NCBI RefSeq assembly: GCF_946151065.1
Contig: NZ_CAMGZA010000001.1
Location: 1,054,001-1,118,000, forward strand
DNA: 64,000 bases
DNA from: Microbacterium sp. Marseille-Q6965
Lineage (GTDB): Bacteria > Actinomycetota > Actinomycetes > Actinomycetales > Microbacteriaceae
Reading direction: 5' to 3'
Shown here: one piece after another, positions 1-64,000 of the stretch
How positions within the stretch are numbered: the stretch's first letter is position 1
How the letters are laid out: each line of letters opens with the position of its first letter
Notes under the pieces: generated by a model
Database searches by the model: none
What the model was told of the DNA's origin: nothing
The model's input: only the letters and a program-made list of their open reading frames with translations
Position numbers and translations under genes: made by a program

Positions 1-54
1 CATTTCGGCACGTCGGGGCAATTCCGAATTGTGCAGAATAGACGCGCCGAGTGT

Positions 55-60
55 TATCCT
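55..60 (+). promoter_or_regulatory. -10 element of lsr2, leaderless type
   Basis: TATCCT ends 7 nt before the lsr2 ATG and there is no Shine-Dalgarno, so transcription probably starts at or very near the start codon. Confidence 0.6.
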
Positions 61-67
61 CGACCCC

Positions 68-409
68 ATGGCTCGTAAAATCGTGCACCAACTCGTCGAC
101 GATATCGACGGAACCGTTCTCGAACCCGGGGAAGGCGAGACCGTGCTTTTCGCCGTCGACGGGAAGAGCTACGAAATCGACCTGACCGAGGCGAATGCCG
201 CCAAGCTGCGCGACGCGCTCGCGCCCTACATTTCCGCCGGTCGCCGCGCCGGGGGCGGCGCATCCGCCAGCCCGCGGCAGCAGCGCCGCCGCGGCGGCCA
301 GAAGGACTACGGCCCGGTTCGCGAGTGGGCGAAGGCCAACGGCTACACCGTCTCCGAGCGGGGGCGCGTGCCGGCCTCGGTGCTGGAGGCGTACGAGGCC
401 GCCAACTGA
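68..409 (+). CDS. lsr2: Lsr2 family nucleoid-associated protein
   Basis: 113-aa protein matching the Lsr2 family in length and plan. The N-terminal half (MARKIVHQLVDDIDG) is the beta-rich oligomerisation domain. A basic Arg/Gly/Ser linker sits at about residues 58-77. The C-terminal DNA-binding domain (about residues 78-113) carries the RGRVP motif that inserts into the minor groove of AT-rich DNA. Lsr2 proteins are H-NS-like silencers of AT-rich and foreign DNA in actinobacteria. The ATG at 68 is chosen over an upstream in-frame ATG at 29 because the family begins with MA-K, and because TATCCT lies 7 nt upstream as a leaderless -10. The gene stands alone and is followed by a strong hairpin. 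Confidence 0.95.
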   Translation: MARKIVHQLVDDIDGTVLEPGEGETVLFAVDGKSYEIDLTEANAAKLRDALAPYISAGRRAGGGASASPRQQRRRGGQKDYGPVREWAKANGYTVSERGRVPASVLEAYEAAN

Positions 410-427
410 ACCGGCACAACGGCGTGT

Positions 428-460
428 GAGGGGCGAGCGGATCCATTCCGCTCGCCCCTC
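428..460 (+). terminator. lsr2 terminator hairpin
   Basis: Perfect 14-bp stem (428-441 pairs with 447-460) with a 5-nt loop, starting 18 nt after the lsr2 stop. No T-tract follows, which is common for GC-rich actinobacterial terminators. Confidence 0.7.
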
Positions 461-497
461 GCCGCGTCCGCTCGGGGAAGCCCCCGTTCCTCCGCGT

Positions 498-503
498 TAG
501 GCT
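498..503 (+). promoter_or_regulatory. -10 element for tRNA-Arg
   Basis: TAGGCT lies 10 nt upstream of the mature tRNA 5' end, a suitable distance for a tRNA promoter. I see no convincing -35. Confidence 0.5.
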
Positions 504-513
504 GGTCATCCAC

Positions 514-586
514 GCCCCTGTAGCTCAGTGGATAGAGCGTCGGTTTCCTAAACCGTGCGTCGCTGGTTCGAGTCCAGTCAGGGGCA
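514..586 (+). tRNA. tRNA-Arg (anticodon CCT)
   Basis: A 73-nt cloverleaf. The acceptor strands GCCCCTG (514-520) and CAGGGGC (579-585) pair, the D-stem is GCTC/GAGC, the anticodon loop is TTCCTAA with CCT at 547-549, and the T-loop is TTCGAGT. The discriminator base is A586 and CCA is not encoded. The anticodon stem has a T-T mismatch at its outer pair (540/556). It reads the rare codon AGG. Confidence 0.93.
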
Positions 587-726
587 CCGTTCCATCACCC
601 GCGCGAATCCGCGCCGGGTATCGCCAGGGCCATCGCACCCGCTCCCGCGTCTTCCGATCAAAGCGGACACCGGGGCCGACTGTTGCGCTCTCTTACGAAC
701 GAGGTGCGGGACCGGGCCGCCGCGCC

Positions 727-732
727 TAGCGT
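727..732 (+). promoter_or_regulatory. possible -10 of the met-type transporter operon
   Basis: TAGCGT lies about 70 nt upstream of the first gene of the operon. I see no SAM riboswitch or T-box in the 214-bp gap (587-800), which otherwise shows no gene. Confidence 0.3.
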
Positions 733-800
733 TCAGGGACATCGGCCGGTGCCGGCACGCCGCCCGACGCCCCCACCGCACGCGCACCTCAGGAGACGCC

Positions 801-1772
801 ATGGCCCACGACGACATCCCCTCGCAGTCCAGCCAGAGCGAGATCGAACAGCGACTTGCGCAGCGCAAGCGGCGCCGCACCGTCTCTCTCGTCATCGGCG
901 CCGTGGCCGTCGTCGCGATCGCGGCAGCCATCGCCGTCCCGCTGCTGCTGCAGACCGCGGCGCCGGCCGCCGAGGGAGAGGGCGACGCCGAGCTCATCGA
1001 GCTGACGATCGCCGACACCGCGCAGAGCGACTTCCAGGACGCGATCGTCGAGGTGGGCCGCGAGAACGGCCTCGACCTCACGTTCGTCAACTTCGACGAC
1101 CCCTACCTGCCCAACACGGCGCTGGTCGAGGGCGAGGTCGACGGCAACTCCTTCCAACACGTGGCGTGGCTGAGCCAGTTCAACAAGCAGAACGGCACCG
1201 ACATCACCCCCGTGTTCTCCACGGTGATCAGCGCCTGGGGGCTGTTCTCCGCAACCCACGCGTCCGCGTCCGACATCCCTGAGGGCGCGCGCATCGCGGT
1301 GCCCGACGACCCGGCGAACTTCTCGCGGGCGTTGTTCATCTTGCAGACGGCGGGGCTCATCGAGGTCGATCCCGAGGCCGGCGTGTTCCCCGTCGAGGAG
1401 GACATCGTCGCCAACGAGCGCTCCATCGAGCTCGTCCGCATCGCCCACGAGTCGGTGCAGACCGCCTACTCCGATCCCACGATCGATGCGGTCGTCATCG
1501 CGACGGACGACTTCGACCCGGCTCTCGGCATCACCAGCGACGATGCGATTCAGCTCGAGGACGCCTCGGCCCCCACGTCGAGCCCGTACGTCATCGTCGT
1601 CGCCACCACCTCCGACCGCGCCGACGACCCCGCGTGGGAGCTCCTGGAGAAGACGTACCGCGACGACCGCGTCGTGGCGGCCTTGGAGGAGGAGAAGCGC
1701 GGCGAAGCGACGATCGTGGAGCTTCCGGTCGACGACCTTCGCGCGGCGCTCTCCGAGCTCACCGCGCAGTGA
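801..1772 (+). CDS. metQ: MetQ/NlpA family substrate-binding protein of an ABC importer
   Basis: 323 aa. An N-terminal Lys/Arg stretch (KRRR at about residue 23) is followed by one hydrophobic segment at about residues 28-50; no lipobox Cys is visible, so the protein looks membrane-anchored rather than a lipoprotein. The remainder is the NlpA/MetQ binding fold, recognised from VNFDDPYLPNTALVEGEVDG and VDGNSFQHVAWL. The family captures methionine or related amino acids and delivers them to MetNI. ATG 801 has AGGAG 7 nt upstream. It is the first gene of an operon with metN, metI, a DAO oxidoreductase and an aminotransferase, so the ligand may be an amino acid other than methionine. Confidence 0.88.
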   Translation: MAHDDIPSQSSQSEIEQRLAQRKRRRTVSLVIGAVAVVAIAAAIAVPLLLQTAAPAAEGEGDAELIELTIADTAQSDFQDAIVEVGRENGLDLTFVNFDDPYLPNTALVEGEVDGNSFQHVAWLSQFNKQNGTDITPVFSTVISAWGLFSATHASASDIPEGARIAVPDDPANFSRALFILQTAGLIEVDPEAGVFPVEEDIVANERSIELVRIAHESVQTAYSDPTIDAVVIATDDFDPALGITSDDAIQLEDASAPTSSPYVIVVATTSDRADDPAWELLEKTYRDDRVVAALEEEKRGEATIVELPVDDLRAALSELTAQ

Positions 1773-1809
1773 TGCCCGCGACCCGCGACCACGTCGGCGA
1801 GGCGGAGGC

Positions 1810-2835
1810 ATGAGCGAACGCATCCGGCTCGCCGCGGTCACCAAGCAGTACCCCTCGAAGGGCAGGTCCACGGCTCCGCCGGCGATCGACGGCGTCGACC
1901 TGTCGATCGAGGCCGGGGAGATCTACGGTCTGATCGGGCGCTCGGGCGCGGGCAAGTCGACGCTGTTGCGGATGATCAACGGGCTCGAGAAGCCGACCGC
2001 CGGCCGTGTCCTCGTCGACGGTGTCGACGTCCACGCCCTCGCGCCCTCCGAGTTGCGGGCGCTGCGGCACGGCATCGGGATGGTGTTCCAGCAGTTCAGC
2101 CTGTGGAACTCGCGCACGGTGTTCGGCAACATCGCCACCCCGCTCAAGATCGCCGGGTGGAAGGACGACGCGATCGCGCGGCGCGTCGGCGAGCTCATCG
2201 ACTTCGTGGGCCTGCAGGGCAAGGCGTTCGCTCGTCCGCGGCAGCTGTCGGGCGGGCAGAAGCAGCGCGTCGGCATCGCACGGGCGATCGCCGCCCGACC
2301 GTCCATCCTGCTCTCCGACGAGGCGACGAGCGCCCTCGATCCGCAGACGACGACGGGCATCGTCGATCTGCTGAGGTCGGTCAACCGCGAGTTCGGCATC
2401 ACGATCGTCGTCGTCACGCACGAGATGGATGTGGTCAGCGCGCTCGCCGACCGTGTGTCGATCCTCAGCGAGGGGCGCGTCGTCGAGTCGGGCGACATCC
2501 ACCAGATCCTGGCCCGCCCCCGCCACCCGGTCACGGCGGGGCTCGTCGGCTCATACACGGGCACCACGCTGACCGAGCGCGAGAAGGATGCGCTGCGGGA
2601 GCGGTTCACCGGGCGCCGGATCTCGGTGACCGTCGATGCCGCGACCGCGGAGAGCCCCCTGCTGTCGAGGCTCGCCCGCGAGAACGGGGTCGACTTCGCG
2701 ATCATTCAGGGCGGGGTCGCGCGCGTGCGATCGCTGCCCTACGGGCAGCTGAGTCTCGCCCTGCACGGCGACGACGCCGCCGTCGACCGGTTCATCGCTC
2801 AGCTGGGGGAGCACACGGAGGTAATCGCATGGTGA
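1810..2835 (+). CDS. metN: MetN-type ABC transporter ATPase
   Basis: 341 aa. Walker A GRSGAGKST is at residues 43-51, the Q-loop follows (VFQQF), then the signature LSGGQKQR, Walker B SILLSDEATSALD and the switch His in VVTHEMD. The C-terminal ~75 residues after the ATPase domain match the ACT-like NIL domain that gives MetN feedback inhibition by substrate. The enzyme hydrolyses ATP on the inner membrane face to drive uptake through MetI. ATG 1810 is preceded by GGCGGAGG. Its 3' end overlaps metI by 7 nt, indicating translational coupling. Confidence 0.93.
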   Translation: MSERIRLAAVTKQYPSKGRSTAPPAIDGVDLSIEAGEIYGLIGRSGAGKSTLLRMINGLEKPTAGRVLVDGVDVHALAPSELRALRHGIGMVFQQFSLWNSRTVFGNIATPLKIAGWKDDAIARRVGELIDFVGLQGKAFARPRQLSGGQKQRVGIARAIAARPSILLSDEATSALDPQTTTGIVDLLRSVNREFGITIVVVTHEMDVVSALADRVSILSEGRVVESGDIHQILARPRHPVTAGLVGSYTGTTLTEREKDALRERFTGRRISVTVDAATAESPLLSRLARENGVDFAIIQGGVARVRSLPYGQLSLALHGDDAAVDRFIAQLGEHTEVIAW

Positions 2836-3500
2836 CCGCGTGGATCGATCTCGATGTCGTCGGGCCGAAGGTCGCCCGGGCCCTGTTCGAGACCCTGTTC
2901 ATGGTGGCGGCGTCGTTCTTCCTCGCCGCGATCATCGGACTGATCCTCGGCATCTTCCTGTACGCCACGCGTCCCGGCCAGCTGCTGCACAGCAGGGTCG
3001 CCCACACGGCGCTGAACCTCATCGTCAACACGCTGCGACCGATCCCCTTCATCATCCTGCTGATCGCGTTGACTCCGCTCACGCGCGAGCTGATCGGCAC
3101 GAGCATCGGCCCGGCCGCCGCGATCCCGCCCCTCACGGTGGCCGCGTCGGTCGGCATCGCGCGCGTCGCGGAGTCGAACCTCGTGGCGGTCGACCCGGGC
3201 GTCGTCGAGGCCGCCAAGGCGGTCGGGGCGCGCCCCCTCCACATCCTGTTCGGCTTCGTCGCGCGGGAGGCACTCGGCCCCCTCGTGCTCTCGCTGACAT
3301 TCATCTTCGTCGCGATCATCGACGCGACGGCGGTGGCGGGCGCCGTCGGCGGCGGCGGTCTGGGCAATCTCGCTCTCACCTACGGCTACCAGCGCTTCGA
3401 CTACGGCGTGATCGTCGTGGTCATCGCCGTCCTGATCGCCCTGGTGCAGCTCGTGCAGCTGGTCGGCAACCGCCTCGCACGACGGATCATCGACGGATGA
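2829..3500 (+). CDS. metI: MetI-type ABC transporter permease
   Basis: 223 aa, the usual MetI length, with about five hydrophobic segments. The EAA loop that contacts MetN is visible as VEAAKAVGARPLHILFGFV around residues 125-145. The pattern LRPIPFIILLIALTPLTR is typical of D-methionine transporter permeases. It forms the membrane channel. ATG 2829 overlaps metN by 7 nt, and the stop overlaps the next start (ATGA at 3497-3500), so the whole cluster looks like one mRNA. Confidence 0.92.
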   Translation: MVTAWIDLDVVGPKVARALFETLFMVAASFFLAAIIGLILGIFLYATRPGQLLHSRVAHTALNLIVNTLRPIPFIILLIALTPLTRELIGTSIGPAAAIPPLTVAASVGIARVAESNLVAVDPGVVEAAKAVGARPLHILFGFVAREALGPLVLSLTFIFVAIIDATAVAGAVGGGGLGNLALTYGYQRFDYGVIVVVIAVLIALVQLVQLVGNRLARRIIDG

Positions 3501-4447
3501 CGGATCACGAGCGGCTGGGACGCGTCGCGGTCGTCGGGGCCGGGGTCATCGGATCGGCGATCGCCGCGGCACTCGTGGATCGAGGGGCGCGGGTGACGCA
3601 GGTCAGCGAGTCGGAGGGGCTGTCGGCGGCGTCGCGCGCGAGCTTCGCCTGGGTCAACGCGCACGGCAAGATGCCCGAGCCGTACCGAGCGCTCAACGCC
3701 GAGGGCCGCGCGTGGCACGCCCGGCACGGCGCGTCGTGGTTCGTGCCCACCGGGTCCATCGTCGACGGCGTACCGGACGAGCGGGACGGCTACGTCGACG
3801 TGGACCGGTTCCTCGCCGTTCACCGCGCCCGCGTCGGCGCGACCGGCGCGGTGGTCACGGGCCGGGTGCTCGGGCTCGGCCGCGCACGCACCGGCATCTC
3901 CCTCGAGGGCACGGGGGTGGTGGCCGACACCGTGGTCATCGCCGCGGGCACGGGCACCGCGGCCCTGGTCGGCTCACTGACCTCGCCGAACAGCCGCATC
4001 GGATCGGCCAGGGGCCCGCGCGGCTTCGCGGTGCGCCTGCGCGCCCCCTCCGCAGCGGTGGGCCGGGTCGTCGTCGACCGCGGCCTGCTGCTGCGGCCCG
4101 ACCACCCCGAGAGACCGGATCTCGTGGTCGCCCAGAGCCTGGCGGTCGAGCAGCGACTGCGCTCCCGCCCATCGTCGGCCGACGACGCCGCGACCATCTG
4201 GACCGAGATGCGCCGCGAGCTGGCCACCCGCGTCGGCGGGGAGGTGCGCGACGCGGAACCGGTGTCGGTGCACGTCGCCGATCGGCCCCGGTCCGCCGAC
4301 GGCTATCCGGTGCTGGGCTGGGTGGCGCCGGGGGTGTACGTGGTGCTCAGCCACAGCGGCGTCACGCTCGCGCTCCTGCTGGCGGATCTCGCCGCGCGCG
4401 ACCTCGTCGGCGACATCGACCCCAGACTGGAGGCATACCGCCCATGA
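3497..4447 (+). CDS. FAD-dependent oxidoreductase, DAO (D-amino-acid oxidase/glycine oxidase) family
   Basis: 316 aa. The N-terminal Rossmann FAD motif VGAGVIG is at residues 14-20. The C-terminal end has the typical DAO closing segment (DGYPVLGWV and YVVLSHSGVTLALLLADL). The family oxidises the C-N bond of amino or imino acids. At 316 aa it is shorter than most DAO enzymes (about 370-400), so the substrate cap may be reduced. The start overlaps metI by 4 nt and the stop overlaps the aminotransferase by 4 nt. The position after an amino-acid importer suggests oxidation of the imported compound; the substrate cannot be read from sequence. Confidence 0.82.
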   Translation: MTDHERLGRVAVVGAGVIGSAIAAALVDRGARVTQVSESEGLSAASRASFAWVNAHGKMPEPYRALNAEGRAWHARHGASWFVPTGSIVDGVPDERDGYVDVDRFLAVHRARVGATGAVVTGRVLGLGRARTGISLEGTGVVADTVVIAAGTGTAALVGSLTSPNSRIGSARGPRGFAVRLRAPSAAVGRVVVDRGLLLRPDHPERPDLVVAQSLAVEQRLRSRPSSADDAATIWTEMRRELATRVGGEVRDAEPVSVHVADRPRSADGYPVLGWVAPGVYVVLSHSGVTLALLLADLAARDLVGDIDPRLEAYRP

Positions 4448-5655
4448 CGACGAAGGACTCCGACATGTTCACCGCGCTCGGCGCCAGCTCGCTGCTGGCG
4501 AGCCTTCCCCCTCGACAGGGATTCGGCGACGCGACCCTGATCCGCCTGGCGCCCGGCGCGATCGACCTCGGCGGCGGCAACCCCGCGACGGGGCTGCTCC
4601 CCACCGAGCTGTACCGCGACGCGTCGGCCGCTTTCTTCTCCGGTGACGACTTCCCGCGCGCGCTGCGCTACTCGCCGGCCCCCGGCCTGCCGGCGCTGCG
4701 CGCGGCGATCGCGGAGCGCGAAGGCGTCGAGGCGGAGCGCGTGCTGGTGACCAACGGCGGTGCACACGGTTTGGCGCTCGTCGCGCTCGGCACGCTGGAT
4801 CGCGGCGACGTCATCGTCGTCGACGATCCGGTTTATCCCCTCTTCCTCCGCGTGCTCGACCTCGTCGGCGCCTCGGTGGTCGGGGTGCCCGTCGGCGCCG
4901 ACGGCCTCGATGTCGACGCCCTCGCCGCACGCCTGCGCGCCGGTCTGCGCCCGAAGGCGCTCTTCACCGTCCCGACCTTCCATAACCCGTCCGGAGGCAC
5001 GCTGTCCGCACAGAAGGCGGACGCGCTCGTCGACCTGGCCGAGAAGTACGGGTTCACGATCATCGCAGACGACCCGTATCGCGAGATCGCCTTCCCCGGC
5101 ACCGTCGTACCGCGGCGTGCACGGCTGCGGGAGTCGCCCCAGGTCGTCTCGGTGGGCACGTTCTCAAAGACGCTCGGACCCGGGCTGCGGTTGGGGTGGC
5201 TCGTCGTGCCCCCCGCTCTCGCGGAGCACTACGTGCGGCTCCGCAATCGGCTCGACGGCCAGAGCAGCGCCGTGCTGCAGGAGATCGTCACCCGCATCCT
5301 CTCCGACGCCCGGTTCGGTCCCGCCCTGCGCACGGCGGGTGAGGGCTACGCCGAGAAGGCGGGCGCGCTCGTCGAGGCACTGCGCACCGAGTTCGGCGAC
5401 GATGTCGACGTGGACGCACCGCAGGGCGGCTTCTTCGCCTGGGCGCGCCTGCGCGGCGACCTCGACTTCGCGCAGCTGTTCGAGGCGGCGCAGGATGCCG
5501 GCGTCACGTATCAGCGCGGGGAGTGGTTCTCGGCGACGGGCGAACGACCGTTCCGCGGGCACGCGCGACTGTCGTTCTCGGAGCCGGAGGTCCACGAGCT
5601 TCGGGAGGGTGTGTCGCGGCTGGCGCAGGCGTGGCGCGCACTGCGCGCCCGCTGA
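4444..5655 (+). CDS. PLP-dependent aminotransferase, fold type I (2-aminoadipate/MocR-like aminotransferase domain)
   Basis: 403 aa. The PLP lysine is K242 in GTFSKTLGPGLRLGW, and VPTFHNPSGG and IIADDPYREI mark the PLP-binding core of class I/II aminotransferases related to LysN and the MocR C-terminal domain. There is no GntR HTH, so it is a plain enzyme. It is the last gene of the operon and overlaps the oxidoreductase by 4 nt. With the importer and the DAO enzyme it would deaminate an imported amino acid; which one is not evident. Confidence 0.87.
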   Translation: MTTKDSDMFTALGASSLLASLPPRQGFGDATLIRLAPGAIDLGGGNPATGLLPTELYRDASAAFFSGDDFPRALRYSPAPGLPALRAAIAEREGVEAERVLVTNGGAHGLALVALGTLDRGDVIVVDDPVYPLFLRVLDLVGASVVGVPVGADGLDVDALAARLRAGLRPKALFTVPTFHNPSGGTLSAQKADALVDLAEKYGFTIIADDPYREIAFPGTVVPRRARLRESPQVVSVGTFSKTLGPGLRLGWLVVPPALAEHYVRLRNRLDGQSSAVLQEIVTRILSDARFGPALRTAGEGYAEKAGALVEALRTEFGDDVDVDAPQGGFFAWARLRGDLDFAQLFEAAQDAGVTYQRGEWFSATGERPFRGHARLSFSEPEVHELREGVSRLAQAWRALRAR

Positions 5656-5721
5656 GACTCGGAGCGCGCGCTCACTCCCGCAGGGCCCGGCGAGGCCCTC
5701 GTCCGCCGCTCCCCGCGCGGG

Positions 5722-6219
5722 TCAGGCGGCGAGTGCGAGGTACGGCTCCCAGCGCGGGTCGCCGCGCTCCACGCCGCGCACGGTCCACGCCCCGCCGCGC
5801 GGGGGGCGGGGCGTGATGCGCAGCTCCCACCCCATCTCCTGGGGGGTGCGGTCGCTCTTGATGTTGTTGCACCGCAGGCACGCGGCCACGAGGTTCTCCC
5901 AGCTGTCTGCACCGCCGCGCGAGCGCGGCAGGATGTGGTCGATCGTCGAGGCCGGCTTGCCGCAGTAACCGCAGCGGTGGTTGTCGCGGCGCAGCACCCC
6001 GCGGCGCGTCACCGGCACGCGGCGGCCGCCGGGCACGCGCACGTAGCGGGTGAGCACGATGACGGCGGGACGCTCGTACGACCCGTGGGTGCCCCAGACC
6101 GGTTCGTCCTCGATCCGCTCGACGATGCTCGCCTTCTCGTTCATCACGAGCACGAGCGCGCGCTTGAACGAGACGACCGCGAGGGGCTCATAGCCCGCGT
6201 TCAACACCAGAGTGCGCAT
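5722..6219 (-). CDS. HNH endonuclease family protein
   Basis: 165 aa. The N-terminal half (MRTLVLNAGYEPLAVVSFKR) is a conserved leader of a widespread actinobacterial HNH family. The HNH core follows: CGYCG, then IDHILPRSRGG with the catalytic His, NLVAACLRCNNIKSDRTP supplying the Asn and the second Cys pair of the zinc site, and the final conserved Lys. The role is unknown; the family is chromosomal and not part of a toxin operon here. ATG 6219 is chosen because GGACAGG lies just upstream. No clear -10 is seen in its 98-nt upstream gap, so it may depend on read-through from the mini-gene at 6332-6442. Confidence 0.85.
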   Translation of the reverse strand: MRTLVLNAGYEPLAVVSFKRALVLVMNEKASIVERIEDEPVWGTHGSYERPAVIVLTRYVRVPGGRRVPVTRRGVLRRDNHRCGYCGKPASTIDHILPRSRGGADSWENLVAACLRCNNIKSDRTPQEMGWELRITPRPPRGGAWTVRGVERGDPRWEPYLALAA

Positions 6220-6316
6220 GCCCTGTCCTTTCGATGGGTCCCGGACGGCTTCCGGGCTCTCGATCCCGTGACGCCACGCTCTGCGGTGGAGCGCGGTGCG
6301 GGGGTGCGCAGGCACG

Positions 6317-6348
6317 AAAAAAGGCGCTGTCTCACAGACAGCGCCTTT
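6317..6348 (-). terminator. strong intrinsic terminator with T-tract
   Basis: Read on the minus strand: a perfect 13-bp stem (6348-6336 with 6332-6320), a 3-nt loop and a run of six T. It is the most canonical intrinsic terminator in the window. It overlaps the stop codon of a putative 36-aa ORF and lies 98 nt upstream of the HNH gene. Confidence 0.85.
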
Positions 6349-6442
6349 CGCACGCGGACGACCCGCGCACCGTGTGCACACGATGCCGAAGCACGTAACG
6401 CCCGAGCGCATCCATGGTGCGGATGCGAGGTATTCGCGACAT
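6332..6442 (-). CDS. putative 36-aa small protein or leader peptide
   Basis: A 37-codon ORF beginning MSRIPRIRTM and ending SACERRCL, rich in Arg and containing two Cys. GGAGGGAGAA sits about 7 nt before its ATG, a better Shine-Dalgarno than most genes here. A -10-like TACTCT is at 6483-6478. The TGA lies in the apical loop of the terminator at 6317-6348, so the last codons form the 5' arm of the stem. This is either a free-standing mini-gene or a leader peptide whose translation would prevent the terminator from folding and let transcription reach the HNH gene. I do not recognise the peptide. The surrounding 408-bp gap (6220-6627) holds otherwise only the M23 terminator. Confidence 0.45.
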   Translation of the reverse strand: MSRIPRIRTMDALGRYVLRHRVHTVRGSSACERRCL

Positions 6443-6477
6443 CGGCTTCTCCCTCCGCTTCACGCGGCGACGGGATC

Positions 6478-6483
6478 AGAGTA
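6478..6483 (-). promoter_or_regulatory. possible -10 for the mini-gene
   Basis: TACTCT on the minus strand, about 35 nt before the mini-gene ATG; no convincing -35. Confidence 0.35.
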
Positions 6484-6582
6484 GCCCTGCGGCGGCGATG
6501 CGGGGCCATCCCGCGGAGGAGAATTCCCGGGCGTGTCGCCGCGGGCGCCCCGCGGACCCGTCCGTCGGCGGCGCAGACGCGA

Positions 6583-6617
6583 CGAGGGCCCCGCGGCGGC
6601 TGCCGACGGGGCCCTCG
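6583..6617 (-). terminator. terminator of the M23 peptidase gene
   Basis: 11-bp perfect stem (6583-6593 with 6607-6617) closed by an inner CGGC/GCCG pairing, starting 11 nt after the M23 stop. It separates the peptidase from the mini-gene downstream. No T-tract. Confidence 0.65.
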
Positions 6618-6627
6618 AAAGCGTGAA

Positions 6628-7503
6628 TCAGTAGGGCAGCCAGGCCTGGGGGCTCACGAGGCCGCCGTTGACGTACACCTCGAAGTGCAGGTGCGGCGCG
6701 GTGGAGCTGCCCGTCGAACCGACGTAGCCGATGACCTGCCCGGCCGTGACCGTCTGCCCCGCGGCGGCCGCGATGGAGGACATGTGCGCGTACCGGGTGG
6801 TCGTGGCGCTGCCGCCCACGTTGCTCTCGATCGTCACGGCGTTGCCGTAGCCGCCGAACCAGCCGGACTGCGAGACCACGCCATCCGCGGCGGCGAAGAT
6901 CGGGGTGCCGGTCGAGGCGAGCAGGTCCCAGCCCTTGTGGTAGCCGGAGTCGCCGAGCCCACGACCCGAGGTCCAGGCGCCGGCGGGGAGCGGGAAGACG
7001 ACACCCTCGCTCGGCGCGGAGGGGGTCGCGTTTCCGCTGTAGACCGACGCCGCGGAGGACGACGCTGCCGCCGCCGCGGCCTCGGCCGCCATCTCCTTGG
7101 CGCGCTTGGCCGCCGCGGCGGCGGCCTTCTCCTTCTCGATCTCGCTCGCCGTGGTCCCCGAGTAGCTCGAGGCGCTGAGCTGCGAGGCGGTGGCGCCGCC
7201 ACCGACGGTGAGCGACTGCGCGTCGGCCTCGGCGATGTCGTGGGCGGTCACCTGCTCCGCGGTCGCCTCGCCGCCGCCCTGCGTGGCGGCGTAGGCGGGG
7301 ATGGCGACGCCGGCGATGAGCGCGAGAACCGCGGTCATCGTGCCCGCCGCGCGCAGCGGCCGGATCTTCGGCGCGCTCTCGGCGCGCAGGGCGCGCTCGG
7401 CGATGCGGATGTCGCGGCGGCTGATCTTCGCCGGCGCGGGGGCGCCGGTCCGGGTGGGGTCCGTGGCCTCGGGCGAGCCTGCGGACATCGGGTTCTGAGT
7501 CAA
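6628..7503 (-). CDS. M23 family metallopeptidase (secreted, LytM-type peptidoglycan hydrolase)
   Basis: 291 aa. A cytoplasmic start is followed by one hydrophobic segment (TMTAVLALIAGVAIPAYA, about residues 52-69) serving as signal or anchor. An Ala/Lys/Glu-rich coiled coil (about residues 120-150) precedes the C-terminal M23 domain, with zinc ligands in HKGWD and HLHFE and the conserved YAHMSSI. Such enzymes cleave peptide cross-links of peptidoglycan outside the membrane. The TTG at 7503 is chosen because GGAGG lies 8 nt upstream; the first in-frame ATG is five codons later. The gene has a ~140-nt 5' leader with pseudoknot potential and its own terminator. Confidence 0.9.
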   Translation of the reverse strand: MTQNPMSAGSPEATDPTRTGAPAPAKISRRDIRIAERALRAESAPKIRPLRAAGTMTAVLALIAGVAIPAYAATQGGGEATAEQVTAHDIAEADAQSLTVGGGATASQLSASSYSGTTASEIEKEKAAAAAAKRAKEMAAEAAAAAASSSAASVYSGNATPSAPSEGVVFPLPAGAWTSGRGLGDSGYHKGWDLLASTGTPIFAAADGVVSQSGWFGGYGNAVTIESNVGGSATTTRYAHMSSIAAAAGQTVTAGQVIGYVGSTGSSTAPHLHFEVYVNGGLVSPQAWLPY

Positions 7504-7511
7504 GACGTGTT

Positions 7512-7611
7512 CCTCCGTCGCCTCGCGCTCGGGTAGCGCCGGCTCGTCAGCACTTGTCGTCGGACAGTGAATCCTGCAAGAAGGACGAGCCGGAGAGGCG
7601 ATTGCTTGCAG
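7512..7611 (-). promoter_or_regulatory. structured 5' leader of the M23 gene with H-type pseudoknot potential
   Basis: On the minus strand four segments occur in the order S1 (7611-7605, CTGCAAG), S2 (7593-7584, CCGGCTCGTC), S1' (7580-7574, CTTGCAG), S2' (7548-7539, GACGAGCCGG). S1 pairs with S1' over 7 bp, extendable to 9-10 with G-U pairs. S2 pairs with S2' over 10 bp. The interlaced order is that of an H-type pseudoknot, with connecting loops of 11, 3 and 25 nt. Loop 1 contains TCGCCTC (7601-7595), which is complementary to GAGGCGA at 7524-7518, directly beside the Shine-Dalgarno (7516-7512). I do not recognise the leader as a known riboswitch. Confidence 0.5.
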
Positions 7612-7648
7612 AACGGGTTCGTGGACCTTGCGGCCTCGGGATTTCCCC

Positions 7649-7676
7649 ACCCTACGGGAAGATAACGAAAATGTCA
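7649..7676 (-). promoter_or_regulatory. promoter of the M23 peptidase gene
   Basis: TGACAT (7676-7671), a 16-nt spacer and TAGGGT (7654-7649) on the minus strand put the transcription start near 7642, about 140 nt before the start codon. GTGACAT and GTTATC around the -35 form a loose repeat that could bind a regulator such as MtrA; this is a weak guess. Confidence 0.5.
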
Positions 7677-7716
7677 CGCCCCGTTCCTGAGAGCGTCACC
7701 GCGCTCGCAGAAGGAC

Positions 7717-8415
7717 TCAGCGGGCCGCGACGAGGAAGACGTGCGACGCGATCTCGACCGGCAGTTCGAGCGCCTCGTCGCTGCCGTCCATGTGCACGAG
7801 CACGTAGCCCTCGCTGTAGCGGAAGTCGCCCGAGGCGCCCGGCACGACGCCGGCCACGCGCAGCTGCTGCAGCAGTTCGGGGTCGACCTGCGCCGGCTCG
7901 GCCAGGCGCCGCACCGTGCCCTGGATCGGGCCGCCCTGCGCGTCGAGCGCCTTCACCAGCCCGATGACGCCCTCGTCGAAGTCGCGGCTGGGCTCGCCGC
8001 CGATGAGGTCGAGCCCGGGGATCGGGTTGCCGTAGGGCGACTCCGTGGGGCTGCCCAGCAGCTCGATGAGGCGGCGCTCCACCTGCTCGCTCATCACGTG
8101 CTCCCAGCGGCACGCCTCCTCGTGGACATAGGCCCAGTCGAGGCCGATGACGTCCGAGAGCAGCCGCTCGGCCAGGCGGTGCTTGCGCATCACGTCCACG
8201 GCCTTCTGCCGGCCGACCTCAGACAGCTCAAGGCGACGGTCCTCGCCCACGTGCACGAGTCCGTCGCGCTCCATGCGGCCGACCGTCTGCGAGACCGTCG
8301 GACCCGAGTGCCCGAGCCGCTCGGAGATGCGCGCGCGCAGCGGCACGATGTTCTCCTCCTCGAGCTCGAGGATGGTGCGAAGGTACATCTCCGTCGTGTC
8401 GATCAGGTCGGTCAT
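7717..8415 (-). CDS. DtxR/IdeR-family metal-dependent transcriptional regulator
   Basis: 232 aa, the length of full DtxR/IdeR proteins. The N-terminal winged helix (about residues 1-70) has the family's TTEMYLRTILELEEE and a recognition helix SGPTVSQTVGRMERDGL. The dimerisation and metal-binding domain follows with HRLAERLL, CRWEHVMSE and the ligand-bearing helices. A C-terminal SH3-like/FeoA domain completes it. These regulators use Fe(II) or Mn(II) as corepressor of uptake genes. Start ATG 8415 is preceded by GGAGG. A -10-like TAGGAT lies further upstream. No DtxR-type palindrome was seen near its own promoter. Confidence 0.92.
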   Translation of the reverse strand: MTDLIDTTEMYLRTILELEEENIVPLRARISERLGHSGPTVSQTVGRMERDGLVHVGEDRRLELSEVGRQKAVDVMRKHRLAERLLSDVIGLDWAYVHEEACRWEHVMSEQVERRLIELLGSPTESPYGNPIPGLDLIGGEPSRDFDEGVIGLVKALDAQGGPIQGTVRRLAEPAQVDPELLQQLRVAGVVPGASGDFRYSEGYVLVHMDGSDEALELPVEIASHVFLVAAR

Positions 8416-8463
8416 CGGGGCCTCCGTCGGGTTCCTCCGGCAATCCTATTCGGCGCCGAGTGA

Positions 8464-9636
<1,173 letters not shown>

Positions 9637-9711
9637 CCCGGCGCGGACCCCGTCCGCCGGCCCGATCGGGCGCCGAGAGAGGCACGCGCGACGCCGCGCC
9701 TCGCGCTGCCG

Positions 9712-10584
9712 TCAGTCCTCTTCGTCGTCCGCGTCGTCGTCCGACAGGTCTTCGTCGTCCGAAAGGTCTTCGTCGTCCGACAGCTCGTCGTCCTCGTCGT
9801 CGTCCTCGTCGAGCTCGTCGATGTCGACGCCGTCGACGTCGCCGGCGTGCAGGATCGGCGACGCGTCGGCATCGAGCTCGTCGTCCTCCTCGAGGTCGTC
9901 CTCGTCGAGGTCGTCCTCGTCGAAGTCGTCGTCCAGGTCCGACGCCGCGTCGTCCTCTTCGTCGTCCGCGTCGTCGTCGCCCTGGTCGCGCTCGGCGGCG
10001 TCATCCTCCGCGGCCGCCTCGGCCGCGGCCTGTGCCGCCTGGTACTCCTTGAGGCGCACGGACCAGGGCACCCATTCGGGCGCCAACAGCGCACCCTCCC
10101 CCGGCAGCAGCTCGGCCTCGAGCACCGTCGGCTCGGCGCCCTCGACCACGGCGAGCGAGACCGTCCAGTACCAGCCGGGGTAGCCGGGCAGCGTGTTCTC
10201 GAACAGCAGCGAGACCACGCCATCCGCCTCGACGCGGTGCCCCGCCGGCGCGCCGATGGACGGGTCCGGTGTGAATTCGCGCAGGGCCTCGAGGGCGAGA
10301 TCGTGCGCCTCGAGCAGCCGCGCGTCGGGCACGACCGGCGCGGCGGCGGTCCCGACCTCGGGGTCGGACGCCTCCGGCGCGGCGAGTTCCGGCCCAGGCA
10401 TGGGGGCCTCGGCCGGCGCCCCGTGCACCGGTTCTTCCGCGGCCTCCCCCGCGACGACCTCCGGCTCGGTCGTCACCGGCGCCCCGACCGCCTCGTCGGC
10501 GGACGCAGCGGTGGCGGCCGCATCCTGCGGCGCGTCGCCCTGCGGCTCCGGCGCCTCGTCGGGGGTGTCAGACATCGAGCTCAT
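9712..10584 (-). CDS. DUF3027 family protein with long acidic tail
   Basis: 290 aa. Residues 1-90 are Ala/Glu/Pro-rich and low complexity. A compact domain of about 100 residues follows (PDARLLEAHDLALEAL to APEWVPWSVRLKEY) and matches the DUF3027 family. The last ~80 residues are almost only Asp and Glu, including a six-residue repeat LSDDED. The function is unknown; family members sit beside the same cold-shock gene in other actinobacteria. GAAGGG precedes ATG 10584, which lies inside the upstream cold-shock gene (17-nt overlap); ATG 10575 is an alternative. The acidic tail could bind basic partners or nucleic-acid-binding proteins. Confidence 0.75.
   Translation of the reverse strand: MSSMSDTPDEAPEPQGDAPQDAAATAASADEAVGAPVTTEPEVVAGEAAEEPVHGAPAEAPMPGPELAAPEASDPEVGTAAAPVVPDARLLEAHDLALEALREFTPDPSIGAPAGHRVEADGVVSLLFENTLPGYPGWYWTVSLAVVEGAEPTVLEAELLPGEGALLAPEWVPWSVRLKEYQAAQAAAEAAAEDDAAERDQGDDDADDEEDDAASDLDDDFDEDDLDEDDLEEDDELDADASPILHAGDVDGVDIDELDEDDDEDDELSDDEDLSDDEDLSDDDADDEED
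9743..9796. repeat. 18-nt tandem repeat encoding LSDDED
   Basis: About three copies of an 18-nt unit (GACAGGTCTTCGTCGTCC at 9743, a one-base variant at 9761, and a degenerate third copy from 9779) at the 3' end of the DUF3027 gene. The unit length keeps the frame, so copy number could vary without disrupting the protein. Confidence 0.7.
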
Positions 10585-10948
10585 CGGCGACCCTTCGCAG
10601 CACGGCGGCGGCCTTGCGCGCGTGGCTGTTCGAGGGGTAGTGACCGCGGCGCAGGTCCTCGCCGACACCGTCGAGCATCTTCACGAGGTCCTCGATGATG
10701 ATCGCCATGTCCTCCGCCTTCTTGCGGTTCGGCCTCACGCGCGTCGGCGGCGCCTCCAGCACGCGCACCGAGAGCGCCTGCGGCCCCTTGCGGCCGTCGG
10801 CGATGCCGAACTCCACGCGCGCGCCCTGTTTCGGCGTCGTGCCCGCGGGCAACGCCGTGGCGTGCAGGAAGACGTCCTGGCCGTCGTCCGAGGCGATGAA
10901 GCCGAAGCCCTTCTCCTCGTCGTAGAACCTGACCTTGCCGGTGGGCAT
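10568..10948 (-). CDS. cold-shock domain protein with C-terminal extension
   Basis: 126 aa. Residues 1-65 are a cold-shock domain with both RNA-binding motifs (GFGFIAS as RNP1 and DVFLHA as RNP2). This type binds single-stranded nucleic acid and acts as an RNA chaperone. Residues 66-126 form a helical extension (KKAEDMAIIIEDLVKMLDG) absent from the 67-aa CspA proteins. AGAGG lies just upstream of ATG 10948. A -10-like TAGGCT lies further upstream. The downstream DUF3027 gene starts inside it, so the two are co-translated. Confidence 0.9.
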   Translation of the reverse strand: MPTGKVRFYDEEKGFGFIASDDGQDVFLHATALPAGTTPKQGARVEFGIADGRKGPQALSVRVLEAPPTRVRPNRKKAEDMAIIIEDLVKMLDGVGEDLRRGHYPSNSHARKAAAVLRRVADELDV

Positions 10949-11040
10949 GGGACACCTCTTGCTGAGCGATCGTGCGGACGGATGCGGATGGGGCGCGTCG
11001 CCGCGCCTCGTTTCCAGCCTACCCATCCGGCGGCGACGCG

Positions 11041-11046
11041 TATCCT
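11041..11046 (+). promoter_or_regulatory. -10 element, leaderless type
   Basis: TATCCT ends 7 nt before the ATG at 11054; no Shine-Dalgarno. Confidence 0.55.
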
Positions 11047-11053
11047 GGTCGGG

Positions 11054-11332
11054 ATGAGCAGCAAGCAGCCCGCCGACGAGACCCCGGTCCGCCGCATCGA
11101 TCGGATCCTCACGTTCATGTCGCTCGGCGTGATCGTGCTGTCGGTCGGCTGCTTCTTCGCGCTCCTGATCGCCGACGCGGCGGGCTTGCAAGCGGAGGAC
11201 TTCGGCCGGGGCGCATGGCCGATCATCGCGACCATCCCGATGTTCGGCTTGCCGGTGGGGTTCGTGCTCATCTTCGCGCTGCTGATCATGTCGATGATCC
11301 GAAGGGGACGGGCGTCGGACCGCCCGTCCTGA
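11054..11332 (+). CDS. small two-TM membrane protein, uncharacterised
   Basis: 92 aa with two hydrophobic segments (about residues 20-43, ILTFMSLGVIVLSVGCFFAL, and 62-84, MFGLPVGFVLIFALLIMSMI) and a basic C-terminus. Similar small actinobacterial proteins are often loosely labelled as ABC transporter components, but no ATPase motif is present. It precedes the helicase-associated gene by 13 nt and may share its mRNA. I cannot assign a function. Confidence 0.75.
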   Translation: MSSKQPADETPVRRIDRILTFMSLGVIVLSVGCFFALLIADAAGLQAEDFGRGAWPIIATIPMFGLPVGFVLIFALLIMSMIRRGRASDRPS

Positions 11333-11345
11333 GGCCCCGGATCGC

Positions 11346-13007
11346 GTGGTAGCCGAAGCGCGCACGCTCGCGGAGCGTCTCGCCGCCAGAGAGGACGGCG
11401 AGATCGCCCGGCTGCTGAGCGCGCGGAGGATCTCGGCGCACGTGCCGTGGCGCAGCTGGTTCGACGCGGCCGAGGCGCTGCTCGACCCGGCCTCGATCGC
11501 GGCGGCACTGCGCGCGCTTCCCCGCGACGACCTGCACGCGCTGCGGACGGGCTCGGGGCCGGAGCAGCTGGGGCTCACCGATGCCCAGGGCCGCCCGTTC
11601 GCCCCGGTGGCCGAGGCACTGCCGCACGAGATCACGCCGACCCCGGCGCGGGCTCCCCGGCCGGCGTCGTCCGACGCGGCCGCCCATGCCGCCGAGCGCG
11701 CCTTCACGGCCACGACCGCACTGGCGGACCTTCTGATCGACGCCCTGCGGGTGCCGCTGGGGCGCGTGGCGACGGGCCTGGCGGCCACAGAGCGCAAGCG
11801 CCTGGTTCAGGAGGAGCTGGCGCGCGACGGTGACGAGGCCGACGCTCTCGTCCGGGCCGCCGAGCTGGCCGGGCTGCTGCGCGGCCAGGATCGCCGCTGG
11901 CTGGTGACGTCCGCGGGCGCGGAGTGGATCCGCCGCTCCACCGGCGAGCGCTGGTCTGCCCTGGTCTCGGCGCTGCGTAGCGCGCTGCCGGCCGGACTGC
12001 GTGACGGCGGCGGCTGGATCGATCCGGCCCTGTGGCCGCAGGCGTACCCGCTCGACCCCGAGTGGCCCGAGCATGCGGCGCGCTGGGCGGAGCTGTGGCG
12101 CCTCGTCGGCCTCGTCGCGGAGGACGGCGGCGAGCCGGAATGGGCCGCGCTCCCCCGTCGCGGCGAGTCCCCCGAGCCGGCGCCGCTGCTGGCGCTGCTG
12201 CCGCAGGAGGTCGACCGTGTCTTCCTGCAGAATGACCTGACCGCGATCTCACCGGGCCCGCTCGCGCCCGAGCTCGACGTGCGGCTGCGCGGCATGGCGG
12301 TGCGGGAGTCGCACGCACAGGCATCGACGTACCGCTTCACGGAGGCGTCGATCGGTCAGGCGCTGTCGGCGGGCGAGACCGCCGACGGCCTGCGCACCTT
12401 CCTGTCGGAGCTGTCGTTGACCGGCCTGCCGCAGCCGCTGGCGTACCTGATCGAGCGGACGGCGGAGCGCCACGGGCTCGTGCGCATCTCGCTGGATCCC
12501 GAAACCGGACACACGGTGGTCTCGAGCCGCGATCACCAGCTGCTCGACACGATCGCGGTCGATCAGGCGCTGCGACCCCTCGGGCTCGTGCCGGACGGCC
12601 GACTGCTGCGCACGCGCGCCGACCGGGCGGCGGTGTACTGGGCGCTCGCCGATGCGCGGTATCCCGTCGTGGTGATCGATGAGGAGGGCGAGGCGGTCGC
12701 GCTGCGGCGGCACCGTCTGGCGGCCGCCGAAACGCCCGACGCCGACCGCTACGCCGCGCTCCTCGCCCGCCTGCGCGAGTCGGAATCCGGCGATGCCGAC
12801 GCGGCCTGGCGCGAGCGCGAGCTCGACGCCGCCGTGCGCGAGAAGGCGACCCTCGTCGTCACGGTGGCGCTGCCGGACGGCTCCCAGCGGGAGTTCACCC
12901 TCGAGGCGACCGGCCTCGGCGGGGGTCGCCTGCGCGGCCTGGACCGGGGCGCCGACGTCGAGCGCACCCTGCCGATCCGGTCGATCGCCTCGCTACGCCG
13001 GGCGTAA
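11346..13007 (+). CDS. helicase-associated domain protein (XPB/Ssl2 helicase partner)
   Basis: 553 aa starting at GTG. No Walker A or DEAD box is present, so it is not itself a helicase. The C-terminal region (FLQNDLTAISPGPLAPELDVRL onward, about residue 295) matches the domain named XPB/Ssl2-like helicase C-terminal. The N-terminal ~200 residues are helical and resemble winged-helix segments. It lies 43 nt upstream of the XPB-like helicase. The pairing is conserved in actinobacteria and suggests a DNA-repair or strand-separation complex; the exact role is not established. Confidence 0.78.
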   Translation: MVAEARTLAERLAAREDGEIARLLSARRISAHVPWRSWFDAAEALLDPASIAAALRALPRDDLHALRTGSGPEQLGLTDAQGRPFAPVAEALPHEITPTPARAPRPASSDAAAHAAERAFTATTALADLLIDALRVPLGRVATGLAATERKRLVQEELARDGDEADALVRAAELAGLLRGQDRRWLVTSAGAEWIRRSTGERWSALVSALRSALPAGLRDGGGWIDPALWPQAYPLDPEWPEHAARWAELWRLVGLVAEDGGEPEWAALPRRGESPEPAPLLALLPQEVDRVFLQNDLTAISPGPLAPELDVRLRGMAVRESHAQASTYRFTEASIGQALSAGETADGLRTFLSELSLTGLPQPLAYLIERTAERHGLVRISLDPETGHTVVSSRDHQLLDTIAVDQALRPLGLVPDGRLLRTRADRAAVYWALADARYPVVVIDEEGEAVALRRHRLAAAETPDADRYAALLARLRESESGDADAAWRERELDAAVREKATLVVTVALPDGSQREFTLEATGLGGGRLRGLDRGADVERTLPIRSIASLRRA

Positions 13008-13036
13008 CGACCGGTGCCACGTTCACCCCGCGGCGG

Positions 13037-13042
13037 TAGACT
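13037..13042 (+). promoter_or_regulatory. -10 element, leaderless type
   Basis: TAGACT ends 8 nt before the helicase ATG at 13051. Confidence 0.5.
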
Positions 13043-13050
13043 GATTCGCT

Positions 13051-14694
13051 ATGTCTGATGGCCCCCTGATCGTCCAGAGCGACCGCACGGTCCTGCTCGA
13101 GGCCGCGCACCCCGATGCCGAGTCGGCGCGGCACGATCTCGCCGTCTTCGCGGAGCTCGAGCGCGCCCCCGAGCACATCCACACGTACCGGATCACGCGC
13201 CTCGGGCTGTGGAACGCGCGCGCCGCGGGCCACACCGCCGACGACATGCTGCAGACGCTGGATCGGTGGAGCCGCTTCCCCGTGCCGCCGTCGGTTTCCA
13301 CCGACATCCGCGAGACGGTGAACCGCTACGGCCGTCTCACGATCGAGCGCGGCGACGAGGGCGAGCTGCTGCTCAAGTCCACCGACCGGGCCGTGCTCGC
13401 CGAAGTCTCGCGCAACAAGCGCATCCAGCCGCTGCTCATCGGCCAGCCCGCGCCCGACACGTATGTCGTCGACGCGTGGGCGCGGGGTCACATCAAGCAG
13501 GAGCTGCTGAAGATCGGCTGGCCCGCCGAGGACCTGGCCGGCTACACGCCCGGCACCCCCCACGCGATCGCCCTCGACGAGGACGGGTGGAACCTGCGGC
13601 CCTACCAGCAGCAGGCGGTCGAGACCTTCAGCGCCGACGGGTCGGGCGTCGTGGTCCTCCCCTGCGGCGCGGGCAAGACGCTCGTGGGCGCCGGCGCCAT
13701 GGCCGCGACGAAGACGACCACCCTCATCCTCGTGACCAACACCGTCTCGGCGCGTCAGTGGCGCGACGAGCTGCTCAAGCGCACCACCCTCACTCCGGAG
13801 GAGATCGGCGAGTACTCGGGGCAGGTCAAGGAGATCAAGCCGGTCACGATCGCGACGTATCAGATCCTCACGTCGAAGCGGAAGGGCCAGTACGCACACC
13901 TCGACGTGCTCGACGCGCTCGACTGGGGCCTCATCGTGTACGACGAGGTCCACCTGCTGCCGGCGCCCGTGTTCAAGCTCACCGCCGACCTGCAGGCACG
14001 ACGCCGCCTGGGACTGACCGCCACTCTTGTGCGCGAGGACGGGCGCGAGGGCGACGTGTTCAGCCTCATCGGGCCCAAGCGGTTCGACGCGCCCTGGAAG
14101 GAGATCGAGGCGCAGGGGTTCATCGCGCCCGCGGCCTGCTACGAGGTCCGCGTCGACCTGCCGGCGGATGAGCGGCTCGAGTACGCGGCGAGCGCCGACG
14201 AGGAGCGCTACCGCCTCGCGGCGACGGCGCCCGCGAAGATCGACGTGGTTCGCGACATCATCGCGCGCCACCCGGGCGAGCAGGTGCTCGTCATCGGGCA
14301 GTACCTCGACCAGCTCGACGAGCTCTCACAGGCGCTCGACGCTCCCAAGATCACCGGTTCCACCCCCGTCGACGAGCGCGAGCAACTGTTCCAGGCCTTC
14401 CGAGACGGTACGGTGCCGGTGCTCGTGGTGTCGAAGGTGGCGAACTTCTCGGTGGATCTGCCGGATGCGTCGGTGGCGATCCAGGTGTCCGGATCGTTCG
14501 GATCGCGCCAGGAGGAGGCTCAGCGCCTCGGCCGCCTGCTGCGGCCCAAGAGCGACGGTCAGACGGCGAGCTTCTACACGCTCATCGCCCGCGACACGGT
14601 CGACCAGGACTTCGCCCAGAATCGCCAGCGGTTCCTCGCCGAGCAGGGCTACAGCTACACCATCCTCGACGTCGGCGATCTCGTCGCCGCCTAG
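13051..14694 (+). CDS. XPB-type DNA repair helicase (superfamily 2)
   Basis: 547 aa. The N-terminal ~180 residues form the XPB damage-recognition-like domain. Motif Q (LRPYQQQAV) is followed by Walker A CGAGKT near residue 206, Walker B DEVH at residues 298-301, motif III LTATLVRED, and motifs V/VI in SFGSRQEEAQRLGRLLRPK. Bacterial XPB homologues are ATP-dependent 3'-5' DNA helicases. In eukaryotes XPB acts in TFIIH and nucleotide excision repair; the bacterial role is less clear. It has its own leaderless-type promoter 43 nt after the helicase-associated gene. Confidence 0.93.
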   Translation: MSDGPLIVQSDRTVLLEAAHPDAESARHDLAVFAELERAPEHIHTYRITRLGLWNARAAGHTADDMLQTLDRWSRFPVPPSVSTDIRETVNRYGRLTIERGDEGELLLKSTDRAVLAEVSRNKRIQPLLIGQPAPDTYVVDAWARGHIKQELLKIGWPAEDLAGYTPGTPHAIALDEDGWNLRPYQQQAVETFSADGSGVVVLPCGAGKTLVGAGAMAATKTTTLILVTNTVSARQWRDELLKRTTLTPEEIGEYSGQVKEIKPVTIATYQILTSKRKGQYAHLDVLDALDWGLIVYDEVHLLPAPVFKLTADLQARRRLGLTATLVREDGREGDVFSLIGPKRFDAPWKEIEAQGFIAPAACYEVRVDLPADERLEYAASADEERYRLAATAPAKIDVVRDIIARHPGEQVLVIGQYLDQLDELSQALDAPKITGSTPVDEREQLFQAFRDGTVPVLVVSKVANFSVDLPDASVAIQVSGSFGSRQEEAQRLGRLLRPKSDGQTASFYTLIARDTVDQDFAQNRQRFLAEQGYSYTILDVGDLVAA

Positions 14695-14725
14695 GCGCCT
14701 GTCGGCGGATCTCAGGATCGGCACG

Positions 14726-14731
14726 TACTCT
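14726..14731 (+). promoter_or_regulatory. -10 element, leaderless type
   Basis: TACTCT ends 7 nt before the lipoprotein ATG at 14739. Confidence 0.5.
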
Positions 14732-14738
14732 CACGGGC

Positions 14739-15638
14739 ATGCGTCACCCGCTTCGCGCGAGCGTCGCCGGTCTCGTCCTCGCCGCGCTCGCCACCACGAT
14801 CGGTTGCGCCTCGGCACCGACGGTTCCCGCCGAACTCGAGCGCGCGGCTGCGGTCGTCCGCGCGACACCGGGCGTCACCGGCGTGTCATTGCGTGCCGCC
14901 GAATCGATCGCCGAGCCCCCGCTGCCGAACTTCGGCGAGCGCGTGGTGGAGCCGGTGGTGCTCGATGCCGAGGTGACCGTCGATCCGGGGCTCTCCTCGG
15001 AGCGGGCGCACGCGCTCGCGCTCGACGCCTTCCGCTCGCTCACGGCGCCGGGCGTGCTCGAAGCGCGTGAGGGCGCGACCCTCCGCATCGCGTTCCGCGC
15101 TGGGGACGACGGTGCGCCGCCGCGCGTCGAGGTGGGCGCCGCGGCGGATGCCGCCCCGGTCGTCGTCGCCGAGGCGGTCGCCGACGCGCTCGAGATCGCG
15201 AGGGCCGGCACGGCCGACGTGTCGCTCACCGTCGACGGGGAGGGGTGCGACGGCATCCGCTGCACGGTCACGGTGGCGGCCGACGACACGGCCGTGTTCC
15301 CGGCACTGCACCGCGCCGCCGTGGCGGCGGGACGGCGGGCGGAGCTCACGGCACCCGGGGCTCGCTTCGGAACCCCCGCCTTGCACGGGGACGAGAAGCT
15401 CGGCCTCCTCGTGGAGCTCGCCACCCGCCCGGGCGTCGCCGACGCCGCCTACCTGCCCCAGGAGAACGCGTTCCGTGTCTTCGTCGACGCCGAACCGGGG
15501 TCGCCCCCGGTGACCGAGGTCGTGCACTGGCTGATGTCCCGGGCCGACGCTCGACGCACCGGGGAGCACTGGGCCTGGACCCTCATCGACGCAAGCGGCG
15601 CCGAGAGGTCCGGCTGGATCTCGGGGTTCGCGCCCTGA
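14739..15638 (+). CDS. putative lipoprotein, uncharacterised
   Basis: 299 aa. The signal peptide MRHPLRASVAGLVLAALATT leads to Cys23 in a lipobox-like TIGC, indicating lipid anchoring on the outer membrane face. The mature part is Ala/Val/Glu-rich with alternating strands and two Cys (CDGIRC) that could form a disulfide. I recognise no enzyme motif. It lies between the helicase and the two-component system and has a leaderless-type promoter, so it is likely independent. Confidence 0.8.
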   Translation: MRHPLRASVAGLVLAALATTIGCASAPTVPAELERAAAVVRATPGVTGVSLRAAESIAEPPLPNFGERVVEPVVLDAEVTVDPGLSSERAHALALDAFRSLTAPGVLEAREGATLRIAFRAGDDGAPPRVEVGAAADAAPVVVAEAVADALEIARAGTADVSLTVDGEGCDGIRCTVTVAADDTAVFPALHRAAVAAGRRAELTAPGARFGTPALHGDEKLGLLVELATRPGVADAAYLPQENAFRVFVDAEPGSPPVTEVVHWLMSRADARRTGEHWAWTLIDASGAERSGWISGFAP

Positions 15639-15741
15639 TCTGGGACCGCGCGCCCTCCCGCGTCGGACGGGACGAAGGCCTCGGCATGTTCGCTTTCCGC
15701 CGATCCGTCGCGATTTCCAGCCCGATCATCGCTCCGGCCGA

Positions 15742-15747
15742 CATAAT
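15742..15747 (+). promoter_or_regulatory. -10 element, leaderless type
   Basis: CATAAT ends 6 nt before the response regulator ATG at 15754. Confidence 0.55.
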
Positions 15748-15753
15748 GGGGCC

Positions 15754-16449
15754 ATGACCGCACCGCGCATCCTCGTTGTCGATGACGAGCCGAACATCCG
15801 GGATCTCCTGTCGCAGAGCCTGCGATTCGCGGGATTCCAGGTGAAGACCGTGATCAACGGCGCGCAGACCATCTCCGCCGTCCTCGAGGAGGAGCCGGAC
15901 CTGATCGTGCTCGACGTGATGCTCCCCGACATGAACGGGTTCAGCGTCACCAAGCGCCTGCGCGACGCCGGCTACACCGCGCCGATCCTGTTCCTCACCG
16001 CGAAGGACGAGACCGAGGACAAGATCAAGGGCCTCAATGCGGGCGGCGACGACTACGTGACGAAGCCGTTCAGCCTCGACGAGATCGTCGCGCGCATCCA
16101 GGCGATCCTCCGCCGCACCATGCAGAGCGAGGAGGAGGAGCAGGTCATCCACGCCGGCGAACTGACGATGGATCAGGACACCCACGACGTGTACGTGGGC
16201 GACACGCAGATCGAGCTGAGCCCCACCGAGTTCAAGCTGCTGCGATACCTCATGCTCAACCCCAATCGGGTGCTGTCGAAGGCGCAGATCCTCGACCACG
16301 TCTGGGAGTACGACTTCAACGGCGATGCCGGCATCGTCGAGAGCTACATCTCCTACCTCCGCCGCAAGATCGACCCGCACGCGGCAGAGCCGCTCATCCA
16401 GACCAAGCGCGGCTTCGGCTACATGCTCAAGGTCGACAAGGCCTCGTAA
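15754..16449 (+). CDS. OmpR/PhoB-family response regulator
   Basis: 231 aa. The receiver domain (residues 1-120) has the acidic pair DDE, phospho-acceptor D54 in IVLDVMLPDMNG, and the conserved Lys in YVTKPF. The C-terminal winged-helix domain (about 140-228) has ELSPTEFKLLRYLMLNPNRV and the recognition region GIVESYISYLRRKI. It is phosphorylated by the adjacent sensor kinase and binds promoter DNA. Closest in style to the PhoP/TcrX group of actinobacteria; the signal is unknown. Confidence 0.94.
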   Translation: MTAPRILVVDDEPNIRDLLSQSLRFAGFQVKTVINGAQTISAVLEEEPDLIVLDVMLPDMNGFSVTKRLRDAGYTAPILFLTAKDETEDKIKGLNAGGDDYVTKPFSLDEIVARIQAILRRTMQSEEEEQVIHAGELTMDQDTHDVYVGDTQIELSPTEFKLLRYLMLNPNRVLSKAQILDHVWEYDFNGDAGIVESYISYLRRKIDPHAAEPLIQTKRGFGYMLKVDKAS

Positions 16450-16527
16450 GGCACGATCCTGGCCAAGGAACCCGACGCCCTCACCCGCTGGTGGCGGCGG
16501 ATCAGCCTGCGCGCGAAGGTCACCGGC

Positions 16528-18207
16528 GTGACGGTGGCCGTGCTCGCGATCGGCCTGTTCGTCGCGGGCGTCGGCACGTCGTTCGTGCTCTACAGCGCGC
16601 TACTGTCGAGCGTCGACGAGTCGGCGGTGCAGCTGGTGCAGAGCGACACGATGGCGGAGCGCGTGCTCGACGCCGCGGAGAGCTCCGAGGACCTCGGCGA
16701 TCTGCGCACCGAGTACTTCGTCGCCCTCTACGGCCCGGACGGGCGCTTCATCGCGTCGGCGGGCGGCCTGAGCGACGAGGCGGTGCCACCACGCTTCCCG
16801 TCGACCCTCACCCTGGACGAGGCACAGCCGCTGACCTCCGAGGTGTTCGGTCTGAAGGGCGCGGACGGTTCCGAGTTCCGCGCATCGGTGGGCATCGTTG
16901 AGCCTGCCGGCAAGAACGCCTTCTACAGTCAGATCATCGCCCTGCCACACGCCGAGGTGATCAGCGTCGTGCGCACCTACTTCGCGGTGTTCACGTTCGT
17001 GGCGCTCATGACGATCGTCGCCGGCGCTTTCGGCACACGCTGGCTCGTCACGCTCACCTTCCGCCGCTTCCGCCAGGTCGAGTCCACCGCCATGGCGATC
17101 GCCGGCGGAGACTTCCACCAGCGCATGACCGACATCGAGCCGACGACGGAGATCGGCCGCCTGAAATCGGCCATCAACACGATGCTCGACCGCGTGGATG
17201 CGTCCATCTCGCAGCGCGACGCCACCGTGCGCCAGATGCGCCGATTCATCGGCGATGCCAGCCACGAGCTGCGCACCCCCCTCGTGAGCGTGCGCGGCTA
17301 CGCCGAGTTGTACCGGATGGGCGCGATACAGACCCCCGAGGACACCGCGCGCGCGATGGAGCGCATCGAGAAGGAGGCCACGCGCATGGGCGTGCTCGTC
17401 GAGGACCTGCTGGCCCTCGCGCGCCTGGACGAGCGCCGCGAGCTCGACATCGCCCCCATCGACCTGCGCCGCGTGGCACGGGACCTCGCGCTCGACACGC
17501 GCGCGGCCGATCCCTCTCGGCCGGTCACCGTCATCGACCGCACCCTCGTGGCCCTGACCGGCCCGATCCCCACCGCGCGCGAGACGTCGGAGGACGGGGA
17601 TCCGGCGCCGGGCCCCGAGCGGCGGCGCCACCCGGCCACGTCGGCGATCGAGCGCGTCACGGCCGCCACCCTCGACCGGCTCCGTCGCCGCAGGGCCGCG
17701 GCGGAGACGGGGGACGACGTGGCGCCCATCGACTTCTCCGAGCCGCGGGCGCGGGCCGTGGCGATCCCGCCCCTCGTGCTCGGCGAGGAGAACAAGGTGC
17801 GCCAGGTGGTGACGAATCTCCTCGGCAACGCGCGGCGCTACAGCCCGGAGGGCACCCCGATCGAGCTCGAGGTGGGGGTCGACCCCGACGCCGACATGGG
17901 GTGGATCGCGGTGGTGGACCACGGCGAGGGCGTGCCGGAGGCGATCCGAGAGCAGATCTTCGAGCGCTTCTGGCGTGCCGACACCTCGCGGGCCCGCGAA
18001 ACCGGGGGGAGCGGGCTGGGGCTGGCCATCGTCGCGTCGATCGTGGAGGCGCACCACGGCTCCGTCGCCGTGGAGGACACGCCGGGCGGCGGCGCGACGT
18101 TCAAGGTCGCGTTCCCGCTCGCCGAACGCCGCGAGGCCGCCGAGCACGCGGCGATCGAGACCCAGCCGCTCCCCCGGCTGCGCGACGAGCCGCCGCGGGA
18201 GGCCTGA
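16528..18207 (+). CDS. sensor histidine kinase paired with the upstream response regulator
   Basis: At least 559 aa. TM1 is at the N-terminus, a periplasmic domain of about 120 residues follows, then TM2 (FAVFTFVALMTIVAGAFG), HAMP, the phosphorylation helix SHELRTPLVSVRGYAEL, and an ATPase domain with N-box NLLGNARRY, G1 DHGEGVP and G2 GGSGLGLAI. An unusual Arg/Ala-rich insert of ~60 residues lies between the DHp and ATPase domains. The GTG at 16528 is the first standard start, but the frame is open back to the stop at 16447-16449, and those 26 codons encode a plausible cytoplasmic segment (RWWRRISLRAKVTG). Translation may start at CTG 16459, 8 nt after AAGG. Confidence 0.9.
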   Translation: MTVAVLAIGLFVAGVGTSFVLYSALLSSVDESAVQLVQSDTMAERVLDAAESSEDLGDLRTEYFVALYGPDGRFIASAGGLSDEAVPPRFPSTLTLDEAQPLTSEVFGLKGADGSEFRASVGIVEPAGKNAFYSQIIALPHAEVISVVRTYFAVFTFVALMTIVAGAFGTRWLVTLTFRRFRQVESTAMAIAGGDFHQRMTDIEPTTEIGRLKSAINTMLDRVDASISQRDATVRQMRRFIGDASHELRTPLVSVRGYAELYRMGAIQTPEDTARAMERIEKEATRMGVLVEDLLALARLDERRELDIAPIDLRRVARDLALDTRAADPSRPVTVIDRTLVALTGPIPTARETSEDGDPAPGPERRRHPATSAIERVTAATLDRLRRRRAAAETGDDVAPIDFSEPRARAVAIPPLVLGEENKVRQVVTNLLGNARRYSPEGTPIELEVGVDPDADMGWIAVVDHGEGVPEAIREQIFERFWRADTSRARETGGSGLGLAIVASIVEAHHGSVAVEDTPGGGATFKVAFPLAERREAAEHAAIETQPLPRLRDEPPREA

Positions 18208-18246
18208 GACCCGCCCCCGGGCCCGCGGAGGAGGCGCCCGCACGCC

Positions 18247-19707
18247 TCAGAGGGCGAGGTGGGTCGGGCGGCCCGCCAGCAGGGTCGCGGCGACCGGCAT
18301 GGTGCGCAGCACTTCGGGTCGCGCCCCGAGGGGGTCGGCCTCCACGACGGCGATGTCGGCGGGCTGGCCGACCGCGATCTCGGACCGGACGCTCGCGCGC
18401 AGCGCGGCATCGATCGGGATGCGCTGTTCAGGGTGCCAGGGCTCGCGGCCGTCGCGCGCCCGCCCGACCGCCGACGCGATGGCCTGCCAGGGATCGAGCG
18501 GCGCCACCGGGGCGTCGGACCCGAGGCGCAGCTCGGCGCCCGCACGCAGCAGCGAACCGAACGCGAATGCGCGGCCGGTGCGTCCGGCCCAATGGCGGTC
18601 CGCGACATCCCGATCGTCCATGGCGTGCTCGGGCTGGACGCTGGCGACCAGGCCCAGCGCGGCGAACCGGGCGAACTCCTCCTCGCGCACCAGCTGCGCG
18701 TGCTCCACCGTGCCCGTCATCCCGACCTCCTCGAACGCATCGAGGACCGCGGTGTTCGCCCGGTCGCCGATCGCGTGGACGGCGGCGCCGATCCCGGCGC
18801 TCTTGGCCCTGCCCAGCAGCGCGACGAGCTGCTCCGGGGGAACGGTCACCTCGCCGCATGCACCGTGTGCGCCGGCGGCGTAGCCCGGGTAGGGGTCCCA
18901 GCACCATGCCGTGCGCGTGTTGAGGGACCCGTCCACCACTACCTTCAGCGGCCCCACCCGGACCAGGCCGGCGGGGTCGAGCGGATCGCCCGTGCGCAGA
19001 CCGGCGGCGATCGCCGCCTCCACCCGGTCGGGCCAGACTCCCGCGACGACGCGCAGCGACGTCACACCGGCTGCGACGCGCGCGGGCCAGGCCGCGATGT
19101 TGTCATCGTTCTCGAAGTCCACCACCCCGACCACACCCCGGCGCGCCGCCGCCGCGGTCGCGCGCCGGAAGTCGTCGGACGTCAGCGGGTCGAGGTCGTC
19201 CAGGCGCGCGTGCACGGCGAACCACGCGGCCTCGCGCACGACGCCGCTCGGATCGACGTCGACCCCGAGCACGCGCGCCGCGGCGCTGCTGACCCAGCCG
19301 CAGTGCAGGTCACCGCTGACGAGCACGACGACCCGCTCGCCGGCGACGCGATCGATGGCCTCCAGGGTCGGCGCGTCCGGCCACAGCGCGTCGCGGAAGC
19401 CGTAGCCGATGAGCGCCCGTGCCGGGTCGCGACCGGCGAGCCTGCCCGCGGCGATGTGGAGGGCCTCTGAGGCGCTCTTCGCCGCCGCCAGGTCGAGCCG
19501 GCGGCCGGCGGTCACCCACTGCGTCGCGTGGATGTGCGCGTCCCAGAGCCCCGGGAGCACCCACCGGCCGTCCAGGTCGAGCCGCTGCCCCGCGCGAGGG
19601 CCGACTCCCGCCGGATGGACGGCCGAGATCGTGCCGTCGGCGACCGCGATGTCGACGAGTCCGTCGTGGTCGCTCAGCCGGGCGTTCGCGAGCAGGATGT
19701 CACTCAT
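18247..19707 (-). CDS. amidohydrolase family protein (YtcJ-like, amidohydrolase 3)
   Basis: 486 aa. The metal-dependent TIM-barrel core shows DAHIHATQW (first metal His pair), the later ligands in VHAIGDRA and VEHAQLV, and the catalytic Asp in LGSDAPVAPLDPW. The N-terminal beta sandwich and the C-terminal strand (GQPADIAVVEADPL) are typical. Family members hydrolyse cyclic amides, N-acyl bonds or formamides; the substrate is unknown. It overlaps the upstream PaiB-like gene by 4 nt, so the two are co-translated, and the pair runs divergently from the peptide-transport operon. Confidence 0.87.
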   Translation of the reverse strand: MSDILLANARLSDHDGLVDIAVADGTISAVHPAGVGPRAGQRLDLDGRWVLPGLWDAHIHATQWVTAGRRLDLAAAKSASEALHIAAGRLAGRDPARALIGYGFRDALWPDAPTLEAIDRVAGERVVVLVSGDLHCGWVSSAAARVLGVDVDPSGVVREAAWFAVHARLDDLDPLTSDDFRRATAAAARRGVVGVVDFENDDNIAAWPARVAAGVTSLRVVAGVWPDRVEAAIAAGLRTGDPLDPAGLVRVGPLKVVVDGSLNTRTAWCWDPYPGYAAGAHGACGEVTVPPEQLVALLGRAKSAGIGAAVHAIGDRANTAVLDAFEEVGMTGTVEHAQLVREEEFARFAALGLVASVQPEHAMDDRDVADRHWAGRTGRAFAFGSLLRAGAELRLGSDAPVAPLDPWQAIASAVGRARDGREPWHPEQRIPIDAALRASVRSEIAVGQPADIAVVEADPLGARPEVLRTMPVAATLLAGRPTHLAL

Positions 19708-20339
19708 GCGTCCGCCCCGTCTCGCAGGGCGTGCGCCTCCATATCGGAGGCCAGCTGCGGCTGCCGATACGGACCGGGCTCCCGCAGGGCACGGATGATC
19801 CGCTCGCGCACCTCGCGCGGCTTGTCCTGGCTCAGCTTGCGCTTCGCGACGATCCGCTCCACCCTCATGCGGAACCCGACCGTGCCCGAGACGATGCGTT
19901 CCGCATACTCGGCGTTGAGTCCCTCGAGGAGCTGCGGCTCGGGCAGCGGCCGCTCGAAGTGCTCGACGAGGCGCGCGAGCACACGCAGGTTCTCATCGTC
20001 GCCGAGGATCTCCGGCGTGCCCGTGAGGTGGGCGGCGGTGAAGTTCCAGGTGGGCACCACGGGAGAGGTGCCGTACCAGCTGGGCGAGATGTAGCCGTGG
20101 GGGCCCTCGACGATCACGAGGAGCTCGCTCGTGCCGAGCCGGTGAAGGCGCTCGTCCGGGCGTCCGACATGGCTGAGCAGCGTGAGGCCGTCGTCGTCCT
20201 CGTCCACCAGCATCGGGTAGTGCGAGGCGACGAGCCCCGCCCCCGGCACGTGGCTCACGACGCGGCACCACGGGTTGGCGCGCACGAGCTCGGCGATCTC
20301 GTGCGCGTCGGTCAACGCGTAGCGGGGGTTGTCTCGCAT
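19704..20339 (-). CDS. FMN-binding negative transcriptional regulator-like protein (PaiB family)
   Basis: 211 aa, the PaiB length. The split-barrel fold is recognised from VASHYPMLVD, LTLLSHVGRPDE, the signature SPSWYGTSPVVPTWNFTAAHL and the C-terminal GFRMRVERIVAKRKLSQDKP. PaiB was described as a regulator in Bacillus, but many relatives are likely flavin or heme-binding proteins. A leaderless-type TAGCGT lies 6 nt upstream of the ATG. It is cotranscribed with the amidohydrolase. Confidence 0.88.
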   Translation of the reverse strand: MRDNPRYALTDAHEIAELVRANPWCRVVSHVPGAGLVASHYPMLVDEDDDGLTLLSHVGRPDERLHRLGTSELLVIVEGPHGYISPSWYGTSPVVPTWNFTAAHLTGTPEILGDDENLRVLARLVEHFERPLPEPQLLEGLNAEYAERIVSGTVGFRMRVERIVAKRKLSQDKPREVRERIIRALREPGPYRQPQLASDMEAHALRDGADA

Positions 20340-20345
20340 GTGCTG

Positions 20346-20351
20346 ACGCTA
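20346..20351 (-). promoter_or_regulatory. -10 element of the PaiB-like gene, leaderless type
   Basis: TAGCGT on the minus strand ends 6 nt before the ATG at 20339. Confidence 0.5.
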
Positions 20352-20401
20352 GCGGAGCGGCGCCGCGCCGGGCCGCCCCAAATGTTTCAGGAAGATCAAA
20401 C

Positions 20402-20466
20402 TTTCATTAATCCGTGAAATTTCTGAGCTTTGGGTCTTGTCTGTTCCGGTCGCCATGCGGTTATGT
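20402..20466 (+). promoter_or_regulatory. promoter and possible operator of the peptide-transport operon
   Basis: TTGTCT (20437-20442), an 18-nt spacer and TTATGT (20461-20466) form a plausible promoter about 30 nt before the gene. Upstream, TTTCA-N8-TGAAA (20402-20419) is an inverted repeat within a strikingly AT-rich stretch (about 20378-20435) compared with its surroundings. The MarR/GbsR-like protein encoded in the operon (26741) is a candidate binder. Confidence 0.45.
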
Positions 20467-20501
20467 CGAGCAACGCTCCTCCCCCGTCCCAAGGAGATCA
20501 C

Positions 20502-22106
20502 ATGACCATGTCCCGCCTGCGCCGCCGCGTCCTGTCCGGCACCGCACTCGCCGCCCTCGGCATCACCGTCCTGGCCGGATGCTCCGGCGGAGGCGACGCG
20601 TCCTCCGGCGGCGCGGCCTCGGCCGGTGACGCCAGCGTGAGCATCGCCGTCACCGATCCGGGCATCCTCATCCCGGGCCGCCAGACGATCGCGTTCGAGT
20701 TCGCGGGTGTGGTGTGGTCCCCGCTCACGTTCATCCACGACGACGGCAGCCTGGACTACGTGCAGGCCGAATCCGTCGAGAGCGACGACCAGCAGACGTG
20801 GACCATCACCCTGCGCGACGGGTGGACGTTCCACGACGGCACGCCGGTCACCGCTCAGGACTACGTCGACTCCTGGAACTGGGTGGCCTACGGGCCCAAC
20901 GCGGCCGAGAACTCCGGTCAGCTCGTCGGCATCCAGGGCTTCGACGAGGTGAACGCGCCCGAGCCGACCGCCGAGACGATGTCGGGCCTGCGGGTGATCG
21001 ACGAGCTGACCTTCGAGGTCACGCTCAAGGTGCCCGACTCGCAGTTCCCCGTGCAGCTGAGCCAGGGCCAGACCGCGACCTTCCCGATGCCGCAGAGCGC
21101 CTTCGACGACATGGACGCGTACAACGCTCACCCGATCGGCAACGGAGCGTTCGAGATGTCCGCCGACTACGTCGAGGGCGAGACCGTGACCGTCACCGCC
21201 TACGACGACTTCGCCGGTGAGGAGCCCACGGTCGACGCGATCGACTTCGTGCCGTACGTCGACACCACCACGGCGTACACCGACGTGCAGGCCGGCAACC
21301 TCGACATCGTCTTCGTTCCGGCGAGCCGCCTGGCCCAGGCCGAAGCCGACTTCGGCGACCGCTTCCTGGCCTTCGACGCTCCCGGCATTTCCTTCCTCGG
21401 CCTGTCGCTGTGGGAGGACCGGTTCGCCGACGTGCGGGTGCGTCAGGCGCTGTCGATGGCGATCGACCGCGAGACCATCAACGAGCAGCTCTACGCGGGC
21501 ATCTACACGCCGGCGACGGCGTGGACGCCGATCGTCGAGGCCGGCACGCCCGAGGGCATCTGCGGCGAATTCTGCGAGTACGACCCCGAGGCGGCCGCCG
21601 CGCTGCTCGAGGAGGCCGGCGGTTTCGAGGGAGCGCTGGAGATCGTCTACCCCGGCGGCAGCGGGCTCGACGAGCTGTACAACGCCATCGCGAACAACCT
21701 GCGCCAGAACCTCGGCATCGACGCGGTCGCCTCCCCCACGGCCGACTGGGCGGAGTTCGCGGAGCGCCGCACCGCCGGCGACATCTCGGGCGCGTTCTTC
21801 TCGCGCTGGGGCGCCCTGTACCCCAGCCAGCAGGCGACCATGCGCGAGCTCTACCTCGAGACCGGCGGCTGCGACAACTGCGTCGCATGGTACTCCGACG
21901 AGGTGGCCGCCGGGCTCCAGGCGGCCGATGCCGACCCGTCGACCGACGGCAGTGCGTACGCCGAGGTGCAGCAGATCATCCAGGAGAACTTCCCGGTGCC
22001 GCCGCTGTTCAGCGAGGCCTACCCGTACGTCACCTCCGAGCGCGTGGCCGAGCTGCCCGCCGCCGCCGGCAGCCCGATCCTGCACGAGGTCGTGATCTCC
22101 GAGTGA
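20502..22106 (+). CDS. peptide ABC transporter substrate-binding lipoprotein (SBP family 5)
   Basis: 534 aa. A signal peptide with lipobox LAGC places the lipid on Cys27. The mature protein has the family-5 (OppA/DppA) pattern: WTITLRDGWTFHDGTPVTAQDY, a central ligand lobe, and VRVRQALSMAIDRETI. It captures peptides outside the membrane. AAGGAG precedes ATG 20502. It is the first gene of a seven-gene operon and overlaps the M14 enzyme gene by 4 nt (GTGA). The exact ligand cannot be read. Confidence 0.92.
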   Translation: MTMSRLRRRVLSGTALAALGITVLAGCSGGGDASSGGAASAGDASVSIAVTDPGILIPGRQTIAFEFAGVVWSPLTFIHDDGSLDYVQAESVESDDQQTWTITLRDGWTFHDGTPVTAQDYVDSWNWVAYGPNAAENSGQLVGIQGFDEVNAPEPTAETMSGLRVIDELTFEVTLKVPDSQFPVQLSQGQTATFPMPQSAFDDMDAYNAHPIGNGAFEMSADYVEGETVTVTAYDDFAGEEPTVDAIDFVPYVDTTTAYTDVQAGNLDIVFVPASRLAQAEADFGDRFLAFDAPGISFLGLSLWEDRFADVRVRQALSMAIDRETINEQLYAGIYTPATAWTPIVEAGTPEGICGEFCEYDPEAAAALLEEAGGFEGALEIVYPGGSGLDELYNAIANNLRQNLGIDAVASPTADWAEFAERRTAGDISGAFFSRWGALYPSQQATMRELYLETGGCDNCVAWYSDEVAAGLQAADADPSTDGSAYAEVQQIIQENFPVPPLFSEAYPYVTSERVAELPAAAGSPILHEVVISE

Positions 22107-23488
22107 CCGACGCCCTGCTCGAGCAGATCCTGGCCCGCATCGACGCCCTGGAGCCGCTGCACGCCTTTCCGGGGGTCGACGAGATCCGCGGCACGGCCGA
22201 TCGCCTCGCGGCCGGTCACGCGGACAGGATCACCCGCACCGTCATCGGCACGAGCCGACTCGGTGAGGAGATCGTGGACTACGCCGTCGGCGAGGGCCCG
22301 GCGATCCTCGTGATCGGCGGGGTGCATCCGAACGAGCCGATCGGATTCCACACCGCGCTCGAGCTGCTGCGGGACCTCGCCGAAGGGCGGGGCCCCGCAG
22401 CCCGGATCGACGCCCGCTGGCACGTCGTGCCCTGCATCGACCCGGATGGCACCCGCCTGAACGAGGGGTGGTTCACCGCGCCCGGCGATCGAGTCTCGTA
22501 CGGGCGCGACTTCTACCGCCCCGCACCGCTCGAGCAGGTGGAGTGGTCGTTCCCGCTCGACCACCGCGGAATCGTGTGGGACAGCCCCATCCCCGAGACC
22601 GCCGCGCTCATGTCGCTCATGGATGCGACGCGGCCGGCCCTCGTCGTCGGCCTGCACAACGCCGAGCTCGGTGGGGTGTATTACTACGCCTCCCCCGACC
22701 TCGCCGAGGCCTTCCCCGCCTTGCACGCGATTCCGGCGCACCTCGGCCTTCCCCTCGATCTGGGTGAGCCCGAGTTCGCGGGGATCGACCCGCTCGCCGA
22801 CGCCGTCTTTCCCGCGCTCACGGCGCGGGACATGATCGACGTGCTCCTGTCCGAGGGCATCGACCCGGCTCCGCACGTGACGGCCGCAGGCACGGCCGAC
22901 CACGCGCGGGATCTGGGAGCGAGCGCCTTCGTCGCCGAGCTGCCGTACTGGTCGCACCCGGCCGCCGACGACACCACCCCCGCCGGCATCTCGTACGCCG
23001 ACGCGCTGCGGCGCAAGGCCGATGCGCTCGACGAGGTGGGAGCGGTGCTCCTCGCCGCCGTCGAGACGGCCGAGCCTCATCTCGTCATCGACTCGCAGCT
23101 GCGCCGCGCCGCCGTCCAGTTCGCCCGCTTCCTGGCCGGCGCGGGCGATGAGCCGCGCCACCGGGCGGGCCTTCCCGCCAGCCAGCGCGAGGCGACCGTG
23201 GCCGAGGTCTTCTCCAACGAGGACCACGTGCGCATGTTCCAGCTCCGCTTCGGCTCGATGCTGGCCCGCACGCTCCGCGCCGAGATCGCCGCGGGCACCG
23301 CCCGCCCCGCCGTGAGGGCGGCGCTCGCCGAGCTGGAGCCGCATTTGGATGCGTGGTACGCCGCCGCGCACGCGGAACAGCGCGATCTGCGCGTCATCCC
23401 GATCGAGAGGCTCGTCGGCGTGCAGCTGGGAACGATGCTCGCTGCCGCGCACAGCGCCGTCGCGCGCCGCCGGGAGTCCGTCGCGTGA
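22103..23488 (+). CDS. M14-family zinc carboxypeptidase-like enzyme
   Basis: 461 aa, no signal peptide, so probably cytoplasmic. Zinc ligands HxxE appear in GGVHPNEPIG, the third-ligand region in VVGLHNAELGGVYYY, and a candidate general-base Glu in VAELPYW. The M14 fold includes carboxypeptidases, gamma-D-glutamyl peptidases and deacylases. Residues 330-461 form an extra helical C-terminal domain. GTG 22103 overlaps the receptor gene, and its stop overlaps the permease gene, so it is tightly coupled to the importer. It probably trims the imported peptide; whether it acts on murein peptides is a guess. Confidence 0.78.
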   Translation: MTDALLEQILARIDALEPLHAFPGVDEIRGTADRLAAGHADRITRTVIGTSRLGEEIVDYAVGEGPAILVIGGVHPNEPIGFHTALELLRDLAEGRGPAARIDARWHVVPCIDPDGTRLNEGWFTAPGDRVSYGRDFYRPAPLEQVEWSFPLDHRGIVWDSPIPETAALMSLMDATRPALVVGLHNAELGGVYYYASPDLAEAFPALHAIPAHLGLPLDLGEPEFAGIDPLADAVFPALTARDMIDVLLSEGIDPAPHVTAAGTADHARDLGASAFVAELPYWSHPAADDTTPAGISYADALRRKADALDEVGAVLLAAVETAEPHLVIDSQLRRAAVQFARFLAGAGDEPRHRAGLPASQREATVAEVFSNEDHVRMFQLRFGSMLARTLRAEIAAGTARPAVRAALAELEPHLDAWYAAAHAEQRDLRVIPIERLVGVQLGTMLAAAHSAVARRRESVA

Positions 23489-24414
23489 CCCGGTACCTCC
23501 TCCGTCGCGGCGCCGAGCTCGTCCTCGTGTTCTTCGGCGTCACCTTCATCATCTACGCGTGCGTGTTCGCGTTGCCCGGCGATCCGATCGCGTCGCTCGG
23601 CGGCTCCAACCGCCCGCTTCCCGACAACGTCGTCGCCCAGCTCCGCGAGCAGTACATGCTCGACGAACCCCTGATCGTGCAGTACCTGCACTACATCGGC
23701 GGGGTGCTGACCGGCGACCTCGGCACCACGTTCGACGGCCGGGCGGTGGCGGAGCGAATGGGCGCGCGGTGGCCCGTGACCATCACCCTCGCGCTCACCG
23801 CCTGGGCGATCGAGGTGGTCATCGGCGTCGCGCTGGGTCTGTTCGCCGGTCTGCGGCAGGGCCGACTGTTCGACCGTGCCGTGCTCGCCGGCACGATTCT
23901 CGCCACGAGCATCCCGGTCTTCGTCCTGGGCGTCTCGCTGCAGCTCATCTTCGGTCTGTGGTGGGGCGTGCTTCCCATTGCGGGCACCGGGGCGGGCTGG
24001 CCCCTGGCCTACCTGCTGCCGTCGCTGATCATCGCCCTGTTCGGTCTCGCGAGCGTGTCGCGCTTGATGCGGGGCAACGTGATCGACACGATGCGCAGCG
24101 ACTTCGTGCGCACCCTCGTGGCGAAGGGCATGCGCCGCCGCGACATCGTCGGCGTGCACGTCATGCGCAACGCCGCGGGGCCGGTGCTGACGTTCCTCGC
24201 GATCGACCTCGGGTACCTCCTCGGCGGCACGGTCGTCATCGAGGGGATCTTCAACCTGCCGGGGATCGGACAGCTCCTCTTCAACGCCATCCGCACGCAC
24301 GAGGGGCCGACCATCGTCGGCATCTCGACGATGCTGATCCTGATCTTCCTCGTCACGAGCGTGGTCGTCGACCTGATCGCCTCGCTCCTCGACCCGCGCA
24401 TCCGTCGAGAGTGA
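23485..24414 (+). CDS. peptide ABC transporter permease, DppB type
   Basis: 309 aa with about six TM segments. It opens with TRYLLRRGAELVLVFFGVTF, typical of DppB/OppB. The EAA loop FVRTLVAKGMRRRDIVGVHV is at about residues 205-225. Forms half of the channel. It overlaps the M14 gene by 4 nt (GTGA) and is followed 10 nt later by the second permease. Confidence 0.92.
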   Translation: MTRYLLRRGAELVLVFFGVTFIIYACVFALPGDPIASLGGSNRPLPDNVVAQLREQYMLDEPLIVQYLHYIGGVLTGDLGTTFDGRAVAERMGARWPVTITLALTAWAIEVVIGVALGLFAGLRQGRLFDRAVLAGTILATSIPVFVLGVSLQLIFGLWWGVLPIAGTGAGWPLAYLLPSLIIALFGLASVSRLMRGNVIDTMRSDFVRTLVAKGMRRRDIVGVHVMRNAAGPVLTFLAIDLGYLLGGTVVIEGIFNLPGIGQLLFNAIRTHEGPTIVGISTMLILIFLVTSVVVDLIASLLDPRIRRE

Positions 24415-24424
24415 GGCGCCTCCC

Positions 24425-25324
24425 ATGACTCAGTTCGTTGCCGCCCAGGGCATGGAGCTCCCCGTCGAGCGCGCCACGCGCCGGGGCGTGTGGGCGACGC
24501 TGCGGCGGCGGCCCCTGTTCTGGTCGTCGGTCGTCATGCTCGGACTGCTCGCGCTCGTCTCCCTCGCCCCCGGTCCGCTCGCGGCGCTGTTCGGCAACCC
24601 CGACCCGCGCGCGTGCGATCTCGCCGCGGGGCGCCAGGCCCCCGGCGCGGGGCACCCGTTCGGCACCGACGTACAGGGCTGTGACGTGCTGGCCGGCGTG
24701 CTGTTCGGCACGGGCACATCGCTGTTCATCGGGCTGATGACGACCGTGGCATGTCTCTCGATCGCCCTCGTGCTGGGCACGATCGCCGGCTACTTCGGCG
24801 GCTGGGCCGACGCGCTCATCGCACGACTGACGGATGTGTTCCTCGGCTTTCCGTTCCTGCTTGCGGCCATCGTCGTGCTCAACAGCGTGCCCGATCGTTC
24901 GCCGCTCGTGCTGTCGCTCGTGCTGGCCGCCTTCTCGTGGCCCACCATGGCGCGGATCGTCCGCGGCTCGGTCCGGGCGGTCCGCGACAGCGAGTTCGTG
25001 CAGGCGGCCACCGCCATGGGCCTGACGCACGGTCGCATCGTGCTCACGCACGTGCTTCCCAACGCGCTGGGCCCCGTGCTCGCCATCGCGACGACCATGG
25101 TGGGATCGGTGATCGTGGCGGAGTCCACGCTGACCTACCTCGGCGTCGGTCTCGTGCAACCCTCGATCTCGTGGGGACTGCAGCTGGCGAGCGCGCAGAA
25201 CTTCTTCCAGACGGCGCCGCACATGCTGTTCTTCCCCGCGCTTTTCCTCACCATCACCGTGGTGTCGCTCATCACCCTGGGCGACATCCTGCGCGACGCG
25301 CTCGACCCGAAGGGACGCTCATGA
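24425..25324 (+). CDS. peptide ABC transporter permease, DppC type
   Basis: 299 aa with about six TM segments and the DppC/OppC N-terminal TM plus periplasmic insertion (HPFGTDVQGCDVL). The EAA loop is VQAATAMGLTHGRIVLTHVL at about 195-215. Pairs with the DppB-type permease. Its stop overlaps the next start (ATGA at 25321-25324). Confidence 0.92.
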   Translation: MTQFVAAQGMELPVERATRRGVWATLRRRPLFWSSVVMLGLLALVSLAPGPLAALFGNPDPRACDLAAGRQAPGAGHPFGTDVQGCDVLAGVLFGTGTSLFIGLMTTVACLSIALVLGTIAGYFGGWADALIARLTDVFLGFPFLLAAIVVLNSVPDRSPLVLSLVLAAFSWPTMARIVRGSVRAVRDSEFVQAATAMGLTHGRIVLTHVLPNALGPVLAIATTMVGSVIVAESTLTYLGVGLVQPSISWGLQLASAQNFFQTAPHMLFFPALFLTITVVSLITLGDILRDALDPKGRS

Positions 25325-26736
25325 CCTCCGCCCCGACCTCTCGCCGTGACCTGCTCGCGACGCTGCGTGACCCGATCGTCCAATGGGTCGAGGGGCAGGC
25401 GCTGAGCCGGGGCGCGACCGGCGTGCAGCTCGCGGTCGGCTACCGGGGCGAGCTGCTCTTCGAACACGCGTGGGGCCTCGCCGACAGTGAGACGGGCGAG
25501 GAGCTCCGCATCGACCACCTCTTCCGCATCGCGTCGCACTCGAAGACCTTCACGGCCGTGGCGATCATGCAGCTCGTCGAACAGGGCGAGCTGCGCCTCG
25601 ACGACCGCGCCTCCGCGCACGTCACGGAGCTCGCCGACGTCCCGATCGGGGCCGCGACCGTGCGGGAGCTGCTCGGTCACCAGGCCGGGACGATCCGTGA
25701 TTCCTCCGACGGCGACTTTTGGCAGCATGCCTTCCCCTTCCCCGACCGCGCCGGCCTGCTGCGCGTCCTCCGCGAGGAGGGGCGCGTCTTCGCCCCGAAC
25801 ACGCACTTCAAGTACTCGAACATCGGGTACGGGCTGCTCGGCCTGATCATCGAGGCCGTCACGGGCGAGAGCTACGACGCGACCACCCGCCGCCTCATCG
25901 TCGAGCCGCTGGGGCTCGCCGACACCGGCAGCGAGTACGACCCCGCCCGCGCCGGCGACTACGCCGCCGGGCACACGGCCCGCCTCGTCGCCGGGCAGCC
26001 GCGCGCCGTCATTCCCCACGTCGACACGCGGGCCCTCGCGTCGGCGACGGGCTGGTACGCCACCGCCCGCGACCTCGTGCGGTACGGGTCCGCCCACGTG
26101 CTCGGCGACGAGACGCTGCTGAGCGACGCATCGAAGCGGCTGATGCAGCGCGAGGAGTCACGCTTCACCGTGCGCGATCAGCCCGAGGCACGGTACGGCC
26201 TCGGCCTCGATCTCGCCACGATCGCCGATCGCGAGGTCGTCGGTCACTCCGGCGGCTATCCGGGTCACATCACGCGCACCTGGATCGACCCCGTGGACGG
26301 CCTCGTCGTCTCGGTGCTCACGAACGACCTCGACGGCCCCGCGGGGCCCCTCGCGACCGGCATCCTGCAGCTCATCACGCTCGCCACCCGTGCCGCCGAC
26401 GCCGGCGAGGCGACGCCGGACGAGCTGCGGTTCACGGGGCGGTTCGCCGGAGCGTGGGGAGCCTACGAGGTGGTGGATCTCGGCGGCTCGCTGCATGCGC
26501 TGAGCCTGCGCGCACCCGACGCGTTCTCGGGTGCCACACGCCTCGTCCCGCGCGATGGTCGCCTGGTCATCGCCGAGGAGCCGAGCTTCGCGGAGGCCGG
26601 CGAGCCGGTCGTCGTCACCCGGGATGCCGACGGCTCCATCGAGCGCGTCCGCATGGGGGCGATGACGGCGTGGCCGTTCGAGCGCTTCGACGTCAGCCGG
26701 CCCCACGTGCCGTTCCTCGCCGTCCCGGCAGAATGA
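25321..26736 (+). CDS. serine hydrolase of the beta-lactamase (class C)/D-aminopeptidase family
   Basis: 471 aa, no signal peptide. The nucleophile is S72 in the SxxK motif SHSK (72-75). The YxN motif is in KYSNIGYG, and an HSGGYPGH segment corresponds to the KTG-like third motif. A ~110-residue C-terminal beta domain follows. Family members include D-aminopeptidases, esterases and penicillin-binding-like enzymes. The position inside a peptide-import operon favours a cytoplasmic peptidase or amidase acting on peptides with D-residues; this is inference. Confidence 0.8.
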   Translation: MTSAPTSRRDLLATLRDPIVQWVEGQALSRGATGVQLAVGYRGELLFEHAWGLADSETGEELRIDHLFRIASHSKTFTAVAIMQLVEQGELRLDDRASAHVTELADVPIGAATVRELLGHQAGTIRDSSDGDFWQHAFPFPDRAGLLRVLREEGRVFAPNTHFKYSNIGYGLLGLIIEAVTGESYDATTRRLIVEPLGLADTGSEYDPARAGDYAAGHTARLVAGQPRAVIPHVDTRALASATGWYATARDLVRYGSAHVLGDETLLSDASKRLMQREESRFTVRDQPEARYGLGLDLATIADREVVGHSGGYPGHITRTWIDPVDGLVVSVLTNDLDGPAGPLATGILQLITLATRAADAGEATPDELRFTGRFAGAWGAYEVVDLGGSLHALSLRAPDAFSGATRLVPRDGRLVIAEEPSFAEAGEPVVVTRDADGSIERVRMGAMTAWPFERFDVSRPHVPFLAVPAE

Positions 26737-26740
26737 CACC

Positions 26741-27253
26741 ATGAGCAACGACGCCGGCCGCCAGGCCCCGGAGCTGGACCCGGACGCACGCGAGTGGGTC
26801 GAGAGCTTCGCGACGGTCTGGGAGCAGACCGCGGCGTCGCGCGTCGAGGGGCGCGTGCTCGGATTGCTGCTGATCTGCGACGCACCGTACCTCTCGGCGG
26901 CCGACATCGCGCGGCTGCTCAACGCCAGCTCGGGAGCGGTGTCGACGGCCACGCGGTCGCTGACGGGCGCCGGCTTCCTGCAGAAGCACACGGTCACGGG
27001 CGATCGCCGACACTACTTCCGCGCCGACGACGACGTCTGGGGGTCGTTCCTCGCCGGGGAGCGCTCCTATCTGCATCGCACGATGCAGATCCTGCGCGAC
27101 GGCCTCGCGCTGGACGCGGGTCGGCGTCCGGGGCCCCGTACCCGGCTGCGCAATGCCGACCGCTACATGCGCTGGCTGGAGAAGTACCACCGCAAGATGC
27201 TCGACGACTGGCGCGCCTATCGCGACACGGTCGACGACGAGGAGGACACATGA
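26741..27253 (+). CDS. MarR/GbsR-like transcriptional regulator
   Basis: 170 aa. A winged helix-turn-helix at about residues 40-100 shows LLICDAPYLSAADIARLLN and a recognition helix NASSGAVSTATRSLTGAGFL, the GbsR-like arrangement. The C-terminal helices are charged. It starts 4 nt after the serine hydrolase stop and its own stop overlaps the ATPase gene (ATGA), so the regulator is made together with the system. It probably senses the imported ligand and controls the operon. Confidence 0.85.
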   Translation: MSNDAGRQAPELDPDAREWVESFATVWEQTAASRVEGRVLGLLLICDAPYLSAADIARLLNASSGAVSTATRSLTGAGFLQKHTVTGDRRHYFRADDDVWGSFLAGERSYLHRTMQILRDGLALDAGRRPGPRTRLRNADRYMRWLEKYHRKMLDDWRAYRDTVDDEEDT

Positions 27254-28863
27254 GCCCCGTGCTGCAGATCGAGGACCTGCACGTCGACTTCCACACGTCT
27301 GATCGGCGGGTGATCCCGGCGGTGAAGGGCGTCTCCCTGGCGGTGCACCCGGGCGAGATCGTCGCGGTGGTGGGCGAATCGGGCTCCGGCAAGTCCGTCA
27401 CCGCGATGAGCGTGCTCGGCCTGCTGCCGCCGAACGCCGTCGCGACCGGGTCCATCCTGCTCGACGGCCGCGAGGTGCGCGGAGCCGATGAGCGCGACCT
27501 CGTCGCGGTGCGCGGCGAGAAGGCCGCGATGGTGTTCCAGGACCCCTTCGGGGCCCTCGACCCCGTCTTCACCGTGGGCTACCAGATCCGCGAGGTGCTG
27601 CGCCGGCACCGCCCCGCGATGTCGGAGGCCGAGCGCCGCGAACGCGCCATCGAGCTGCTGCGACTCGTCGACCTGCCCGAGCCCGAGCGTCGCGTGGGCG
27701 CGTACCCCCACCAGCTCTCCGGCGGCCAGGCTCAGCGGGTCGTCATCGCGATGGCCCTGGCCTGCGACCCCAAGCTGCTGATCGCCGACGAGCCGACCAC
27801 CGCGCTCGACGTCACGGTGCAGCGCGACATCCTGGGCGTCCTGCGGTCGCTGCGCGATCGCACGGGCATGGGCGTGCTGTTCATCACGCACGACATGGGC
27901 GTCGTCGCCGACATCGCCGACCGCGTGGTCGTCATGCGCGACGGCGCGGTGCAAGAGGATCAGGCGGTGAACGACCTCTTCGACCGTCCGGAGGCGGCGT
28001 ACACGCGCCAGCTCCTCGCGGCGGTGCCGCGCCTCACCGCCCAGGCGCGGCCGGAGCCGCCCGCGACCGAGACCGTGCTGGAGATCCGCGGTCTCGACAT
28101 CGTCTACCGCCGACGCGGGCACGTCATCCGCGCGGTCGACGGCGTGGACCTGGACGTCTCGGCGGGGCGGATGCTGGCGCTGGTCGGCGAATCGGGATCG
28201 GGCAAGTCGACGATCGGCCGCGCCGCGGTGGGGCTCGTCACACCCGCCGCGGGACGCATCGTCGTCGACGGCGTCGACACGACCACCGCTTCTCGCCGCG
28301 AGCTCCGAGTGGTGCGCCGCCGCGTGGGTTTCGTGTTCCAGAATCCTGGCGGCGCACTGAACCCGCGCTGGAGCGTCGGCGACACGATCGCCGAGCCGCT
28401 GCGCGTGCACGGCGGTCTGCGCGGTCCCGCGCTCGATGGGCGGGTGCGGGAGCTGCTCGACGCCGTACGCCTGCCGGGCGACTGGCGGGGGCGCTTCCCC
28501 CATGAGCTGTCGGGCGGTCAGCGGCAGCGCGTGTCGATCGCGCGCGCCATCGCCCTGGATCCCCGTCTGCTGATCGCCGACGAGCCGACGAGCGCACTGG
28601 ACGTCTCGGTGCAGGCGACCGTGCTCGAACTGCTGCGCGAACTCCAGCGAGAGCTGTCGTTCGCCTGCCTCTTCATCAGTCACGACCTGGCGGTGGTCGA
28701 CGCGCTGGCCGACGAGATCGCGGTGATGCACCGCGGCCGTGTCGTGGAGCGCGGTGAGAGGCGCGCCGTGCTCTCGGCCCCTGAGCAGGAGTACACGCGG
28801 CGCCTGCTCGCCGCCGCCCCCGTTCCCGATCCGCGCGCGCAGGCCGCACGGCGCGCGGCGTGA
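27250..28863 (+). CDS. dipeptide ABC transporter ATPase, fused DppD-DppF type
   Basis: 537 aa with two complete ATPase domains in one chain. Domain 1 (about 1-260) has Walker A GESGSGKSVT, signature LSGGQAQR and Walker B LLIADEPTTALD. Domain 2 (about 275-530) has GESGSGKSTIG, LSGGQRQR and LLIADEPTSALD. Most systems use two separate proteins; the fusion is common in actinobacteria. It powers the two permeases and is the last gene of the operon, followed by a strong hairpin. Confidence 0.93.
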   Translation: MSPVLQIEDLHVDFHTSDRRVIPAVKGVSLAVHPGEIVAVVGESGSGKSVTAMSVLGLLPPNAVATGSILLDGREVRGADERDLVAVRGEKAAMVFQDPFGALDPVFTVGYQIREVLRRHRPAMSEAERRERAIELLRLVDLPEPERRVGAYPHQLSGGQAQRVVIAMALACDPKLLIADEPTTALDVTVQRDILGVLRSLRDRTGMGVLFITHDMGVVADIADRVVVMRDGAVQEDQAVNDLFDRPEAAYTRQLLAAVPRLTAQARPEPPATETVLEIRGLDIVYRRRGHVIRAVDGVDLDVSAGRMLALVGESGSGKSTIGRAAVGLVTPAAGRIVVDGVDTTTASRRELRVVRRRVGFVFQNPGGALNPRWSVGDTIAEPLRVHGGLRGPALDGRVRELLDAVRLPGDWRGRFPHELSGGQRQRVSIARAIALDPRLLIADEPTSALDVSVQATVLELLRELQRELSFACLFISHDLAVVDALADEIAVMHRGRVVERGERRAVLSAPEQEYTRRLLAAAPVPDPRAQAARRAA

Positions 28864-28865
28864 GA

Positions 28866-28906
28866 CGACGACGGCCGCCGTCCCTCCGGGGCGGCGGCCG
28901 TCGTCG
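28866..28906. terminator. bidirectional terminator hairpin
   Basis: Perfect 15-bp stem (28866-28880 with 28892-28906) with further C/G pairing in the loop, between the convergent ATPase gene and mqo. The inverted repeat can serve both strands; no T-tract. Confidence 0.7.
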
Positions 28907-28913
28907 AACGGGC

Positions 28914-30359
28914 TCAGGCGGGAAGACCGAGCTTCTCCGCCGTCGCCGACATCGACGCCGTCGCGGCCTGGGCGTCGCCGTTGAGGGCGGTGCCGAAGGT
29001 GGGGATGAGCTCCTGCAGGCGCGGCTTCCACGCCTCGAAGCTGTCGGGGAAGCAGCGCTGCAGCACGTCGAGCATGATCGGCGCGGCCGTCGACGCACCC
29101 GGCGAGGCGCCGAGCAGTCCGGCGATCGAGCCGTCGGCGGAGGCGACGACCTCGGTGCCGAACTGCAGCTTGCCGCCCTTCATGACCTGGGCGCGCTGCC
29201 CGGCCTGAATCAGCTCCCAGTCGTCACCGTCGGCGTCCGGAACGAACTCGCGCAGGCTGTCGATCTTGCGCGAGCGGGTCTTCAGCAGCTCCGTGACGAG
29301 GTACTTCACGAGGTCCAGGTTGGTGACGGCGACCTTGAGCATGGAGCCGATGTTGCCCAGGCGCACCTGCTGCACGATGTCGAGCACACTGCCGGTCTTG
29401 AGGAACTTCGGGCTGAACGTGGCGAACGGGCCGAACAGCAGCGAGCCCTCGCCGTCCACCATGCGCGCGTCGAGGTGCGGCACCGACATGGGCGGGGCGC
29501 CGACGGCGGCCTGCGAGTACACCTTCGCGCGATGCTTGGCGACGAGCTCGGGATTGGTCGTCTTGAGGAACTGCCCGCCGATGGGGAAGACCCCGTACCC
29601 CTTGATCTCGGGGATGCGCGCGGACTGCAGCACCTTGATAGCCCAGCCGCCGGCGCCGACGAACACGAAGCGCGCCTTGACGGAGCCCGGGGTGTGGCCG
29701 ACGCGGTGCCGGTAGCGCACCTCCCACGTGCCGTCCTTCTGCCGACGGAGCTTCCTCACCTCGCTGTCGAGACGCAGGTCCAGCCCGCGCTCCACGAGGT
29801 GGTCGAACAGCTGCCGGGTGACCGCACCGAAGTCCACGTCGGTTCCCGACGGCACGCGCGTGGCGGCGAACGGCACGCCCTTGCGGCGCTTCTCCATCAG
29901 CAGCGGCGCCCACTTGTGGATGACGCGCGAGTCCTCGCTGTACTCGATGCCGGCGAAAAGCGGCTGGTCCTTGAGCGTCTCGTAGCGCCGCTTCAGGTAT
30001 GCGACGTCCTTCTCGCCCTGCACGAACGTCATGTGCGGCGTGGCGTTGATGAAGGTCGACGGCGCGTCGAGGATGCCGCGCTCCACGAGCGAGGCCCACA
30101 GCTGCCGGCTGAGCTGGAACTGCTCATTGATGCCGATCGCCTTCGCGGGATCGTCCGCGTTGGGCATGTAGTTCAGCTCGCACAGGGCGGCGTGCCCCGT
30201 GCCGGCGTTGTTCCAGGGGTTGGAGCTCTCCTGAGCGACCTCGCCGAGGCGCTCGAACGCCACGATCTTCCAGTCCGGCTGCAGTTCCTTCAGGAGAGTG
30301 CCCAGAGTGGCGGACATGACGCCGCCGCCGATGAGCACGACATCGACAGTTTCACTCAC
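28914..30359 (-). CDS. mqo: malate:quinone oxidoreductase
   Basis: 481 aa. A membrane-associated FAD enzyme that oxidises malate to oxaloacetate and passes electrons to quinone, a TCA and respiratory link. Diagnostic segments are VVLIGGGVMSATLGTLLKEL (FAD site), ESSNPWNNAGTGHAALCELN, and the C-terminal GASPGASTAAPIMLDVLQRC. The start is GTG 30359, 6 nt after TAGGAT on the minus strand, a leaderless arrangement. It is monocistronic. Confidence 0.96.
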   Translation of the reverse strand: MSETVDVVLIGGGVMSATLGTLLKELQPDWKIVAFERLGEVAQESSNPWNNAGTGHAALCELNYMPNADDPAKAIGINEQFQLSRQLWASLVERGILDAPSTFINATPHMTFVQGEKDVAYLKRRYETLKDQPLFAGIEYSEDSRVIHKWAPLLMEKRRKGVPFAATRVPSGTDVDFGAVTRQLFDHLVERGLDLRLDSEVRKLRRQKDGTWEVRYRHRVGHTPGSVKARFVFVGAGGWAIKVLQSARIPEIKGYGVFPIGGQFLKTTNPELVAKHRAKVYSQAAVGAPPMSVPHLDARMVDGEGSLLFGPFATFSPKFLKTGSVLDIVQQVRLGNIGSMLKVAVTNLDLVKYLVTELLKTRSRKIDSLREFVPDADGDDWELIQAGQRAQVMKGGKLQFGTEVVASADGSIAGLLGASPGASTAAPIMLDVLQRCFPDSFEAWKPRLQELIPTFGTALNGDAQAATASMSATAEKLGLPA

Positions 30360-30365
30360 CCGACA

Positions 30366-30371
30366 ATCCTA
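30366..30371 (-). promoter_or_regulatory. -10 element of mqo, leaderless type
   Basis: TAGGAT on the minus strand ends 6 nt before the GTG start of mqo. Confidence 0.55.
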
Positions 30372-30451
30372 CGGCGGCCCCAAGAGCGCCCCGACCACAC
30401 CGGGGGCGAAAGAAGTCGCTTTCTTCGCGAGGAAAGGGGGATCGGGCGGGG

Positions 30452-32921
<2,470 letters not shown>

Positions 32922-32970
32922 GTGTAACTCCCGGTGATCCGGCGCGGACGGGTGCGCCTGATCGTCCATC

Positions 32971-33939
32971 CTAGGGGTGCACGGGCAGCGTCTCGGTCGG
33001 CCGGGCCGTTCGCGCGAACACACCGGCCGCGAGCAGGCACCCCACGAGCACGACGGGGAACCCGATGACCAGCCCCGGCGTGACCGGTTCTCCGCGCACG
33101 ATCACCCCGAGCGCGACGGCGACGACGGGGTGCACGTAGGTCATGAGCGGCGCGCGCACGGGGCCCACCTCGGCGACCAGCGCGAAGAAGGCGATGAAGG
33201 CGAGCGCCGTGCACAGCACCGTCAGCAGCGCCACCGCGACCAGGCTGCGGGTTGTCGGCGGGGCGGCGGGCGTGGCCAGCGCCACGGGCGTGTACGCGAC
33301 GCCGACGACCCCGAGGGCGAGCGTGCTCACGCCGAGCGCCGGCACATCACCCAGGTGCCGCGCCACGATGAACGGCGCGATCGCGTAGAGCACCGCGACC
33401 AGGAGGACCTCGCCGATCGCGACCGGGCTGATGTCGCCGTTCAGCCCGCCACTGCCGATCGCGACGATCGCGACGCCGCCGAACCCGAGCGCGAGGCCCA
33501 CGGCGCGCGACGGGGCGAGCGCGCCGCGGTCGCCGCGTGCGACGGCGATGATCGTCGCGAACAGCGGCACGGTCGCCACGAGCAGGCCCGTCAGGCCGGA
33601 CGCAAGGGTGCGCTCCGCGTGTGCCAGCAGCACGAAGGGGCCGCCCATCTCCACGGCCGCGAAGGCGAGCACCCACGGCCACTTCTTCAGCGCGGGGCGC
33701 AAGGCCTTCTGGCGCAGCGCGAACGGCAGCAGCAGCACGGCGGCGCCGAGCGTGCGGATCGCGACGACCGCAGGCGGCGACAGCGACTGGACCGCCTCGG
33801 CGATGAACAGGTACGGGATGCCCCACAGCAGGGAGAGCACCGCGTACAGCGCCCAGCCCTTTGCGGTGATGGGACCGGAGGATGACACGTCCCCGATCGT
33901 GTCACGGACCGCCGACACGCGACGGCGGGTTTCGGTCAT
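32971..33939 (-). CDS. EamA/DMT family transporter
   Basis: 322 aa with about ten TM segments arranged as two EamA repeats ([20 protein letters not shown] at the start and the second repeat from about residue 175). The family exports metabolites or amino acids; the substrate is unknown. ATG 33939 is chosen; an in-frame TTG at 33960 is an alternative, and neither has a clear Shine-Dalgarno. It lies between recR and lysC on the same strand with short gaps. Confidence 0.88.
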
Positions 33940-33974
33940 CGCACCACGGATCGCCGCCAAGCTGGTGCGCGACG

Positions 33975-34568
33975 TCAGAGGCGGCGACGCCCCTCGAAGG
34001 CGCGGCCCAGCGTCACCTCATCGGCGTACTCGAGGTCGCCGCCCACCGGCAGCCCGGACGCCAGGCGCGACACGGTGATCTGCATCGACGTGAGCAGGCG
34101 GCTGAGGTAGGCGGCGGTCGCCTCGCCCTCGAGGTTGGGGTTGGTCGCGATGATGACCTCCTGCACCGTGCCGTCGGCGAGCCGCTGCATCAGCTGCGGA
34201 ATGCGCAGGTCGTCGGGGCCGATGCCCGCGATGGGGCTGATGGCGCCCCCGAGCACGTGGTACAGGCCGCGGAACTCGCGGGTGCGCTCGATGGCCGAGA
34301 CGTCCTTGGCGTCCTCGACCACGCAGATGAGCTGCGGGTTGCGGCGCGGGTCGCGACAGATGGCGCAGCGCTCCTGCTCGGAGACGTTGCCGCAGATCTC
34401 GCAGAACCGCACCCGCTCGCGCACCTCGCGCAGCAGCTCCGACAGGCGCGACACGTCGAACGTGGGGGTCTGCAGGATGTGGAATGCGATGCGCTGGGCC
34501 GACTTCGGGCCGATGCCGGGAAGCCGGCCGAGTTCGTCGATCAGCTCCTGGACGATGCCGTCGTACAT
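33975..34568 (-). CDS. recR: recombination mediator protein RecR
   Basis: 197 aa, full length. The helix-hairpin-helix [20 protein letters not shown], the four-Cys zinc finger ([18 protein letters not shown]), and the Toprim domain ([18 protein letters not shown]) are all present. It acts with RecF and RecO to load RecA at gaps. It follows dnaX by 18 nt, the usual dnaX-recR order. Confidence 0.96.
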
Positions 34569-34586
34569 GCAGGGGGTCCGTCCGGG

Positions 34587-36956
34587 TCAGGCGAACCGCG
34601 TCGGCGGCTCGTAGGGCTCTTCGTGCAGGAAACGGGCACCCAGGATCTGGCGCACCACGGCCTCGCCGCGACGCTCGACGCCGTCGGGCACGAGCACCTG
34701 GCGCCGCTGCACCGTGGGGCGCTCGGGCAGGGGGGCGGGCGCGGCCTCGCTCGGACCGTCCTCGTCCGGCAGCGTGACGCCTTCCCGTTCGAGCGTCGCG
34801 ACACGGGTGACCGCCGACGCCGCGGCCTCTTCCGGATCGTCGTCGACCGCCAGCGACGGCGGGGCCATGGGGGCGACCGATCCGGGGATCGGAGCGACCG
34901 CCCATTCCGCGACCGTCGGAGCCGAGTAGGCCGACTGCCGCGGCGGTCCGGGGTGGCCCGGCTCGTGCTCCGGGCCCGGATCGGGGTCGTCGTCCGGCGG
35001 CGGCGGCACGTCGTCGGACGGCGGGGCGTCCACGCGGGCGCGGTACTTCACCCGCACACCCAGGATGCCGAGGATCGCGGAGCGCAGGTCGTCGCTCGCC
35101 GCACCGCGGAAGCCGTTCATGGCGGCCGGGCTCGGGAACGACATCATGAGCACGTCGCCCGGCTGCACCTCGGCGACCCTCGAGACGGCGACGAGTCGGG
35201 CGCTTTCGGGCGCGACCTCGCGCAGGCGCTCCAGGATGCGCGGCCAGGCCCCGCGGATCATGTCGAGCGTGAGCGGAGCGGGCTCGGGTGAGTCCGTCGC
35301 GGGGGCCGCCGGGTCGACGGCGGGCGGGGTCGGCTCCGGCGTCGCGGGCGCCGGCGCGGCGGGGGGCCGGGCCCGCGGCCCCGGCGACGGGTCGGCGGGC
35401 TCCGGGTCGGGCTCCGACGGGGCGGACCCGGCGAGGACGGGCGCGGACGCCTTCGGGGCGGGCGAGGCGGGCGCCGAAGGCGCGGCGGAGCCCGGCGCGA
35501 CGGTCGCCCAGCCGGCGCCCGGGACCTCGTCCAGCGCGGGATCGGCGGCGGGCCCGGCGGGGCGGTCCGGCCCTGCCGGGCGCGCCTCCCGCTCGGGCTG
35601 GGGGCGGGGCATGGCGACCGGGGGCGCGACGGCGGGCCGCTCCGCCACCGGAGCCGCGACGGCGGGCACGGCGGGCGGCGCGACGGCCGGCGGCGTCACG
35701 GGCGGTGCGGCGGGCGAGGCGGTCGGCGTCGCCGGGCCCGCTGCGGCCGCGGCGGGCGATGCGGCGTCGGCAGCGCTCCCGCCCGCGCCGCCGCCGGGCG
35801 CCGCCTCTCGCGTCGCGGGCGCGGCGGCGGGCGCGGTCTGATGCGCCGCTCCCCCGCGGGCGGCGGTCAACACGCGAGCGACGAGCAGCTCCAGATGCAG
35901 GCGCGGCGATGTGGCGCCCGTCATGTCGTCGAGGGCGGCGCTCACGATGTCGGCCGTCCGCGAGAGCCGATCGGCTCCGAAGACCTCGGCCTGCTTCGCC
36001 ATGCGCTCGAGCTCGTCGGCGGGTACGCCGCGCAGCACGGCCGACGCGGCAGGGCCGGTGGCGGCGATCACGATGAGGTCGCGCAACCGCTCCAGCAGGT
36101 CGTCGACGAAACGGCGCGGGTCCTGTCCCGTCTGCACCACGCGGTCCACGGCGGCGAAGGCACCGGCGGCGTCGCCGGCCGCGAAGGCGTCGATGACGCC
36201 GTCCAGCAGCTCGCCGTGCGTGTAGCCGAGCAGCGCCACCGCGCGCTCGTACCCGACGCGGCCCTCCTCCGAGCCGGCGATCAGCTGGTCGAGGATCGAC
36301 AGGGTGTCGCGCGGCGAGCCGCCGCCGGCACGGACGACGAGCGGCAGCACTCCCGGCTCCACCTGCACGCCCTCCTGGGCGCACAGCTTCTCGACGTACT
36401 CCAGCATGGGGCCGGGCGGCACGAGGCGGAACGGGTAGTGGTGCGTGCGCGAGCGGATCGTGCCGATCACCTTGTCGGGCTCGGTCGTCGCGAAGATGAA
36501 CTTCACGTGCTCCGGCGGCTCCTCCACGAGCTTCAGCAGGGCGTTGAAGCCCTGCGGCGTGACCATGTGGGCCTCATCGAGGATGAAGATCTTGAAGCGG
36601 TCGCGCGACGGCGCAAAGATGGCGCGCTCGCGCAGGTCGCGCGCGTCGTCGACGCCGTTGTGGCTGGCGGCGTCGATCTCGATCACGTCGAGCGAGCCGC
36701 CGCCCGCTCGCGACAGCTCGACGCAGCTCTCGCACGTGCCGCAGGGGGTGTCGGTGGGTCCCTCGGCGCAGTTCAGGCACCGCGCCAGGATGCGCGCCGA
36801 GGTCGTCTTGCCGCAGCCGCGCGGCCCGGAGAACAGGTAGGCGTGGCCGACGCGGTCGCCGCGCAGCGCCGTCATGAGCGGCTCGGTGACCTGCGACTGC
36901 CCGATCATCTCCGCGAAGGTCTCGGGCCGATAGCGGCGGTACAGGGCGGTGGTCAC
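34587..36956 (-). CDS. dnaX: DNA polymerase III subunits gamma and tau
   Basis: 789 aa. Clamp-loader ATPase: RRYRPETFAEMIGQ, Walker A GPRGCGKTTS (about residue 45), a four-Cys zinc module (CLNCAEG to CGTCESC), and Walker B FILDEAHM. After domain III (about residue 370) a Pro/Ala-rich low-complexity linker of ~150 residues precedes a tau-like region. No slippery frameshift sequence was noted. GTG 36956 is 6 nt after TAGGCT, a leaderless arrangement. It heads the dnaX-recR operon. Confidence 0.95.
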   Translation of the reverse strand: MTTALYRRYRPETFAEMIGQSQVTEPLMTALRGDRVGHAYLFSGPRGCGKTTSARILARCLNCAEGPTDTPCGTCESCVELSRAGGGSLDVIEIDAASHNGVDDARDLRERAIFAPSRDRFKIFILDEAHMVTPQGFNALLKLVEEPPEHVKFIFATTEPDKVIGTIRSRTHHYPFRLVPPGPMLEYVEKLCAQEGVQVEPGVLPLVVRAGGGSPRDTLSILDQLIAGSEEGRVGYERAVALLGYTHGELLDGVIDAFAAGDAAGAFAAVDRVVQTGQDPRRFVDDLLERLRDLIVIAATGPAASAVLRGVPADELERMAKQAEVFGADRLSRTADIVSAALDDMTGATSPRLHLELLVARVLTAARGGAAHQTAPAAAPATREAAPGGGAGGSAADAASPAAAAAGPATPTASPAAPPVTPPAVAPPAVPAVAAPVAERPAVAPPVAMPRPQPEREARPAGPDRPAGPAADPALDEVPGAGWATVAPGSAAPSAPASPAPKASAPVLAGSAPSEPDPEPADPSPGPRARPPAAPAPATPEPTPPAVDPAAPATDSPEPAPLTLDMIRGAWPRILERLREVAPESARLVAVSRVAEVQPGDVLMMSFPSPAAMNGFRGAASDDLRSAILGILGVRVKYRARVDAPPSDDVPPPPDDDPDPGPEHEPGHPGPPRQSAYSAPTVAEWAVAPIPGSVAPMAPPSLAVDDDPEEAAASAVTRVATLEREGVTLPDEDGPSEAAPAPLPERPTVQRRQVLVPDGVERRGEAVVRQILGARFLHEEPYEPPTRFA

Positions 36957-36962
36957 CCGTCC

Positions 36963-36968
36963 AGCCTA
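36963..36968 (-). promoter_or_regulatory. -10 element of dnaX, leaderless type
   Basis: TAGGCT on the minus strand ends 6 nt before the GTG start of dnaX. Confidence 0.55.
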
Positions 36969-37089
36969 CGGTGTGCCGCCGACATCGGCCCGGCCCCACC
37001 GCGAGGGATGTCGACGGCGTCCGGCACCGCCGCCGAGCACGCGCGGCGCGCTGCTCGGCGGCGGGAGGGGCGCCTGCGTCGGCGCGTGG

Positions 37090-39621
37090 TCAGGCCGGCT
37101 GGCCGTTGGACGGATCGTGGATGATCGGGATCGCGCTGGTCACCACGGGGACGGTCTCGTCGTGGCCCGCCGGCAGCACCGGGTCGAGCGTCGTGCCGTC
37201 CTCGCGACGCAGCTCCGAGAACTTCTTGAGCGTGGGCCGGCCGGGCCGCACGGGCCCCTGGTCGTCGAGCGGCACATCGACGCTCTCGCCCACCGCGACC
37301 GTGTACCGACTGCCCCGCACGCTGAAGGTGACGGGCTCGCCGGTCTCCACCTCGGCGCGCAGACTGTCCTGACGCACCGCCACCCGCAACCGCGATCCCT
37401 TCCAGGTCAGGGGGAACGACAGCTCCGGCCAATCCGCGGGCAGCCGGGGGTCGAAACTCAGCTCGCCGTAGTGGTCGCGCATGCCGCCGAACCCGCTCAC
37501 GAGCGCCGTCCAGACACCGCCTGCCGACGCCACGTGCACGCCGTCCGAGGCGTTGTGGTGCAGGTCGGCGAGATCGACGAAGAGCGCGTGCTCAAAGTAC
37601 TCGTAGGCGAGATCTCGGTACCCGACCTCGGCGGCGAGGATCGACTGCACGACCGCGGACAGCGTCGAGTCGCCGGTCGTCAGCGGGTCGTAGTACTCGA
37701 AGTCCGCGAGCTTCTGCTCGGGCGAGAAGTGGTTGCCCTGCAGGAACAGCGCCAGCACCACATCGGCCTGCTTCAGCACCTGGAAGCGGTAGATCACCAG
37801 CGGGTGGAAGTGCAGCAGCAGCGGCCGCTGCGACGCGGGCGTGTGCTCGAGGTCCCACACCTCACGCTGCAGGAACAGCGAGTCCTGCGGGTGGATGCCG
37901 AACGCCTCGTTGAAGGGGATCACCATCGCGTCGGCGGCGCGCTCCCAGGCCTCCGGCTCCCCCGGATCCAGGTTCACCCGATCCACGAGGCCGCGGTACG
38001 CGTCGGGCGCCATGGCGGCCAGATCGCGCACCACCCGGGCGGCGGCGCGCAGATTGAACCGCGCCATGACGTTCGTGTAGAGGTTGTCGTTGACGACGGT
38101 GGTGTACTCGTCCGGTCCCGTGACGCCGTGGATGTGGAAGGTCTCGTCGCCCTCGGAGACGCGCCAGAATCCGAGGGTCGCCCACAGGCGCGCGGTCTCG
38201 ACCAGCACGTCCACGCCCTCCCTGGCCATGAACTCCAGGTCCTCCGTCGCGCGCACGTACTTGGCGAACGCGTAACTGACGTCGGCGTTGATGTGGTACT
38301 GCGCGGTGCCGGCGGCATAGTAGGCCGACGCCTCCTCGCCGTTGATCGTGCGCCAGGGGAACAGCGCTCCCGCCTCGTTCAGCTGCGCCGCGCGCTTCCG
38401 CGCGGCCGGCAGCATCATCGTGCGCATCCGCAGCGCGTTGCGCGCCCACAGCGGCGTCGTGTACGTGAGGAAGGGGAGCACGTAGATCTCGGTGTCCCAG
38501 AAGTAGTGGCCGCTGTATCCGGACCCCGTGAGCCCCTTGGCCGGCACGCCCCACCCGTCGGCGCGGGCCGCGGCCTGCGCCACCTGGAACAGGCACCACC
38601 GGATGGCCTGCTGCAGGTGGTCGTGGCCGGCCACGCGCACGTCCGAGCGCTCCCAGAACGCGTCCATGAACGCGCGCTGCTTGCGCTGCACCTCGGCGTA
38701 GCCCTGGTGCCCCACCCGGTCCAGGGTGCGCCGGCAGCGGTCGATGAGCTCGCGCGGGGGCACGCCCCGCGAGGTGTGATATGCGGCGAGCTTCGTCACG
38801 GTGATCGGCACGCCCGCCTTGGCGTCGACGCGGTACACCGTCTTGGCGATGTCCGGCTCGACCTGGCCGCGGCGCGTGTAGGCGTTCTCGGTCTCGATGG
38901 TGTGGTCGGCCACGAGCCCCAGCGTCATGCCCGAGTTGGCGACGCGGTAGGACAGCGCCGAGCGCTCGCCGTCCTGCCAGTACTCCTGCGGCAGCAGCAC
39001 GCGGTCGTTGATCTGCTCGGCCTTGCGCGGGTCGAAGCCCCTGCCCCCCGTCGTCGCGACGGGAGCGGTGCCGCCGTAGACGTCCTCCCCGTCCTGCCGG
39101 TTGATGAGCTGGCAGCTGATCGTCACGGGCGCGTCCGCGTTGAGAACCGTCACGGTGAGGCGCTGCGCGACGAGATGCCGCTCGTCGAACGACACGATCC
39201 GCTCACTGTCGATCACGACCTGTTTGCCGGAGGGCGTGACCCACGTGATGTGTCGGCGGCAGGCGCCGTCGCGGAAGTCGAGGGAACGCTCGTACTCGCG
39301 CACGTCGGCGATGTCGAGGGCCAGCGGCTCGTCGTCCACGTACACCCGCATCACCTTGGCGTCGGGCACGTTGACGATGGTCTGCCCGACCTCCGCGAAG
39401 CCGTACGCCTGCTCGGCGTGACGGATCGGCCACGTCTCGTGGAAGCCGTTGATGAAGGTGCCGTGCTCGGCACCGTGGCGACCCTCGGGGTGGTTGCCGC
39501 GCAGGCCGATGTAGCCGTTCCCGACCGCGAAGACGGTCTCGGTCAGGCCCGTGTCCTCGCCGGAGAAACGGGTCTCCACGAGGCGCCAGGGGTCGACGGG
39601 GAAGCGGTCGCGGTCGATCAT
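37090..39621 (-). CDS. glycoside hydrolase family 65 protein (disaccharide phosphorylase)
   Basis: 843 aa. Family 65 phosphorylases cleave alpha-linked glucose disaccharides such as maltose, trehalose or kojibiose with phosphate, giving beta-glucose-1-phosphate. The N-terminal super-sandwich starts ETVFAVGNGYIGLRGNHPEG; the (alpha/alpha)6 barrel contains the general-acid Glu in GVTGPDEYT and the phosphate-binding KQADVVLALFLQGNHF. ATG 39621 has AGGA upstream. The next gene upstream is a beta-phosphoglucomutase, the usual partner that turns beta-G1P into G6P. The exact disaccharide is not decided by sequence. Confidence 0.93.
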   Translation of the reverse strand: MIDRDRFPVDPWRLVETRFSGEDTGLTETVFAVGNGYIGLRGNHPEGRHGAEHGTFINGFHETWPIRHAEQAYGFAEVGQTIVNVPDAKVMRVYVDDEPLALDIADVREYERSLDFRDGACRRHITWVTPSGKQVVIDSERIVSFDERHLVAQRLTVTVLNADAPVTISCQLINRQDGEDVYGGTAPVATTGGRGFDPRKAEQINDRVLLPQEYWQDGERSALSYRVANSGMTLGLVADHTIETENAYTRRGQVEPDIAKTVYRVDAKAGVPITVTKLAAYHTSRGVPPRELIDRCRRTLDRVGHQGYAEVQRKQRAFMDAFWERSDVRVAGHDHLQQAIRWCLFQVAQAAARADGWGVPAKGLTGSGYSGHYFWDTEIYVLPFLTYTTPLWARNALRMRTMMLPAARKRAAQLNEAGALFPWRTINGEEASAYYAAGTAQYHINADVSYAFAKYVRATEDLEFMAREGVDVLVETARLWATLGFWRVSEGDETFHIHGVTGPDEYTTVVNDNLYTNVMARFNLRAAARVVRDLAAMAPDAYRGLVDRVNLDPGEPEAWERAADAMVIPFNEAFGIHPQDSLFLQREVWDLEHTPASQRPLLLHFHPLVIYRFQVLKQADVVLALFLQGNHFSPEQKLADFEYYDPLTTGDSTLSAVVQSILAAEVGYRDLAYEYFEHALFVDLADLHHNASDGVHVASAGGVWTALVSGFGGMRDHYGELSFDPRLPADWPELSFPLTWKGSRLRVAVRQDSLRAEVETGEPVTFSVRGSRYTVAVGESVDVPLDDQGPVRPGRPTLKKFSELRREDGTTLDPVLPAGHDETVPVVTSAIPIIHDPSNGQPA

Positions 39622-39680
39622 GTGTGTGATCCTGCTCCGAATAGGGTGTCGAGGTGCGGGAGGTCTGAAGGGACGCGGTT

Positions 39681-40406
39681 TCAGCGCGACGGCGTCGCCA
39701 GCTCGGCGAGGTCGGCGACGACCAGGTGGGCTCCGGCGGCGCGAAGCGCGTCGGCGCCGGCCCCGCGGTCCACGCCGACGACGAGCCCGAATCCGCCGGC
39801 GGTGGCCGACTCGACGCCCGAGATGGCGTCCTCGACCGCGGCGGCGCGCGCCGGCTCGACGCCGAGCATCCGCGCCCCCTCGAGGAAGACGTCGGGCGCC
39901 GGCTTCGACGGCAGGTGCTCTCGCTCGGCGATCATGCCGTCCATGATCACGGGGAAGCGATCGATCACGCCGGCGGCCTCGAGCACGTCGCGCGCGTTCT
40001 TGGAGCTCGAGACGATCGCGACGGGCGTGCCCGCGGCGGCGAGCAGGTCGAGCAACGCGACGGAGCCGGGATAGGGACGGATGCCCTCCTCGGCCAGCAC
40101 GCGGGCGAAGACGGCGTTCTTGCGGTTGCCCACGCCGCACACCGTGTCGGCCTCCGCGGGGTCGGAGGGATCGCCCCACGGCAGCTCGACGTCGCGACTG
40201 CGCAGCACGGACGCGACGCCGTCGTACCGCTTCTTGCCGTCGAGGTGGTCGAAGTAGTCGGCGTCGGTATAGGGCGGTTCGACGCCCCACTGGGCGAACA
40301 GCTCCTCGAACATCGCCCGCCAGGCGTGCATGTGCACCTCGGCGGTCGGGGTGATCACTCCGTCGAGGTCGAAGAGCACGGCGTCGTACGCCGTCAGGTC
40401 GGGCAT
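39681..40406 (-). CDS. beta-phosphoglucomutase family HAD hydrolase
   Basis: 241 aa. HAD superfamily: the nucleophile/acid pair is in FDLDGVITPTAEVH, motif II in VSSSKN, Lys in SKPAPDVFLEGA, and motif IV in AVEDAISGVESA. Within the family the cap domain fits beta-phosphoglucomutase, converting beta-G1P from the GH65 phosphorylase to G6P. ATG 40406 is used; a GTG at 40415 would overlap the ackA stop by 4 nt (GTGA) and is equally possible. Order on the mRNA: pta, ackA, mutase, phosphorylase. Confidence 0.87.
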   Translation of the reverse strand: MPDLTAYDAVLFDLDGVITPTAEVHMHAWRAMFEELFAQWGVEPPYTDADYFDHLDGKKRYDGVASVLRSRDVELPWGDPSDPAEADTVCGVGNRKNAVFARVLAEEGIRPYPGSVALLDLLAAAGTPVAIVSSSKNARDVLEAAGVIDRFPVIMDGMIAEREHLPSKPAPDVFLEGARMLGVEPARAAAVEDAISGVESATAGGFGLVVGVDRGAGADALRAAGAHLVVADLAELATPSR

Positions 40407-40411
40407 CGCGC

Positions 40412-41683
40412 TCACGCCGACAGCGTAGTCGGGTCGGCTGAATCCGGACCGCACACGGCGAGCGTCTGTCGCGCGATCTCGAGCTCCTCGTCCGTGGGCA
40501 CCACGAGCACGGTCACGGCGGAATCGTCGGACGAGATGCGTGACACCTGCCCGCGGCGCACGGCGCGGTTGCGCGCGGGATCCACCCGCACCCCGGCGAA
40601 GCCGAGCGTCGCGAGCGCGGCCTCGCGCACCTCGGCGTTGTTCTCGCCGACCCCGGCGGTGAACGAGATGGCGTCGGCGCCCCCCAGCTGGGCGAGGTAC
40701 GAGCCCGCATAGGCGCGCAACCGGTGCACGTACACGTCGAACGCGAGCCGCGCGTCCTCGTCGCCCGCCGCTCGGCGCTGCGCCAGATCCCGCATGTCCG
40801 AGACGCCCGCGAGGCCGCGCACGCCGCTGCGCTTGTTGAGAAGGTCGTCGAGGGCGTCGACGTCCATGCCCGCGCGCCGCTGCAGCTGCAGCAGCACGGC
40901 GGGATCGAGGTCTCCCGATCGCGTGCCCATCACGAGGCCCTCGAGCGGGGTGAAGCCCATCGACGTCTCCACCGATCGGCCGCCGTCGATCGCCGTCACC
41001 GAGGCTCCGTTGCCGAGGTGGAACACGATCTGCCGCAGCTCGCCGATGTCGCGGCCGAGGTGTTCGGCGACCTTGGCGCTGACGTACTGGTGGCTGGTGC
41101 CGTGGAACCCGTAGCGGCGGATGCGGTGGCGCGCTGCCAGTTCGCGGTCGATCGCGTAGGTGTACGCCGCGGGCGGCAGCGTCTGATGGAACGCGGTGTC
41201 GAAGACCGCGACGTGCGGGATGTCGCGGAAGGCGCGGCGCGCGGCGCGGATGCCCTGCAGCGCCCCGGGGTTGTGCAGCGGGGCGAGCACCGAGAGGTCG
41301 TCGATGTTGATCTCGACGAGGTCGGTCACGATCGTCGCCTCGAAGAAGCGCGCGCCGCCGTGCACCACGCGGTGCCCCACGGCGACGGGCGCGTGCGCGG
41401 TGAGGGACGGGCCGTGCTCCTCGAAGGCGTCGAGCATCACGCGGAAGCCCGCGGTGTGGTCGGGGATCTCGAGCTCGCGCTCGGACTCGATGTCGTGGGC
41501 GGCGACGGAGGGCACTCCCGGCTCGACCGGGAAGAAGACCCGGTGCGTCGCGCGCCCGGCCCCCTCGCCGATCCGCTCCACCAGCCCCGCCGCGAGCCGA
41601 CGGCCCGCACCGTCCGGCCGCACGTCCAGCAGCTGGTACTTGAACGACGACGAGCCGCTGTTGACGACGAGGACGACCGTCAC
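40412..41683 (-). CDS. ackA: acetate kinase
   Basis: 423 aa. Interconverts acetyl phosphate and acetate with ADP/ATP. Signature 1 is VVNSGSSSFKYQLLDV at the N-terminus, signature 2 is VFDTAFHQTLPP, and HLGNGASVTAI is the ATPase-fold phosphate loop. GTG 41683 follows GGGAG by 6 nt and starts 1 nt after the pta stop. Slightly longer than the typical 400 aa. Forms the acetate overflow pathway with pta. Confidence 0.95.
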   Translation of the reverse strand: MTVVLVVNSGSSSFKYQLLDVRPDGAGRRLAAGLVERIGEGAGRATHRVFFPVEPGVPSVAAHDIESERELEIPDHTAGFRVMLDAFEEHGPSLTAHAPVAVGHRVVHGGARFFEATIVTDLVEINIDDLSVLAPLHNPGALQGIRAARRAFRDIPHVAVFDTAFHQTLPPAAYTYAIDRELAARHRIRRYGFHGTSHQYVSAKVAEHLGRDIGELRQIVFHLGNGASVTAIDGGRSVETSMGFTPLEGLVMGTRSGDLDPAVLLQLQRRAGMDVDALDDLLNKRSGVRGLAGVSDMRDLAQRRAAGDEDARLAFDVYVHRLRAYAGSYLAQLGGADAISFTAGVGENNAEVREAALATLGFAGVRVDPARNRAVRRGQVSRISSDDSAVTVLVVPTDEELEIARQTLAVCGPDSADPTTLSA

Positions 41684-41684
41684 G

Positions 41685-43814
41685 TCAGCTCCCGTCGCCC
41701 GCGGCCTCGGCGGCCGCCTGCGCCTGGACCGCGGTGAGGGCGACGGTATTGACGATGTCGCCCACGAGGGCGCCGCGCGACAGGTCGTTGACGGGCTTGT
41801 TGAGGCCCTGCAGCACGGGCCCGATCGCGACCGCCCCGGCCGAGCGCTGCACCGCCTTGTACGTGTTGTTGCCCGTGTTGAGGTCGGGGAAGATGAACAC
41901 CGTCGCGCGGCCCGCGACCGTCGACTCCGGAAGCTTCGCCTTCGCGACGGCCGCGTCGCTGGCTGCGTCGTACTGGATGGGCCCCTCGATCGGAAGCTCG
42001 GGTGCCCGCTCCCGCGCCAGCCTCGTGGCCTCGCGCACCTTGTCGACGTCGGCCCCCGATCCGGACTCCCCGGTCGAGTAGGACAGCATGGCCACGCGCG
42101 GCTCGATGCCGAACTGGTGCGCCGTCGCGGCCGACGAGACGGCGATGTCGGCGAGCTGCTCGCTCGTCGGATCGGGGATGACGGCGCAGTCGCCGTACAC
42201 GAGCACGCGGTCGGCGAGCGCCATGAGGAAGACGCTCGAGACGACGGAGACGCCCGGCTTCGTCTTGATGATCTCGAACGACGGCCGGATGGTGTGGGCG
42301 GTGGTGTGCGCGGCACCCGAGACCATGCCGTCGGCGTAGCCCATGTGCACCATCATGGTGCCGAAGTACGACACGTCCGTGACCGTGTCGGCCGCGCGCT
42401 CGTACGTCATGCCCTTGTGGGACCGCAGACGCGCGTACTCGGCCGCGAACTTGTCGACATAGACGGGGTCGAAGGGGCTCAACACCTCGGCCGCGGAGAT
42501 GTCGAGGCCGAGCTCGATCGCCCGCGCCCGCACCTCGAAGGGCTCGCCGAGGATCGTCAGCTTCGCCACCCCGCGCTCCAGCAGCACGGCCGCAGCGCGC
42601 AGGATGCGGTCGTCGTCGCCCTCGGGCAGCACGATGTGCTTGATGTCCCGGCGCGCGCGCTCGAGGAGGTCGTACTCGAACATCAGCGGGGTGACCACGT
42701 CGGTGCGCGCCACGCCCAGCACGTGCGTCAGCTCGGCGGTGTCGACATTGCGCTCGAACAGCGACAGCGCGCGGTTGTAGCGCTGCGCCGACGAGGCGGC
42801 CAGCCTGCCGCGCGTGTGCATGATCCGCACCGCCGTCGAGTAGGTGTCGCCCTGGCAGCGGATGATCGGGATCGACGAGCCCAATCCCTCGACGAGGTGC
42901 TGCATGGCGTCGGGGATCTCGAACGGGCCGTTCAGCACGATCCCCGCGAGCGACGGGAAGTTCGCGGAGTTGTTGGCGGTGAGCGCCGCCAGCAGCGCGT
43001 CGGTGCGGTCGGCAGGGATGATCACGACGGCGCCCTCGGTGAGCCGCGGCAGCATGTTCGTCATCGACATCGCCGCGACGACCACGCCCAGCGCCTCGCG
43101 GGCCAGCAGCGCCTCGTCACCCTTCACGAGTTCGCCGTCGACGGCGCGCAGCACGTCGCCCATCGTCGGTGCGACGAGCAGGCGGTCCTCCGGGATGGCC
43201 CACACGGGGGCGCCGGGCGTGTGCCGCCGCACGGCGGCCACGATCTGAGCCGCGCGCTCGCCGTCGGCCCGGTTCACGATCGTCGCGGCCAGCTCGGCCT
43301 TGCCGTTGGCCAGCTCCCCGAGAGCCACCGCGGCGTCGTCGCCGATCCGCTCGGGCGCGCGCGCCTCGGTGAAGCCCAGGCTCTCGGGCGTGCCGTGCGC
43401 GTCGCGGCCGCTGAGCACCAGCAGCACCGGGGTGCCGAGGTTGGCGGCGATGCGCGCGTTGTAGCCCAGCTCCGCCGGCGTTCCCACGTCGGTGTAGTCG
43501 CTGCCCAGCACGACCACCGCGTCGCACTTGTCCTCCACCGCGCGGAAACGCTCCACGATCGTGGCGAGCGCGCGGTCCGGGTCGCTGCGCACGTCCTCGT
43601 ACGTGACTCCCACGCACTCGTCGTATTCGAGATCCACCCCGTCGTGGTCGAGCAGCATCTCGAGCACGTAGTCGCGCTCGCGCGTGGAGCGGGCGATGGT
43701 GCGGAAGACGCCGACCTTCGGCGCGACGCGGCTGAGCGCGTCCAGCGTCCCGAGCGCGATCGTCGACTTGCCCGCGTGCCCCTCCGCCGAGGTGATGTAG
43801 ATGCTCCTCGCCAC
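41685..43814 (-). CDS. pta: phosphate acetyltransferase, long (DRTGG-containing) form
   Basis: 709 aa. Converts acetyl-CoA and phosphate to acetyl phosphate. The N-terminal third is the P-loop-like regulatory domain (TSAEGHAGKSTIALG), then a DRTGG domain, then the catalytic PTA domain from about residue 380 (IVLPEGDDDRILRAAAVLLE, YSTGESGSGADVDKV). GTG 43814 is chosen: it begins the P-loop domain at its usual position and lies 7 nt after TAGGGT, a leaderless arrangement. It heads the operon with ackA. Confidence 0.95.
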   Translation of the reverse strand: MARSIYITSAEGHAGKSTIALGTLDALSRVAPKVGVFRTIARSTRERDYVLEMLLDHDGVDLEYDECVGVTYEDVRSDPDRALATIVERFRAVEDKCDAVVVLGSDYTDVGTPAELGYNARIAANLGTPVLLVLSGRDAHGTPESLGFTEARAPERIGDDAAVALGELANGKAELAATIVNRADGERAAQIVAAVRRHTPGAPVWAIPEDRLLVAPTMGDVLRAVDGELVKGDEALLAREALGVVVAAMSMTNMLPRLTEGAVVIIPADRTDALLAALTANNSANFPSLAGIVLNGPFEIPDAMQHLVEGLGSSIPIIRCQGDTYSTAVRIMHTRGRLAASSAQRYNRALSLFERNVDTAELTHVLGVARTDVVTPLMFEYDLLERARRDIKHIVLPEGDDDRILRAAAVLLERGVAKLTILGEPFEVRARAIELGLDISAAEVLSPFDPVYVDKFAAEYARLRSHKGMTYERAADTVTDVSYFGTMMVHMGYADGMVSGAAHTTAHTIRPSFEIIKTKPGVSVVSSVFLMALADRVLVYGDCAVIPDPTSEQLADIAVSSAATAHQFGIEPRVAMLSYSTGESGSGADVDKVREATRLARERAPELPIEGPIQYDAASDAAVAKAKLPESTVAGRATVFIFPDLNTGNNTYKAVQRSAGAVAIGPVLQGLNKPVNDLSRGALVGDIVNTVALTAVQAQAAAEAAGDGS

Positions 43815-43821
43815 GTCATCC

Positions 43822-43827
43822 ACCCTA
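43822..43827 (-). promoter_or_regulatory. -10 element of pta, leaderless type
   Basis: TAGGGT on the minus strand ends 7 nt before the GTG start of pta. Confidence 0.5.
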
Positions 43828-43843
43828 TGCGCGTCGGGGCGGC

Positions 43844-43969
43844 CGGGATACGGCTGTGCGCCCGCTCGCGGGCGTGGAAAGGACGGGATACGGCGCACGC
43901 CGGCCGCCTCACCCTCGGCGCCGGTGCTGAGCGAGACCCGGCGGCGGCATGCGGAACCCGTCGTATCCC
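43844..43969. promoter_or_regulatory. repeated 11-mer in the divergent pta/dedA region
   Basis: CGGGATACGGC occurs at 43844-43854 and again exactly 40 bp later at 43884-43894; an inverted GGGATACG core is at 43962-43969. Three copies in a 187-bp intergenic region suggest binding sites on one face of the helix for a regulator of pta or dedA. Confidence 0.35.
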
Positions 43970-44001
43970 TGCCGTTCACCTGACGCCGACAGAGTGGGCG
44001 C

Positions 44002-44604
44002 GTGACCGATGACTGGCTGGCCGCGATCGGCGCCGATCCCTGGGCGCTGGCGGCGCTGTTCGGGCTGGTCTTCGCCGACTCGTTCCTCGTCGTGATCCCC
44101 GGCGAGATCGCGGTGACCGTGCTCGGGTCGATCGCGGCCGGCAGCGGGGTGCCCCCGCTGTGGGCGGTGATCGCGGTCGCGGCGACCGCCGCCTTCTGCG
44201 GTGACGCCTGCTGCTACCTCCTCGGCCGGCTGCTGCACCCGGAGCGCTGGCGGTTCTTCGCTGACCACCCTCGTTTCCAGCGCGTCCACGAGTGGGCGAA
44301 GACGCGGTTGCGAAGCCATGTGGCCGTTGCGGTCTTCACGGTGAGGTTCATCCCGTTCGCACGGCTGGTCGTCAACGTCACCGCCGGCGCCACGGGCATC
44401 CGGGCCACGCGCTACCTGCCCGTCGCGGCGATCTCGGCCACGCTGTGGGCCGCCTACCAGGCGCTCGTCGGCGCGACCATCGCGACGCTGCTGCCCGGCG
44501 GCACCGTGACCGCCGTCCTCGTCTCGATCGCCGTCGCCCTGCTCCTCGGCTGGGTCACCGACGCGCTCATCGCGCGCCTCGCGCCACGTGCGGGCGGCCG
44601 CTGA
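44002..44604 (+). CDS. DedA/VTT family membrane protein
   Basis: 200 aa starting at GTG. DedA fold: re-entrant and TM segments with FADSFLVVIPGEIAVTVLG, the conserved GR (LLGRLLHPERW), and the signature RFIPFARLVVNVTAGATGI. DedA proteins are envelope lipid transporters (flippase-like, undecaprenyl phosphate or phospholipids). It stands alone, divergent from pta. Confidence 0.9.
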   Translation: MTDDWLAAIGADPWALAALFGLVFADSFLVVIPGEIAVTVLGSIAAGSGVPPLWAVIAVAATAAFCGDACCYLLGRLLHPERWRFFADHPRFQRVHEWAKTRLRSHVAVAVFTVRFIPFARLVVNVTAGATGIRATRYLPVAAISATLWAAYQALVGATIATLLPGGTVTAVLVSIAVALLLGWVTDALIARLAPRAGGR

Positions 44605-44624
44605 CGCTCACGCGGCCCGCGCCG

Positions 44625-44936
44625 TCAGTCCCTCATGGCGCGCTCGACCGCCTCGGCGATCCAGTCGGCGAGCGTGTCGTCGTCGGGGTCGGTCAGGGCG
44701 GCGAAGGGCACCTCGCGCCCGCCGCGCAGATTGAGCCGGTGCGCGCCCTGCTGCAGTGCGACCTCGAGCGCCTCGCCGCCGCCGACGGGGAAGAACACCT
44801 CGTCCCCCGAGACGCCGACCGCCATCCGCCCGTTCACCATAAAGGCGAGCGAGCCCATCATCCGCTTCTCGTCCACGTCGCCCGCGGCCTCGATGATGGC
44901 GCGCACTCGGTCGGCGAGCTCGGCGTTGTAGACCAT
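44625..44936 (-). CDS. TfoX/Sxy N-terminal domain protein
   Basis: 103 aa, only the N-terminal TfoX domain: EKRMMGSLAFMVNGRMAVGV followed by ADWIAEAV near the end. The family was named for competence regulation in gammaproteobacteria; stand-alone N-domains in actinobacteria have no known role. TACGAT lies 6 nt upstream of ATG 44936, a leaderless arrangement. Confidence 0.87.
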   Translation of the reverse strand: MVYNAELADRVRAIIEAAGDVDEKRMMGSLAFMVNGRMAVGVSGDEVFFPVGGGEALEVALQQGAHRLNLRGGREVPFAALTDPDDDTLADWIAEAVERAMRD

Positions 44937-44942
44937 GGGGGG

Positions 44943-44948
44943 ATCGTA
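44943..44948 (-). promoter_or_regulatory. -10 element, leaderless type
   Basis: TACGAT on the minus strand ends 6 nt before the TfoX-domain gene start. Confidence 0.5.
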
Positions 44949-45008
44949 CCGATCGCGCCGGGGCGCGGCACGGGCCGGCGCCGCTCGATGTCGGCGGATG
45001 CTGGCACG

Positions 45009-45815
45009 ATGACGGATATGACAGAGGCAGCGCCGCCCACCGTGGGCATCGTGTTCCGACCCCAGTCCCCGCCCGAGCAGCTGCGCGCCATCGCGCGCGC
45101 GGCCGACGAGGCGGGCACCGCCGAGCTGTGGGTATGGGAGGACTGCTTCCTCGAGGGCGGGTTGACGACGGCGACCGCGGCGCTCGTCTCCACGGAGCGA
45201 CTGCGCGTGGGCATCGGCCTGTTGCCCGTGCCCCTGCGCAACCCCGCGCTGGCGGCGATGGAGGTGGCCACGCTCGAGCGGCTCGCGCCGGGGCGCGTCG
45301 TGGCGGGCTTCGGGCACGGCGTGCTCGAGTGGATGGGTCAGGTGGGCGCGCGCGTGGCCTCACCGCTCACGCTGCTGCGCGAATACGTGACGGCCGTGCG
45401 CGCGCTGCTGGGCGGCGAGACGCTCGATGTCTCCGGCCGCTATGTGTCCCTCTCGGACGTCGCGCTCGGTTGGCCGCCCGCCACCGCTCCCGAGATCACC
45501 GTCGGCGCGGCCCGGCCGAGGACGCTTCGCCTCGCGGGCGAGATCGGCGACAGCGTGCTGCTCGACGCCTTCAACGACGCGGCTGCGGTGCGTGCCGCGC
45601 GTGCCGTGATCGACGAGGGCTGGGCCGCGGCGGGCCGCCCGGGTCGGGCGAGCGTGCGCGTGTTCACCGAGATCGACCCGCGTGGCGGTGGTCTGGATCA
45701 GCGCATCGCCGACCGGATCGGCGAGCTGGCCGACGCCGGCGCCGACGCGATCGCGATCCAGGCGCCGGCCGACGTGCCGGATCCGCGGGCGTTCCTGGAG
45801 TCCCTGCCGGGCTGA
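45009..45815 (+). CDS. LLM class flavin-dependent oxidoreductase
   Basis: 268 aa. Luciferase-like (F420/FMN) TIM-barrel: TVGIVFRPQSPPEQL, AELWVWEDCFLEGG, the loop RVGIGLLPVPLRNPALAAMEV and ERLAPGRVVAGFGHG. In actinobacteria such enzymes usually use F420; the substrate is unknown. ATG 45009 and ATG 45018 are in frame; 45009 is chosen because GATGCT ends 6 nt before it. The SRP RNA gene follows on the opposite strand. Confidence 0.87.
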   Translation: MTDMTEAAPPTVGIVFRPQSPPEQLRAIARAADEAGTAELWVWEDCFLEGGLTTATAALVSTERLRVGIGLLPVPLRNPALAAMEVATLERLAPGRVVAGFGHGVLEWMGQVGARVASPLTLLREYVTAVRALLGGETLDVSGRYVSLSDVALGWPPATAPEITVGAARPRTLRLAGEIGDSVLLDAFNDAAAVRAARAVIDEGWAAAGRPGRASVRVFTEIDPRGGGLDQRIADRIGELADAGADAIAIQAPADVPDPRAFLESLPG

Positions 45816-45831
45816 CGAGCGGCTCGGGCAC

Positions 45832-45928
45832 AAAAAAGACTCTCCGCGTACCCGGCAGAGCCCGGTTACCCTTGCTACGTTTCCGTCCTGGGGGAGTTGG
45901 CCTGGATGCCGTCACGCGGAGAGCTGTC
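45832..45928 (-). ncRNA. ffs: signal recognition particle RNA, small bacterial type
   Basis: On the minus strand the ends pair (AGCTCTCCGCGTGAC with GTACGCGGAGAGTCT). The middle contains the domain IV core CCCAGGACGGAAACGTAGCA, with a GGAA tetraloop and the AGCA of the asymmetric loop bound by Ffh. A run of six T (complement of 45832-45837) ends the gene as an intrinsic terminator. A -10-like TAGACT lies at 45938-45933. The RNA forms SRP with Ffh for co-translational membrane targeting. End positions are estimates. Confidence 0.88.
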
Positions 45929-46064
45929 ACCCAGTCTACCCGACGTGCGCGAGGCGCGATCCGCGGCCGGGCCGTGAGGTGCCCGGGGAACCGCCGCCGT
46001 CCGCCCAGGAGGACATTAGGCTGTGCCCCACAGAGTGGCTCCCCGAACCCGTGAGGGAGGACGC

Positions 46065-47069
<1,005 letters not shown>

Positions 47070-47072
47070 GCC

Positions 47073-48323
47073 ATGTCGAGTCGTCGCGGGAGCCGGCAGG
47101 GACCGCCGCTGACCGCGCGCGGATGGGCCGTCCTGGCGCTCGGCGTCGCCTGCCTCCCCCTCGCCGCGGCGACCGGGGCCGCCGCGGCGCAGTACGTGGG
47201 GGTGGCCCTGCTGTCGCTGCTGGCGGTGTGCTGGTTCGCCGCCCGCCACGCACGACCGGGCGTGGAGGTCGCGCGCCGCCTCTCGGAGGAGTCGGTGGAG
47301 GTCGGGTCGGAGACGACGATCGAGCTGCGGCTGTCGGCGGAGCCGCCGCGGCGGCCGCCGCGAGGGCAGTGGCGCGACGCGCTGCCGCCCGGCCTGTCGG
47401 GCGACGCCTCGGGCACCGTGCCGCGCGGCGACGGGTCGGAGGTGCGCGTCTCGTACACCGTGACGGGGATGCGGCGCGGACGCCATCCGGTGGGACCGCT
47501 CGAGCTGGCGGCGACCGATCCCTTCGGCCTCTGGCGGCGCACGGCCCTGCTCGGAGAGCCGACGCCCGTCCTCGTCGTGCCCCGCGCGCGCTGGCTCGCG
47601 CCGCTGCCCCGCGCCCACGGCGATGTGGGGGACGGCGGCGAGTCCGAGGAGCGCCGCGGGCGTGGCAGCGACAACCTCATCCCTCGCCCGTACGCCCCGG
47701 GCGACTCGATGCGACGCATCCACTGGCGAGCCTCCGCGCACCGCGGATCGTTCATGGTCCGCGACGAGGAGGAGCAGACCGTTCCCGCGGCGACCGTCGT
47801 GCTCGACCTCGCGTCGCCCCGGTGGCCGGCGGAGGCGCGCGCGGGCGAGGACGCCGGGTTCGAGGCGGCGGTGACGGCGTGCGTCTCGGCCGCGTGGCGG
47901 CTGGCATCCGACGGCTTCGCGGTGACCGTGACCGATCACGCCGGGCGGGCGCTGGCCGATGTCGCCGCGCCCGACGGATCCGCGCTCGAGTCGCTCGAGC
48001 GCGCGTTCGCGACGGTCGTCCCGGATCGGTCCGATCTGGGGCGCAGCGGTGAGGGCGCCGGGTTCACACTGCCCGCCTCGACGGGACCACTCGTCGTCGT
48101 CTGCGGCACGGTCGACGACCGTCTCGCCCCAGCCCTCGACCCGCTGGCACGTCACTCCTGGCTTCCGGTCCTGCTCACGCCGTCGCCCCTTCGCAGCTCC
48201 CTTGAGCGCCTGAGTGACGGCGGCTGGGCCGTGGCGCGCCTCGGCGAGGACGTCGCGGCGGCGTGGCTGACGGCGTTCGATCGGGTCGGGGCGGGGCCGG
48301 GAGGCGCTCATGGCGATCGATGA
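47073..48323 (+). CDS. DUF58 domain protein
   Basis: 416 aa. Two N-terminal TM segments (about 18-50) lead to an extracytoplasmic-looking Ig/beta region, and the DUF58 signature IPRPYAPGDSMRRIHWRASA lies at about residue 207. DUF58 proteins accompany MoxR and often vWA proteins; the function is not established. It starts 3 nt after moxR and overlaps the transglutaminase gene by 14 nt. Confidence 0.9.
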   Translation: MSSRRGSRQGPPLTARGWAVLALGVACLPLAAATGAAAAQYVGVALLSLLAVCWFAARHARPGVEVARRLSEESVEVGSETTIELRLSAEPPRRPPRGQWRDALPPGLSGDASGTVPRGDGSEVRVSYTVTGMRRGRHPVGPLELAATDPFGLWRRTALLGEPTPVLVVPRARWLAPLPRAHGDVGDGGESEERRGRGSDNLIPRPYAPGDSMRRIHWRASAHRGSFMVRDEEEQTVPAATVVLDLASPRWPAEARAGEDAGFEAAVTACVSAAWRLASDGFAVTVTDHAGRALADVAAPDGSALESLERAFATVVPDRSDLGRSGEGAGFTLPASTGPLVVVCGTVDDRLAPALDPLARHSWLPVLLTPSPLRSSLERLSDGGWAVARLGEDVAAAWLTAFDRVGAGPGGAHGDR

Positions 48324-50616
48324 GCTGATCGCGACCTCGCCCGCGCCGCCGCTTCCTGCGCGGCCGGCGCGTCGCCGCCGAGACCGGGGCCTGGCGACCT
48401 CGGTGGCCACGCTGCTGCTGGCGCTGGCCGCGATTCTGCCGCTCGCGGACGTCATCGTGCCGGCATGGTTGGCCGGCGCCGTGCTGTGCATGCTCGCCGT
48501 GTGGGCCACCGGGGCGATCGTGCGCGCGGTGGTACCGCTCGCGCTCTTTGCGCCGCTCGCCCAGGCCGCCGCCTGGGTCGCCGCGACGACCGGCGCCCAC
48601 AGCCTGCTCTCCCTCGCCGGGCTGCTGCCCGGTCCCTCGTCGCTGCTGGGCGTCGTCCCCACGCCGCGACTGCTTGCGGGGATGCCGCCACTGCTGTCGT
48701 CGGCGACGACGCAGATCACCGAGAGCGCGGCTCCCGTCGACCCCGACGCACCCTTGACCTTCGTGCTGATCGCGGCCGCGGGCCTGCTCGTCCTCGTGCT
48801 CGATGTGTTCGCGGTGACGCTGCGCCTTCCCGTGGCCGCCATCGTGGCCGCCGTGGCGGTGTGGATCCTGCCGCCCGCGATCACCGGCATCCCGACCGGG
48901 CTGCCCCCGCTGCTGCTGTTCCTCGCCGCCACCCTCGTCCTGCTGTATCTCGATCGGCGCCGGCGGACACCCACGGACGCGCGACCGGTGACCGCCGCCG
49001 CTCTCGCCGCCGCCGCTCTGGCGGCCTCGCTCGTCGTGGCGCCCCTGTTGCCGGAACCGACGGGTTCGCTGCGCGGCCCCGGCGCGCCGACGCGGATCGA
49101 CGCCTCGCTCGACCTCGGCGACGACCTGCGACGCGTCGGCGACACTGACGTGCTGCGCTACGTCGTCAACGCGGGGGAGGCCCCGCCCTACCTGCGGGTG
49201 GCGACACTGTCGTCGTTCACGGGCGCCGAGTGGGAGCCGGACGACGGCCCGTCGCAACCCGTGGAGGACGTCGTTCCGTCGGCCCTCGAGGCGGACGCCC
49301 CCGAGGGCAGCGAGCTGGTGTCGGTCGACGTGGAGATCCTCAACCTCGAGGGTTCGCTCCTGCCCGTGCCCTACCCGCTCGCGGCGCTGGATGGCGTCTC
49401 TCGCGAGTGGCGATTGACGGACGAGAACGGAACGCTGACGGGCGGCGAGGCCGGAGGCGAGAGCTACACGGCGACCGCGCTCGTGCCCCAGCCGACCCGC
49501 GAGAGGGCCCAGGCGGCCACCGCAGCGATCCCGTCGCCGTCCGCGGAGGGCCTGTCTCGGGAGACGACCGCCCTGCCTGCCGCGCCGCTCGTCGATCCGG
49601 TGGCCGAGGCCGCCAACCGCGTCGTGGCGGGCGAGACGAACGACTACGACCGTCTCGTGGCCCTGCAGAGCTGGTTCCGGGCCGGGGAGTTCGAGTACTC
49701 GCTCGACGCGCCCGTGGACGACGGCTTCGACGGCACCGACCTCGAGGCCATGGCGGCGTTCCTCGAAGAGCGGGAGGGGTACTGCGTGCACTTCGCCTCG
49801 ACCTTCGCGGTCATGGCGCGCACGCTCGGCATGCCCTCGCGCGTCGTCGTCGGCTACCTCCCCGGTGTGCGGACCGGCGAGTGGCTGGGGCAGGACGCCG
49901 TGTACACCGTGCGGGCCTCGCAGTTGCACGCCTGGCCCGAGGTGTACTTCCGCGGCATCGGCTGGATGCCGTTCGAACCCACCCCCGGCCTGGGCACCGC
50001 CACCTCCCTGCTGCCGGAGGCGATCGCCGGCGGCGGTTCGGGCGCGCAGCCCACGCCGGCGGCGCCCCCCGTGCCGACGCCGACGGCGAGCGCGGAGCGC
50101 ACGCTGCCACCGGAGGAGCTGCCGAGCGGAGCGGAGGACGACCGGGCCGACGAGGGCGCCGCCTGGCTCGTCCCCCTCGGCTGGGGAGTCGGCCTCCTGG
50201 CGCTGCTGTCGCTGCCCGCCGTCGCTCGCATCACGATCCGGCGGCGCCGCTTGCGAGCGGCCGTGCGCGGCGACGCACCCGCCGCGTGGCGCGAGCTGAC
50301 CGACATCCTGGTGGACGCGGGCGAGCAGGTGCACGCCCACGAGACACCCCGCGCGCTCGCCGCCCGCGTGGCGCGTCGCCCCGGCCTGTCTCCGGAGCTG
50401 CTCGAGCCCCTCGTCGCCGGCATCGAGGCGGCGAGCTATGGGCCGGCCCGGCGGCGCCATGCGCCCGACCTCGCCGACTCGCTGCGCGCCGTCCGGGGCG
50501 CGCTCCTTCCCTTCCCCCTGGCACGGGCGGTCGCGACCGCGGCGCCGCGGTCGTTCCTGAGCCCGCGCGCTGTGGCCGAGGTGATGCGGTTCGGCCGCGC
50601 CGGTCGGGCCGGGTAG
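48310..50616 (+). CDS. membrane transglutaminase-like protein (DUF3488 and transglutaminase domains)
   Basis: 768 aa. About six TM segments in the N-terminal ~230 residues (DUF3488 type), then an extracellular transglutaminase-like core with the catalytic Cys in GYCVHFASTFAVMARTLG and the His in LHAWPEVYFRGIGWMPFEP, one further TM near residue 620, and a cytoplasmic C-terminal domain. The role is unknown; the MoxR-DUF58-transglutaminase trio is widespread and may modify envelope proteins. Its stop codon overlaps the -10 of the tRNA-Ser gene. Confidence 0.91.
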   Translation: MAIDELIATSPAPPLPARPARRRRDRGLATSVATLLLALAAILPLADVIVPAWLAGAVLCMLAVWATGAIVRAVVPLALFAPLAQAAAWVAATTGAHSLLSLAGLLPGPSSLLGVVPTPRLLAGMPPLLSSATTQITESAAPVDPDAPLTFVLIAAAGLLVLVLDVFAVTLRLPVAAIVAAVAVWILPPAITGIPTGLPPLLLFLAATLVLLYLDRRRRTPTDARPVTAAALAAAALAASLVVAPLLPEPTGSLRGPGAPTRIDASLDLGDDLRRVGDTDVLRYVVNAGEAPPYLRVATLSSFTGAEWEPDDGPSQPVEDVVPSALEADAPEGSELVSVDVEILNLEGSLLPVPYPLAALDGVSREWRLTDENGTLTGGEAGGESYTATALVPQPTRERAQAATAAIPSPSAEGLSRETTALPAAPLVDPVAEAANRVVAGETNDYDRLVALQSWFRAGEFEYSLDAPVDDGFDGTDLEAMAAFLEEREGYCVHFASTFAVMARTLGMPSRVVVGYLPGVRTGEWLGQDAVYTVRASQLHAWPEVYFRGIGWMPFEPTPGLGTATSLLPEAIAGGGSGAQPTPAAPPVPTPTASAERTLPPEELPSGAEDDRADEGAAWLVPLGWGVGLLALLSLPAVARITIRRRRLRAAVRGDAPAAWRELTDILVDAGEQVHAHETPRALAARVARRPGLSPELLEPLVAGIEAASYGPARRRHAPDLADSLRAVRGALLPFPLARAVATAAPRSFLSPRAVAEVMRFGRAGRAG

Positions 50617-50619
50617 GAT
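50614..50619 (+). promoter_or_regulatory. -10 element for tRNA-Ser
   Basis: TAGGAT begins in the stop codon of the transglutaminase gene and lies 26 nt upstream of the mature tRNA-Ser. Confidence 0.45.
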
Positions 50620-50645
50620 GTTCCGAGGCCCTCTCGGGGGCCCAC

Positions 50646-50733
50646 GGAGGATTCGCCTAGTGGCCTATGGCGCACGCTTGGAAAGCGTGTTGGGTGCAAG
50701 CCCTCAGGGGTTCGAATCCCCTATCCTCCGCCA
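50646..50733 (+). tRNA. tRNA-Ser (anticodon GGA)
   Basis: Class II tRNA with a long variable arm. Acceptor strands GGAGGAT (50646-50652) and ATCCTCC (50723-50729) pair; the anticodon stem-loop CGCTTGGAAAGCG carries GGA; the variable arm stem lies in TTGGGTGCAAGCCCTCA; the T-loop is TTCGAAT. Discriminator G50730 is followed by an encoded CCA. Confidence 0.94.
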
Positions 50734-50784
50734 CCCCTCCTGCCTCGCCCGATGCACACGGCCCGCCGGCTCTCCTGCCGCGCG

Positions 50785-51828
50785 TCAGAACAGCGTCGGC
50801 GCGGCGGTCGTCGGCAGGTCCAGCGTCGCGGCCGGGACGGCAGCCACCTTCGCGCCGCGCCAGGCGTCGGGAGCGTCATCGTCCTCACGCGCGTCGAGAC
50901 CATGCCGCCGGATGAGCGGGCGGACGCGCCGCGCGAGCCACGCGCGGTAATCCTTCGACGCGTACGACGAACCGCCGTAGAGCCGCCGGTACACGGGGAC
51001 GAGCTTCGGGTGCTCGCGCGCGAGCCAGGCGAAGAACCACTCCCTCGCCCCGGGCCGGAGGTGCAGCGCGCCGTACACGACGCGATGCGCGCCGGAGGCG
51101 GCGATCTGCGCGAGCGCGCCGTCGAGATGCTCGACCGAGTCGGTGAGCCAGGGCAGGATCGGCATCGCGAAAACCGTGACGCGGAAGCCCAGCTCGGCTG
51201 CCGCGCGCACCGTCGCCAGTCGCGCCGCCGCCGACGGCGTGCCCGGCTCGATGGTCTTCTGCAGCTCATCGTCGAAGATCGCGACCGACATCGCCAGGTC
51301 TACGGGCACCTGCTCGGCCGCGCGGGCGAGCAAGGGCAGGTCGCGCCGAAGCAGCGTGCCCTTCGTGAGGATCGACAGGGGTGTGCCGCTCTCGGCGAGC
51401 GCGGCGATGATCCCCGGCATCAGCGCATAGCGCCCCTCGGCGCGCTGATAGGGGTCGGTGTTCGTGCCGAGCGCCACGAGCTCCCGCTTCCAGGATCGGC
51501 GCGAGACCTCGGCGGAGAGCACCTCGGCCACGTTCACCTTCACGACGACCTGGCTGTCGAAGTCCGCGCCGGAATCCAGCTCGAGGTAGGAGTGCGTGCG
51601 CCGGGCGAAGCAGTACACGCACGCGTGCGAGCATCCGCGGTAGGGATTCACCGTCCAGGAGAACGGCATGGGGCTCTGGGAGGGCACGCGGTTGAGAGCC
51701 GACTTCGCCGCCACCTCATGGAAGGTGATGCCGGCGAAGTCGGGGGTCTGCACCGAGCGGACGAGTCCCTGCAAGCCGACGAGGGCCGGGTCCGCAGATG
51801 CGTTCACCTGCTGCGCGCTCCACCGCAT
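50785..51828 (-). CDS. Rv2578c family radical SAM protein
   Basis: 347 aa. The radical SAM cluster motif is CxxxCxxC in GCSHACVYCFA (about residues 64-74), preceded by SWTVNPYRG, and followed by VALGTNTDPYQRAEGRYAL, diagnostic of the SplB-like Rv2578c family. The family is related to spore photoproduct lyase but the substrate is unproven. A perfect LexA box (CGAACATTTGTTCG) ends 9 nt upstream of ATG 51828, so it should be an SOS gene. It lies alone between tRNA-Ser and a hairpin. Confidence 0.9.
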   Translation of the reverse strand: MRWSAQQVNASADPALVGLQGLVRSVQTPDFAGITFHEVAAKSALNRVPSQSPMPFSWTVNPYRGCSHACVYCFARRTHSYLELDSGADFDSQVVVKVNVAEVLSAEVSRRSWKRELVALGTNTDPYQRAEGRYALMPGIIAALAESGTPLSILTKGTLLRRDLPLLARAAEQVPVDLAMSVAIFDDELQKTIEPGTPSAAARLATVRAAAELGFRVTVFAMPILPWLTDSVEHLDGALAQIAASGAHRVVYGALHLRPGAREWFFAWLAREHPKLVPVYRRLYGGSSYASKDYRAWLARRVRPLIRRHGLDAREDDDAPDAWRGAKVAAVPAATLDLPTTAAPTLF

Positions 51829-51837
51829 GCCGATAGT

Positions 51838-51851
51838 CGAACATTTGTTCG
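51838..51851. promoter_or_regulatory. LexA operator (SOS box)
   Basis: CGAACATTTGTTCG matches the Gram-positive/actinobacterial LexA consensus CGAAC-N4-GTTCG exactly. It sits 9 nt before the radical SAM start codon, overlapping where its core promoter must be. Confidence 0.8.
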
Positions 51852-51891
51852 GCCAGATGTCAAGCCGTGCGCGTCCGCCGCGACACAGACC

Positions 51892-51931
51892 GGCGGCCCG
51901 GGAGGCTCCCCTTCGAGCTTCCCGGGCCGCC
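51892..51931. terminator. terminator hairpin
   Basis: 17-bp inverted repeat (51892-51908 with 51915-51931, one G-T pair) with a 6-nt loop, after the stop of the minus-strand gene at 51943. It isolates that gene from the SOS-regulated radical SAM gene. No T-tract. Confidence 0.7.
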
Positions 51932-51942
51932 GCCCCCGTGCA

Positions 51943-52236
51943 TCACCCCGCGAGCGCCTGCGGCCGCGGTGCGAAGTGAGGAATGGGGATCGGGCGCGTG
52001 GCGCCCGGCGGTGTCACGGACGAGAGCACCTCGTTGGCGCGCTCGAGCACGTCCCCCATCGTCGTGAACCGCTCGACGCCGCGATGCGTCGAGACCCACA
52101 CCACCTCGTAGCCGTCACCCCGTCGCTCCACGTACGCCACGACGCTCGTCGCGTCGCACGACTCCACACTGCGGTCGCAGAGCCGCCAGGCATCTTCGCC
52201 CAGCGGGACGAGATCCAGCTGATGAACCGTATTCAT
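51943..52236 (-). CDS. small uncharacterised protein
   Basis: 97 aa. A compact alpha/beta sequence (TSVVAYVERRGDGYEVVWVS, then FTTMGDVLERANEVLS) with a Pro-rich tail. Two Cys (at 35 and 42 approximately) are present. No known motif. GGAGG lies 5 nt before ATG 52236. It is divergent from the pair of small genes at 52464-52851. Confidence 0.75.
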   Translation of the reverse strand: MNTVHQLDLVPLGEDAWRLCDRSVESCDATSVVAYVERRGDGYEVVWVSTHRGVERFTTMGDVLERANEVLSSVTPPGATRPIPIPHFAPRPQALAG

Positions 52237-52286
52237 GTCGACCTCCCACTTCACGATCGCCGCAGGGCCCCCACCTCTCAAAGGGC

Positions 52287-52313
52287 TTGACAGTTTCGGC
52301 GCCCCGGGATACT
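52287..52313 (+). promoter_or_regulatory. promoter for the small gene pair at 52464
   Basis: TTGACA (52287-52292), a 15-nt spacer and GATACT (52308-52313) resemble a housekeeping promoter. The 5' leader of ~145 nt contains a hairpin at about 52420-52446 (CCTCGGCG pairing with CGCCGAGG) just before the Shine-Dalgarno. Confidence 0.5.
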
Positions 52314-52463
52314 CGCGCGGCGCGGGGGCGGAAGGCCTTTCGGTGGCGAAAAGTCAACCCCCGTGTGCCGAACGCGCGCGGCGGAGACGATGGAAAAGTC
52401 CGCCGAAGCTGGCGGCACCTCGGCGCGGGCGGTGCCCGCCGAGGGGACGAGAGGAGTGGCCGC

Positions 52464-52565
52464 ATGTCGAACGGAACGATCCCGCCCGTCGCCCCACTGG
52501 ACGACCCCCTGCTTCGGGCGATGCTGGACGAGTTCGAGGAGGATGAGCACGCCGATGGCTGGTGA
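52464..52565 (+). CDS. 33-aa small protein
   Basis: A short ORF (MSNGTIPPVAPLDDPLLRAM) with an acidic helix at the end (EFEEDEHADGW). GAGGAG precedes the ATG, and a promoter with TTGACA lies upstream. It overlaps the next gene by 11 nt in another frame, so the two are translationally coupled. No recognised family; it could be a small regulator or a leader. Confidence 0.5.
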   Translation: MSNGTIPPVAPLDDPLLRAMLDEFEEDEHADGW

Positions 52566-52851
52566 CGAGACGCGAGACGAGACCGCCCGGGTGACCACGC
52601 CCGGCACGCAGGACGCCCCCCTCGAAGACACCCACAACACGAACGACGACGAGCGGATCGCCGGCATCGTCGCGCAGACCCGCGCCGACATGCTCGTCGA
52701 CACCCTTCACCACGGCGACGTGCGCAGCACGCTCGAGCGCCGTCTCAGCGACGCCGGTCTCGAGGTGGATGACTCCGCGTTGGACGACCTGGTCTCCCGC
52801 GTCAGCTCCGACGAGGTGGATGTCACCGACCCCGGAGTCGAGCAGATCTGA
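52555..52851 (+). CDS. 98-aa acidic protein, uncharacterised
   Basis: 98 aa, strongly acidic with an unstructured Thr/Asp-rich first third (MAGDETRDETARVTTPG) and a helical second part (DDERIAGIVAQTRADMLVDT, then LERRLSDAGLEVDDSALDDL). The start lies inside the 33-aa ORF; AGGAGG about 12 nt upstream could serve as its Shine-Dalgarno. No known domain. Confidence 0.6.
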   Translation: MAGDETRDETARVTTPGTQDAPLEDTHNTNDDERIAGIVAQTRADMLVDTLHHGDVRSTLERRLSDAGLEVDDSALDDLVSRVSSDEVDVTDPGVEQI

Positions 52852-52857
52852 TCGGCG

Positions 52858-53343
52858 TCAGGCGTCGCAGTTCTGGCAGACGCCGCTCATGGGCAGCACC
52901 ATGAAGCAGGTCGGGCAGACCTTCGGCGGTTCCTCCGGCGCGGACGCGGCGCGGGATGATGATGTCCGCGGCGCGCGGGCCGGGCGTTCGGGTGCCGCCG
53001 GCGCGGCGACCGGGTGCGTCACGCCCCATGCGCCATGGAACCGGCGGCTCGGCCAGCGCTCGACCTCGCCGAGGCGCCGCACGATCTCCTGCTCGGTGCG
53101 AAACCCGTTCGTGTAGCCCGGGTGCACCTCGAGCGCGGGCGAACCGCCGCGCCGCTCGACGCGGAAGTGCGTGGCGTAGCCGACGAATCCGGCCGCGTCG
53201 ATGCCCTCGACGATGCGGCGGATGAAGTCCCGGTTTGCCGACGGCGTCCCGTGCCTCTGGAAGGCCTCGTCGAGGGAGGCGTAGCGCGTCGCCCGCCCGT
53301 CCTTCTTGCGGGTGGAGTCCGCCGGTTCGGGAGAGCGCGTCAC
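52858..53343 (-). CDS. uncharacterised protein with C-terminal zinc ribbon
   Basis: 161 aa. The first ~100 residues form an unrecognised alpha/beta domain (YASLDEAFQRHGTPSANRDF, FRTEQEIVRRLGEVERWPSR). A Pro/Ala linker leads to CPTC and CQNC at the very C-terminus, a four-Cys zinc ribbon. GTG 53343 is chosen since TACCCT ends 6 nt upstream, a leaderless arrangement; the sequence upstream of it in frame does not look coding. It converges with the small gene at 52555. Confidence 0.7.
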   Translation of the reverse strand: MTRSPEPADSTRKKDGRATRYASLDEAFQRHGTPSANRDFIRRIVEGIDAAGFVGYATHFRVERRGGSPALEVHPGYTNGFRTEQEIVRRLGEVERWPSRRFHGAWGVTHPVAAPAAPERPARAPRTSSSRAASAPEEPPKVCPTCFMVLPMSGVCQNCDA

Positions 53344-53349
53344 ACTTCC

Positions 53350-53355
53350 AGGGTA
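53350..53355 (-). promoter_or_regulatory. -10 element, leaderless type
   Basis: TACCCT on the minus strand ends 6 nt before the GTG at 53343. Confidence 0.5.
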
Positions 53356-53482
53356 GGCGACGGCGCCGCGGGTCGAGGTCGTCTCGCACGGCGGCGCGAG
53401 CCGCAGGCCCATCGGCGGCGAAGCGACAACGGTCACGAGGCTGTGCGGCCTCCCCTCCCCGACCCCGCCCGGGACCGCGCCG

Positions 53483-53488
53483 TAGACT
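53483..53488 (+). promoter_or_regulatory. -10 element, leaderless type
   Basis: TAGACT ends 7 nt before the ATG of the YrdB-like gene at 53496. Confidence 0.5.
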
Positions 53489-53495
53489 GGAAGGC

Positions 53496-53870
53496 ATGTC
53501 CGCCCCCGCTCCGTCCCCCGGCAGCGGCGCCACCGCTCCGCGCATCACCGCGCTCGACGTGCTGCGCCTGCTCACCGAGATCGCCGCGTTCGCGATCCTG
53601 CTCGTGTGGGGCTTCCTGGCATGGCCGTTCCCCTGGAACATCCTCTTCGGGCTGCTCGCGCCGGCCCTCGCCGTGCTCTCCTGGGCCCTGTTCGTCTCGC
53701 CGCGCGCGGTCTTCGCGGTCCACCCGTTCGTGCGCGCGCTCGTGGAGCTGCTCGTGTTCGTCTCGGCCACGATGGCGCTATGGGACCTGGGCCTCGGCTG
53801 GGTCGGACTCGGCTTCGGCGTCGTCGCCGTCACGATCGGGCTGCTGCACGGCCGCCGCTCCCTGGCATGA
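53496..53870 (+). CDS. YrdB family protein (DUF2568), small membrane protein
   Basis: 124 aa with four hydrophobic segments (LTEIAAFAILLVWGFLAWPF, WNILFGLLAPALAVLSWALF, and two more). Matches the YrdB/DUF2568 family of four-helix membrane proteins of unknown role. Leaderless-type promoter. Its stop overlaps the start of the oxidase gene by 4 nt (ATGA). Confidence 0.85.
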   Translation: MSAPAPSPGSGATAPRITALDVLRLLTEIAAFAILLVWGFLAWPFPWNILFGLLAPALAVLSWALFVSPRAVFAVHPFVRALVELLVFVSATMALWDLGLGWVGLGFGVVAVTIGLLHGRRSLA

Positions 53871-55231
53871 GCGATGTCGTCGCGCTGCTGCGGGCGGAGC
53901 TCGGCGACCTCGTCGACACGACCGACGCGGCGCGAGACGCGGCGCGCGCCGACCGCTCCGGGCATGCGGCTCCGGCTCGGCCCCTCGCCGTCGTCCACGC
54001 GGAGGCGCCGGAGCACGTGCAGACCACGCTGCGCATCGCCTCGGCGACCGGCACCCCCGTCGTCACGCAGGGGGCGCGCACCGGCCTTGCGGGGGCCGCC
54101 AACGCCGGCGCCGGCGAGATCGCGCTGTCGGTGCGGCGGATGACGCGGGTGCTCGAGGTGCGGCCCGACGATCTCCTCGCCGTCGTCGAGCCGGGGATCC
54201 TCAACGCGGAACTGAACGCCACCCTGGCGGAGCAGGGGCTGTGGTGGGCGCCGGACCCCGCCAGTCGCGACATCGCGACGGTGGGGGGCAACATCGCCAC
54301 GGGTGCGGGCGGGCTGCTGTGCGCGAAGTACGGCGTGGTCCGAGATGCCGTGCTCGGCCTCGACGTGGTCCTCGCCGACGGGCGGCTCGTGTCGATGGGG
54401 CACCGCAGCGTGAAGGGCGTGACGGGGCTCGACCTCACGTCGCTCATGATCGGCTCGGAGGGCACCCTCGGTGTGATCGTGCGCGCCACGCTCAAGCTGC
54501 GCCGCCTCGTGCCCGGCGATGTCTGCACCGTCGCGGCGACCTTCCCCGACGTGCGCTCGGCCGCCGCGGGATCCGCCGCCGTGACGGCGGCAGGCATCCA
54601 GCCCGCGATCATGGAGCTGCTCGACGCCGCGTCGCTGGAGGCCATTCACGCGCACCTGAGGCTGCCGCGGCCGACGCCCGGCGCGTCGCAGCTCACGGTG
54701 CAGACCGACGGCCCCGCCGCGCGGCCCGAGGCCGACGCCATCGCCGACGTGCTGCGCCGGGTCGGCGGCACCGTCGCCATCACGCACGACCGCGCCGAGG
54801 GCGAGCGGCTCCTGGCGATCCGCCGGGCCTTCCACCCGTCACTGGCCGCGATGGGCACCACCCTCATCGAGGACGTCTCGGTGCCGCGCAGCCGGCTGCC
54901 GGAGATGTTCGACGAGATCGCACGGATCGAGCACGCTTACGGCATCACGATCCCCACGGTGGCGCACGCCGGGGACGGCAACCTGCACCCCAACTTCGTC
55001 TTCTCCGGCAGCGAGGTGCCCGACCTCATCTGGCGGGCAGCCGACGAGCTCTTCCGCGCCGCGCTGCGCCTCGGCGGCACCCTCACGGGAGAGCACGGCA
55101 TCGGCGTGCTGAAGTCCCGCTGGCTGGCCGACGAGCTCGGCGAGGACCAGTGGGAACTGCAGCGGCGGATCGCCCGCGTGTTCGACCCGCAGGGCATTCT
55201 CAACCCCGGCAAGGTCTTCGGGCCCCGCTGA
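53867..55231 (+). CDS. FAD-binding oxidoreductase (GlcD/D-lactate dehydrogenase type)
   Basis: 454 aa. The FAD-binding type 4 domain shows VVTQGARTGLAGAANAG and ATVGGNIATGAGGLLCAKYG; the FAD-oxidase C-terminal domain shows the metal/substrate motifs VAHAGDGNLHPNF and GEHGIGVLKSRWL. Family members oxidise glycolate or D-lactate to the 2-oxo acid. It overlaps the YrdB-like gene by 4 nt and so is co-translated with a membrane protein. Confidence 0.91.
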   Translation: MSDVVALLRAELGDLVDTTDAARDAARADRSGHAAPARPLAVVHAEAPEHVQTTLRIASATGTPVVTQGARTGLAGAANAGAGEIALSVRRMTRVLEVRPDDLLAVVEPGILNAELNATLAEQGLWWAPDPASRDIATVGGNIATGAGGLLCAKYGVVRDAVLGLDVVLADGRLVSMGHRSVKGVTGLDLTSLMIGSEGTLGVIVRATLKLRRLVPGDVCTVAATFPDVRSAAAGSAAVTAAGIQPAIMELLDAASLEAIHAHLRLPRPTPGASQLTVQTDGPAARPEADAIADVLRRVGGTVAITHDRAEGERLLAIRRAFHPSLAAMGTTLIEDVSVPRSRLPEMFDEIARIEHAYGITIPTVAHAGDGNLHPNFVFSGSEVPDLIWRAADELFRAALRLGGTLTGEHGIGVLKSRWLADELGEDQWELQRRIARVFDPQGILNPGKVFGPR

Positions 55232-55247
55232 TCGTGCCTCGCCGGCA

Positions 55248-56126
55248 TCAGCCGGCGAGCAGCGCGGCCCCCAGCGCCCCGGGGTTGGCGTCGGGCGGCA
55301 GCAGCTCGACGCGGTCCTCGAGGCGCAGCGACGACAGGAAGGGCGAGGCCGCCGCGCTCCCCCGCAACTCCGCACGAACCGCGGAGAGCAGCGGTTCGCC
55401 CACGCGCGAGACCCCGCCGCCCAGGACGACGACCGCCGGATCCACGGCGAGCGCCAGCACGCGGACGGCCGCGGCCGCGCCGCGCACGAGGTCGTCGCGG
55501 ATCTCGACGGCCCGCGCGTCGCCCGCGGCCGCGGCGGCGAACACCTCGCGCACCGGGTGGTCCGTGTGGCGTCCCCAGCGGGCGGCGATCGCCCAGCCGG
55601 CCGCGAGCGTCTCGATGCAGCCCCGCTGCCCGCAGGGACACTCCCGCCCCCGCGGGTCGACCGGCACGTGACCGATCTCCCCCGCCGTGCCGTCCGCCCC
55701 GCGCAGCGGCGTGCCTCCGATGACGATGCCGGCCGCGATCCCCGTGCCGAGGTTGAGGTAGGCGAGGGGCGCCTCGCCGCCGCGCATGGCGTGCACGCCC
55801 AACGCTGCCGCGTTCACGTCGTTCTCCACCCGCACCGGCGCCCCGGATCGCGCCGACACGGCGGCGGCGAGGTCGAGGGATGTCACTCCGAGGTTCACGG
55901 CGTTGCGGACGATGCCGCCCTGCACTTGCCCCGGCGTGCCGATCCCGATGCCGGTGACGGAGCGCCCCTCGGCGAGCGATCCGATCGCCGCCAGCACCGA
56001 CGCCAGCACACCCTCCTCGCCGCGGATGGTGTCGCGCCGCACGCGGGCGAGCACCGCCCCGTCTCCCCCGACGGCGACGGCCTCGACCTTCGTGCCGCCC
56101 ACGTCCACGCCGACCCGCGCGGTCAT
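55248..56126 (-). CDS. ROK family sugar kinase, likely N-acetylglucosamine kinase
   Basis: 292 aa. The ATP motif DVGGTKVEAVAV is at the N-terminus, the sugar-binding Glu and His are in GEIGHVPVDPRG, and the ROK zinc motif is CPCGQRGCIE. The kinase phosphorylates imported sugar in the cytoplasm. Its start overlaps the permease stop by 4 nt. The neighbouring GH20 hexosaminidase and nagB argue for GlcNAc as substrate, though glucose cannot be excluded. No helix-turn-helix, unlike the ROK regulator nearby. Confidence 0.88.
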   Translation of the reverse strand: MTARVGVDVGGTKVEAVAVGGDGAVLARVRRDTIRGEEGVLASVLAAIGSLAEGRSVTGIGIGTPGQVQGGIVRNAVNLGVTSLDLAAAVSARSGAPVRVENDVNAAALGVHAMRGGEAPLAYLNLGTGIAAGIVIGGTPLRGADGTAGEIGHVPVDPRGRECPCGQRGCIETLAAGWAIAARWGRHTDHPVREVFAAAAAGDARAVEIRDDLVRGAAAAVRVLALAVDPAVVVLGGGVSRVGEPLLSAVRAELRGSAAASPFLSSLRLEDRVELLPPDANPGALGAALLAG

Positions 56127-57079
56127 CCCTTCACCGCGCCCGCCACGAGACCGCCCGTCATCCGCCCCTGCACGATGAGGAAGAAGATGACCACGGGGAT
56201 GCAGATCAGGGTCGAGGCCGCCATCACGGCGCCGTAGTTCGTGGCCTCGGTCGCCGACTGGAACGAGTTCAGCCACGCCGGCAAGGTCAGGTTGTGGCCC
56301 TTCATGAGCAGCAGGGCCATGAGGAACTCGTTCCACGACTGCATGAACGCGAAGATGCCGGTGGAGACCAGTCCAGGCGCGAGCAGCGGGAAGGTGACGC
56401 GCCAGAACGCACCGGGCTTGGAGCAGCCGTCGATCTGCGCCGCCTCCTCCAGCTCGGCGGGCACGCCGGCGACGAAGCCGCGCAGGGTCCAGATCGTGAA
56501 CGGGATGACCGCGGCGGTGTGCACCAGGCTCAGCCCCATGAGGCTGTTCATCAGGTGCATGTCGTCGATGAGGTTGTAGACGGTGAACATCATCCCCTCG
56601 CCGGGGATCATCTGCACGACGAGGATCGCGACGATGAACGTCTTGCGCCCGCGGAACCGGAAGCGCGCCAGCGCAATCGACGCCAGGAACGCCACGAGCA
56701 GCGCGGCCGCCACGACGATGACGACGACCGTCAGGCTCACGCGCAGCGCGTGGGGGAAATCGGTCTGGCCCTGGTTGGCGGGGCGCGTCCACGCGGTGAT
56801 GTAGTTCAGGAGCGTCGGCTCACGGGGCACGAGCGACTGGTCGCGCGCGACGATCTGGTCACCCGGGGTGAACGACAGGTTGATCATCCAGTACACGGGG
56901 AACGTCGAGCACGCGAACACGACGAGCGCGATGAGGTTGAACCAGACGCGCGCCAGGGGCGTGCGCGCCGTGCCGACCGGCGCCTGGCGACGGCGCGCGG
57001 CGCGGGGCACACGGATCGCGACGGCGGTCTCGGGGTCGGTGACCGCGGCGGGAGCCTTGGGAACGAGGAGGGTGCTCAC
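56123..57079 (-). CDS. carbohydrate ABC transporter permease, MalG type
   Basis: 318 aa, six TM segments. The EAA loop is LEEAAQIDGCSKPGAFWRVT. A 40-residue Ala/Arg-rich N-terminus precedes TM1. It pairs with the MalF-type permease; no ATPase gene is present, so it probably uses a shared MsiK-like ATPase encoded elsewhere. GTG 57079 overlaps the upstream permease gene by 4 nt (GTGA). Confidence 0.92.
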   Translation of the reverse strand: MSTLLVPKAPAAVTDPETAVAIRVPRAARRRQAPVGTARTPLARVWFNLIALVVFACSTFPVYWMINLSFTPGDQIVARDQSLVPREPTLLNYITAWTRPANQGQTDFPHALRVSLTVVVIVVAAALLVAFLASIALARFRFRGRKTFIVAILVVQMIPGEGMMFTVYNLIDDMHLMNSLMGLSLVHTAAVIPFTIWTLRGFVAGVPAELEEAAQIDGCSKPGAFWRVTFPLLAPGLVSTGIFAFMQSWNEFLMALLLMKGHNLTLPAWLNSFQSATEATNYGAVMAASTLICIPVVIFFLIVQGRMTGGLVAGAVKG

Positions 57080-58020
57080 GACTCGTCCTCCTTCAGGAGC
57101 ATCCGGATGTTGTACCAGCTGATGGCGAGCATGATGAGGACGAAGAGCATGCCGATGGCGCTGGTCGCGCCGAACTCGCCGATGCCCTGCCGGAAGAGGT
57201 AGACGGGCAGCACGTTCGTCTCGCTGGCGATGCCGCCGCGGCTCTGCAGCGCATACACCTGCGTGAACAGCTTCATGTTCCAGATGATCTGCAGGATGAG
57301 CAGGCCGCCGAGCACGGGGCGAACGGCGGGGAAGATCACGCCCCACCAGCGGCGCCACCCGCCGGCGCCGTCGATCTCCGCGGCCTCGATCGTCTCGCGC
57401 GGGATCTGCCCGAGGGCGGCGTAGCTCGTGAAGGCGACGAACGGGATGCCGCCCCACACGACGATGAGCGTGATGATCATGAGGAACGACAGCGGGCTGA
57501 GCAGCCACGGGTGGTTGTGGAAGGCGTTGCTCTGGGTGATCTCGTTGAGGGCCCAGTTCACGACGCCGTACTGGGTGTCGAAGATGAAGCCCCAGATGAT
57601 GCTCGCGGTCAGGGGCGGGATGGCCCAGGCCAGCAGCAGACCGACCGACACGAGCAGGCGCATGCCCGTGCGCAGCTTGGTCATGAGCAGGGCCACGAGG
57701 ACCCCGCCGATCATGATCCCGGCGGTGGTGACGACCATCAGGCCGAGCGTGCGCAGCAGCACGGCGACGAACTGATCGTCGGTGATGACGTCGAGGTAGT
57801 TCTCGAACCAGACGAAGTCGGGCAGCGTGCCCTGGATCTTGTGACGCACCTGATAGTCGGTGAACGACTGCCAGATCATCGTCACGAGCGGATAGCCCGA
57901 CATCAGGCCGATGAGCAGGATGGACGGCGTCAGCAGCGTCCACGACGAGATCGCGTCGCGGCGACGGCGGCGCCTCTCGCGCTCCTCCCAGGAGGGGCGC
58001 GCGGCGGAGATCGTGGTCAT
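57076..58020 (-). CDS. carbohydrate ABC transporter permease, MalF type
   Basis: 314 aa with six TM segments and the EAA loop ETIEAAEIDGAGGWRRWW. The N-terminus is basic (WEERERRRRRRDA) and cytoplasmic. It partners with the MalG-type permease. It is separated from the binding-protein gene by 126 nt containing two strong hairpins. Confidence 0.92.
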   Translation of the reverse strand: MTTISAARPSWEERERRRRRRDAISSWTLLTPSILLIGLMSGYPLVTMIWQSFTDYQVRHKIQGTLPDFVWFENYLDVITDDQFVAVLLRTLGLMVVTTAGIMIGGVLVALLMTKLRTGMRLLVSVGLLLAWAIPPLTASIIWGFIFDTQYGVVNWALNEITQSNAFHNHPWLLSPLSFLMIITLIVVWGGIPFVAFTSYAALGQIPRETIEAAEIDGAGGWRRWWGVIFPAVRPVLGGLLILQIIWNMKLFTQVYALQSRGGIASETNVLPVYLFRQGIGEFGATSAIGMLFVLIMLAISWYNIRMLLKEDES

Positions 58021-58077
58021 GAAGGGCCCTCGAGTCGTCGAGCGGATGCGGTGGCGGTCGGGCGGGGAAGGGAGGGC

Positions 58078-58140
58078 GGCCGGGCGGGCGTTCGGGTCGC
58101 CCGCCCGGCCGGGGCCCGGCCGATGCGCATCGCCGGGCCC
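58078..58140 (-). promoter_or_regulatory. tandem hairpins between binding-protein and permease genes
   Basis: Two adjacent inverted repeats: 58078-58090 with 58098-58110 (13 bp perfect), and 58112-58124 with 58129-58140 (12 bp, one bulge). In sugar ABC operons such elements lower permease expression relative to the binding protein, by partial termination or mRNA stabilisation. Confidence 0.6.
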
Positions 58141-58146
58141 GGGTCG

Positions 58147-59409
58147 TCAGCCGTTGAGGATGTTCTCGATCTGCGCGTCGAGCTCGTCGGCGACGGCGGC
58201 GGTGTCCTCGCCCTGCGCGATCCGCGTGAGGGCGTCCTGGATGACGAGGCTCGACTCGACCTCGGCCCAGTTGGGCGAGGTCGGCACGCCGCGCGAGTTC
58301 TCCAGCGCCTGTGCCTGCGCCTGCGCGACGGGTGTGTCGGGCAGCTTGTCGCTGGACGACAGCAGCGCCGGGGTGAGACCGCCCTCGGCCAGGAGGTCCT
58401 GGTACCCCTCGGAGAGCATGATCTTCACGGCCTCCTTCGCCATCTCCTGGTTCTCCGAGAGGGCCGCCACGCCGAGGTTCGAACCGCCGGCGAAGATCGG
58501 CGCCGTCGTCCCCTCCTCCAGGCCGGGCAGAGCGAACGCCCCGAGGTCCTTTCCGTACGTGTCGGGGCAGCCCGGCACCTCGGCATCGGCCTCCGCGAGG
58601 ATCGACCACTGCATCCACGCGGGAGCCGACAGGAACGCGGTCTCGCCGGCGCAGAACGGCACGTTCGCGTCGGTCTCGAGCGCGTCGGCCGGCGCGTTGT
58701 TGGCCTCGAGGTAGACCCGCTGCAGCAGCTTCAGGCCCTCCTGCGACTCCGGGCTCGAGAACTGCGCGTCCCAGGTGTCGCCGTCCTGCACGGCGATCTC
58801 GCCGCCGTGCGACCAGATGTACGGGAGCATGTTGTACCAGTCGCGTCCGGGCGCGTAGATGCCCGAGACCGTGTCCGTGCGGTACGAGATGCCCTGCTCC
58901 ACGTACTCCTCGAGCGTGGTGGGCAGGTTCGCGCCGTCGACGACCATCGGCGAGTACATCACCACGCGGCCGCCCGCGTAGTACGGGGCCGCGTAGAACG
59001 TGTCCTCGTAGGTGCCCGCCTCGACGAGGCCCTGATTGAGCTCACCCAGGTCGCCCTCGATGTCGCTGAGGTCGGCGAACAGGCCCTGGTCGATGAATCC
59101 GATCGCCTGCGTGTTGCCGACCTCCACGACGTCGGGGGTGTCGTTGGACTGCAGGGCGGCCACATAGGTCTCGCCCACGTCGGCCCACTGCTTCTCCTCG
59201 AGGTTGAGGGTCCAGCCCTCGTTCTCCGATTCGAAGGTCTCGATGAGGTAGTCGCGGGCGGTCTGGGGCGTGTCGGTGCCCACGATCCAGACCGTGATCT
59301 CGCCGCTGGCGGCCGGCTCACCGCCGCCGCCGCCTCCTCCGGCACAGCCGGCGAGCACGACGGAACCAGCGCCCAGCAGGCCGATGCCCGCCAGTGCCTT
59401 CTTGTTCAT
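58147..59409 (-). CDS. sugar ABC transporter substrate-binding lipoprotein
   Basis: 420 aa. Lipobox VLAGC with lipid Cys22, followed by a Gly-rich linker. The mature domain starts EITVWIVGTDTPQTARDYLI, the family 1 (MalE-like) pattern. Captures an oligosaccharide outside the cell. First gene of the import operon, with AAGGAAC near the ATG. The GTTCCTTAC upstream resembles half-sites found near the ROK regulator gene. Ligand probably GlcNAc or chitobiose by context. Confidence 0.92.
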   Translation of the reverse strand: MNKKALAGIGLLGAGSVVLAGCAGGGGGGGEPAASGEITVWIVGTDTPQTARDYLIETFESENEGWTLNLEEKQWADVGETYVAALQSNDTPDVVEVGNTQAIGFIDQGLFADLSDIEGDLGELNQGLVEAGTYEDTFYAAPYYAGGRVVMYSPMVVDGANLPTTLEEYVEQGISYRTDTVSGIYAPGRDWYNMLPYIWSHGGEIAVQDGDTWDAQFSSPESQEGLKLLQRVYLEANNAPADALETDANVPFCAGETAFLSAPAWMQWSILAEADAEVPGCPDTYGKDLGAFALPGLEEGTTAPIFAGGSNLGVAALSENQEMAKEAVKIMLSEGYQDLLAEGGLTPALLSSSDKLPDTPVAQAQAQALENSRGVPTSPNWAEVESSLVIQDALTRIAQGEDTAAVADELDAQIENILNG

Positions 59410-59414
59410 GTGAC

Positions 59415-59423
59415 GTTCCTTAC
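59415..59423 (-). promoter_or_regulatory. possible ROK operator half-site upstream of the binding-protein gene
   Basis: GTTCCTTAC (plus strand) fits GTTNNTTAC, also seen at 60632 and, inverted, at 60706. It lies 6 nt before the start codon of the binding-protein gene. Confidence 0.35.
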
Positions 59424-59456
59424 TCGTTGGTGGATGGGGTGATGCGTCTGTTGCAT

Positions 59457-59474
59457 CGGGGCGTCTTCGCCCCG
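59457..59474 (-). terminator. possible terminator after the ROK regulator gene
   Basis: CGGGGCG (59457-59463) pairs with CGCCCCG (59468-59474) across a 4-nt loop, between the ROK regulator and the binding-protein gene. Confidence 0.45.
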
Positions 59475-59482
59475 TGAGGTCT

Positions 59483-60631
59483 CTAAGAGACCCCCAGCTC
59501 GCCGCGCAGGACGAGGACGACCGCGCCCCGAAGCACGATGTCGTCCCCCTGCGCGGACATCCGGACCTGCACGTCGTCGTGCAGGAAGGCGCGGGCGCGG
59601 AGCGTGGCCACGGCGGTCTCGCGCAGCACGCCCTCGAGATGATCTGCGGGCCCGGCCAACACGATCTCGGAGAGGTCGAGCGCGCCGACCACGGGGGCGA
59701 GGGCGATGCCGAGCCGCTCCCCCGCGTCGCGCAGCACCTCGTCGCGCGGGGCGCCGGCCGCGATCCTCGCGTCGAGCGAGGTGATCGACAGCCAGGACTC
59801 GAGGCAGCCGCGGCGGCCGCAGCCGCACTCGGGACCGCCGTCGGTACCGACCGTGACGTGTCCGATCTCGCCGGGCGAGAAGCGGCTGCCGCGTGCGAGC
59901 GATCCGCGGATGAACACGCCGGCACCCACACCACGGCCCACCGTGACGAGCATGAAGTCGTCGCCCGCGCCGCCGAGCGTGTGCTCCGCGAGCGTGGCCG
60001 CGTCGGCGTCGTTCGCGATGTGCACCGGCACGCCGAGGTCCTCTCGCAGCAGCCGCTCGAGGGGCATGCGCGTCCACCCGAGGTTCGGCGCCGTCAGCAC
60101 GACGCCGTCGGGCGAGACGATGCCGGGCGTGCCGACGCCGGCCCCGAGCACCCTCCCCGTCGCGGCGTGACGCAGCTCGGAGGCGAGGGCCGTCACCGCG
60201 GCACGCGCCGCCTCCCCGTCGCGGTCGGCGGGACGGGGCACGGCGCGGCGGGCGATTACGGTGCCCGCGAGGTCGATCACCGCGCCGCGGTACTCGTCGG
60301 CCTCCGACAGGTCGAGGGCGATGCACTGCAACCCCTCGCGGTCGACGTCGACGAGGATCGCGGGCTTGCCGGGGCGCCCGCCGGGCCGCGTGCCGTGCTC
60401 GCGCACCAGCCCGGCCTCGAGCAGATCGGCCACGAGCTCCGACACGGTGACGCGCGTGAGCCCCGTCGATCGGGCGACGTCGGCGCGGCTCATCGCCCCA
60501 CCGTGGAAGATCGTCGACAGCACGAGAGAGCGATTGTGGGCGCGGGCGTGCTCCGGGAGCACCTTGCTGCGGCCGGCCCGCCCGGCGGGTGTCGGCCGTG
60601 CGGCGATCGCCGCCACGCCTGGTTCGTTCAT
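59483..60631 (-). CDS. ROK family transcriptional regulator (NagC/XylR type)
   Basis: 382 aa. An N-terminal winged helix (about 35-90: RSLVLSTIFHGGAMSRADVA and GLTRVTVSELVADLLEAGLV) is fused to a ROK sugar-binding domain with zinc motif CGCGRRGCLE. It should bind the operators nearby and respond to an amino sugar or its phosphate. It is transcribed toward the sugar importer and divergent from the hexosaminidase gene; ATG 60631. Confidence 0.91.
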   Translation of the reverse strand: MNEPGVAAIAARPTPAGRAGRSKVLPEHARAHNRSLVLSTIFHGGAMSRADVARSTGLTRVTVSELVADLLEAGLVREHGTRPGGRPGKPAILVDVDREGLQCIALDLSEADEYRGAVIDLAGTVIARRAVPRPADRDGEAARAAVTALASELRHAATGRVLGAGVGTPGIVSPDGVVLTAPNLGWTRMPLERLLREDLGVPVHIANDADAATLAEHTLGGAGDDFMLVTVGRGVGAGVFIRGSLARGSRFSPGEIGHVTVGTDGGPECGCGRRGCLESWLSITSLDARIAAGAPRDEVLRDAGERLGIALAPVVGALDLSEIVLAGPADHLEGVLRETAVATLRARAFLHDDVQVRMSAQGDDIVLRGAVVLVLRGELGVS

Positions 60632-60654
60632 GTTTGTTACCAGACCTTACGAAC
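60632..60654. promoter_or_regulatory. candidate ROK operator 1
   Basis: GTTTGTTAC-N5-CTTACGAAC is an imperfect inverted repeat (half-sites GTTTGTTAC and, reversed, GTTCGTAAG), directly adjoining the regulator start codon: suited to autoregulation. Confidence 0.45.
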
Positions 60655-60693
60655 CGCGCGCGCACAACCCCCGCGACCCGGTTTGGACGGAAA

Positions 60694-60714
60694 GTTTACA
60701 AATCCGTAACCAAC
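60694..60714. promoter_or_regulatory. candidate ROK operator 2
   Basis: Contains TTAC-N6-GTAA and the reversed half-site GTTGGTTAC (60714-60706), similar to operator 1. It lies upstream of the hexosaminidase promoter. Confidence 0.45.
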
Positions 60715-60751
60715 GGGTGAACGGCGGCGGTCGGCCGCACGTCGCGCGTGC

Positions 60752-60757
60752 TACGTT
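60752..60757 (+). promoter_or_regulatory. -10 element of the hexosaminidase gene, leaderless type
   Basis: TACGTT ends 7 nt before the ATG at 60765. Confidence 0.5.
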
Positions 60758-60764
60758 CCCAGCC

Positions 60765-62222
60765 ATGCCCCTGGCCCTTATCCCTTGGCCCGCCGCCGTT
60801 CGCGAGCTCGGCGGCCCGCCGCTGCGCCCCGCGCCGCCGGCCGACCCGGGCGATCGCCGCTCGCTCGCCGGGCTCCTCGCCGCCGCGGCGCACCGCGCGG
60901 ACGACCCCACGATCGGCGCGGAGGGCTATCGCCTGCGTGTGGATGCGGACGGTGTCGCGATCGCGGCCGGCGACGACGCCGGCTTCTTCTATGCCGAGCA
61001 GACCCTCGCGCAGCTCATCGACGCCGACGCGGAGGGGCCGCTCCTGCCCGCGGTGGAGATCTCCGACGCGCCGCGCTTCCCCTACCGGGGCGTGATGCTC
61101 GACGTGGCCCGCCACTTCCACGGCGTGGAGACCGTCGAGGCCGTCATCGATCGAGCCAGCGCACTCAAGCTCAACGCACTGCACCTGCACCTGACCGACG
61201 ATCAGGGGTGGCGGCTCGAGCTGGCCTCGCACCCCGAGCTCGCCGCGGAGGGCTCGGCGCTGTCGAGCCTGGGCGACGCGGGCGGCCGCTACTCGCCGGC
61301 CGACTACCGGCGGATCGTCGACTACGCCGCCGAGCGCCACATGATCGTCGTGCCGGAGGTCGACCTGCCGGGTCACACGCACGCCCTCGGCCTGAGCCAT
61401 CCCGAGCTCGTCGCGGACCCCGTCGTCACCGACCTCATGCGCGAGGTGCACGACCTCTTTCCCGGGCAGGGCGAGCTCCCGCGGCGGGGAGCACCGTATG
61501 TCGGGATGGCGGTCGGCTTCTCGTCGCTGCGTGCCGATGCACCGGGGCTCGAGCCCTTCCTGCGCGACGTCCTCGGCGAGATCGCCGCGATGACCCCCGG
61601 CCCTTACCTGCATTTCGGCGGGGACGAGGCATTGGGAACGCCGCCGGGGGAGTACCACGCGATGGTCTCGCTGGCCGCGCGGATCGTCACGGAGACCGGC
61701 AAGACCCCCATCGCCTGGCACGAGGCGGGCGAGGCCGACCTGCCGCCCGGCACGGTCGGTCAGTACTGGGGCTACGTGACGCCCACCGAGGGGCACGACG
61801 ACAGCGCCCGCGCCTTCGTCTCGCGCGGCGGGCGGATCATCCTCTCCCCCGCGAACGCGATCTATCTCGACATGAAATACGACGACGAGACCCCGGTCGG
61901 CCTGACGTGGGCCGACGGGCCGACGAGCGTGGAACGCTCGTACCGCTGGGATCCCGCCGACGTGGTGGCGGAGGTGCCCGAGTCCGCGATCCTCGGAATC
62001 GAGGCCCCGATGTGGACCGAGACCGTGCGCGACCTCGCCGACATCGACCTGCTGATGTTCCCGCGGGTGTGTTCCGCGGCGGAGGCGGGGTGGTCCCCGC
62101 GGCTGGGCAGCACCCCGCAGCGCTCCTGGGAGGCGTTCCGCGAGCGGGTGGCGCGCATGGCGCCGCTGTGGGCAGAGGCGGGCATCGGCTTCCACCGCGC
62201 CGCGGGGATCGCGTGGCGCTGA
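60765..62222 (+). CDS. beta-N-acetylhexosaminidase, glycoside hydrolase family 20
   Basis: 485 aa. The GH20 catalytic Asp-Glu pair is in YLHFGGDEALG; RGVMLDVARHFHGVETV starts the TIM barrel; LNALHLHLTDDQGWRLE and GQYWGYV line the site. It releases terminal GlcNAc from chitooligosaccharides or muropeptides by substrate-assisted catalysis. No signal peptide is visible, so it likely acts in the cytoplasm on imported chitobiose. Leaderless-type promoter; nagB follows 64 nt downstream on the same strand. Confidence 0.95.
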   Translation: MPLALIPWPAAVRELGGPPLRPAPPADPGDRRSLAGLLAAAAHRADDPTIGAEGYRLRVDADGVAIAAGDDAGFFYAEQTLAQLIDADAEGPLLPAVEISDAPRFPYRGVMLDVARHFHGVETVEAVIDRASALKLNALHLHLTDDQGWRLELASHPELAAEGSALSSLGDAGGRYSPADYRRIVDYAAERHMIVVPEVDLPGHTHALGLSHPELVADPVVTDLMREVHDLFPGQGELPRRGAPYVGMAVGFSSLRADAPGLEPFLRDVLGEIAAMTPGPYLHFGGDEALGTPPGEYHAMVSLAARIVTETGKTPIAWHEAGEADLPPGTVGQYWGYVTPTEGHDDSARAFVSRGGRIILSPANAIYLDMKYDDETPVGLTWADGPTSVERSYRWDPADVVAEVPESAILGIEAPMWTETVRDLADIDLLMFPRVCSAAEAGWSPRLGSTPQRSWEAFRERVARMAPLWAEAGIGFHRAAGIAWR

Positions 62223-62286
62223 GCGCGGCTCCGCTCCGTGAGAGGATCGACCGGGCGGCGGAGGCCGCCTCGACGGAAGGGGTGCG

Positions 62287-63066
62287 ATGGCAGAGGTCGT
62301 GATCGTCTCCGACAAGGAGGAGGCGGGCCGGATCGTGGCCGAGGCGATCGCGCGGCGGGTGCACGCCCGGCCGGACACCGTACTCGGCCTGGCCACGGGG
62401 TCCACGCCCCTGCCGGTCTACGAATCGCTGCGCGAGTCGCTCGCGGGGGCCGACGTGTCGCGCGTGCGCGGGTTCGCCCTGGACGAGTACGTCGGGCTCG
62501 ACCCCGCCCACCCCGAGAGCTACCGCTCGGTCATCGCCCGCGAGGTGGTCGAGCCGCTCGGCCTTGACCCCGACCGCGTGCACGTGCCGAGCGGTGCGCT
62601 GGAGGGCATCGAGACCGCGGGCGAGCGGTACGAGGCGGCGATCGCCGCGGCGGGCGGCATCGAGCTGCAGGTGCTCGGCATCGGCACCGACGGGCACATC
62701 GGCTTCAACGAGCCCGGGTCCTCCTTCGCGTCGCGCACCCGGGTGAAGACGCTCACCCGGCAGACGCGTGAGGACAACGCCCGGTTCTTCGACTCGATCG
62801 ACGACGTGCCGATGCACTGCATCACGCAGGGGCTCGGGACGATCCTCGAGGCGCGTCAGCTCGTGCTGCTGGCGTTCGGCGAGGGCAAGGCCGAGGCGGT
62901 GGCCGGCGCGGTCGAGGGCCCGCTCACCGCGTCGCTGCCCGGGTCGGCCATTCAGCTCCACCCCCGCGCAACCGTCGTGGTCGACGAGGCCGCGGCGGCG
63001 CGGCTGCGCTACGCCGACTACTACCGCTATACCTACGCGAACAAGCCGGAGTGGCAGCGGATCTGA
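62287..63066 (+). CDS. nagB: glucosamine-6-phosphate deaminase
   Basis: 259 aa, the usual NagB length. Converts GlcN-6-P to fructose-6-P and ammonia. Active-site motifs: LGLATGSTPLPVYESL (phosphate loop), FALDEYVGL (catalytic Asp), GIGTDGHIGFNEPG (His/Glu), and TQGLGTILEARQ. Follows the hexosaminidase gene on the same strand and probably shares its mRNA and ROK control. The deacetylase NagA needed between kinase and NagB is not in the window. Confidence 0.96.
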   Translation: MAEVVIVSDKEEAGRIVAEAIARRVHARPDTVLGLATGSTPLPVYESLRESLAGADVSRVRGFALDEYVGLDPAHPESYRSVIAREVVEPLGLDPDRVHVPSGALEGIETAGERYEAAIAAAGGIELQVLGIGTDGHIGFNEPGSSFASRTRVKTLTRQTREDNARFFDSIDDVPMHCITQGLGTILEARQLVLLAFGEGKAEAVAGAVEGPLTASLPGSAIQLHPRATVVVDEAAAARLRYADYYRYTYANKPEWQRI

Positions 63067-63229
63067 CCATGCCGCCCCGGGCAGATCGGGGCACCCCTGC
63101 GGGATCGACCCGAATCGAGGCGATTTCGTGATCGCTTCCCCCTGCCGCGGCCCCGGCGCGCCACCCTACGATTGACCGACCGGTGCACTTTCGCGCGCCA
63201 CGCGCGGCGGCGGACCACGAGGGGGACAC

Positions 63230-64000
63230 ATGACCGACCTGGCGACCAAGCCGATCGACGGCGAGCAGCCGCTCGAGGGCGAGCACCCGATCGAGGGTGT
63301 CGCGGGCAGCGGGCTCGACGCGGATCCGGAACGTCGTCGCAGCAGGAAGGGCCTGTGGCTGGGCATCGGCATCCCCGCCGGCGCCGTGGTGGCCGCGGCG
63401 GCCTTCGCCTGCGCGATCCTCATCGCACCGGGCGTGGTCGTCGCCGGCACCCCCGTCGGCTTCCACACCGTGGGGACGGCGTCCGACGCCATCGCCCAGC
63501 GCGTCGCGGAGGCGGAGATCACCGTCGACGGCGTCACCCTCACCGGCGCCGAAGTCGGCGCGTCGGTCGACGCGAAGGCCGCCGCCGAGGAGGCGTCCGC
63601 GGCGCACCCGCTGTGGAACGTCGGGGCGTGGAGCCCCGAGCCGATCGACGCCCCGGTCGTCATCGACGCCGAGCGCGCGGCGGACGCGCTCCGCGGTGTC
63701 GCGCCCGGCCTCTTCGCCGACCCGGTGAACGCGGACGTGACCTTCGACGGCGAGACCTTCGTCGCCGTGCCCGCCGAGCCCGGGTCGGGGCCCGATCTCG
63801 ACGCGCTCGCGGAGGACCTTTCCGCGGCCCTCGCGGCCGGCGAGCGGGAGATCGCCGTCTCGGTCGCGACGACGGAGGTGTCCGCCCCGGTGACCACGGA
63901 GGCTGCGGAGGAGTTCGCCGCGTCCCTGAACGAGCAGGCGGCCACCGCCGGCTTCTACCTCGAGGACACCCGCGCGGAGGAGCTGCCGCTGGCGACCATC
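63230..64000 (+). CDS. N-terminal part of a probable L,D-transpeptidase with peptidoglycan-binding domain (cut by the window end)
   Basis: 257 codons are open to the last base, so the gene continues beyond the window. The start is ATG 63230 with GGGGG just upstream. The N-terminus is a short acidic, repeat-like segment (PIDGEQPLEGEHPIEG), then a basic patch and one TM (GIGIPAGAVVAAAAFACAIL). The extracellular part resembles the putative peptidoglycan-binding domain (PG_binding_4) that precedes YkuD catalytic domains in actinobacteria: EITVDGVTLTGAEVGASVDA and later NADVTFDGETFVAVPAEPG. The catalytic Cys domain would lie outside the window, so the enzymatic assignment is inference. Confidence 0.7.
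   Translation, partial: MTDLATKPIDGEQPLEGEHPIEGVAGSGLDADPERRRSRKGLWLGIGIPAGAVVAAAAFACAILIAPGVVVAGTPVGFHTVGTASDAIAQRVAEAEITVDGVTLTGAEVGASVDAKAAAEEASAAHPLWNVGAWSPEPIDAPVVIDAERAADALRGVAPGLFADPVNADVTFDGETFVAVPAEPGSGPDLDALAEDLSAALAAGEREIAVSVATTEVSAPVTTEAAEEFAASLNEQAATAGFYLEDTRAEELPLATI

Follow-up and report, generated by a model that had tools for sequence, protein, structure and literature searches.

Introduction

Riboswitches that fold as an H-type pseudoknot near the ribosome site include SAM-II. The same interlaced two-helix topology, placed in a 5' leader near the Shine-Dalgarno sequence, is described for SAM-V (PMC6061858) and for the preQ1 classes (PMC11625349). In actinobacteria, the c-di-AMP riboswitch of C. 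glutamicum nlpC is described as an OFF switch, with translation as its most likely point of action (PMC9960051), and ydaO-type leaders are reported on several cell-wall hydrolase genes of Streptomyces (PMC10117811). Structured RNAs tied to actinobacterial genes also include the ANTAR targets (PMC8164766).

Here we analyze the leader of an M23 peptidase gene within a 64,000-nt stretch of DNA from Microbacterium sp. Marseille-Q6965 (hereinafter designated the window). An earlier note, made from the letters of the window, had proposed an H-type pseudoknot in this leader and had named the c-di-AMP leaders of actinobacterial cell-wall hydrolases as a comparison. The latter pointer was right: the c-di-AMP riboswitch (ydaO/yuaA, RF00379) stands at the same locus in sister families, where it leads, as the leader does here, an NlpC/P60 or M23 peptidase gene with a DtxR-like gene upstream and an HNH gene downstream.

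The leader lies between a conserved promoter and the ribosome site

The M23 peptidase gene (Peptidase_M23 PF01551, E 1.8e-31) occupies positions 6628-7503 on the minus strand, which carries all features described below, and starts with TTG at 7503-7501. A DtxR-family regulator gene (7717-8415; PF02742/PF01325) serves as the upstream synteny marker, and an HNH endonuclease gene (5722-6219; PF01844), also found beside some RF00379 loci in sister families, as the downstream one. TTG is the hydrolase start codon in 87/87 aligned leaders according to a script-based start call, a constancy that suggests selection for weak initiation.

The promoter predicted from the sequence and the alignment consists of a –35 element GTGACA (7672-7677), a 17-nt spacer TTTTCGTTATCTTCCCG (7655-7671) and a –10 element TAGGGT (7649-7654), with transcription starting at about 7642. 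The pattern GTGAC-N17-19-TA recurs in 86/87 leaders, 85 of those at a single spacing; a strict sigma-70 scan of 6200-8600 found no promoter. Given the conserved promoter, a transcription start downstream of the first pseudoknot strand is unlikely. The spacer is strongly conserved within the genus, being kept in relatives as CGTTATCTTCCGG (column frequencies of the alignment), and is a possible activator or repressor site. By eye, a GTTACC-N5-GTTA repeat is present upstream of the promoter in other genera (L153, L157, L160 and L165). This repeat may be an MtrA-type site.

From promoter to start codon, the leader is composed of P0, S1, the P1 5' strand, S2, S1', P4, S2', P3, the P1 3' strand and the Shine-Dalgarno sequence. 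The four interlaced segments of the proposed pseudoknot read, in position and letters, exactly as the earlier note gave them: S1 (CTGCAAG, 7605-7611, extendable to 7614) faces S1' (CTTGCAG, 7574-7580), and S2 (CCGGCTCGTC, 7584-7593, with a conserved core at 7591-7584; also designated P2) faces S2' (GACGAGCCGG, 7539-7548). P1 joins TCGCCTC (7595-7601) to the complementary GAGGCGA (7518-7524), and the Shine-Dalgarno sequence GGAGG, assigned from sequence and alignment, follows at 7512-7516. Two further hairpins are P4 (CACT...AGTG, 7551-7569), within the S2 loop, and P3 (GCGCT-ACCCG-AGCGC, 7525-7539). The complementarity of S1, S2 and P1 was stated from the window alone, before relatives were considered; P3 and P4 were taken from the alignment. 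P0, a small 5' hairpin (GGCC-GCAA-GGTC, 7624-7635), shows 3/4 of its pairs in the centroid fold; it is weakly supported, with a mean fold z of –1.06 in 16 diverse leaders, and relatives appear by eye to carry a longer, two-part hairpin at its place.

Helix P1 encloses S2 and P3, and S1/S1' crosses both P1 and S2. The pairing of TCGCCTC with GAGGCGA beside the Shine-Dalgarno sequence, proposed earlier as a switch of ribosome access, is complementary as stated there and is conserved in relatives, but it does not compete with the S2 fold, since it nests around S2 and P3 and can form together with S2. The leader directly adjoins the ribosome site of a gene: the distance from the last P1 model column to the GGAG that follows is 0-2 nt in 87/87 leaders, in an alignment fitted to P1.

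Chance and fold energy in a single leader

After dinucleotide shuffling of the 143-nt leader, 17/5,000 sequences contain an interlaced pair of perfect 7-bp and 10-bp stems, 142/5,000 an interlaced pair of 7 and 8 bp, and 74/5,000 a perfect 10-bp helix of any kind. The interlaced stems are thus moderately unusual for one leader and no proof alone; the proof comes from the relatives. The nested minimum free energy of the window leader is ordinary (z –1.33; 20/200 shuffles fold equally well). Searching single sequences for the pseudoknot with a free descriptor proved unspecific, with shuffles scoring equally high, and this approach was dropped.

Both pseudoknot helices are backed by compensatory change

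Covariance model R1 was built from 14 sequences and holds P1, P2 (S2), P3 and P4 without S1, which makes an R1-made alignment a fair test of S1. An initial alignment (A3) had 103 rows, of which 16 were removed before the S1 permutation test on 80 leaders: L060-L066 (7 rows), L102-L105 (4 rows), L096, which has no S2 arm, and 4 weak second hits. A new alignment (A4; 87 rows, 85 distinct) was then built with R1 from 83 selected sources, using an E cut.

In A4, the nested helices, towards which the alignment leans, are paired in 94.4% of cells and show both-side changes in 20/23 pairs. S2 counts 8 pairs and 97.8% of cells, with both-side changes in 7/8, and S2' pairs and covaries with it in relatives. 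All 5 pairs of P3 (93.2% of cells) and all 4 of P4 (92.5%) have both-side changes, with 17-20 of 85 rows gapped at P4. P1 counts 6 pairs and 91.7% of cells, its outermost pair being non-standard in 22/81 cells. S1 is paired in 83.4% of cells compared with 67.9 ± 0.9 after shuffling, and its covariation score is 0.475 compared with 0.208 for shuffled and 0.07-0.14 for slid controls. The number of S1 pairs with both-side changes (9) was equalled in 62/500 shuffles, and the S1 pair of columns 9-42 is unpaired in 40/84 cells.

Own-strand pairing of S1 with S1' in relatives was measured against pairing with the strands of other leaders, in permutations that ignore the tree. Among the 80 distinct of 87 leaders, the own S1 duplex has a mean of –14.5 kcal/mol and the cross duplex –9.1 kcal/mol, a difference reached in 0/100,000 permutations. 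For 16 leaders below 70% identity, the values are –15.1 and –9.2 kcal/mol for S1 (0/100,000) and –13.3 and –9.7 kcal/mol for S2 (0/20,000). The effect persists in 21 leaders from other genera (–14.6 versus –8.7 kcal/mol; 0/100,000), a set that combines 5 rows of A4 with the 16 of 51 rows in alignment A5 that come from the leader position; L100 was omitted as a near copy of L099. S1 is not paired in the genus leaders L078 and L095, and the exceptions in other genera are L161, L167 and L098, the last two of which seem misaligned by eye.

In a home-made, R-scape-like test, substitutions were placed on a FastTree tree. This tree-aware test gave E < 0.05 for none of the individual column pairs; the structure pairs nevertheless make up 8 of the top 10 among 7,503 column pairs, with the top-ranked pair in P3. 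Summed over all 32 pairs, G is 755 compared with a null of 16 ± 55, and for S1 it is 255 compared with 4 ± 30 (maximum 100 in 200 simulations). With an 80% identity cut (35 rows), the sums are 297 compared with 8 ± 22 overall and 81 compared with 0 ± 11 for S1. With a 70% cut (16 rows), the overall sum still stands out (139 compared with 5 ± 14), whereas the S1 sum over fixed columns does not rise above the null (10 compared with 1 ± 8), probably because the S1 register slides between columns. Both helices of the H-type pseudoknot, S1/S1' and S2/S2', covary in relatives and are backed by compensatory changes, as the earlier note had predicted for a genuine fold, with no single pair at E < 0.05.

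Distribution of the leader in Microbacteriaceae

A blastn search with the leader gave matches in 17/58 genomes, the own genome included. Two of the matches (L015 and L016) are coding sequence by eye with no M23 match and were discarded; the remaining 15 have an M23 gene downstream. R1 matched 274/295 genus genomes at E≤0.001, nearly always once per genome, and 21/295 had no R1 match at this threshold. When 30 weaker R1 matches were searched again with fuller scoring, all 30 were recovered. The contigs C8, C12 and C16 of genome G291 hold three extra weak model matches of equal score, possibly a repeated element.

Whole-genome scans of Microbacteriaceae, limited to scoring roughly a dozen candidates in each genome, found R1 in 16/299 genomes and a further model, R2, in 21/299. 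By inspection, 6/10 of the R1 hits and 8/15 of the R2 hits outside the genus lie at the right locus, and the other 4 and 7 are chance. A scan of the order matched 21/297 genomes at E≤0.01: 13 belong to the genus, one (L059) to the family and 7 (L060-L066) to other families. The model hits L060-L066, L102-L105 and L112-L118, which fall within unrelated genes or in the gaps between them, look like chance.

A search anchored on the DtxR-like gene has greater sensitivity than a whole-genome scan. This gene was found in 29/30 chosen genomes, 25 of which belong to Microbacteriaceae, each to a different genus. In 3/25 of these genera (L163, L172 and L173) no such peptidase gene follows; in L163 and L172 the hydrolase gene and the leader are gone and the HNH gene comes directly after the DtxR-like gene. 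An unfiltered R2 search gave a match at the leader position in 16/22 other family genera, with E from 1.2e-9 to 0.034. For L162, L159, L156, L171 and L175, all above E of about 0.005, position is the main support, as matches elsewhere reach E 0.0074; the L175 gene has no tblastn match to the peptidases. L168 shows the same leader elements by eye. In the R2 search the leader is absent from 5/22 other genera that have the gene (L151, L152, L154, L169 and L174), and the outgroup loci L176, L177 and L179 gave no R2 match at the leader position.

Two kinds of natural variant were seen. At L096:1501-1566 (genome G147), the leader lacks the S2/S1' arm and keeps P3, P1 and the M23 gene, and is in effect a natural deletion mutant. 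In L084, L086, L088 and L089 the hydrolase gene occurs as a tandem pair at a distance of about 1 kb, and both copies have a diverged leader of their own.

A coding leader or an N-terminal extension was rejected, since no frame is preferentially open: over the 40 codons upstream, the three frames contain stops in 31, 32 and 38 of the 87 leaders. By eye, conservation of the loop nucleotides between genera is only moderate, below what a tight small-molecule pocket would lead one to expect.

The leader matches no Rfam family

With the whole window searched, Rfam 15 gave no gathering-score match over the leader. At E≤10, the only overlap within 7300-7900 is the snoRNA sR32 (9.8 bits against a gathering score of 40, E 6), and at E≤1 nothing was found at a leader in 20 leader loci. 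RF00379 in particular has no match at E≤10 in 7300-7900 or at E≤1 in the 20 loci. The comparison with known families that the earlier note had called for, ydaO included, thus leaves the leader without a known family. Membership in the c-di-AMP riboswitch family is rejected, as the leader gives no model match and the diadenylate cyclase (DAC) domain is found in 0/199 family genomes.

The helix order also differs from that of RF00379: here P1 encloses S2 and P3, and S1 crosses. Alignment of the 3' ends with RF00379 scored 14.43 for other genera, compared with 13.96 for shuffles (sd 0.38, maximum 14.78; about 1.2 sd), and 16.37 for the genus, compared with 15.11 (sd 0.58, maximum 16.98; about 2.2 sd). 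Sequence homology at the 3' end, being not clearly above shuffles, was rejected.

Compared with SAM-II, SAM-V and preQ1 riboswitches, the leader has stems of 7-10 bp, a closing P1 around S2, inserted P3 and P4, a 5' hairpin and no Rfam match. ANTAR targets are described as two stem-loops with A1/G4 hexaloops (PMC8164766), in contrast to the 5-nt loop of P3 and the pseudoknot core seen here, a distinction made by eye only. A literature search of open-access published papers found no description of such a leader. A term search of the motif-discovery papers PMC6429828 and PMC2864571 found, in the text it covered, no mention of peptidase, NlpC or Microbacteri-, and the sections consulted of PMC6106888 mention riboswitches in passing only. 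Judged by sequence comparison, the leader is a structured mRNA leader specific to Microbacteriaceae and a new RNA family, set apart from ANTAR targets by eye only.

The leader stands where sister families carry the c-di-AMP riboswitch

A DtxR-like gene match is present in 82/82 loci behind A4, the window not counted. The gene downstream of the 87 leaders is M23 in 78 and NlpC/P60 in 6, and is cut by the locus end in 3 (tandem second copies); the leader thus precedes cell-wall peptidase genes in the same synteny as RF00379 does. Between genera, the N-terminus and the leader are constant and the catalytic domain varies.

RF00379 occurs in 117/198 genomes of the order, none of the 117 belonging to Microbacteriaceae, which had at least 14 genomes in the set. 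Among 30 RF00379 loci fetched, a DtxR-like match lies within the 1.5-kb flanks in 16 and HNH in 6; the rest may be other loci. In sister families, DtxR-like, RF00379, NlpC/P60 and HNH follow in this order at L119, L139, L140, L145 and L146, and DtxR-like, RF00379 and M23 at L129 and L132. Arthrobacter sp. VKM Ac-2550 (L224) and SF27 (L231) likewise carry DtxR-like, RF00379 and M23, with HNH also in L231. These two are the only loci with RF00379 before an M23 gene among 20 actinobacterial loci picked from 80 loci of named records; the other 18/20 do not carry it there, and 7 of them lie beside tmRNA. As a DtxR-like match is found only in the two Arthrobacter of the 80 loci, these 18 are not at the peptidase-leader locus. 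From gene order, the new leader is seen to fill the place that the c-di-AMP riboswitch holds at the sister-family locus.

The same RF00379 model that finds the B. subtilis and C. glutamicum riboswitches has no match in 59 genus genomes. The DAC domain PF02457 is present in 122/198 genomes of the order and in 0/199 Microbacteriaceae genomes, which span 85 genera, and in 0/17 genus genomes. Assuming that the same 198 genomes of the order were drawn for both searches, 115 have both RF00379 and PF02457, 2 have RF00379 only, 7 have PF02457 only and 74 have neither. We infer that Microbacteriaceae lost c-di-AMP synthesis, as defined by the DAC domain, along with the riboswitch. With both absent, a c-di-AMP sensor is very unlikely, and c-di-AMP is a very unlikely signal here unless an unknown enzyme synthesizes it or the cells import it. 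Genomes G036, G043 and G045, from other families of the order, are without RF00379 and PF02457, and their locus carries no such leader.

Discussion

The reading we favor, with somewhat better than even confidence, is that the leader belongs to a new cis-regulatory family that gates translation through P1, is probably signal-responsive, and holds a pseudoknot at a former riboswitch place. The folded leader would keep P1 closed against the Shine-Dalgarno sequence, with the pseudoknot holding P1; closed P1 would hinder 30S loading and lower translation of the hydrolase. A signal other than c-di-AMP, more likely a small molecule than a protein, may stabilize or open the pseudoknot, and opening of P1 would release 30S loading. 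By analogy with the C. glutamicum nlpC riboswitch, we expect an OFF switch that acts on translation.

The foremost alternative, which we consider unlikely though worth taking seriously, is that a repressing protein, such as a KH-domain or other RNA-binding protein, binds the leader and that the pseudoknot is its site. In its favor, almost every genus genome with a match has a single one, before one kind of gene, and helices that by eye seem more constrained than loops would resemble those of some protein-binding leaders. Nothing specific speaks against it; a pseudoknot of such size at a former riboswitch position, however, fits a ligand sensor at least equally. Less probable again is a constitutive structured leader that serves as a fixed translation brake or RNase shield and answers to no signal. 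The abutment of P1 on the Shine-Dalgarno sequence in every leader and the 5/22 other genera that do without a leader are compatible with a mere brake, and an over-made hydrolase could be harmful; yet a simple hairpin would be enough for this purpose, and the maintenance of the pseudoknot together with P1, P3 and P4 by compensatory change suggests more. A diverged c-di-AMP (ydaO/RF00379) riboswitch is highly improbable, since the locus, gene type and synteny shared with RF00379 in sister families and a superficial resemblance of the 3' ends (CAGC..ACC...AGGCG..GGAG), which exceeds shuffles by about 1.2 sd in other genera and about 2.2 sd in the genus, are set against the lack of a model hit, 3'-end scores inside the shuffle range, a different helix order and the absence of the DAC domain from all family genomes searched.

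Replacement of the old riboswitch and deep remodeling of it fit these observations indistinguishably, and descent from RF00379 with loss of ligand binding is conceivable. A bolder proposal, to which we give a little less than an even chance, is that c-di-AMP signaling was lost family-wide and that its fixed regulatory position then passed to a new class of riboswitch. The hydrolase locus would still have an RNA sensor, with sensor fold and signal both exchanged, and cell-wall cutting would have come under a new cue. To our knowledge, riboswitch classes have rarely been seen exchanged at one locus; here, one syntenic place shows the old c-di-AMP class, the missing synthase domain and the new leader together. 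If the leader is ligand-responsive, it would represent a new class of riboswitch, and there is a strong hint as to its biology, namely the envelope or osmotic state. The locus offers a handle on how cell-wall hydrolases are controlled without c-di-AMP in a bacterial family, and on the origin of RNA sensors.
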